Source of the DNA: Pseudomonadota bacterium
GTDB taxonomy: Bacteria > Pseudomonadota > Alphaproteobacteria > UBA828
Assembly: GCA_027624955.1 (NCBI GenBank)
Contig: JAQBTG010000034.1
Span: 1 to 43,453 of the forward strand
Reading direction: 5' to 3'
DNA length: 43,453 bases
Of the stretch, positions 1 to 43,453 are shown piece after piece (positions within the stretch are counted from its first letter, which is position 1; the number at the start of each line of letters is the position of its first letter). A program made the position numbers and the translations under genes. The notes beneath the pieces are model-generated. The model saw only the letters and a program-made list of their open reading frames with translations. It had not been told where the DNA came from and did no database searches.

Positions 1-50
1 CCGTCGGAAACCCGGCCGCTACCGCTCGCCCCGCTCAAATCCGGTGGCCG

Positions 51-515
51 TCATGAATAATCCGGGCTAAGAGCTTCGATGAGTTGCGCCACCCGAACTG
101 TCGATTCATCGATTTTATTGGCGAACACCAGATAAGGTATATTGTTCTGGTCGAGAAACTTGAACAGCCGGCCCATGGTCCAAATGCGCCCGATATCTGG
201 TTCGCACACGACGACCGCTAGATCGACCCCCATCAGCGCATTGAAGGTTTCTTGGGAAAATTCGACGGAACCGGGGCAATCCAGCACCGTCAATTGCGTG
301 CCGGCATGATTGAAAGTGGCCGTGTTGACTTCGACACCGGACTGGCGTACGCGCGCTTCCGGCGATGCGTCGCCGACGCTGTTGCCATCGCGTACACTGC
401 CGCGCCGGGTAATAGCGCCGGAAATAAACAACATGCTTTCGAGAAGTGTCGTTTTACCGCTCGTATAGGGACCCACGAGAGCCACGCTGCGCGGCTCGCC
501 AGCTTTATCGCTCAT
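51..515 (-). pseudogene. EF-G-like translation GTPase, G-domain fragment (truncated)
   Basis: The 154-residue product is the start of an EF-G-like GTPase. A P-loop reads GPYTSGKTT, a G3 motif reads DCPGS and a G4 motif reads NKID. Full EF-G-like proteins have roughly 650-700 residues, so only the G domain is left before an in-frame TGA at 51-53. Reading past the stop to the window edge gives no recognisable EF-G sequence. I place the start at the ATG at 513-515 because GGGAG lies 5 nt upstream; the frame stays open to 539. EF-G paralogues of this kind lack a clear assigned role. The fragment may be a pseudogene, the product of a rearrangement, or the result of a sequence error near the edge of the window. 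The family call is secure, but whether the gene is really broken is uncertain. Confidence 0.6.
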
Positions 516-763
516 GATATCTCCCATGTTAGGCGCCAATTCATAGGGGCGCTATGGCTCGTGGCGCTGGTCGCTCCCGTGTGAAGGACATGCGACCCAG
601 CACCCTCACATTCCGCGACGAATGGTTCCAACGCTCGACGCTTATTGCAACAGAGAATTTCATATCTCGCAATTCTGGCTTTTGAGCCGCTCTGCCCGGC
701 TGGACACTGGCGCGAATCGGGTCGGCGGACTATGTTGCTCCGATCTCAGCGAGGGGATCGTCG

Positions 764-1510
764 ATGAGCATTTGGGGTAAGATTATTGGTGGCGCTGCGG
801 GCTTTGCCCTGGGCGGGCCGATCGGCGCGCTGGTCGGCGTCGCGGCTGGTCATTTTGTCGACCGGGCAAGCACACGTGGCCGCCTTGCGCAGGGATCGGC
901 GACTTCCGGAATCGAGACCAAACGGCAAGTCTTTGCCATCGCCCTGATCGTACTTTGCGCCAAGATGGCTAAAGCTGACGGCCAAGTTACGCGCGACGAG
1001 ATAGAGGCGTTCAAGCGCATCTTCCGAGTACCCGACAATGAAATGGCTCAGGTCGGCCAAATCTTTAACGAGGCGCGCGAGGAATCAACCGGCTTCGAAC
1101 CCTATGCTGAACAGGTCATGGAGATATTTCCGCATAATCGCCAGGTCCGCGAGGAGTTGTTGGCGGCGCTCTTTCATATCGCCCAAGCCGACGGCGTAAT
1201 TCACGCGGCTGAACTCGCCTTTCTCAAAAACGTCGCGCGCATATTCCAATTCGATGATCGCGATTTCGATCGTATTTTCTCAAGTCATCTCGGCTCCGAC
1301 GATGCCGACCCCTATGAAATTCTAGGGGTCGAACGTGACGCCGACGATGAAGAAATCAAACGCGCCTATCGCCAGCTCATCCGCCAGAATCATCCCGACC
1401 TCCTGATGGCGGAAGGGCTACCGCAGGAGATGATCGATGTGGCCAACGAGAAGGTTGCGCATATCAATGACGCCTATGACCGCGTCGAAAAACTGCGCGG
1501 CATGAAATGA
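764..1510 (+). CDS. TerB/J-domain co-chaperone (DjlA-like)
   Basis: A 248-residue protein with three parts. A glycine/alanine-rich hydrophobic N-terminus (residues 5-33) could be a membrane anchor. A TerB-like helical domain (about 50-165) carries two acidic ADG loops, KADGQ near 70 and QADGV near 141. A C-terminal J domain (about 182-248) has the HPD motif at 210-212. The J domain stimulates ATP hydrolysis by DnaK, and DjlA-type proteins present membrane-linked clients to it. The C-terminal position of the J domain after TerB matches DjlA. The start is supported by GAGGGG just upstream. The 224-nt gap before it shows no gene. The gene is followed after 37 nt by an exporter on the same strand. 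The specific client is unknown. Confidence 0.85.
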
Positions 1511-1547
1511 GACGAGCCTTGCCGGGCGCTTCAAGACCAGACACCGT

Positions 1548-2450
1548 ATGACGCCGCTCCATATCCTACTCGCCATCGCCATGGCGATACTGTGGGGCTT
1601 CGGTTTCGTGACCAGCAAATATGCGGCTATCCACATGGAACCGCTGTTTTTCTTGGCCCTTCGCTTTATCGCGGTTTCCTTGTTGCTGGTATGGTTCGTT
1701 CGTTTGCCGCGCGGTCAGTTAAAAGCGGTCATGCTTTTCGCCTGCAGTATGGGCGCGGGCCATTTCGGTCTGTTTTATATTGCCCTCGAGATGGGTGTCG
1801 AAGCTTCGACCGCTTCCATCATCTGGCAATCTCAAGTTCCCCTCACCGTGATCCTTGCTGCCCTCTTCCTCGGCGACCGGCCGGGCTGGGTCGGCATTCT
1901 CGGCATCGCCATCGCATTCGGCGGCGTGCTGATGCTGGTCGGCGAGCCCCGACATTTCGACAACGGCTTGGCCATCGGCCTAATGTTTGCTTCCTGTATC
2001 ATGTGGGCGATCGCCAATATTCAGGCCAAAAAACTGACCACGGTCGAGCCTCTGGCTTTGAACGCTTGGATGTCAGTGTTTTCGGCAATCATACTGCTGG
2101 CTTGCTCGCTCATTTTCGAGACCGGACAATTGAAGAGTTTTCTGGTTGCCGACTGGCGCCTGCATGGCTCACTTGTCTATCAGGTGGTGGGTTCAACCGT
2201 GCTGGCCTACTGGATCTGGTATTTTTTGCTCGCCAGGTATCCGGTGTCGCGGGTCACGGGCTTCATGTTATTGGTCCCGTTTTCCGGCGTGGTGTCGGGA
2301 ATCTTTGCCCTTGGCGAGCCGATGACATGGCCGACGGCGCTCGGTGGCTTCGTAACCCTGATCGGGGTCACTCTAATCGTCCGCTCTCGCCGACCACCCG
2401 ACGCCAAAGCTGAAACCAGCCCGCGCACGCCGGCGCAAAAGCTAGGTTAA
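1548..2450 (+). CDS. EamA-family inner-membrane transporter (drug/metabolite superfamily)
   Basis: A 300-residue, very hydrophobic protein with about ten predicted membrane segments arranged as two EamA repeats (about 5-135 and 145-280). The opening WGFGFVTSKYA and the central WAIANIQAKKL are typical of EamA repeat starts. The overall pattern resembles the EamA (YdeD) subgroup, whose studied member exports O-acetylserine and cysteine; that substrate is only an inference here. It would act in the inner membrane as a secondary exporter. It is followed after 10 nt by the amidase gene, so the two are probably cotranscribed. The tail after residue 280 is polar and probably cytoplasmic. Confidence 0.8.
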   Translation: MTPLHILLAIAMAILWGFGFVTSKYAAIHMEPLFFLALRFIAVSLLLVWFVRLPRGQLKAVMLFACSMGAGHFGLFYIALEMGVEASTASIIWQSQVPLTVILAALFLGDRPGWVGILGIAIAFGGVLMLVGEPRHFDNGLAIGLMFASCIMWAIANIQAKKLTTVEPLALNAWMSVFSAIILLACSLIFETGQLKSFLVADWRLHGSLVYQVVGSTVLAYWIWYFLLARYPVSRVTGFMLLVPFSGVVSGIFALGEPMTWPTALGGFVTLIGVTLIVRSRRPPDAKAETSPRTPAQKLG

Positions 2451-2460
2451 ACTGCTTTTT

Positions 2461-3213
2461 ATGGCGCCATCCTATAAAGACTGGCCAACCCCAAATCAGG
2501 ACGCGCGCCCGGACGGCGCCGAACAGATTGACATATTGGTGCTGCATTATACCGGCATGCAAAGCGCCGCGATCGCGCTTGACCGCATGCGCGACCCTGA
2601 TGCCAAAGTCAGTACGCACTGGTGCATCGATGAAGACGGACAAACCTATCGCCTCGTGCCGGAGAAAATGCGCGCGTGGCATGCCGGGTTGAGCAATTGG
2701 CAGCGGCGCCAGCTGGTGAACGACACGTCAATCGGCATTGAGCTGGTAAATCCCGGCCACGAGTTCGGCTATCGGCCGTTTCCGCGCAGCCAGATGGACG
2801 CCCTGATCGCGCTCGCCGGCGATGTTGTTTCGCGTCATCAAATTCCTGCCGCCAATGTGGTCGGCCATTCCGATATTGCGCCGCTCAGAAAACAAGACCC
2901 CGGCGAATTATTTGATTGGGCCCGCCTTGCGCATCATGGCATCGGCCTGTGGCCGCAGCCGACCGGCGAGCCGGAGCCTCAAATAACGGCACTCGGCGTT
3001 GGCGCTTCCGGACCGGACGTGCGGGCTCTACAGAAAAATCTCTTCGACTTCGGCTATGGCCTTTGGGTCGATGGACATTATGGCGAGGAAAGCGAAGCCA
3101 TTGTGCGGGCGTTTCAACGCCATTTCCGCCAAGCCCGTGTGGATGGTGTCGCCGATGGCGCTACCCGAGCGATTCTGCACCATCTTTTGGAGCGAACTGG
3201 GCGCGCGGCTTGA
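2461..3213 (+). CDS. N-acetylmuramoyl-L-alanine amidase with peptidoglycan-binding domain
   Basis: A 250-residue Amidase_2 (AmpD/AmiD family) enzyme that cuts the bond between N-acetylmuramic acid and the L-alanine of the stem peptide. Expected zinc ligands are H29 (LVLHY), H136 (VVGHSDIAP) and D146 (QDPGELF), with E94 (GIELVN) as the likely catalytic acid. A C-terminal peptidoglycan-binding domain covers about 170-245. No signal peptide is visible: the N-terminus is polar up to residue 25. This fits a cytoplasmic AmpD-like recycling enzyme, but the wall-binding domain is more natural in a periplasmic AmiD-type protein. The start has only a weak ribosome site, and no better in-frame start was found. 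The stop codon overlaps the likely promoter region of rnpB. Confidence 0.85.
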   Translation: MAPSYKDWPTPNQDARPDGAEQIDILVLHYTGMQSAAIALDRMRDPDAKVSTHWCIDEDGQTYRLVPEKMRAWHAGLSNWQRRQLVNDTSIGIELVNPGHEFGYRPFPRSQMDALIALAGDVVSRHQIPAANVVGHSDIAPLRKQDPGELFDWARLAHHGIGLWPQPTGEPEPQITALGVGASGPDVRALQKNLFDFGYGLWVDGHYGEESEAIVRAFQRHFRQARVDGVADGATRAILHHLLERTGRAA

Positions 3214-3235
3214 CGGCGCCACCTTGCGGTATAAT
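3210..3235 (+). promoter_or_regulatory. Promoter of rnpB
   Basis: A perfect TATAAT lies at 3230-3235, placing the start of transcription at about 3242-3245, which is the 5' end of the RNase P RNA. TTGACG at 3210-3215 is a possible -35, but the spacer is only 14 nt, so the true -35 may be elsewhere. The TGA of the amidase gene lies within this element. Confidence 0.6.
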
Positions 3236-3244
3236 CTGAACTTT

Positions 3245-3665
<421 letters not shown>

Positions 3666-3975
3666 GCTTTATTCTCCGACAAAACAGGCCCTTACCCGCC
3701 GTTACTAAGAAAGTGAGTAATATTGCTTGATATTTCTACATATGGTGGCTCACAGCGCTGGCATAACAATATACAGTAGCAAGCTGAACACCAGCGTCAT
3801 TGCATGCTCCACGCCAAAAAAAGAACATAATAAGAACAATATTCACATTCGGTTATTTGAAGTTCCGTTTTGGGGCGCAGGTAACCGACCGCTCAATAAG
3901 TTCTTTCGCCAATAAAATCCGGTTGCTTTGCATTAATACCTGCTGCCAAAGACTTGATATTTATTTGAAAAGCGT
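3666..3975. other. AT-rich intergenic region between rnpB and the mraZ promoter
   Basis: About 310 nt that are visibly richer in A and T than the surrounding genes. A 62-codon frame at 3727-3915 has no ribosome site or recognisable product and is not called. A loose inverted repeat CGCTGG/CCAGCG spans roughly 3757-3798 with a long loop. I see no tRNA, mobile element or clear terminator. Sequence at the downstream end forms the mraZ control region. Confidence 0.6.
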
Positions 3976-4004
3976 TTGACGCCCAAACTTTCCCACGATA
4001 TACC
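3976..4004 (+). promoter_or_regulatory. Promoter of mraZ and the dcw cluster
   Basis: TTGACG at 3976-3981 and TATACC at 3999-4004 are separated by exactly 17 nt, a good housekeeping-sigma promoter. Transcription would start near 4011, about 90 nt upstream of mraZ. Four MraZ-type repeats at 3981-4015 cover the spacer, the -10 element and the start point. Confidence 0.65.
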
Positions 4005-4015
4005 ATGATGTCCCA
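3981..4015 (-). promoter_or_regulatory. MraZ operator: four TGGGN-type repeats at 10-bp spacing
   Basis: Read on the minus strand, this stretch is TGGGA-N5-TGGTA-N5-TGGGA-N5-TGGGC, four 5-mers exactly 10 bp apart, at 4015-4011, 4005-4001, 3995-3991 and 3985-3981. Characterised MraZ proteins bind TGGGN direct repeats separated by 5-nt spacers upstream of their own gene. Three units match and one (TGGTA) is degenerate. The position across the -10 element suggests autorepression; this is inference. Confidence 0.7.
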
Positions 4016-4101
4016 AATGCTTGGTTGGGCGTCGTAATTACGCCGTCCATGGGTTTTTAGGCAACACGCGTGGGGCACGGTTTTATTTGGGGAGCACGGA
4101 C

Positions 4102-4572
4102 TTGGCTTTATTTACCGGCCATGTCGTCAACAGGGTGGACCGCAAGGGACGGGTTTCCGTTCCTGCGTCGTTCCGCAATGAGCTCGCCAAACTGAGTTTC
4201 CCTGGCATCGTTGTATTTCCCTCTCCAGAGGGCCTGCCCGCCATCGACGGCGCAGGCATAGACTGGCTGGAAAATCTTAGCACCAATTTTGGAAGCGCCA
4301 ATCCTTTCGCTCCAAAAATGCCTAAATCCCGAATGGCATTGTTTGGTCAGGTCGAACGATTGAGTTTCGACCCGGAAGGCCGCGTCATCCTGACGCGCGG
4401 CCTCATGGAGCATGCCGGAATCAGTGACACCGCCGCCTTCATCGGTATGGGCGATACGTTCCAGATCTGGCAACCTCAAGCCGGTGAAACCGTCCTCGGC
4501 GAGGCCATCGCCGGCGCTTCGGCCGAGTTCGAAAGCGTGGCGCAGAACTGCACTCCGGAGGTTGTGAGCTGA
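4102..4572 (+). CDS. mraZ: Transcriptional regulator MraZ
   Basis: A 156-residue DNA-binding protein that controls the division and cell-wall cluster it heads. The first SpoVT/AbrB-like half holds [16 protein letters not shown] near residue 10, and the second half holds [16 protein letters not shown] near residue 90, the paired DxxxR elements of the family. The frame opens further upstream, but I chose the TTG at 4102: it gives the conserved N-terminus [12 protein letters not shown], has GGGGAG 7 nt upstream, and gives a normal family length. The upstream residues would fall across the operator region and look non-coding. Its stop overlaps the rsmH start by one base (TGATG), so the two are translationally coupled. 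Confidence 0.93.
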
Positions 4573-5585
4573 TGGCCCGCGGTTCCTCACGGCGCTCCGG
4601 AATGGGGCCCGTCAGCCCTGAGAGCGGGCACACTCCCGTCATGCTGGCCGAAGTATTGGAGACTCTGGCGCCGCGCGACGGTGCGATCTATGTCGATTCC
4701 ACCCTCGGCGCCGGCGGCTACAGCCGCGGCCTTCTAGAAGCAGCGGCATGTCGGGTCTGCGCGATCGACCGCGACCCCGCCGCGATCGCCAGAGGCGCGG
4801 TACTGGCAGCGCAATACCCAGGACGCCTCACCCTGATTCAGGGCCGTTTCGGTGAGATGCAACAATTATTGGCACCGCACGGCATTCGCGAAGTCGATGG
4901 CATCGCCTTCGATCTCGGCGTTTCGTCCATGCAGCTCGACGATGCGGCGCGCGGATTTTCCTTCCGTTACGACGCCGCTCTCGACATGCGCATGGGCAGC
5001 GGCGGGCCGACCGCGGAACAAGTCATCAATAGCGCCTCGCAGGAGATGCTGGCCGATCTCATTTATGATTATGGCGAGGAGCGCCGCGCCCGGGCCGTTG
5101 CCCGCGCGATTGTGGCGGCGCGCGCCGAGGCGCCGATCACCCGCACTAGCCAACTTGCCGATATCGTTCGCTCTGTTGTGCGCCGCGGCGCCGGCGGTAT
5201 CGACCCGGCCACGCGCACTTTTCAGGCACTCCGGATCTACGTCAATGACGAGCTCGGTGAGCTCGATTTGGGCCTCGCTGCCAGCGAGCAGATGCTCAGC
5301 CCCGGCGGCCGTCTGGCTGTGGTGTCTTTCCATTCACTTGAGGATCGCCGCGTTAAGACATTTCTCAATCAGCGCGCCGGCGCGCTGCCCCGGCCGAGCC
5401 GCCATCTTCCTGAATCCATCGGCGACGCCACAAAAATGCCGCAACCCAGTTTTAACTTGCTGAGCAAACGAGCGCGCAAGCCCACCGATCTTGAGTGCCG
5501 CACCAACCCGCGGGCGCGCTCCGCACGAATGCGCGCAGCGGCACGCACGCCGGCGCCGGCCTGGCCCGAGAAAGCAGCGTTATGA
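4572..5585 (+). CDS. rsmH: 16S rRNA (cytosine(1402)-N(4))-methyltransferase RsmH
   Basis: A 337-residue cytoplasmic enzyme (formerly MraW) that methylates N4 of C1402 in the ribosomal P site, fine-tuning initiation and decoding. The SAM-binding motif is [15 protein letters not shown] near residue 39. Other family blocks are [19 protein letters not shown], the [12 protein letters not shown] segment and [13 protein letters not shown]. The length is a little above the usual 300-320 because of a basic, alanine-rich C-terminal tail ([13 protein letters not shown]). The start ATG overlaps the mraZ stop, and the stop overlaps the ftsL start in an ATGA junction. It is the second gene of the cluster, as in most bacteria. 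Confidence 0.96.
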
Positions 5586-5872
5586 TTCGCCCCGCCCTCA
5601 TTCTTTGGATCGGCTTGCCAGCCATTGTGACGATCGCCCTGCTGCTCGTCAGCTATCAAGTTCAGAGCCTCGAAAACGAATTGGAAACTCTGGAGCGCGC
5701 CGCGATCGCGCAACAGGAGGAAATCCACGTGTTGAATGCGGAGTGGAGTTTTCTGAACCGCCCCGAGCGATTGGCCCGTTTGGCTGGGCGCCATTTGGAA
5801 CTGACGCCGGTTACGCCATCGCAGATGAGTTCCTTCACCCTCGCACCTGCATTCCAAGGTACTGAACAATGA
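5582..5872 (+). CDS. ftsL: Cell division protein FtsL
   Basis: A 96-residue bitopic membrane protein of the divisome. In the family FtsL forms a complex with FtsB and FtsQ that activates FtsW and FtsI. A membrane segment covers about residues 5-24 ([20 protein letters not shown]), followed by a coiled coil (about 27-58) rich in Leu, Glu and Gln and the [15 protein letters not shown] segment conserved in alphaproteobacterial FtsL. The frame extends upstream to 5495, but the ATG at 5582 is chosen: it forms the 4-nt ATGA overlap with rsmH and puts the membrane segment at the N-terminus. The gene ends in another ATGA overlap with ftsI. Confidence 0.9.
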
Positions 5873-7626
5873 GCGAACTTTCCGTCCGCACTTGGCGCGA
5901 TGCCGCCGGTGAAATGCGTGACGCCAGCGGGATCGACAAACTCAGCGCCCAAGATGCGCGCCGGCCGCTCGAAACGGCGCGCACCCGCTTGATAGTTGCC
6001 GGCGCAATCTTCGCGCTTTGTTTTGTCATATTGGGCGCCCGTCTAGTTCAGCTTTCGCTTCTCAACAGCGGGCCCGACGCCACACAGATCGCCCAACATG
6101 ATGGCGCCCTGCTGACGCTTCAGCGCGCCGACATCGTCGACCGCAACGGCGTCCTTCTGGCAACCAATCTGCCCTCGCAATCGCTTTATGTGAACCCGAC
6201 CCAGGTACCCGATGCCGATGAGGCGGCGGATAAAATCATCAGCGTTCTGCCTGAATTGGCGCGCGAAGAGATATTCCGCAAAGCCGGCGCCAAAGGAAAT
6301 TTCGGTTGGATCAAGCGCAATCTCACGCCCGAACAATATTATGCCGTTAACCGTCTTGGCCTGCCTGGCTTCGGCTTCAAGCGCGAGGAACGGCGCGTTT
6401 ATCCGCATGGCTCGTTGTTCGTCCATAGCCTCGGTTTCGCAGGTGTCGACAATAGCGGCCTGGCCGGGTTGGAAGCCGCCCGCGACGCCGATCTGAAGAA
6501 CCTGGCGGCAAGTCATAGTGGCGCCCTAGTCACGTCGCTAGACAGCCGCGTTCAACATATCGTCAATGCCGAATTAGCGGCCGCAATGGCAGAATTTGGT
6601 GCCAAAGGCGGTGCCGGCATTGTGCTTGATGTGCACAGCGGTGAAATCCTGGCGCTCTCGAGCCTGCCCGACTTCAACCCCTATGATCTAAATTCCAGTG
6701 GCCCAAATCAGCGCTTCAACCGCGCGACTCTTGGTGTCTACGAACTGGGCTCGACCTTCAAGGCGTTTACCACCGCCATGGCGCTCGACTATGGCGTAGT
6801 CAATCTCAGTGACCGCTATGACGCCACCAAGCCACTCCGCGTGGCGCGCTTTGTGATCCGCGACGATCACCCGCAAAACCGCTGGCTCGATATTCCGGAA
6901 ATCTTCGTCCATTCGTCGAATATCGGCGCCGCGCAGATGGCCCGAGATGTCGGCGCCGAGCGCCAAAAAGAATTTCTCGGCCGCCTCGGCATGCTCGCGC
7001 CACTGCCGCTTGAGCTGAGCGAAAACGGTAGGCCCTTGTCGCCCCGCCACTGGCGTGAAATCAACACCATGACCATCGGCTACGGCCATGGCATCGCGGT
7101 AACTCCGCTTCATTTGATCAGCGGCTTCGCCACCCTGGTGAACGGCGGCATTACCCGCCCGCCGACCTTGCTCCGGCGCAATGGAGAGGTCAGCGGCACA
7201 CGCGTGGTGACGCGCGAGACCTCCGACGCAATGCGCCTTTTGATGCGGATGGTGGTCGAAGACGGCACCGGCAAGCAGGCTGAAGCCGAAGGGTATCTGG
7301 TGGGCGGCAAGACCGGCACGGCGGAAAAGGCGGTGGCGGGCGGCTACAAGAAAAACGCCCTGATCACCACCTTCGTCGGCGCCTTCCCCATGGATGCGCC
7401 GCGCTACGCGGTCCTGGTGATGCTGGATGAGCCGCACGGCACCAAGGCAACGCATGGCTACGCTGCCGCCGGCTGGAATGCTGCGCCGACGGTCGGCCGA
7501 ATAATTTCACAGATCGCACCAATGTTGGGCGTCATGGCGATCCGGCCGTCGGGCGAAGACGAAGAAGAAACAGAACGTTTGTTGGTGCGGGCCGATGGAA
7601 AGGGCCGCCGATTTGCGTCTTTTTGA
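5869..7626 (+). CDS. ftsI: Septal peptidoglycan transpeptidase FtsI (PBP3)
   Basis: A 585-residue class B penicillin-binding protein that crosslinks peptidoglycan at the septum, working with FtsW. A short cytoplasmic tail is followed by a membrane helix (about 39-63), a PBP dimer/pedestal domain (about 80-230) and a transpeptidase domain (about 240-550). The catalytic motifs are complete: STFK with the nucleophile Ser295, SSN at 349-351 and KTG at 481-483 (GGKTGTAEK). The acidic C-terminal stretch EDEEETERL lies after the catalytic domain. The start overlaps ftsL by 4 nt, and the end overlaps the murE start by 32 nt. Confidence 0.96.
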   Translation: MSELSVRTWRDAAGEMRDASGIDKLSAQDARRPLETARTRLIVAGAIFALCFVILGARLVQLSLLNSGPDATQIAQHDGALLTLQRADIVDRNGVLLATNLPSQSLYVNPTQVPDADEAADKIISVLPELAREEIFRKAGAKGNFGWIKRNLTPEQYYAVNRLGLPGFGFKREERRVYPHGSLFVHSLGFAGVDNSGLAGLEAARDADLKNLAASHSGALVTSLDSRVQHIVNAELAAAMAEFGAKGGAGIVLDVHSGEILALSSLPDFNPYDLNSSGPNQRFNRATLGVYELGSTFKAFTTAMALDYGVVNLSDRYDATKPLRVARFVIRDDHPQNRWLDIPEIFVHSSNIGAAQMARDVGAERQKEFLGRLGMLAPLPLELSENGRPLSPRHWREINTMTIGYGHGIAVTPLHLISGFATLVNGGITRPPTLLRRNGEVSGTRVVTRETSDAMRLLMRMVVEDGTGKQAEAEGYLVGGKTGTAEKAVAGGYKKNALITTFVGAFPMDAPRYAVLVMLDEPHGTKATHGYAAAGWNAAPTVGRIISQIAPMLGVMAIRPSGEDEEETERLLVRADGKGRRFASF

Positions 7627-9094
7627 ACTAACGGGGCAAGGCCGCAGGGCGCATGAGGGCAAGGATGTGGAGATAACAGGCCTGACTTCGGATTCGCGCG
7701 AAGTCCATCCGGGCTTCCTGTTCGCGGCGCTGGACGGCAGCCGCGCCCGCGGCGCCGAATTTATCCCCGAGGCGCTGCGGAACGGCGCCGCCGCCATTTT
7801 GGCGCCGCCCGGAACCGATCTCGGCGACGCGGCGCCACCCGGCGCATGTTTGATTTCGGACGACAATCCACGCCGCCGTTTCGCTGAGATGGCGGCTCGC
7901 TTTTTTGCCCGCCAACCCCGCACGATCACCGCCATCACCGGCACCAACGGCAAAACCTCGACCGCCACTTTCATCCGCGAACTATGGCGTGGCCGCGGAT
8001 ATAAAGCCGCCAGCCTCGGCAGTCTCGGCGTTGAGGGCGACGGCCCGACCACGGCGGCGGCATTGACGACTCCCGATCCGGTAACGCTGCATCACACCCT
8101 GGCGGCCCTCGCCGATGCCGGCGTGGCGCATTGCGCGCTCGAAGCGTCGAGTCACGGTCTCGATCAATACCGCCTGGATGGCGTGCGCCTCACGGCCGCC
8201 GCGTTCCTCAACCTTACGCGTGATCATCTCGATTATCATCGCGACCTGAAAAGCTATTTGGCGGCCAAGGCGCGTCTATTTGACGACGTAATGGCGCCGG
8301 GCAGTCATGCCGTGCTGAACGCTGACTCGCCGCACTACCAGCATATCGCCGATATCTGCCGCACCCGCGGTCACGACATCATACGTTTTGGCGGCATGGC
8401 GGGCGAAATCCGCCTGGTGTCGCGGACTGATGAGAATTTTGGCCAGCGCATCAAGCTGGAACTGCTCGGCAAGACTTACGATTTGTCGATCTCCTTACCT
8501 GGCGCCTTTCAGGTGCAGAACATGATGGCCGCCGCCGGACTGGCCATCGCTACCGGCATGACCGGGGACGAGGTAGCGGCCGGTCTGCCGCTGTTGACCA
8601 CTGTGCGCGGCCGCTTGGAATTGGTTGCCCGGCTGCTGGGCGGCGCGCCGATCTATGTCGATTACGCCCACACACCCGATGCCTTGGAAGCGGCGCTTCT
8701 GGCGCTGCGGCCCAATATCCGCGGACGCCTTATTCTGTTGTTTGGCTGCGGCGGCGACCGCGATACCGGCAAGCGCCCGCAAATGGGCGAAATCGCCGCC
8801 CGGCTGGCGGACCGGGTGTTCGTGAGCGACGACAATCCGCGCCACGAGGACCCGGCGGCGATTCGCCGAGACATCATCGCCACCTGCCCTGACGCCGTCG
8901 AAATTGCCGGACGCGGCGAGGCGATTGCTGCAGCGATTGCCGAGTTGCGTGACAATGACCTGCTGTTAATTGCCGGCAAAGGGCATGAGCAGGGCCAGAG
9001 CACCGCCGGGCGAATGATCCCATTCGATGACGCCGAGGTGGCGCGCCGCGCCGCAATGGCTCAGTCACCCGCGCCCTCGCGGATATCGTCATGA
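7595..9094 (+). CDS. murE: UDP-MurNAc-L-Ala-D-Glu:meso-diaminopimelate ligase MurE
   Basis: A 499-residue cytoplasmic ATP-dependent ligase that adds the third stem residue to the peptidoglycan precursor. The N-terminal substrate domain includes GLTSDSREVHPG near 29. The Mur P-loop GTNGKTS is at 116-122, EASSHGLDQ near 183, and the C-terminal domain holds DNPRHEDP at 413-420. DNPR marks meso-diaminopimelate rather than lysine specificity, consistent with a Gram-negative wall. The ATG at 7595 overlaps ftsI by 32 nt, the longest overlap in the cluster. It gives a normal distance to the first conserved motif, and I see no better start. The gene ends in an ATGA overlap with murF. Confidence 0.95.
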   Translation: MERAADLRLFELTGQGRRAHEGKDVEITGLTSDSREVHPGFLFAALDGSRARGAEFIPEALRNGAAAILAPPGTDLGDAAPPGACLISDDNPRRRFAEMAARFFARQPRTITAITGTNGKTSTATFIRELWRGRGYKAASLGSLGVEGDGPTTAAALTTPDPVTLHHTLAALADAGVAHCALEASSHGLDQYRLDGVRLTAAAFLNLTRDHLDYHRDLKSYLAAKARLFDDVMAPGSHAVLNADSPHYQHIADICRTRGHDIIRFGGMAGEIRLVSRTDENFGQRIKLELLGKTYDLSISLPGAFQVQNMMAAAGLAIATGMTGDEVAAGLPLLTTVRGRLELVARLLGGAPIYVDYAHTPDALEAALLALRPNIRGRLILLFGCGGDRDTGKRPQMGEIAARLADRVFVSDDNPRHEDPAAIRRDIIATCPDAVEIAGRGEAIAAAIAELRDNDLLLIAGKGHEQGQSTAGRMIPFDDAEVARRAAMAQSPAPSRISS

Positions 9095-10548
9095 CGACTG
9101 CGGAAAAAGTGGCGGCGCCCCTGTGGAGCGCAGCGCAAGCCGCCCAGGCCACCGGCGGCGAATTGATTGGCGATTGGCGCGCCGACGGCGTTTCCATCGA
9201 TAGCCGCACCCTCGTGCCGGGCGATTTGTTCGTCGCCCTCAAGGGGCCCAATCATGACGGCCACGACCATGTACGCCAGGCACTCGATGCCCGCGCCGCA
9301 GCGGCGATGGTGGAGCGCGCGGCGGATTTCGCCAACGCCCAAGCGCCGCTGTTGATCGTGCCCGACAGCCTCGAGGGACTGACCGCCCTGGCCAGGGCCG
9401 CGCGCGCGCGGAGTACGGCACGTATTGTCGCCGTCACAGGCAGCGTCGGTAAAACCGGCAGTAAAGACCTAATCAGCCGCGCCCTCGCGGTGGCGGGCAG
9501 CGTGTCTCTCAGCGCCGGCAATCTAAACAATTACATCGGCGCGCCGTTGAGCCTGGCGCGCTTACCGGCGGAAGCCGCGTTCGGCGTTTTCGAGCTCGGC
9601 ATGAACCAGCCGGGGGAAATCGCCCCGCTCTCCCGCCTCGCGCGCCCGCATGTCGTGCTGATCACCAATGTTGAGGCGGTCCATACCGAATTTTTCGATC
9701 ATGTCGATGCCGTGGCAGAGGCCAAGGCGGAAATTTTTGCCGGCCTTGAGCCCGGCGCAGTAGCGGTGCTCAACCGCGATAACAGATATTTTGATTTTCT
9801 CGCGGCTCGGGCACGCGCAGCGGGCGCGGCGCGCATCATCGCCTTCGGCTGCGGCGGCGATTCCGAGGCGCGCTTGCTCGCTTGGACGCCTGACCGCGAA
9901 GGTGGGCAGGTTGAGGCGAAAATCTGCGGCGTGCGCTGTTCCTATCGCCTGGCCTTGAGCGGCGAACATTGGGCACTCAATAGTGTGGCGGCCTTGGCGA
10001 CCTCTGTTGCCGCCGGCGCGCCGCTAATTGAGGCAGCCGCCGCCCTTGTCCTGCATCAGCCGACGGCTGGCCGGGGTGCGCGTCATCGCCTCGCCGTGCC
10101 GGGCGGCGAATATGAACTGATCGATGAATCTTATAACGCCAGCCCGGTCGCCGTTGGCGCGGCCATCCGCAGCTTAAAGAACATCCCGCCCGCTCCAGGC
10201 GCACGCCGGATCGTCGTGCTCGGCGACATGCTCGAACTCGGTGCAAACGCGGTCGAAGCCCATGTCGCTCTGGCGCCGGTGTTGCAAGAAGCTGGCGTCG
10301 ACCTCGTCTTTACCGTTGGCCGGCTCATGTCCCATCTCTATGCCGCCTTGCCCAATAGCATGCAGGCAGGCCAGGCAGAGACCTCATCCGATTTGCTGCC
10401 CGCACTCTGCGCAGCGCCTCGGCCGGGCGATGTGGTGCTCATCAAAGGCTCGCTCGGCGTCAAGATGCGGGCTCTGATCGATGCCTTAAAACATGCCGCG
10501 GAAGCAGCCCCCGCAACGGCGCCCGGCGCGGCGCGGATAGCTGGATAG
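9091..10548 (+). CDS. murF: UDP-MurNAc-tripeptide:D-Ala-D-Ala ligase MurF
   Basis: A 485-residue cytoplasmic ligase that attaches D-Ala-D-Ala, made by Ddl, to UDP-MurNAc-tripeptide and completes the pentapeptide. The N-terminal domain has [19 protein letters not shown] (35-53). The P-loop is [11 protein letters not shown] at 116-126, and the [13 protein letters not shown] segment and the [10 protein letters not shown] motif follow. The C-terminal domain carries DESYNASP and [10 protein letters not shown]. The length is slightly above the usual 450-470. It overlaps murE by 4 nt and is followed after 8 nt by mraY. Confidence 0.95.
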
Positions 10549-10556
10549 GAAAACCG

Positions 10557-11645
10557 ATGCTCTATAATCTCCTGTTCCCGCTTTCCGATTCTGTTGGCAT
10601 CTTCAATGTATTTCAGTATCTGACGTTTCGCGCCGGCGCCGCGATCGTCACCGCGATATTGGTGAGTTTTCTGGTCGGTCCGATGTTGATTCGGACTCTC
10701 CGCGCCCGTCAGGGCGGCGGCCAGCCAATCCGCGAGGACGGACCGGAATCCCATCTCAAGACCAAACAAGGTACGCCCACAATGGGTGGCTTTCTCATTC
10801 TTCTCGGTGTTCTTTCCGGCACTTTGCTCTGGGCCGATCTCACCAATTCCTATGTTTGGGTTATCCTCTTTGTCACCGTCGGCTTCGGTGCGGTCGGTTT
10901 CGTCGATGATTTTATCAAGGTGCGCAACCGCTCAAGCCGGGGGTTCCCGACCAAAATAAAGTTTGTCGTCGAAATCGCTCTCGCCGTGGCGGCCGGCATC
11001 TGGATCACTTCGATCTCTGACGATTCGCTGTCGCACGGCCTGGCGCTCCCTTTTGTGAAGACCGTGCTCGTCGATCTCGGTTGGTTCTTCCTGCCGTTCG
11101 CCGCCTTGGTCATGGTCGGCGCGTCCAATTCGGTAAATCTTACCGACGGGTTAGACGGCTTGGCGATCGTGCCAATCATGATTGCTGCGATCAGCTTTGC
11201 GTTGATCTGCTATGTGGTCGGCAACTCTGTCTTCAGCGGATATCTGCAAGTTCATTATGTTGCCGGAGTCGGCGAGCTAGCGGTGTTTTGCGCCGCGATG
11301 GTCGGCGCCGGGCTCGGATTTCTGTGGTTCAACGCCCCACCCGCCATGGTCTTCATGGGCGATACCGGCTCTCTCTCCTTGGGCGCCGCGCTCGGCGCGG
11401 TGGCGGTCATGACCAAGCATGAATTGGTTCTGGTAATCGTCGGCGGTTTGTTCGTGCTGGAGACCATTTCGGTCATCGTCCAGGTGGCGTCGTTCAAGCT
11501 GACCGGTAACCGAGTGTTTCAAATGGCCCCTCTCCATCACCATTATGAAAAAAAGGGCTACGCCGAATCCACCATCGTCATCCGTTTTTGGATCATCGCC
11601 GTGATCCTGGCGCTCGCCGGCTTGGCGACGCTCAAATTGAGGTGA
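10557..11645 (+). CDS. mraY: Phospho-N-acetylmuramoyl-pentapeptide transferase MraY
   Basis: A 362-residue integral inner-membrane enzyme that transfers phospho-MurNAc-pentapeptide from UDP to undecaprenyl phosphate, making lipid I. About ten membrane helices are evident. Conserved signatures are KQGTPTMGG near residue 72, the acidic VDDFIK motif, [30 protein letters not shown] and the [11 protein letters not shown] segment near the C-terminus. GATAGGA before the ATG serves as the ribosome site and partly overlaps the murF stop. murD follows after 4 nt. Confidence 0.96.
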
Positions 11646-11649
11646 CCGG

Positions 11650-13035
11650 ATGATAGTAGGCACATCGCATTTCGACGGCAGCGTCGCGATTCTCGGTCTC
11701 GCCCGAAGCGGCATGGCGACGGCTCGTGCGCTGATGGCGGGCGGCAACCAGGTCCTCGCCTGGGACGATTCGCCGGAACGCGTGGCCGCGGCAGCGCGGG
11801 CCGGCATCCCGATTCGAAAAGGCCCCGACTTCGATTGGCGCGGCATCGCCGCGCTGGTGCCGAGCCCCGGCATCCCGCTCAACCATCCGGCGATTGTCGC
11901 GGCCCGGGTTGCGGGCGTCGATATTCTCGGCGATGTCGAAATTCTATGGCGCGCCATGGCGGAGCGTCGATTTGTCGGCATCACCGGCACCAACGGCAAA
12001 TCTACCACCACCGCATTGATCGGCCACATCCTTGAGCATGCCCGTCAAACCGCTCAGATAGGCGGCAATCTCGGAACACCGGCGCTGAGCCTGGACGCAC
12101 TATGGGCGGAAGGAACTTACGTGCTGGAAATGTCGTCCTTCCAGCTCGATTTAACTCCCACCATGTCGTTCGACATCGCTGTTCTTCTCAACATCACGCC
12201 GGATCATCTCGACCGCCACGGCAGCATGAACGCGTACATCGCCGCCAAGAATAATATCTTCCGGCCGGGTAGATTGAAAACTGCGGTGGTCGGCATCGAC
12301 GGGCCGGATACGCTTCGCATTTATAAAGAGCTGTGTCTGCGCGATGACCTTAACGTTATACCCGTGGCCACCGGCCGGCGGTTGTTGGACGGGGTCGCGA
12401 CCAATGGTGGCCTGCTGGAGGATCACGGACGCGCAATTTGTGACTTGGAAGCCGCGATAGCTCTGCCCGGCCAGCACAATTGGCAGAATGCCGCCGCCGC
12501 CTATGCCGCCACGCGCGCCCTTGGCGTCGATCCCGAAACTATCGCCCGCGCGATACTCAATTTCCCCGGCCTGGCGCACCGGATGGAACATATTGCCGCC
12601 ATCGACGGCGTCCAGTTCATCAATGACAGCAAAGCGACGAACGGCGAAGCTGCGGCTCGTGCACTGGCCTGCTTCAACCCAATTTACTGGATTGCCGGGG
12701 GGCGCGCCAAATCGGATGGGCTGCGTGCGGCGCAGCCCCATTTTCAGCGCGTCGCGCATGCCTTTTTGATCGGTGAGGCCGAACAAACCCTGGCCGCCGA
12801 ACTCGACGGGCGCGTTGACTATAGTTTGTGCGGAACCCTGGACAATGCGCTCGATGCGGCGGCAGCACAGGCCCGCGTCGACGGCCGGCCAGGTGCGGTT
12901 GTCCTATTTTCGCCGGCCTGTGCGTCGTTCGACCAATACACCGATTTCGAAGCTCGCGGCGAAGCGTTCCGCGAACGCGTCTGTATTTTGGAACAGCGCC
13001 AGTCCGAACAGGCGCTGCGGGTCTGTGCCGGATGA
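11650..13035 (+). CDS. murD: UDP-MurNAc-L-alanine:D-glutamate ligase MurD
   Basis: A 461-residue cytoplasmic ligase that adds D-glutamate to UDP-MurNAc-L-Ala. The N-terminal Rossmann-like domain has ILGLARSGMATARAL (14-28), the central P-loop is GTNGKST at 113-119, and ITPDHLDRHGSM and NDSKATNGEA follow. The C-terminal domain contains LFSPACASFDQYTDFEARGE, the typical MurD ending. It starts 4 nt after mraY and ends in an ATGA overlap with ftsW. Confidence 0.95.
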   Translation: MIVGTSHFDGSVAILGLARSGMATARALMAGGNQVLAWDDSPERVAAAARAGIPIRKGPDFDWRGIAALVPSPGIPLNHPAIVAARVAGVDILGDVEILWRAMAERRFVGITGTNGKSTTTALIGHILEHARQTAQIGGNLGTPALSLDALWAEGTYVLEMSSFQLDLTPTMSFDIAVLLNITPDHLDRHGSMNAYIAAKNNIFRPGRLKTAVVGIDGPDTLRIYKELCLRDDLNVIPVATGRRLLDGVATNGGLLEDHGRAICDLEAAIALPGQHNWQNAAAAYAATRALGVDPETIARAILNFPGLAHRMEHIAAIDGVQFINDSKATNGEAAARALACFNPIYWIAGGRAKSDGLRAAQPHFQRVAHAFLIGEAEQTLAAELDGRVDYSLCGTLDNALDAAAAQARVDGRPGAVVLFSPACASFDQYTDFEARGEAFRERVCILEQRQSEQALRVCAG

Positions 13036-14159
13036 CCAGCTTTTCGCGCACCGATGCTTCGATTCTGGGCCGTTGGTGGTGGACCCTGGATCGCTGGGCG
13101 TTATTGGTCCTCACGCTGTTGTTTGCGGTCGGCGCCATTCTAACGGTCGCGGCCAGCCCCGGCGCCGCCGCGCGCATCGGATTGGAGCCGTTCTATTTCG
13201 TCCGTCATCAATTCGCGTTCATGGTCCCGGCGCTGCTGATCCTGTTGGCGGTTTCCATGTTGTCGCCGCGCGGCGTGCGGCGCATGGCGGTTGTGGTTTT
13301 GGGCGCCGGCGTCATCCTCGTCGCGGCGACCAATTTTTCCGGGATCGAGATCAAGGGCGCCAGTCGCTGGCTCTCGCTCGGCGGCTTCAAGTTTCAGCCG
13401 TCCGAATTCGTGAAACCCTGCTTTGCCGTTGTCGCCGCCTGGATGTTCGCCGAATATCGCCAGTCGGAAAATTTCCCGGGACGCGCCATTGCCAGCGTGC
13501 TGCTGCTGATCATCGTCGCGCTGTTGCTGCTGCAACCCGATTTCGGCATGACCGTCACCGTGATCGCCGTCTGGTTCGTGCAATTTTTCCTCGCCGGTTT
13601 GTCGCTGTGGTGGGTCGGGTTGTCACTGGCGTTAACGCTCGGACTGGTGACGGCGGCGTACAGCATCTTCCCCCATGTAGCCAAACGCATCGATCTTTTC
13701 ATCGATCCCCTGTCAGGCGATTCCTATCAGGTGACGACCTCTCTCAAAGCCTTCCAGCAGGGCGGCCTGTTGGGCAAGGGCCCCGGCGAAGGCGTCGTCA
13801 AAGGATATCTGCCGGACGCCCACACCGATTTCATATTTGCCGTCGCGGCCGAGGAATTCGGCGTGCTCGCGGCGCTGGCCATCGTCGGCCTGTTCTCCTT
13901 CATCGTCTTGCGCGGTCTCACCCGGGTGGTGCGCGAGGTCGATTTGTTTGTCTTGCTGGCGGTTGCCGGATTGCTCACCCAGTTTGGCCTGCAGGCGCTC
14001 ATCAACATGGGCGTCACCGTGCAATTGCTGCCGGCCAAGGGGATGACACTGCCCTTTGTCAGCTATGGCGGCTCTTCTCTAATCGCCAGCGCTCTCGGTA
14101 TGGGCATGGTGCTGGCGCTTACCCGGAGCGGCTATCGCGACAAGGTTTCGTCGGCATGA
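13032..14159 (+). CDS. ftsW: Septal peptidoglycan glycosyltransferase FtsW
   Basis: A 375-residue SEDS-family membrane protein that polymerises lipid II into glycan strands at the septum with FtsI. Around ten membrane helices are seen. Family motifs include WLSLGGFKFQPSEFVK, LLQPDFGMT, the loop SGDSYQVTTSLKAFQQGGLLGKGPGEG (a 27-residue loop given here by its span, about residues 228-257), FIFAVAAEEFG and LPFVSYGGSS. The reading frame is open upstream to 12828, inside murD, but the ATG at 13032 makes the ATGA overlap with murD and gives the expected short cytoplasmic N-terminus. It also overlaps murG by 4 nt. Confidence 0.95.
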   Translation: MTSFSRTDASILGRWWWTLDRWALLVLTLLFAVGAILTVAASPGAAARIGLEPFYFVRHQFAFMVPALLILLAVSMLSPRGVRRMAVVVLGAGVILVAATNFSGIEIKGASRWLSLGGFKFQPSEFVKPCFAVVAAWMFAEYRQSENFPGRAIASVLLLIIVALLLLQPDFGMTVTVIAVWFVQFFLAGLSLWWVGLSLALTLGLVTAAYSIFPHVAKRIDLFIDPLSGDSYQVTTSLKAFQQGGLLGKGPGEGVVKGYLPDAHTDFIFAVAAEEFGVLAALAIVGLFSFIVLRGLTRVVREVDLFVLLAVAGLLTQFGLQALINMGVTVQLLPAKGMTLPFVSYGGSSLIASALGMGMVLALTRSGYRDKVSSA

Positions 14160-15304
14160 GCATGCCCGCGCCCCAAGCACCGATCGTGCTGGCTGCCGGC
14201 GGCACCGGCGGGCATGTGTTCCCGGCGCAAGCCGTCGCCCTGGAACTTAAAGCGCGCGGCCGCCGCCTGGTTCTCATCACCGACCGTCGCGGCGTCGGTT
14301 TTGGCGGCGCCTTGGCGGATATCGAAAGCCATCATATTTCCGCCGGCACGCCGCTTGCGCGCGGTCTGATCGCGCGCGGCCTCGGCATCGTCAAACTACT
14401 GTTGGGTGTGCGCGAGGCGACCCGTCTGCTGCGCCGCCTCCAGCCCGTCGCCGTCATTGGCTTCGGCGGCTATCCCTCGGTGCCAACCATGATTGCCGCC
14501 GGCCGTATCCATGTGGCAACCGCCATTCACGAGCAGAACGCCGTGCTCGGGCGGGCCAATAGGCTGCTGGCATCGCGCGTGCTGCGCATCGCAACTTCTT
14601 TCGAGCAAACCAGCGGCATTGCTAACGTCAACCGGGTCAAAGTTACGATGACCGGCAACCCGGTCCGTCACGCCATCGCCCAACTGGCTACCGGCGCATA
14701 TCCGATTCCGGATCGGGACGGCCCGCTTCGCCTTCTCATCATCGGTGGCAGTCAGGGTGCCCGCGTGTTTGCCGAGCTGGTACCAGCCGCCCTTGCCTTA
14801 CTGCCGCCGCAAATCCGCGCGCGTCTCAACATCATCCAGCAGTGCCGTCCTGAGGATGTGCAACGCGTGAACGCGCGCCATGCTGCGGACGGAATCCAAG
14901 CTGAGTGCGCGGCATTCTTCGATGATTTGCCGGCCCGCCTGCAAAGCGCCCATTTGGTCATCTGCCGCGCCGGTGCTTCAACAGTAGCCGAACTCGCGGC
15001 GGCGGGCAGGCCGGCCATTCTCGTGCCGTTCCCGTACGCCACCGACGACCATCAAAGCGCCAATGCGCGCGCGCTCGAATCAGCCGGCGGCGCCATTCTG
15101 TTAGCCGAATCGGAGGCGACTGCCGGACGCTTGGCAGAATGTTTAAATGGATTTCTTGCCTCTCCGGAAGCCCTGACACAGGCCGCCCGTGCCGCGCTCA
15201 GCATCGGCCGGCCGGCCGCCGGCCAGGCGCTGGCTGACCTTGTCGAAAGTCTGATTGCGGCCAATGGCAATCCGCATCGGACGATCGGGAGGAAAGCTGC
15301 ATGA
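14156..15304 (+). CDS. murG: Lipid II synthase MurG (N-acetylglucosaminyltransferase)
   Basis: A 382-residue membrane-associated GT-B glycosyltransferase that adds GlcNAc to lipid I to make lipid II at the inner face of the inner membrane. The N-terminal glycine loop GGTGGH is at 15-20, with GFGGYPSVP near 103 and [11 protein letters not shown] near 125. The C-terminal UDP-GlcNAc site has GGSQGAR and [22 protein letters not shown]-type sequence near 265-285. The frame is open far upstream to 12773 through ftsW, but this is a high-GC shadow: the ATG at 14156 begins the MurG homology and forms an ATGA overlap with ftsW. A second ATG two codons later is an alternative. The gene ends in an ATGA overlap with murC. 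Confidence 0.95.
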
Positions 15305-16758
15305 AGGCGCTGCCCCTCTCCATCGGCACCATTCATTTCGTCGGCATTGGCGGCATCGGCATGAGTGGCATTGCTGAGGTGATGCACAATCTCGGCTACA
15401 CCGTGCAGGGCAGCGATCTGTCGGAGAACGCCAATGTTCGCCGCCTCCGGGCGCTCGGCGTCAACGTTACAATTGGCCATGACCCAGTGGCCCTAGGGAA
15501 CGCCCAAGTGGTGGTGATTTCCTCCGCCGTCAAACAGGAGAATGTCGAGGCGACGGCAGCGCGGCAACGTTTCATTCCGGTGGTGCGTCGCGCCGAAATG
15601 CTAGCCGAACTGATGCGCCTCAAATGGTCCGTTGCGGTTGCCGGAACGCATGGCAAGACCACGACCACATCGATGGTCGCTGCGGTGCTCGATAGCGCTG
15701 GTCTCGACCCGACGGTGATCAATGGCGGAATCATCAATGCCTACGGCACCAACGCGCGGCTTGGCGCCGGTGATTGGATGGTCGTCGAGGCCGATGAGTC
15801 CGATGGCAGCTTTGTCAAATTGCCCGCCACCGTCGCCGTGGTGACCAATATCGACCCCGAACATATGGAATTTTATGGCGATTTCGACGCCGTACGCGAC
15901 GCTTATCGCACCTTTCTGGAGAATCTTCCGTTCTATGGTTTTGCCGCTCTCTGTCTGGACCACCCGGAAGTGCAGGCGCTGGTCGGGCGCGTTTCGGACC
16001 GCCGCATTATCACGTACGGCATGAGCCCACAGGCCGAGATTCGCGCATTTGACGTGCGCTCGGACGCGCTCGGCTCGGTGTTTGATGTCGACATCTCGGA
16101 TCGCCAAAGTGGCGCCCGCCACACGCTCGAAAATCTACGCCTGCCGATGCTGGGCGCGCACAATGTGCAAAATGCGCTGGCCGCCATCGCCATCGCCCGC
16201 GAGATGAAGCTTCCGGAGCAAACCATTCGCGCCGCGCTCAGCGGGTTCGAAGGCGTCAAGCGACGCTTCACCAAGACCGGCGTCATTGACGGCATCACCA
16301 TCATCGACGATTACGGCCACCATCCGGTGGAGATTTCGGCCGTGCTCAAATCGGCGCGCGATGCCTATGCCGGGCGGATCATCGCGGTGGTGCAGCCCCA
16401 TCGCTATACCCGCCTCCGCGATCTATTCGAAGATTTTTGCTCATGCTTCAACGATGCCGACGCGGTGATCGTGGCGCCGGTTCATGCCGCCGGGGAAGCG
16501 CCGATAGAAGGTTATGACCGCGACAGCCTGGTCGACGGTCTGCGCACGCGCGGCCATCGCCAGGTCACGGCACTCGAGGCGCCCGAGCAGTTGGCCGGTA
16601 TTATCGGCACGCTGGCGGCGCCCGGTGACCTTGTGGTTTTCCTCGGCGCCGGTACCGTTACCAATTGGGCGAATGCCCTGCCCGAGGAACTTACCGCCTG
16701 GCGCAAAGCGGCTGTGCGGCCCGCCCATGCCCATCGCACAGGCGGGGGAGCGCCATGA
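15301..16758 (+). CDS. murC: UDP-N-acetylmuramate:L-alanine ligase MurC
   Basis: A 485-residue cytoplasmic ligase that adds L-alanine to UDP-MurNAc, the first stem-peptide step. The N-terminal nucleotide fold has [17 protein letters not shown] (11-27), the P-loop is [10 protein letters not shown] at 115-124, and the metal-binding EADESDGSF motif and NIDPEHME follow. The C-terminal domain has [10 protein letters not shown] and QPHRYTR. The length is typical. ATGA overlaps link it to murG and murB on either side. Confidence 0.96.
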
Positions 16759-17726
16759 TGGCAGCCGCACATCATAGTCTTCTCCAACGCCTGCCCAGAG
16801 TCGCCGGCGACTACATAGAAAATGCTGCGCTTGCGCCGGTGACCTGGTTCCGTGTCGGCGGCCCGGCGGAAATATTGTTCCGCCCAGCGGACGTCGAGGA
16901 TTTGGCACGCTTTCTCACCGCCAAGCCGAGCGATATTCCGGTGACCCTGTTTGGCTCCGGCTCCAACATCTTGGTGCGCGACGGCGGCATTCCCGGTGTT
17001 GTGATCCGTCTCGGCAGCGCCTTCCGCGAGTGCCGCGTCGAGTGGCGCCAGGACAGTGCGTTGGTGCATGTCGGCGCCGGCGCCATCGATATCAGTGTGG
17101 CGCGATTTTGCCGCGATTCAGGCATTGCCGGTCTCGAATTCCTGGTCGGCGTCCCAGGAACCATCGGGGGTGCGCTGCGGATGAATGCCGGCGCTTATGG
17201 TCAGGAGATGGCGGATGTGATCGTGGCGGCCGACGCCCTCGATGCCGGCGGTACTCGCCAGCACCTGACACTCAGCGATTTGGACTATTCCTACCGCCAT
17301 TCGGCAGCGCCGGAAGATTTGATTTTTGTCTCCGCTACGATGCGCGGCAAGCGCGGCGCATCGCCGGAAATCGCCGCGCGCATCGCAGAAATCGAAACCA
17401 GCCGCGAAGACAGCCAACCACTTCGCACCCGCACCGGCGGCAGCACCTTCGTCAATCCACCGGGCGAAAAGGCGTGGCAGCTTATCGACCGCGCCGGCTG
17501 CCGTAGCCTCAAACGTGGCGGTGCCATGGTGTCGGAAAAACATTGCAACTTCCTGATTAACACCGGCGGCGCCAGCGCTGCCGACATCGAAGGTCTCGGC
17601 GAAGAAATCCGCCGCCGAGTTAAGCAGCAAAGCGGGATCACGCTGGAATGGGAAATCCGTCGCGTCGGCCGCCACGCAACTGGCCAAACTGCCGTGGCCG
17701 ACGGGCGCGACGGTGGCGCGTCATGA
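16755..17726 (+). CDS. murB: UDP-N-acetylenolpyruvoylglucosamine reductase MurB
   Basis: A 323-residue cytoplasmic flavoenzyme that reduces UDP-GlcNAc-enolpyruvate to UDP-MurNAc with NADPH. The FAD-binding segments are [11 protein letters not shown] (66-76) and [18 protein letters not shown] (132-149). The catalytic serine is probably S230 in GGSTFVNP and the catalytic glutamate E300 near LEWEI. The frame is open to 16665, but the ATG at 16755 makes the ATGA overlap with murC; a second ATG follows directly. It ends in an ATGA overlap with ddl. Confidence 0.94.
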
Positions 17727-18637
17727 GCCAGCATATCGCGGTAATCATGGGCGGCCCCTCGGTCGAACGCGAAGTCTCGCTGGTATCGGGCAGCGCCGTC
17801 GAGCACGCCCTGATCGAGCTCGGCTACCGGGTCACGACGATCGATGCCGACCGCACGCTGCCAGCCAAAATTTTAGAATGCAAACCAGATGTCGCGTTCA
17901 ATGCCTTGCATGGCCGCCTCGGCGAGGATGGCTGCGTCCAGGGCTTGCTGGAAGTTCTCGGCATCCCTTACACCCATTCGGGTGTGCTGGCTTCGGCCTT
18001 GGCAATGAACAAGCCCGTCGCAAAGAAGCTATTTGCCGATGCCGGGCTGACCTGCCCGGAAGGCCGGGTGATGAACTTCAAGGCGGTGATGGCGGGCGAA
18101 GGGCTGGCGCCGCCCTATGTGATCAAGCCGCTCAACGAAGGCTCCAGTGTCGGCGTCTATATCGTCTTGAATGGCGACAACCATCGACGCCTCGAGGACG
18201 AACCCTGGCCGTTCGGCGATGATGTGCTTGTAGAAAAATACATTCCCGGCCGCGAAATCCAGGTTGCCGTGATGGGCGAACGCGCGCTTGGCGCCATCGA
18301 AATCCGACCGCGCGGCCGCTTCTACGATTATCAGACCAAATACACGCAAGGAAAGGCCGAGCATTTCATGCCGGCGCCGATCCATCCCAACTCTTATACC
18401 GAGGCGCTCGATATCGCACTTTGCGCGCACCGCACTTTAGGCTGCCGCGGCGTCAGCCGGGCGGATTTGCGGTATGACGATGAGGCCGGCGAACCGGGCA
18501 CATTCTACCTGCTCGAAATCAATACCCAGCCAGGCATGACGCCGCTCTCATTGGTGCCTGAAATTGCCGCCGACTCCGGCATGACTTTCTCTGATTTGGT
18601 TGCCTGGATGGTGGAGAACGCTTCATGCGACAACTGA
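17723..18637 (+). CDS. ddl: D-alanine:D-alanine ligase Ddl
   Basis: A 304-residue cytoplasmic ATP-grasp ligase that joins two D-alanines for use by MurF. The N-terminal domain has GGPSVEREVSL (10-20), where the glutamate binds substrate. The ATP-grasp core includes YVIKPLNEGSSVGVYIV and VEKYIPGREIQVAV. The metal- and substrate-binding end is YLLEINTQPGMTPLSLVP. Cluster position corresponds to DdlB. The upstream extension of the frame to 17648 lies inside murB; the ATG at 17723 gives the ATGA overlap. It overlaps ftsQ by 13 nt. Confidence 0.95.
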   Translation: MSQHIAVIMGGPSVEREVSLVSGSAVEHALIELGYRVTTIDADRTLPAKILECKPDVAFNALHGRLGEDGCVQGLLEVLGIPYTHSGVLASALAMNKPVAKKLFADAGLTCPEGRVMNFKAVMAGEGLAPPYVIKPLNEGSSVGVYIVLNGDNHRRLEDEPWPFGDDVLVEKYIPGREIQVAVMGERALGAIEIRPRGRFYDYQTKYTQGKAEHFMPAPIHPNSYTEALDIALCAHRTLGCRGVSRADLRYDDEAGEPGTFYLLEINTQPGMTPLSLVPEIAADSGMTFSDLVAWMVENASCDN

Positions 18638-19497
18638 GTTTCAATGATCGTCTGGCGCCACAGCGTGCCGGCGCCGCCAGCCGGCCGGGCGGGCGCCCTC
18701 GGATACGCACTAGTTGGCTCAGGCTATTGCGCCGCCGCGCGCGCCTACTTGGCGTGTTGGCAGCCGGTGTCGCCGTCCTCTCCACGGCAAGTTGGTGGCT
18801 GGTTCAGCCTGGCAATGCGGCAGAGCTCGGCGCCAGTGTTCGGCACGCGTTCATGAGCACCACCGCCGGTATCGGCATGACGGTCGAGAATGTCTACAGC
18901 ACCGGCCACCGCGAAGCTGATCCGGCAGTGATATTGGCCGCACTCGAAATCAAGCGCGGCGATCCGATTCTCGCCTTTGCGCCCGAGCGCGCGCGCACCC
19001 GCCTCCTTGCCCTTGATTGGGTCGAAAGCGCCACCATCGAGCGCCGCCTGCCCGACACCATCCGCATCCAGATCGTCGAGCGGCAGGCTTTCGCGCTGTG
19101 GCAGCACGAGCAACGCCTTCAAATAGTCGATCGCAAGGGCAGCATCATCAATTCCGAAGATGTCCCAAGATTCGGCCATCTACCGCTGATCGTCGGCAGC
19201 GGCGCACCACATCACGCGCCGGCCTTGTTCGACACCATGAGCAGCGCGCCCACCATATTGCGCGGCCTGGTCTCCGCTGTGCGGGTCGGGTCGCGGCGCT
19301 GGGATTTACATTTCGAAAGCGGACTGACCGTGCACCTTCCCGAATCCGGCGCGGCCCAAGCGTGGCAAAGATTGGTACGTCTGCTCGGCACCTACGACAC
19401 GCAAGAAGAACGCATCGTCTCCATCGATCTCCGCTTGCCCGACCGAGTCGTCCTCGGCAAGCGGCCTGAAGAGACAATCGACGGCAGTTCGACATGA
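18625..19497 (+). CDS. ftsQ: Cell division protein FtsQ
   Basis: A 290-residue bitopic inner-membrane protein that bridges early and late divisome proteins and binds FtsL/FtsB in the family. It has a basic cytoplasmic tail (about 1-40), a membrane helix (about 41-60), a POTRA domain (about 88-160, with NVYSTGH and the WVESATIERRLPDTI motif) and a C-terminal beta domain. The length and layout are typical. The start overlaps ddl by 13 nt. The TGA stop overlaps an ATG (19494-19497) that would be the expected position of the ftsA start but leads to a stop after seven codons. Confidence 0.92.
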   Translation: MRQLSFNDRLAPQRAGAASRPGGRPRIRTSWLRLLRRRARLLGVLAAGVAVLSTASWWLVQPGNAAELGASVRHAFMSTTAGIGMTVENVYSTGHREADPAVILAALEIKRGDPILAFAPERARTRLLALDWVESATIERRLPDTIRIQIVERQAFALWQHEQRLQIVDRKGSIINSEDVPRFGHLPLIVGSGAPHHAPALFDTMSSAPTILRGLVSAVRVGSRRWDLHFESGLTVHLPESGAAQAWQRLVRLLGTYDTQEERIVSIDLRLPDRVVLGKRPEETIDGSST

Positions 19498-19521
19498 CCA
19501 AATTAGAAGGAAACTGATATC

Positions 19522-20757
19522 GTGATTGCGGCACTTGATGTTGGCACCTCCAAGGTGACCTGCTTCATCGCGGAGCGGAACGGCCAGGGAGAGCTCGCCA
19601 TTGTCGGCATCGGTCAGGATACGGCCGAGGGACTGAAGGCCGGCACGGTCACCGATATGGCGGCGGCTGTGAAATCCATCGGCACCGCCGTTCACCGCGC
19701 CGAGGTGATGGCCGACACGCGCGTTCGCGAACTTTTTATTAGTGTCTCAGGTGGCGCGCCGCGATCCACTTATGCCGATATATCTCTTGATGTTTCCGGG
19801 CGGCAAATCGGCAATACCGATATTCAAGCCGCTTTCGACGCCGCCCGCACCGACGGCGCCATCGAGGGTCGTGAAATCGTCCATGCGGTCTCGACGGCCT
19901 ACGATCTCGATGGCAGCCGCGGCATCCGAAACCCGAAAGGGATGTATGGCAACCAGCTGCGCGTGCAATTGCATATGGTCAGCGTCGCGCATGGCGCCTT
20001 CCGCAATCTTTTAAGTTGTTTGTCGCGCTGCGATTTAGACCTCGAGGCGCCGGTGATCTCGGCCTATGCCTCAGGCCTCGCGTGTCTGGTCGAAGACGAA
20101 AAGGATCTCGGCGTCACGATTATCGATATGGGCTGCGGCGGCACCGGGTTGGCATCCTTTTCCGGTGGAGAGTTTAACTGGACGGCGACGGTGCCGCTGG
20201 GCGGCGCCCATGTCACCAACGATATCGCACTCGGCCTCACCACGCCGCTCGCCAACGCCGAACATATGAAGCGGCTGTACGCCAGCGCCATCGGCGGGCC
20301 AGCGGACAATCGTGAGATGATCGAAGTGCCGCAATTGGGTGAGCCGGAACTGCACTCGGCGCGGCAAATTCCGCGCTCCCTGTTGACTGGCATCGTGCGC
20401 CCACGCCTGGAGGAAACATTCGAGCTGGTACGCGACTTTCTTGATTCATCGGGTGCCGCCAGCGCGTCGGCGCGCCGCATCGTGCTGACTGGCGGCGCCA
20501 GTCAATTGCAGGGTGTCGGTGAGCTCGCTTCGCAGATTTTAGAAAAGCAGGTCCGTCTCGCACGGCCGCTTCCGATGCAGGGGCTGGCCGAAGCCGTCGC
20601 CGGACCCAATTGCGCGACTTGCGCCGGACTTCTGATTTACGCCGCGGAACGTCATGACGATTCCCAGATTCGTCGGCAAACGCGGGAACACCCATCTCCA
20701 CAACCCGCCGAGAGCGCGCTGGGGCGCATCGGCCAATGGCTACGAGCGAATTTCTAG
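19522..20757 (+). CDS. ftsA: Cell division protein FtsA
   Basis: A 411-residue actin-like ATPase that anchors FtsZ filaments to the inner membrane. The phosphate-1 motif is ALDVGTSKVTCF at the extreme N-terminus. The FtsA-specific 1C region follows, with IIDMGCGGTGLASFSGGE as phosphate 2 and VLTGGASQLQG as the adenosine motif. The C-terminal LGRIGQWLRANF is the amphipathic membrane-targeting helix. The start is an unusual GTG at 19522, with AGAAGGA 10 nt upstream. The N-terminus is short compared with relatives, which commonly have several residues before the ALDVGTSK strand. The 98-nt gap to ftsZ holds a good ribosome site (CTGGAGGG) but no convincing promoter. Confidence 0.93.
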   Translation: MIAALDVGTSKVTCFIAERNGQGELAIVGIGQDTAEGLKAGTVTDMAAAVKSIGTAVHRAEVMADTRVRELFISVSGGAPRSTYADISLDVSGRQIGNTDIQAAFDAARTDGAIEGREIVHAVSTAYDLDGSRGIRNPKGMYGNQLRVQLHMVSVAHGAFRNLLSCLSRCDLDLEAPVISAYASGLACLVEDEKDLGVTIIDMGCGGTGLASFSGGEFNWTATVPLGGAHVTNDIALGLTTPLANAEHMKRLYASAIGGPADNREMIEVPQLGEPELHSARQIPRSLLTGIVRPRLEETFELVRDFLDSSGAASASARRIVLTGGASQLQGVGELASQILEKQVRLARPLPMQGLAEAVAGPNCATCAGLLIYAAERHDDSQIRRQTREHPSPQPAESALGRIGQWLRANF

Positions 20758-20855
20758 AAGATAACCGGCCTGGCGCCCATATCCCTGGCGCACCGGGTTG
20801 AAACCAAGAGACGTAAGGGATTGACGAGAATCAACGAGTTGTTCTGGAGGGCGAC

Positions 20856-22715
20856 ATGAGCATCGATTTTGCACCGCAGCAATGGGAAGAGACCAAACCC
20901 CGCATTACCGTAATCGGCGTCGGCGGCGCTGGCGGTAACGCGGTTAACAATATGATCAACGGCGGATTGGAAGGCGTGGAATTCGTTGTCGCGAATACCG
21001 ATGCGCAATCGCTTCAGCAATCTCTTGCAGAGCAACGCATTCAGCTTGGCGTCACGGTCACACATGGCCTGGGCGCCGGCGCACGGCCCGATATTGGACG
21101 TGTCGCCGCTGAAGAGGCGCTCGACGATATTCTGCAATATCTCGAAGCCAACAATATGGTGTTCATCGCCGCCGGCATGGGCGGCGGCACCGGTACGGGT
21201 GCCGCACCGGTCATCGCCCGCGCCGCGCGCGAGCGCGGCATCCTGACCGTTGGTGTAGTTACCAAACCGTTCCAGTTCGAAGGCATTCAGCGCATGCGCC
21301 TGGCGGAAGCGGGGCTGCAGGAATTGCAGCAATATGTCGATACGCTGATCGTCATTCCCAATCAAAACCTGTTCCGGGTGGCCAACGAGCAGACCACGTT
21401 CGCGGCAGCTTTCAACTTGGCCGATGAAGTGCTCCATGCCGGCGTGCGTGGCGTCACCGATCTGATGGTAAGCCCCGGACTGATCAATCTCGATTTTGCC
21501 GATATTCGCACCGTGATGGGCGAAATGGGCAAAGCGATGATGGGCACTGGCGAAGCCGAAGGCGATAACCGGGCGATCGAGGCGGCAGAGGCGGCGATCA
21601 ACAATCCGCTCCTGGACAATGCCTCCATCCAGGGCGCACGCGGCGTCCTCATCAACATTACTGGCGGGTCCGACGTCACCTTGATGGAAGTCGACGAAGC
21701 TGCCTCACGCATCTGCCAGGAAGTGGACGACGATGCCAACATCATCTTCGGCACGTCCCTGTCGAACGAACTGGAAGGGCATATGCGGGTTGCCGTCATC
21801 GCCACCGGGATCGAAGCGGATTTGGCGCGCCAACCGGTGCCAGAGCCCTCAGACAAGGTGCATGTCCTCGGATTTAGTCAACGCAAGGGCGGCGACCGTC
21901 CTTCTGCGGGTGCCGTCGGTACCGCCGACTATGGTGCGCCGACGGCCACGGTCGAAGAGACCGAAGCGTCTGAACAAGACGCTCTAGCCGCAATCGCCGG
22001 TGATGCAATCACCAGCGAAACCGATGTCACGGGTGAGGGTCTCAGCATTGCGCTCAACAGCGTCGAGCAGAGCTTCGAAAATACCGAGACGGAAGTAGAG
22101 CCGGACGCACCGGTAGAAGTCTCTGAGCCGGTGGTGGTCGAAAACTCACCGCCACAGCGCAAGATGGTGATAGCCTCTTCGGCTGGCGGCATACGGGCCG
22201 GTGTTGTCATGCGGAAAAATCAGCCAGACGTGGTTGCGCCCGACTTGGACGAATCCGACCCCACCTCTCAGCCGGAGATCGTGGAGACGGCGACGACGAC
22301 CCCATCCGCGCCGATGGCGAAGCCGGATACCGGTCGTTTCGGGTTCATCCCACGGCCAGCCGTAACGCCGGGCGATACAGCCTCAGCCGGGCTTAAAAAG
22401 GCGGCGGATCCTTTCGCTGTGTCCGACGTGGAAAACGCCGGAGGTAGCGGCAAGAAACGCGGGCCTTCACTGTTCGAGCGGATGACCGGAAGCGGCAAAG
22501 CGCGGCGGGAAATGCCGGAAGCAAATCTGGCGAATGTCGAGGCGGAGCCACAGCGGCCCGCCAGGCCGGGTGCCGAAAAGCCCGCTGGAGAATCCAGAGG
22601 CAAAGAGCCAACGTTCGAAACCGCCCCACTATCCGTGCAACCGGTTGTAGAAATACAATCAATAGAAGAAGATCCGTTGGAAATACCGGCATTTCTCCGG
22701 CGCCAGGCGAACTAG
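20856..22715 (+). CDS. ftsZ: Cell division GTPase FtsZ
   Basis: A 619-residue tubulin-like GTPase that forms the Z ring. The GTPase core covers about 15-330: [13 protein letters not shown] (21-33), the signature [10 protein letters not shown] (109-118) and the T7 catalytic loop NLDFAD (211-216). A long acidic, Pro/Ala/Glu-rich linker runs from about 335 to 600, and the last 15 residues (605-619, with [12 protein letters not shown]) are the conserved tail that binds FtsA and other partners. E. coli FtsZ has 383 residues; alphaproteobacterial versions are often longer through the linker, and this one is at the long end. A conserved-looking [10 protein letters not shown] patch lies inside the linker. 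The ribosome site is CTGGAGGG. Confidence 0.97.
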
Positions 22716-22763
22716 CCCGTTAATGTGCTCAAAAAAGCACCAGAAATACTCCGGGTATTGGCC

Positions 22764-22779
22764 GTAACATTTTGTAACA
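22764..22779 (+). promoter_or_regulatory. Tandem GTAACA repeat upstream of lpxC (possible response-regulator site)
   Basis: GTAACA-N4-GTAACA: two identical hexamers exactly 10 bp apart at 22764-22769 and 22774-22779, in the ftsZ-lpxC gap. OmpR/PhoB-type response regulators bind such head-to-tail repeats spaced by one helical turn. The regulator is unknown; the assignment is inference from spacing and position. Confidence 0.4.
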
Positions 22780-22794
22780 AAGAGTGATTTGAGT

Positions 22795-22828
22795 GCTTTG
22801 GAGGGGGCTGTTACAACCCCTCCAAAGC
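22795..22828 (+). repeat. Hairpin 1 in the ftsZ-lpxC spacer (12-bp perfect stem)
   Basis: GCTTTGGAGGGG (22795-22806) pairs without mismatch with CCCCTCCAAAGC (22817-22828) around a 10-nt loop. No T run follows, so it is not a standard intrinsic terminator, although it could end or stabilise the ftsZ transcript. Eight loop bases, TGTTACAA (22809-22816), are complementary to TTGTAACA at 22772-22779. Confidence 0.75.
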
Positions 22829-22836
22829 GGTTCATA

Positions 22837-22868
22837 GCTGACGATTCGCATTCGATGCAATCGTCAGC
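22837..22868 (+). repeat. Hairpin 2 in the ftsZ-lpxC spacer (10-bp perfect stem plus inner stem)
   Basis: GCTGACGATT (22837-22846) pairs perfectly with AATCGTCAGC (22859-22868). Inside it GCAT/ATGC forms a further 4-bp stem with a TCG loop and a single bulged C. It lies 8 nt after hairpin 1 and 38 nt before the likely lpxC start, so it would be in the lpxC leader if that gene is transcribed from upstream. Confidence 0.75.
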
Positions 22869-22906
22869 GGGGTCGCTCGGCGGCGCTAGAATAGAAAGAT
22901 CGGTTT

Positions 22907-23839
22907 TTGACCAAACAATTGCAACGCACCCTGAAAGCGCCGATTCACTGCACCGGCGCCGGCCTTCATAGCAATGTCAAGGTATCCATGGCGCTCCTCC
23001 CGGCGGCGCCGGACACGGGCGTGTTGTTCCGTCGCACAGATATGGGGGCGAACGCTGAAATCAGGGCGCATCGCGACAATGTTGTCGATTCTCAGCTGTG
23101 CACGACAATCGGCAACGGCAACGGATTGTCCATCGGCACGATCGAACATTTGATGGCGGCGTTCGCCGGCTGCGGTGTGGAGAATGTCATCGTCGAACTG
23201 AACGGCGCCGAAGTTCCGATCATGGATGGCAGTTCACGTTCTTTCGTATTTTTGATCGAATGCGCCGGCATCGTCGAACAAAATGTACCTCGCCGCGCCA
23301 TTCAGGTACTCAGGAAGATTGCCGTCGGCAATGAAAGCCGCTGGGCTTCGATTGCTCCATCGGACCATTTCTCGTTGCATTGCGAAATTGCCTTCGATCA
23401 TGACGCCATCGGCGAGCAGTATTTCGATTATGATTCGCTGCAAACCTCGTTCGAGGAAGACCTGAGCAGTGCGCGCACCTTTTGCCTAGCTTCTGATGTC
23501 GAAAAAATGCGCGCCGCCGGGTTGGCGTTGGGCGGCTCGCTGGACAACGCTGTCGTGATCGGTGAGCACGGCCTACTGAATGAGGAAGGCCTGCGCTACG
23601 ACACCGAATTTGCCCGCCACAAGGCGCTTGATTGCATCGGCGACCTGAGTTTGGCGGGCGCGACGCTGTTGGCCCATGTTGAAAACTATTGTGCCGGGCA
23701 CGCGATGAACCACGAATTGCTCAACGCACTGCTCGACGATGAAACGGCTTGGTGCTGGACCGACATGGACGCACGATGCATCGACCGGATAGATGCGGCG
23801 CCGCAAGTGCGTCACGCTGCGGCGGCTGCCAGCGCCTAA
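22907..23839 (+). CDS. lpxC: UDP-3-O-acyl-N-acetylglucosamine deacetylase LpxC
   Basis: A 310-residue cytoplasmic zinc enzyme that catalyses the committed step of lipid A synthesis. Zinc ligands by family pattern are H81 (GTIEHLMAAF), H238 and D242 (HKALD). E80 is the likely general base, and H265 (AGHAMNH) is the other catalytic residue. An in-frame TAG at 22892 leaves no ATG start: the choice is TTG at 22907 (giving MTKQLQRTLK) or TTG at 22919 (MQRTLK). I use the first, but the start is not certain, and only a weak AGAAAGA ribosome site is present. Unusual starts and a structured leader suggest controlled translation, as expected for an enzyme whose amount must be tightly balanced. Confidence 0.93.
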   Translation: MTKQLQRTLKAPIHCTGAGLHSNVKVSMALLPAAPDTGVLFRRTDMGANAEIRAHRDNVVDSQLCTTIGNGNGLSIGTIEHLMAAFAGCGVENVIVELNGAEVPIMDGSSRSFVFLIECAGIVEQNVPRRAIQVLRKIAVGNESRWASIAPSDHFSLHCEIAFDHDAIGEQYFDYDSLQTSFEEDLSSARTFCLASDVEKMRAAGLALGGSLDNAVVIGEHGLLNEEGLRYDTEFARHKALDCIGDLSLAGATLLAHVENYCAGHAMNHELLNALLDDETAWCWTDMDARCIDRIDAAPQVRHAAAAASA

Positions 23840-23938
23840 TATATTTCGCCCGCGTTCTACAAACATGTGCTAATTCGGGTCTCAATCGGCCCCTAGATGA
23901 TGATTTAGCGCGACATGCCTCCCCTCATCCGTCGACCG

Positions 23939-23947
23939 TGATATAAT
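23939..23947 (+). promoter_or_regulatory. Extended -10 promoter of bamD
   Basis: A perfect TATAAT (23942-23947) preceded by TG at the extended -10 position (TGA-TATAAT). No good -35 is seen, which an extended -10 can tolerate. Transcription would begin near 23954, 27 nt before the bamD ATG. It suggests that bamD is separately expressed from lpxC. Confidence 0.6.
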
Positions 23948-23980
23948 CCCGCCGATTCAAGCTTCGAGTTCGGGACCAAT

Positions 23981-24814
23981 ATGACCTTCGACATTATCCA
24001 GCGCTCTTCTTCCATCCTACGTGGATTCGCCAGCGTCCTCGCCGCGCTGCTGATTCTTGCCGCCTGCGCAGAAGACGACGTGGCGTACCAAGAGCGGCCC
24101 GTGGAAGAACTCTACAACGAAGCGATGGACAATCTGCTGGACGGATCCTATGTCGATGCCGCCAAGGCGTTTGACGAAGTGGAACGTCAACATCCTTATT
24201 CCGTATGGGCGACCCGGGCGCAGATCATGGCGTCCTACGCCTATTACAGGAACAATGACTATGACGAATCGATCATCTCCGCCGGCCGGTTTATCCAGCT
24301 ACATCCCGGTCACCGCGACGTCGCCTATGCTTATTACCTGAACGCCGTATCTTATTATGAACAGATTTCGGATGTGGGACGGGATCAGGAATTGACTGAG
24401 CGGGCGCTGGCGTCACTCGAGGAGTTGGTGCGCCGTTTTCCGGACACCTCCTATGCGCGCGACGCGAGCCTCAAGATCGACCTCACCCGCGATCATCTGG
24501 CAGGCAAAGAAATGGATATCGGGCGCTATTATTTGACTCGTGCCAACTACATTGCCGCAATCAATCGCTTTCGCCGAGTCATCGAGCGCTTTCAAACTAC
24601 CAGCCACGTGGCGGAAGCACTGCACAGATTGACGGAATCCTATCTCGCGCTGGGCGTGTCGCAAGAAGCCCAGACGTCAGCGGCGGTGCTGGGTCACAAT
24701 TTTCCGGGCAGTGAGTGGTATCTCGACAGCTATGCTCTCTTGGAAGGGGTCGATCTGCGCCCTGAAGCCGACGAAGAATCCTGGATCAGCCGGGCCTTCA
24801 ATTCGATTTTCTGA
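23981..24814 (+). CDS. bamD: Outer-membrane assembly lipoprotein BamD
   Basis: A 277-residue periplasmic lipoprotein of the BAM complex, which inserts beta-barrel proteins in the outer membrane with BamA. A lipoprotein signal peptide ends in the lipobox LAAC, with Cys29 as the lipidation site. Tetratricopeptide-type helical repeats follow from about 40 to 265: YNEAMDNLLDGSYVDAAKAF opens the first, and YYLTRANYIAAINRFRRVI is in a later one. The length fits alphaproteobacterial BamD (earlier called ComL or YfiO). It is followed after 11 nt by recN. Confidence 0.94.
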   Translation: MTFDIIQRSSSILRGFASVLAALLILAACAEDDVAYQERPVEELYNEAMDNLLDGSYVDAAKAFDEVERQHPYSVWATRAQIMASYAYYRNNDYDESIISAGRFIQLHPGHRDVAYAYYLNAVSYYEQISDVGRDQELTERALASLEELVRRFPDTSYARDASLKIDLTRDHLAGKEMDIGRYYLTRANYIAAINRFRRVIERFQTTSHVAEALHRLTESYLALGVSQEAQTSAAVLGHNFPGSEWYLDSYALLEGVDLRPEADEESWISRAFNSIF

Positions 24815-24825
24815 TTGGCTGTCGC

Positions 24826-28916
<4,091 letters not shown>

Positions 28917-28924
<8 letters not shown>

Positions 28925-29660
28925 GGTGGTCACGCCAGGCGCGTGCCACACCAAAAGCCAGTGTTCCGCCAATCACGCCGCTCAGCAGCAAACCCCAATC
29001 CGACGTCGCCATATGCAGCAGCGGGCCGGCTACACCGCCGGCAATCACCGCCAGAATGGCCGCCATGCCGCGTGCAGCGGCCATCATCAGAACGAAGTAA
29101 ACGATATTGACGAAGACCAGTGTCAGTAAAACGATTTCCGACACCACGCCGGCTAACAGATACCCCGCGACGGCACCTACAATTCCGGCGGAAGCGGTCA
29201 CCGTGACGAAGCCCATATAGTATGCGGCGCGGCGTTCAGGGGGCAGCTCCGGGCACCGCCTCAACACCCATATCCAGGCATTGAAACTGACCAGATGGGC
29301 CATGGCGTATAGCCATGCGGGTTGGCGCATGCCGGGCCGCAGCAGCGGCATCAGGGTCGCGGTCATCGGCATGAAGCGCGCATTGGCCATGGCAACGGCG
29401 AGGGTAATGGCGACGACGGTGCCGCCCGACGCGTAGAGCTCAACGAAGGCGATTTGTCCGGGTAGCGCCCACATCGTGACCAGTTGCACTATGGCAAAGT
29501 CGAGGCCGAGGCCGCTTTCGCGGCACAACGCGCCGAATCCCATCAGGCTGATAACGAGGACCACGGCCGGCAAGCGGCTACCGTCGGAAATGCCGATGCG
29601 ATAAGCTTGGCGCTGAGTGATATCGTTGAACTTGCCGAAGCTATGCGGTGGCGGATTCAT
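28917..29660 (-). CDS. azlC: AzlC-family branched-chain amino acid exporter, large subunit
   Basis: A 247-residue inner-membrane protein of the AzlC/YgaZ family, with about seven to eight hydrophobic segments. Family blocks include GISDGSRLPAVVLVISLMGFG near 24, a central ANARFMPMTATL segment near 105 and WAIYDM-like variation absent, so the assignment rests on the whole pattern and on the AzlD partner directly downstream. The studied family exports valine, leucine, isoleucine or analogues such as azaleucine; the actual substrate is not shown here. It lies 73 nt after rpoD on the same strand, beyond a hairpin that may end the rpoD message. Confidence 0.85.
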
Positions 29661-29712
29661 CGCCCCACCGCACCGCCGACTGCCGAATATTGGGGCGGGA
29701 ATTCAGCTCTTA

Positions 29713-29731
29713 GAAGCGGACGCTCCGCTTC
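29713..29731 (-). terminator. Hairpin directly after rpoD, possible terminator
   Basis: GAAGCGGA and TCCGCTTC form a perfect 8-bp stem with a 3-nt loop (GCG on the minus strand), starting 2 nt after the rpoD stop. Only weakly AT-rich sequence follows and there is no T run. It could be a weak terminator or a 3'-end stabiliser between rpoD and azlC. Confidence 0.45.
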
Positions 29732-29733
29732 AC

Positions 29734-31800
<2,067 letters not shown>

Positions 31801-31873
31801 CAAACGACCTTTCTAATTCGGCTCTCAATTCGAGCCTGAAAACACAATCGATTCAACAACTTGTCCCCATATC

Positions 31874-31889
31874 TCGCGACAATTCGCGA
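31874..31889 (-). repeat. Second hairpin in the rpoD leader
   Basis: TCGCGA-CAAT-TCGCGA on the plus strand: a 6-bp stem with a 4-nt loop, directly adjoining the larger leader hairpin at 31890-31933. It lies 73 nt upstream of the rpoD ATG. Confidence 0.55.
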
Positions 31890-31933
31890 AACGCCTATGG
31901 TCGCCGGCCTGGATCAGGACGGCGAAAGGCGTT
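31890..31933 (-). repeat. Long imperfect hairpin in the rpoD leader
   Basis: Three nested stems: AACGCCT with AGGCGTT (7 bp), TCGCCG with CGGCGA (6 bp) and CCTG with CAGG (4 bp, GAT loop), separated by small internal loops. It lies about 90 nt upstream of the rpoD start and downstream of the likely promoter, so it would be in the leader RNA. No T run follows on the minus strand. Confidence 0.6.
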
Positions 31934-32009
31934 CAATGGGGATTCCTCAAATTTGTTGTAGCATTGAAATGGAGCGCGGAGCCCGCCAATTCAAGCCTAA
32001 GCTGCCAAA

Positions 32010-32038
32010 TGTCTAAATCGGCTTGTTTCGGCTGTCAA
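32010..32038 (-). promoter_or_regulatory. Probable promoter of rpoD
   Basis: On the minus strand a perfect TTGACA (32038-32033) is followed after 17 nt by TAGACA (32015-32010), a 3-of-6 match to the -10 consensus. It sits just after the dnaG stop, so rpoD can be transcribed separately from dnaG with a leader of about 200 nt. Confidence 0.5.
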
Positions 32039-32074
32039 GCGTGCGAATTAATTCGATACCCTTCGCAGGCCAAG

Positions 32075-33946
32075 TCAGCCCCGTCCCGATTCCGTATTAT
32101 CATTGTCTCCGTACCCGGGAATGAGCACTTCTGTGCCCGGCGATTCGTTAACGGCGCGCCCGCTTTCCACCAGGCGGCGAAAATTTTCTTCGCTCATATC
32201 GCCGGCCAGCGCTTCTTCCGCCTCACGGCGGAATTTCTCCATGTCGATCAGACGATGGTGCAGATCAAGCGCATGACGCAATTGTACACGGGCGTCGTTC
32301 ACGCTTGCCGCCGTGGATTTTGCAGCCCAATCCAGATAGGCGGCATCCCCGCCAACCAACTCATCGAGGAGTTTTTCCAGTCCTGCCTGGATCAAGACGT
32401 AATTGATTTTCGATTTGTCCGGTGCGGTGCCGCCGACATCAGCTGCCAGCAGCGCGTCGCGGAACGCGCGGTAGCGCGCCGCAAGCAAAGGCAGGCGTTC
32501 GATCTCTTCATGAAAATCATTCAGCAATTCGGGGAAATTGAGAATTGTCTGAAGAATTGTGCGTTCGCGCCGGGCCGAACTGCCTTCGGCGCGCCCGCCC
32601 AGCCCATGTTGCGGAAGGATTTTCTCGTCATCACGCGGGCCGCGACGCGGCGCAGGGCGCGGCCCGCGCTGCGATTTGCTCTTGGTGAAGGGTTCAAACA
32701 GGCGATTTTTATAGTGGCGGCGAAAGTAAAATTTGAGATCGTCGTCGGGAATTTGCTCGAGATAGCCGTTCAGACGGCGATTGAGTGCGGCGCGACTCTC
32801 CGGAGTCGTCAATTCCTCGCCGCCGCCGGCAATTTTCCACAATTGCTCGGATAACGGTTCCGCGCCGGCCAGCACGTCCTCGATTGCGGATTTGCCGCCT
32901 TCGCCGATGAGACTGTCGGGGTCCTGGCCCATGGGGAGGGCTGCAAAGGCCAGGGATTTCCCTGATTTCAAGCGCGGCAGGGCGCGCTCCGCGGCCCGAG
33001 CCGCCGCTTTCCGTCCGGGCACATCGCCGTCGAAACAAAGCACCGGCGCGTCCACCAGACGCCACATTTCTTCCATTTGCAGTTCGGTCAAGGCAGTTCC
33101 GAGTGGCGCCACCGTTTCGGTCAAGCCACCTTGATGCAGCGCAATCACGTCCATATAGCCTTCGACGGCGATGATCCGCCCCGATTTCCGCGCCACGCCG
33201 CGCGCCAGATGCATGCCGTAGAGCACCGCACCCTTGTGAAAAACCGGGGTATCCGGCGAGTTAAGATATTTAGCCTGGGCGTCCCCAAGCGCCCGCCCGC
33301 CGAAAGCGATCACCCGTCCACGCCGATCCTGAATGGGAAATATCACGCGATTGCGGAAACGGTCGTAGCTCGCGCCGCCGCCTTCCGGCTCGATCAACAA
33401 CCCGGAAATCACCAACATCGCTTCCGAAATTTCCTTGCCAAGCAAGGCAGTCTTTAGGGCACTTCGCGATTCCGGCGCGTAACCGAGACGGAAGCCCTCG
33501 ATCGTCTCCGGCTTCAGCCCACGTCCCTTGAGATACGCACTGGCGGCAGCGCCGGAATCGGCCCGCAGTTCCGATTCAAAAAATTTGGCGGCTGACTCGA
33601 GCACACCATAAAGCGACAGCTGTTCATCGGCGCGGGCTTGGTCCTGTGGCGTTTCCTTGGGGATCTCTAGGCCCGCTTCGCCGGCCAGTTTTTCCACCGC
33701 CTCGGGAAATGCTAATCCCTCGTCGCGCATGACAAAGCCGATGACGTCGCCATGCGCCCCGCAGCCGAAGCAATGAAAGAAGCCCTTGTCGTCACTCACT
33801 GTGAACGACGGTGTCTTTTCGTTGTGAAACGGGCAGAGCGCGCCGTGCTCGCGCCCCTTCCGAATCAGGCGGACACGCCGGCCAATGACATCCGAGAGCG
33901 GGACGCGCGCTCTGATTTCGTCCAAAAATTGCGGCGTAAAGGCCAT
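32075..33946 (-). CDS. dnaG: DNA primase DnaG
   Basis: A 623-residue primase that makes RNA primers at the replication fork. The N-terminal CHC2 zinc finger uses C38, H41, C59 and C62 (LCPFHN and HCFGCGAHGD). The catalytic core begins with a YLKGRGLKPETI segment near 138. The TOPRIM fold has EGYMD at 262-266 and DGD at 306-308, which bind metal. A basic, Arg-rich linker near 424-440 leads to a C-terminal helicase-binding region (about 460-600). The length is typical. The ribosome site is weak. It lies between yqeY and rpoD, in the common alphaproteobacterial order. A row of DnaA-box-like sequences lies 108-161 nt upstream of its start. Confidence 0.96.
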   Translation of the reverse strand: MAFTPQFLDEIRARVPLSDVIGRRVRLIRKGREHGALCPFHNEKTPSFTVSDDKGFFHCFGCGAHGDVIGFVMRDEGLAFPEAVEKLAGEAGLEIPKETPQDQARADEQLSLYGVLESAAKFFESELRADSGAAASAYLKGRGLKPETIEGFRLGYAPESRSALKTALLGKEISEAMLVISGLLIEPEGGGASYDRFRNRVIFPIQDRRGRVIAFGGRALGDAQAKYLNSPDTPVFHKGAVLYGMHLARGVARKSGRIIAVEGYMDVIALHQGGLTETVAPLGTALTELQMEEMWRLVDAPVLCFDGDVPGRKAAARAAERALPRLKSGKSLAFAALPMGQDPDSLIGEGGKSAIEDVLAGAEPLSEQLWKIAGGGEELTTPESRAALNRRLNGYLEQIPDDDLKFYFRRHYKNRLFEPFTKSKSQRGPRPAPRRGPRDDEKILPQHGLGGRAEGSSARRERTILQTILNFPELLNDFHEEIERLPLLAARYRAFRDALLAADVGGTAPDKSKINYVLIQAGLEKLLDELVGGDAAYLDWAAKSTAASVNDARVQLRHALDLHHRLIDMEKFRREAEEALAGDMSEENFRRLVESGRAVNESPGTEVLIPGYGDNDNTESGRG

Positions 33947-34053
33947 TGTCGGGACGATCTCCCGCCGGCGGCGAAAGCGCGGCCAGCTTCCAACTACAGT
34001 AGCGTAGCGCCGTGACCGGCGCGAGGGCTAGGGCACCAAGCTCGTTATTTTCC

Positions 34054-34107
34054 TGGGGACAAAGCTGTGGCTAGCCATGTGACTAACCTGTGGAAAATAC
34101 GGGATAA
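34054..34107 (+). promoter_or_regulatory. Row of five DnaA-box-like 9-mers upstream of dnaG
   Basis: Same-orientation variants of TGTGGATAA start at 34054 (TGGGGACAA), 34066 (TGTGGCTAG), 34078 (TGTGACTAA), 34089 (TGTGGAAAA) and 34099 (ACGGGATAA), at intervals of 12, 12, 11 and 10 bp. One has a single mismatch to the classical box, three have two and one has three. The array lies in the 174-nt gap between yqeY and dnaG. A role in DnaA binding is inference. Confidence 0.4.
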
Positions 34108-34120
34108 CTCCGGCGTTGTT

Positions 34121-34576
34121 TCAGGCCAGCAGTTCCTTCACCACGCCGCTTGCCTTGGCAAAATCCATGCGTCCGGCATATTTTTCCTTGAGCGCCGACA
34201 TGGTACGGCCCATGTCTTTGATAGTTTTAGCGTTTTCTTCGCCGACCAAAACCTGGATCGCCTTCACCATATCCTCGCCCTCAATTTGGGGCGGCAGAAA
34301 ACGGTGGATCACAGCAATTTCTTCACCTTCGCGCTCAGCCAGGTCGATGCGCCCGCCACTCTCATACATGGTGATGCTCTCGCGCCGTTGGCGGATCATG
34401 GTATTCAGCAATTGCAGGATTTCCACCTCGCCGAGGCCATCCGGATTGCCTTTGCCACGCTCAGCAATATCGCGATCCTTGAGGGCAGCGAGAATCAAGC
34501 GCACGGTTAGAGTCGTGCGCTCGTCGCGCGCCTTCATCGCGATTTTTAATGCATCACTGAGTTGATCTCTAATCAT
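34121..34576 (-). CDS. yqeY: GatB/YqeY-domain protein
   Basis: A 151-residue, mostly helical protein of the YqeY family, which resembles the tail of the tRNA amidotransferase subunit GatB and is thought to touch tRNA; its precise role is not settled. The segments LTVRLILAALKDRDI, ILQLLNTMIRQRRESI, FLPPQI and KDMGRTMSALKEKYAGRMDF are typical of the family. The length is normal. It precedes dnaG and rpoD on the same strand. In many alphaproteobacteria it lies directly opposite carA; here the serine hydrolase gene lies between them. The 204-nt upstream gap contains an inverted repeat TCAACCC/GGGTTGA at 34635-34656 and no clear promoter. Confidence 0.92.
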   Translation of the reverse strand: MIRDQLSDALKIAMKARDERTTLTVRLILAALKDRDIAERGKGNPDGLGEVEILQLLNTMIRQRRESITMYESGGRIDLAEREGEEIAVIHRFLPPQIEGEDMVKAIQVLVGEENAKTIKDMGRTMSALKEKYAGRMDFAKASGVVKELLA

Positions 34577-34780
34577 CGCCTGAACATATGGTTCACGAAC
34601 GAAGCGCCGAAAGATAGCGCCACTTGGGCAGGGATCAACCCCAGAATGCGGGTTGACAAATTCGCCCTTCGGCGTCGGTGGTTTAGATGGAGCGAAGTTT
34701 TACTCCGATTCGAATTTCGCGACACGGCGCGCGCCAAACGCGCGGATGTGGCGATTTCGAGGTTGCCGCCACCCGCCGCT

Positions 34781-36577
34781 TCAACGCGGGCAAAGCGGGC
34801 GCACGCTATGCGCCGCGAGGGCAAGGTCGCGGGCCTGGTAGTGGTGATTGTCGGCAAAGCGAAAGGCGGTCGTCCGATTCGGCAAAATCATGACAATATG
34901 TCCGCCATAACCCATCATTTTGGGCAACCATGTCTCACAGCCATGATTGTCGTTAAACGGTTTCATCCAGAAAGATAGTTGATATTCATGGTCTTGGCCG
35001 ATGCCGCCGGTCGGCAGGCCGCGCTTTTCCGTCTGATAGAGCGCTTCGCTAAGCTTGCCTGGGTGAAGCAATTGCCGGCCGCCATATTTGCCGCCGTCAT
35101 GCAGGAGCTGGGCGATCTTGGCGACGTCATCGATTCGTAGATAAAGACCAAAACCCATGATCGGCAGGCCGCGCCCGCCAACGCTTTCCAGAGTGCGCAT
35201 GATCGGAACGTGATAGGCGCCGATGGGTTCTAAAACCTCTTTCTGCACCATGTCCCAGAGATCGGCCTCGCGGCCCTCCCGCGACTTCAGGAAAGCGCTC
35301 ATCGCGGCCGAAAGAATAAAGCTGTGCATCGTGTCGTAGCGCGCCACTTCTCCGGGCCCCCACGGATAGTCGCCGCCGACAGAGAGCGCCATCGAGAGCT
35401 TTTCTTCGGCGCTCAACAGCTGAAGCCATTTGAGCAGCGTCGGATTGTCTTCGTTGGCTTCGAATTTGAGCGGCTCGCGCACCCGCGATCTGTAGCCGAT
35501 GCCGGTCGCCATGCTGAGCACATGGGCAAAGGTGACGTCGCGCCAGCCGCCATGGCTGACATGGCGGGCGCTGATATCGAGGTAATCCACGATCTTGAGA
35601 TCAAACACCTCCGGCCCGTACTTCTCGGCGAGACGGAGCAACGTCAGCGCAGCGCCCATGGATTTGGTAACCGAATAAACGCCGTGACGCATCTGCCCGC
35701 AATAGGGATAGTCGCCATACCGCGCGCGACAAGGATGGGCGTAGATCACACCATCGACAATCAGGCCCGCCGCCGACACGCCCTCGGAACTGCCTTGCTG
35801 ATGAATTATCGCCGATACCGAACCCGCCCCGGCAATAGCCTCAAGCTCCGACCACGCCCGCATCGGCACTTCGCGCGACAATTCTTCAGAAAATTTGGCC
35901 GCCAACACGGATCGCTCCTGGATCGCGTGCGGCCGATAGGTCATCGGCGTTTGGCCCCACATATCGTAGATCGCCCAAGGCGCCGCCTCTTGCGTGATTT
36001 GCAGGCGCAACGACGAAACATTGGTGTCGTCAAATACAAACGTGGCGACACCGTTATGGCTGTCGTTGGAGTAGTCATTGACGACAATGAAGGGAAATGA
36101 GGCACGCGAAAATCCGTTGTCGGACGGCTCCGACCAGACGCGACCCGGCGCCACAATGATTTGCGACCAGCTGGCGCCACCGCGCGGTCTGACCACGTCG
36201 CGGCGAACCGGCACCAGATAGCCGTCATAAACAAAAAATTGGAGATCGACGCCGGGGAAAAGTGCCTGGCCGGGCAGGAGATTGGGCGCCTTCTGTGCTG
36301 TGGCCGCGAGCACTGCGTGAAGCTCAAACTCCGGTAGGCTGAGCGTGCCCTCGAAGCTATGGTGCGCCGGCGCGTGCTCACCCACCGGCATAAACTCGGC
36401 GTTTTGCACTGGCGTCTCGTCGGCATTCTGTGCGGCCTTAAGGTCGGCTACAGTCAGCACGCTTCTGGCGTCGTCGCGCAAGGATTCTTCGGCTCCGCCG
36501 GGCAGCGCCAAAAGCGCCCAGCACAAAGCGGCGAAGCATCCCATCACGAATTTACTACAGCGATTTCCACCGATCAT
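34781..36577 (-). CDS. Exported serine hydrolase (beta-lactamase/class C-like) with an N-terminal domain of unknown function
   Basis: A 598-residue protein with a likely signal peptide (1-29, ending LALPGGAEE). Residues about 30-240 match no family I recognise; this part is rich in beta-type sequence and aromatic residues. Residues about 245-590 form a serine hydrolase of the beta-lactamase/DD-peptidase fold. SVTK at 302-305 gives nucleophile S302 and K305, Y414-D415-T416 takes the place of the usual YxN, and GGH at 558-560 lies where class C enzymes have their KTG-like strand. Related proteins include esterases and D-stereospecific peptidases, so the substrate cannot be named. A ten-residue upstream frame (MKGRRVGLRK, 36606-36574) ends across the ATG and carries the best ribosome site (AAGGAGG), so the start may be translationally coupled. 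Confidence 0.75.
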   Translation of the reverse strand: MIGGNRCSKFVMGCFAALCWALLALPGGAEESLRDDARSVLTVADLKAAQNADETPVQNAEFMPVGEHAPAHHSFEGTLSLPEFELHAVLAATAQKAPNLLPGQALFPGVDLQFFVYDGYLVPVRRDVVRPRGGASWSQIIVAPGRVWSEPSDNGFSRASFPFIVVNDYSNDSHNGVATFVFDDTNVSSLRLQITQEAAPWAIYDMWGQTPMTYRPHAIQERSVLAAKFSEELSREVPMRAWSELEAIAGAGSVSAIIHQQGSSEGVSAAGLIVDGVIYAHPCRARYGDYPYCGQMRHGVYSVTKSMGAALTLLRLAEKYGPEVFDLKIVDYLDISARHVSHGGWRDVTFAHVLSMATGIGYRSRVREPLKFEANEDNPTLLKWLQLLSAEEKLSMALSVGGDYPWGPGEVARYDTMHSFILSAAMSAFLKSREGREADLWDMVQKEVLEPIGAYHVPIMRTLESVGGRGLPIMGFGLYLRIDDVAKIAQLLHDGGKYGGRQLLHPGKLSEALYQTEKRGLPTGGIGQDHEYQLSFWMKPFNDNHGCETWLPKMMGYGGHIVMILPNRTTAFRFADNHHYQARDLALAAHSVRPLCPR

Positions 36578-36656
36578 TTGCGCAGGCCGACCCTCCTTCC
36601 TTTCATGTTAGCACGCCCAATATCAGACCGTGGCAATGCCCGCCAACGGCGATTAC

Positions 36657-36685
36657 TTGACGGACTCGGCGCTACTCCGTAACTT
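36657..36685 (+). promoter_or_regulatory. Possible promoter of carAB
   Basis: TTGACG (36657-36662) and TAACTT (36680-36685) are separated by 17 nt in the 229-nt gap between the divergent hydrolase and carA genes. The -10 matches in only three of six positions, so this is tentative. The leader to the carA ATG would be about 115 nt. Confidence 0.4.
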
Positions 36686-36806
36686 GCGCCGCGCGGCGCC
36701 TACCGGTGATTTTGCGACTCGCGTGCAAGCCATATTTCGGCGATCACGCGCCGTCACCGGCCGGCGAGAAAACCACCCGCGCGCACGGCCTCGCGAGACA
36801 ACCAAC

Positions 36807-37992
36807 ATGGATCAAACTGCCATGTCCCACCCCGGAAAGAACCCCGGCGCAGGAATGGCCGCCTTAGCGCTGGCCGATGGCAGCCTGTTTCGCGGCCACG
36901 GCATCGGCGCGTACGGTACGGCGGTCGGCGAGATCTGCTTCAACACGTCGATCACAGGTTATCAGGAAATTCTGACCGATCCTTCCTATGCCGGGCAGAT
37001 CATCACTTTCACTTTCCCTCATATCGGCAATGTCGGCGGCAATGCAGCGGACATCGAAGCGCTGAGCCCGGCAGCACGTGGCCTGATTTTGCGCGCCGAT
37101 ATCACCACGCCGTCCAATTGGCGCAGCCTTGAACATCTTGACGATTGGCTGAAGCGGCATGGGCTGATCGGCATCACCGGTGTCGATACCCGGCGCCTAA
37201 CGCGCCTGCTACGGACGAGTGGCGCACAGGCCGGTGCGCTCTGCCATCAGGCGGCGGCGAACGGCGCGCCCGAGGCGGCAGCGCTCACGGCCGAGGCCAT
37301 AGCCTGGCCCGGCCTCGAAGGCATGGACCTCGCCAAAGAGGTGAGCTGCCTCCAGAGCTATGGTTGGCAAGAGGGCGTGTGGAATTTTGCCACTGGCGCA
37401 TACGCCACCTCGATCGCGGCGCGCCATCATGTTGTCGCGGTCGATTACGGCGCCAAGCGTAATATCCTGCGCTCGCTGACGTCGCTCGGCTGCCGTGTCA
37501 CCGTGGTGCCAGCAACAGCGGACGGCGAAGAGATTCTGGCGCACAAGCCAGACGGTGTCTTTCTCTCCAACGGCCCTGGCGATCCGGCGGCGACGGGGGC
37601 ATATGCCATACCGGCGATCCAAACCCTGCTGGCCGACGGCGTGCCAATATTCGGCATCTGCCTCGGCCATCAAATGCTGGCCCTGGCACTCGGCGCCAAA
37701 ACCAAAAAAATGCTGTTCGGCCACCGCGGCGCTAACCATCCGGTCAAAGAGCTCAAAAGCGGCAAGGTCGAGATCACCAGCCAGAATCACGGTTTCGAAG
37801 TGCTCCTCGACAGCCTGCCCACAGGCGTCAAAGCCACCCATGTATCGCTCTTCGACGGCACCTTGGAAGGCTTGGAAGTCACCGGCAAACCGGTGTTCTC
37901 CGTGCAGCATCACCCCGAAGCCTCCCCCGGCCCGCAGGATTCGCACTATCTCTTCCAACGCTTCGTCGCGTTGATGGATTCAAGGGAATCTG

Positions 37993-38000
<8 letters not shown>
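36807..38000 (+). CDS. carA: Carbamoyl-phosphate synthase small subunit CarA
   Basis: A 397-residue glutamine amidotransferase subunit that supplies ammonia to CarB for carbamoyl phosphate, used in pyrimidine and arginine synthesis. The N-terminal domain has [20 protein letters not shown] (45-64). The class I amidotransferase domain has the triad C285 (GICLGHQ), H369 and E371 ([10 protein letters not shown]). The frame is open to 36630, but the start at 36807 is preferred because the earlier residues look like leader sequence; an ATG at 36822 is another option. It overlaps carB by 8 nt. Confidence 0.94.
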
Positions 38001-41274
<3,274 letters not shown>

Positions 41275-41372
41275 TCTTTCGCTTATTTTGGATATTCATG
41301 CACTGGCGTCAAAAGCCGCCGGACGGTATGACTATTGGCGAGTGAACGAAAAGAAACGGCAGAGAAAAGGCG

Positions 41373-41846
41373 ATGGAAAAGCATCCAATGACGCCCGCGG
41401 GCCACGCCAAGTTGAAAGAAGAGCTTAGCCGCCTGAAAAGCATAGAACGGCCGCTTGTCATCCGTGAAATTGGTACGGCGCGCGAGCATGGTGACCTGAA
41501 GGAAAATGCCGAATACCACGCGGCTAAAGACCGCCAGGGCATGATCGAGGCACGCATCACCGAGTTGGAAAGCAAGGTTGGCTTGGCCGAGGTCATCGAC
41601 ATCTCAAACCTATCGAGCGACCGAGTCCAATTCGGAGCCAGGGTTACGGTTGTGGATGAGGAAACGGAAAAAGAGAGCACCTATCAGATCGTCGGCGCCG
41701 ACGAGGCCGAAGTGAATGAGGGCCGGCTTTCCGTTACAGCTCCACTGGCGCGCGCGCTGATAGGCAAGAAGAGCGGCGACGCGATAGAGCTCAACACTCC
41801 GAGCGGCGTACGCAATTACGAAATACTTGCCATAAATTACGATTGA
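41373..41846 (+). CDS. greA: Transcript cleavage factor GreA
   Basis: A 157-residue protein that enters the secondary channel of RNA polymerase and promotes cleavage of backtracked RNA. The N-terminal coiled coil (about 8-75) carries the acidic tip residues D41 and E44 in HGDLKENAEYHAA. The C-terminal FKBP-like domain (about 80-157) includes VQFGARVTVVDEE and SPLARALIGK-like sequence (APLARALIGKKSGD). The position after carAB is common in alphaproteobacteria. The ribosome site is weak, and no clear promoter is seen in the 98-nt gap. Confidence 0.97.
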   Translation: MEKHPMTPAGHAKLKEELSRLKSIERPLVIREIGTAREHGDLKENAEYHAAKDRQGMIEARITELESKVGLAEVIDISNLSSDRVQFGARVTVVDEETEKESTYQIVGADEAEVNEGRLSVTAPLARALIGKKSGDAIELNTPSGVRNYEILAINYD

Positions 41847-41922
41847 GAATCCGGCCGGAGTTGTCGCCCAGCGCAGGCTCAAGGTAAGTTTCTCCAAAGG
41901 TATCAGAACAAGGAGTAAAAGA

Positions 41923-43362
41923 ATGGCCGAGCGTTATGGGTTGATGGTGCCGGGAGCAAAAAGCAGTTCGCCTTATGTCGATGTTTTATCTCCCTATAAC
42001 CGTCGCAAGATTGGCAGCGCCGCGACCGCCGATGAAGCGGTCGCCGAACAGGCGCTGAAAACCGCCTACGCGCTCTATCGTGATCGCGATTCATGGCTGC
42101 CGGCCTGGAAGCGCGTCGATATTTTGGAGCGCACGGTCGAGATCATGACCAAGCGAGCCGATTACCTGGCGCTTGAATCGGCCCGCGAGGGCGGCAAGCC
42201 GCTCGTCGATTCGATACATGAGGTTGCGCGCGCCATCGATGGCGTAAAGCTCTGCATTGAGGGTCTTCGTACTCAGGCAGGTGAAGAAATTCCGATGGGG
42301 ATTTCTCGCTCTTCGCAGCACCGCCTGGCATTCACCAGCCTCGAGCCAATCGGCGTGGTAACCGCGGTGAGCGCGTTCAACCATCCGCTAAATCTGATTA
42401 TTCATCAGGTTTGCCCCGCCATTGCCGTGGGCTGCCCGGTGCTCGTCAAGCCGTCCGAGGATACCCCGCTCTCCTGTTTGCGTTTCGTTAAAATCCTACG
42501 TGAGGCGGGCTTGCCGGACGAATGGTGCCAGCCGATCGTGACGGCCGCGCGCGAGGTGTCGCAGAAAATCGTCACCGATCCGCGCGTCGCGTTTTTCAGT
42601 TTTATCGGCTCGGCCGGTGTCGGCTGGATGCTGCGTTCCAAACTGGCGCCGGGCACACGTTGTGCGCTCGAGCATGGCGGCGTCGCGCCGGTCATCATGG
42701 CGGCGGACGCCGATCTCAAACGGGCATTGCCGCTTCTCGCCAAGGGCGGGTTTTATCACGCCGGGCAGGTTTGCGTTTCGGTGCAGCGCGTCTTCGCCCA
42801 TCATTCAATCGCCAAAGCCGTAGCGAACGGTTTGGCCAAGGAAGCCAAAGCTCTGAAAGTCGGCGATCCGACAAAAGCCAGCACGCAAGTCGGCCCGCTC
42901 ATTCGCCCAGGCGAAGTTGACCGGGTGTCAGAATGGGTCGAGGAAGCCAAAGCTGGCGGTGCCAAAGTGCTGGCCGGCGGCAAGCGCCTTTCTAAAACCT
43001 GTTATGCGCCGACCGTGCTGTGGGACCCGCCGAAGAACGCGCGCGTTAGCCAGAATGAAGTATTCGGACCGGTGGTCTGCGTCTATCCGTTCCGCTCGCT
43101 CGATCAAGCGATCGCTCAAGCCAACAGCCTCGACGTTTCTTTCCAGGCCGCCGTGTTTACCCAGGATTTGGATACGGCGCTGCGTGTCTATAAGCGGCTC
43201 GACGCCTCGGCAGTGATGCTCAACGACCACACCGCCTTCCGCGTCGATTGGATGCCCTTCACCGGCCTCAAACATTCGGGCCACGGCGTCGGCGGCATTC
43301 ACCACACCATGGATGAGATGCAGATCAAGAAAATGATGGTGCTCAATTCGCCGCAACTTTGA
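41923..43362 (+). CDS. NAD(P)-dependent aldehyde dehydrogenase
   Basis: A 479-residue member of the aldehyde dehydrogenase superfamily, oxidising an aldehyde to an acid (or acyl group) with NAD(P). N153 in AFNHP, E250 in LEHGG and the nucleophile C284 in GQVCVSVQR are the expected catalytic residues, and GSAGVGWML near 229 binds cofactor. NEVFGPVV and the closing GLKHSGHGVGGI segment are typical. LEHGG replaces the more usual LELGG. I cannot assign a substrate: none of the neighbours points to a pathway. A strong ribosome site, AAGGAG, precedes the ATG. The 91 nt after the stop hold a small bulged hairpin (43371-43393) and nothing else recognised. Confidence 0.88.
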   Translation: MAERYGLMVPGAKSSSPYVDVLSPYNRRKIGSAATADEAVAEQALKTAYALYRDRDSWLPAWKRVDILERTVEIMTKRADYLALESAREGGKPLVDSIHEVARAIDGVKLCIEGLRTQAGEEIPMGISRSSQHRLAFTSLEPIGVVTAVSAFNHPLNLIIHQVCPAIAVGCPVLVKPSEDTPLSCLRFVKILREAGLPDEWCQPIVTAAREVSQKIVTDPRVAFFSFIGSAGVGWMLRSKLAPGTRCALEHGGVAPVIMAADADLKRALPLLAKGGFYHAGQVCVSVQRVFAHHSIAKAVANGLAKEAKALKVGDPTKASTQVGPLIRPGEVDRVSEWVEEAKAGGAKVLAGGKRLSKTCYAPTVLWDPPKNARVSQNEVFGPVVCVYPFRSLDQAIAQANSLDVSFQAAVFTQDLDTALRVYKRLDASAVMLNDHTAFRVDWMPFTGLKHSGHGVGGIHHTMDEMQIKKMMVLNSPQL

Positions 43363-43453
43363 GAGCTGCGCGGCAAAACGACCCCTCGTGCCGCAACCCA
43401 TAAACTAGATAGTGTGGGCAATGAGGGACACGCTCGGCGCCCCTCTCGAAATT

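Follow-up and report, generated by a model that had tools for sequence, protein, structure and literature searches.

The MraZ operator of E. coli was reportedly described by Eraso et al. in 2014. In the MG1655 genome, TGGG occurs three times on the coding strand in 10-bp steps, at 292, 302 and 312 of the locus sequence used here (L033), with mraZ at 335; a leader of 38 nt (PMC5089854) places the transcription start at 297. An octameric ring structure is attributed to the MraZ protein (PMC7761207). In E. coli and M. genitalium, MraZ acts as a repressor of the cluster to which it belongs (PMC8475190), although such repression is not universal, since MraZ overexpression in M. gallisepticum was accompanied by raised FtsZ (PMC8475190). 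B. cenocepacia MraZ binds a fragment with four repeats of 10-bp period (PMC7761207), located at the mraZ promoter; these repeats carry a GTG motif and lie downstream of the -10 element, over the start site (PMC7761207). In Mollicutes, the region of the mraZ promoter contains direct repeats of the box AAAGTG[T/G] (cited in PMC8475190), and the M. genitalium chromosome has one such site only (PMC8475190). A different kind of control element, the 268-nt UpsM leader with its terminator, is found in R. sphaeroides, where one promoter drives both mraZ and the dcw genes (PMC5089854).

Here we analyse an array of four boxes upstream of mraZ in a 43,453-nucleotide stretch of DNA (contig JAQBTG010000034.1, assembly GCA_027624955.1), referred to as the window. 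The term class is used for the group whose named relatives are Alphaproteobacteria. Like the E. coli operator, the array precedes mraZ at the start of the dcw cluster and consists of direct repeats with a TGGG core in exact 10-bp steps. It differs in that E. coli has boxes of GTGG type on the coding strand, around the start site, whereas those of the class are on the other strand, read ATGGGA, lie over the core promoter and usually number at least four. The window array accordingly does not show the E. coli arrangement of coding-strand TGGG in a GTGG box downstream of the promoter. With the B. cenocepacia site it shares the four repeats, the 10-bp period and the mraZ promoter, but neither the GTG motif nor the place downstream of the -10 element; with the Mollicutes site it shares the direct-repeat layout near the mraZ promoter, but not the box. 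Outside the class, an array 3' of the promoter is evidenced only for E. coli and for B. cenocepacia (PMC7761207). The R. sphaeroides leader belongs to the same gene cluster, but in contrast to UpsM, a scan of window positions 3600-4110 found no terminator. Among the literature matches listed, in a search whose coverage excludes most subscription journals, there was no description of the class arrangement. The array is a site of known type but arranged differently, in a manner common to most of the class sample.

Results

The box array and its surroundings

The + strand at 3982-4015 reads CCCAAACTTTCCCACGATATACCATGATGTCCCA, a layout of CCCA-N6-CCCA-N6-ACCA-N6-CCCA immediately 3' of TTGACG, with four boxes (three CCCA, one ACCA) in exact 10-bp steps (Table 1). 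CCCA corresponds to TGGG on the - strand, which from 4015 to 3981 reads TGGGA-CATCA-TGGTA-TATCG-TGGGA-AAGTT-TGGGC. The letters, coordinates and 10-bp phasing of the original prediction, which had read the site as phased MraZ repeats laid over the mraZ promoter, are exact, and 15/16 box letters agree with CCCA. When 3669-4101 was subjected to 5000 dinucleotide-preserving shuffles, read on both strands, 0/5000 reached 15/16 letters and 0/5000 contained three exact boxes. A chance origin of the array is excluded. No second place with 15/16 box letters was found in the window, and a whole-genome search with the four-box pattern gave one place without mismatch and one other with two mismatches, the reversed control also giving one. 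With the mraZ start at TTG 4102, the array ends 86 bp 5' of the start codon. The locus thereby has what a general MraZ operator would have: three or more direct repeats, each with a TGG(G) core, at 10-bp period upstream of mraZ.

Table 1 Features of the mraZ upstream region and dcw cluster in the window.
Feature	Position	Strand	Basis and remarks
RNase P RNA	3246-3668		Rfam match
-35 element TTGACG	3976-3981	+	Sequence; directly 5' of box 1
Putative MraZ box 1 (TGGG on -, CCCA on +)	3982-3985	-	Sequence; CCA core invariant in 6/6 genus genomes
Putative MraZ box 2 (TGGG on -)	3992-3995	-	Sequence; CCA core invariant in 6/6 genus genomes
-10 element TATACC	3999-4004	+	N17 after TTGACG; letters shared with box 3
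Putative MraZ box 3, degenerate unit (TGGT on -, ACCA on +)	4002-4005	-	ACCA in 4/6, CCCA in 2/6 genus genomes
Putative MraZ box 4 (TGGG on -)	4012-4015	-	Sequence; CCCA in 6/6 genus genomes
mraZ, first dcw gene, likely repressor	4102-4572	+	TTG start; Pfam and NCBIfam matches
dcw genes rsmH, ftsL, FtsI-type transpeptidase, murE, murF, mraY, murD; presumed targets	4572-13035	+	ORFs, NCBIfam

Assignment of the downstream gene to the MraZ family is based on Pfam, position and the class profile described below. The Pfam model PF02381 matched at 29.4 bits, passing its cut-off of 23 through the second domain only. In NCBIfam there were six matches, each to an MraZ model; the best had E 1.9e-35, and none reached the curated cut-off that serves as naming threshold (best 122.1 bits vs 162). 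A PDB sequence search gave no match at E 0.001 and weak matches to solved MraZ chains, among entries that include 9qlg, 9qlr and 9sx6, the best at E 0.02. One mraZ copy was found in the genome. Beyond the RNase P RNA, Rfam yielded only two matches in the window, both far under cut-off.

Conservation within genus and class

An alignment of six genomes of the genus has all four CCA cores invariant. Box 1 reads CCCA in three genomes and TCCA in three, while box 2 is ACCA in one. Invariant positions make up 29/40 of 3982-4021 vs 19/60 of 4042-4101; columns before approximately 3882 are uninformative because one contig ends near there. The degenerate third box had been singled out for comparison with known operators. 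The genus has both ACCA and CCCA at this box (Table 1), and the corresponding letter, G in the TGGG reading, is present in 81% of 418 class boxes. To judge from these alignments, box 3 differs at the letter under least constraint, which is normal variation and not decay.

An inverted repeat, GACGCCCAA (3978-3986) and TTGGGCGTC (4025-4033), frames the array. Its right arm TTGGGCGTC is changed in three of the five genus relatives (L003, L005 and L006), and we do not count it as part of the system. A GGGAC-like word (TGGGGC at 4071-4076 of the window, and present in the five genus relatives) is conspicuous in an mraZ leader that is elsewhere poorly conserved. TGGGAC-like words in the leaders of the window's family could pair with GTCCCA at box 4. 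However, TGGGAC was found in 7/95 class leaders (3.6 expected from shuffles) and TGGGA in 19/95 (15.7 expected); we do not claim leader pairing, as there is no clear class-wide enrichment over shuffles.

For the wider comparison, a profile of 26 MraZ proteins (A1) identified MraZ in 126/144 class genomes, and up to 450 bp upstream was taken for all 126, including G122, which offered only about 100 bp and was kept as a miss. At least three of four exact CCCA boxes at period 10 were found on the coding strand in 93/126 genomes. The same search at periods 8, 9, 11 and 12 gave 0/126, as did coding-strand TGGG at periods 8, 9, 10, 11, 12 and 20, and ACCC and GGGT, the box words reversed, at period 10. 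Relaxing the box to its CCA core (at least three of four, phased) raised the count to 112/126, with 14 mraZ-bearing genomes lacking three phased CCA cores in the stretch taken; phased TGG was seen in 1/126 (G033). The lack of conservation in close relatives that would have told against the original prediction was not observed: the CCA cores are invariant throughout the genus, and phased arrays are present in most of the class.

The phylum search added 22 class genomes, with 650 bp examined for each. CCA arrays were present in 15/22, and the seven misses belong to families f14 (G281, G284, G295) and f24 (G272, G286, G304, G307). A set of named loci, drawn partly from the same genomes, gave CCCA arrays in 61/78 and CCA arrays in 75/78 (misses L083, L119 and L141), two of the 80 loci, L090 and L101, having been dropped with less than 60 bp upstream. 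Loci with arrays include some titled Azospirillum, Magnetospirillum and Microvirga. Additional boxes 5' of the -35 element and 3' of the -10 element are found in many class genomes.

The two families deserve separate description. By eye, five of the seven f24 genomes (G043, G260, G272, G286 and G304; loci L338, L342, L344, L259 and L265) have two or three phased CCA boxes at approximately -286 to -339 from mraZ. Between these distant boxes and mraZ lie a GC-rich inverted repeat and a T run, which recall the UpsM leader of Rhodobacteraceae (PMC5089854); an Rfam search of three long-leader loci gave no match. MraZ might control an UpsM-like leader RNA in f24 too. Further up, in stretches of unequal length, four of the seven (G043, G272, G286 and G307; L259, L265, L342 and L345) carry a coding-strand TGG array of at least three of four boxes at 10-bp period, opposite to the class rule and located about 611 bp upstream of mraZ in G043 (L259). 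As for f14, the MraZ of G154, G281, G284 and G295 (L340, L341, L343 and L347) has, by reading, G at the aspartate 13 that is invariant in A1, and in these genomes 650 bp of upstream sequence showed no array of three on either strand. MraZ with this replacement has perhaps a changed task.

Orientation and box type across the phylum

MraZ was present in 68 genomes of the phylum outside the class, of which 45 were read; the remaining 23 all belong to family f140. At least three of four coding-strand GTGG boxes were found in 30 of the 45 and CCCA arrays in 0. With the shorter core, 34 genomes have a coding-strand TGG array and one has a CCA array. The base preceding TGG is G in 88% of 113 non-class boxes vs A in 79% of the 418 class boxes. 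The class type can thus be described as ATGGGA boxes on the non-coding strand, interleaved with TTGAC and TAT. It had been suggested that the orientation of the window array be compared with known operators; the array is indeed opposite in strand to that of E. coli, and the same is true of most of the class sample. On the genomes compared, orientation is a difference between groups, the class vs the rest of the phylum sampled.

On balance, we favour an early rebuilding of the operator in the class, in which the boxes would have moved onto the promoter and to the other strand, with ATGGGA in place of GTGG, TTGAC lodged between boxes and a -10 element sharing box letters. Repression would then proceed by masking of the core promoter, and class MraZ would read a different base before TGG than the E. 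coli protein does.

A single class genome of the 126 has a TGG array on the coding strand within 450 bp. This is G033 (L346, family f14); the array lies about 201 bp 5' of the MraZ match, and its boxes are of the GTGG type seen outside the class. The G033 protein forms a very long branch of unsure place in the MraZ tree, and we do not claim a foreign origin for it.

Association of the array with mraZ

Twenty-eight class genomes without an MraZ match were searched for rsmH, and 25 had a usable 1200-bp upstream region. The other three were dropped: G135, with the 3' part of rsmH only, and G040 and G155, with no rsmH found. Three phased CCCA or CCA cores were present upstream of rsmH in 1/25 and absent in 24/25. 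Set against the mraZ-bearing genomes, this compares with 93/126 for CCCA (Fisher p 3e-11) and 112/126 for CCA (Fisher p 5e-17), p values to be read with the reservation that related genomes are not independent. The site therefore occurs with mraZ and is lost with mraZ. We also observed a phased CCCA array with TTGAC between about -220 and -100 relative to the rsmH match in G142 (L332), a 0.8-Mb genome with no detectable MraZ; by reading, a short frame behind this array looks like the truncated beginning of mraZ.

Specificity was assessed with a strict class pattern, CCCA-N6-CCCATG-N-TATCCCA with at most one mismatch, which gave 94 matches in 83/144 class genomes. No fewer than 91 of the 94 (80 genomes) lie at most 450 bp upstream of mraZ, and all 91 are on the gene's strand. 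Three matches fall elsewhere, in G054, G080 and G122 (near contig end), the reversed control gave one match, and there was none in the 18 class genomes that have no mraZ. This pattern does not match the site of the window itself, which has diverged too far. In line with MraZ as the binder, the four f14 genomes in which aspartate 13 is replaced also have no array of three. Because the array is conserved, lost with mraZ and nearly private to the mraZ upstream region, it is almost certainly, as a prediction from comparative sequence data, the MraZ operator of the dcw cluster. MraZ very probably grips it to turn the cluster down.

The predicted promoter within the array

A sigma-70 consensus scan of 3600-4110, with TTGACA, a spacer of 16-18 bp and TATAAT as the rule and A2 and T6 of the second hexamer required, returned 0 promoters. 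The window promoter is rejected because its second hexamer, TATACC, does not end in T. It is weak by consensus, and its backing is comparative, since the plain sigma-70 scan finds none.

The comparison made use of an alignment of 116/126 class sites, chosen by likeness to the core CCATGNTATNCCA. Base frequencies inside CCATGNTATNCCA are inflated by this choice, whereas the TTGAC offset is measured outside that core. TTGAC lies 17 or 18 bp 5' of TAT in 79/116 sites, with an offset from the core of -17 in 52 sites and -18 in 27; every other offset occurs once or twice. In many class genomes, TTGAC is held in the spacer between two CCCA boxes. TAT is present at the place matching the window -10 element, in an alignment that is itself anchored on the core, and a TG one base 5' of TAT resembles an extended -10, although the frequency of TG-N-TAT is inflated because the TG falls inside the anchored core. 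The window has CG at the extended -10 place, and TATACC where many relatives have TATCCC. Conservation of TTGAC-N17/18-TAT across the class argues for a promoter despite the failed consensus scan, and transcription would start near box 4. The proposed overlap of array and promoter finds support in the fixed offset of TTGAC in 79/116 sites, even if TATACC is a poor -10 element by consensus.

Discussion

We put the probability at roughly 0.8 that the boxes form an MraZ operator at which MraZ occludes the core promoter and represses its own operon. Each subunit of the MraZ ring in turn would contact the next box with its DNA-reading face, all on the same side of the helix. Bound in this manner, MraZ would cover the stretch from just after the -35 element to the start site, and RNA polymerase could not bind. 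As MraZ accumulates, its own operon would be turned down, so that genes for division and the wall come under negative feedback. The simplest reading is occlusion, because subunits spaced by 10 bp would share one side of the helix and, in this array, cover the core promoter. Self-repression by covering of the core promoter is most likely what the array serves, and we infer that it controls the whole dcw cluster. The original prediction was right in its observation, and its interpretation is largely supported.

An alternative is that MraZ binds the array with a main effect other than occlusion, either activating or acting jointly with another factor. The raised FtsZ on MraZ overexpression in M. 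gallisepticum (PMC8475190) is in keeping with this, as is the activation of mraZ-mraY by NtrX in R. sphaeroides (PMC7240162). However, the array spans from just after the -35 element to approximately the start site, where a bound protein would block polymerase, and the NtrX-like motif GCA-N9-TGC is absent in 3669-4101; we consider this alternative unlikely.

The conservation of TTGAC and TG-N-TAT together with the boxes could also reflect an unusual promoter kept for a sigma factor, MraZ being uninvolved. Against this, rsmH still needs transcription in genomes without mraZ, yet the array is missing in 24 of the 25 such genomes. Boxes are moreover found before the -35 and after the -10 element in many genomes, and a promoter does not require a 10-bp box period. 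Such a promoter is a very improbable explanation.

Still less credence is due to the idea that the G-rich strand forms a G-quadruplex controlling transcription, which draws on biophysical and reporter data for a G4 motif that in S. aureus lies 3' of the mraZ promoter (PMC11796246). One of the window tracts is GG only (TGGTA, the third in + strand order), so that there are not four tracts of at least three G, and the constant unit across the class is TGG repeated every 10 bp exactly, followed by G in the 81% of boxes noted above; a G-quadruplex needs neither an exact period nor mraZ. The S. aureus G-rich stretch is described as a G-quadruplex with no known regulator (PMC11796246), and may be the MraZ operator. 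Binding of the array by another regulator, be it CtrA, for which sites upstream of mraZ are mentioned in S. meliloti (PMC4414408), NtrX or an unknown protein, is just as hard to credit, since the array tracks the presence of mraZ and no NtrX-like, CtrA-like or GANTC motif occurs in 3669-4101.

Returning to repression by MraZ at its own operator, the interest of the class arrangement lies in what it can be set against. MraZ heads the division and wall cluster in very many bacteria, yet the operator is known in detail for few species. Class sites and those of the other phylum members sampled form a natural contrast, differing in strand, place and box, which makes operator direction and box specificity testable and also allows feedback by core-promoter masking to be compared with a block just after the promoter. 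The class consensus should help to locate MraZ sites in cultured class members.
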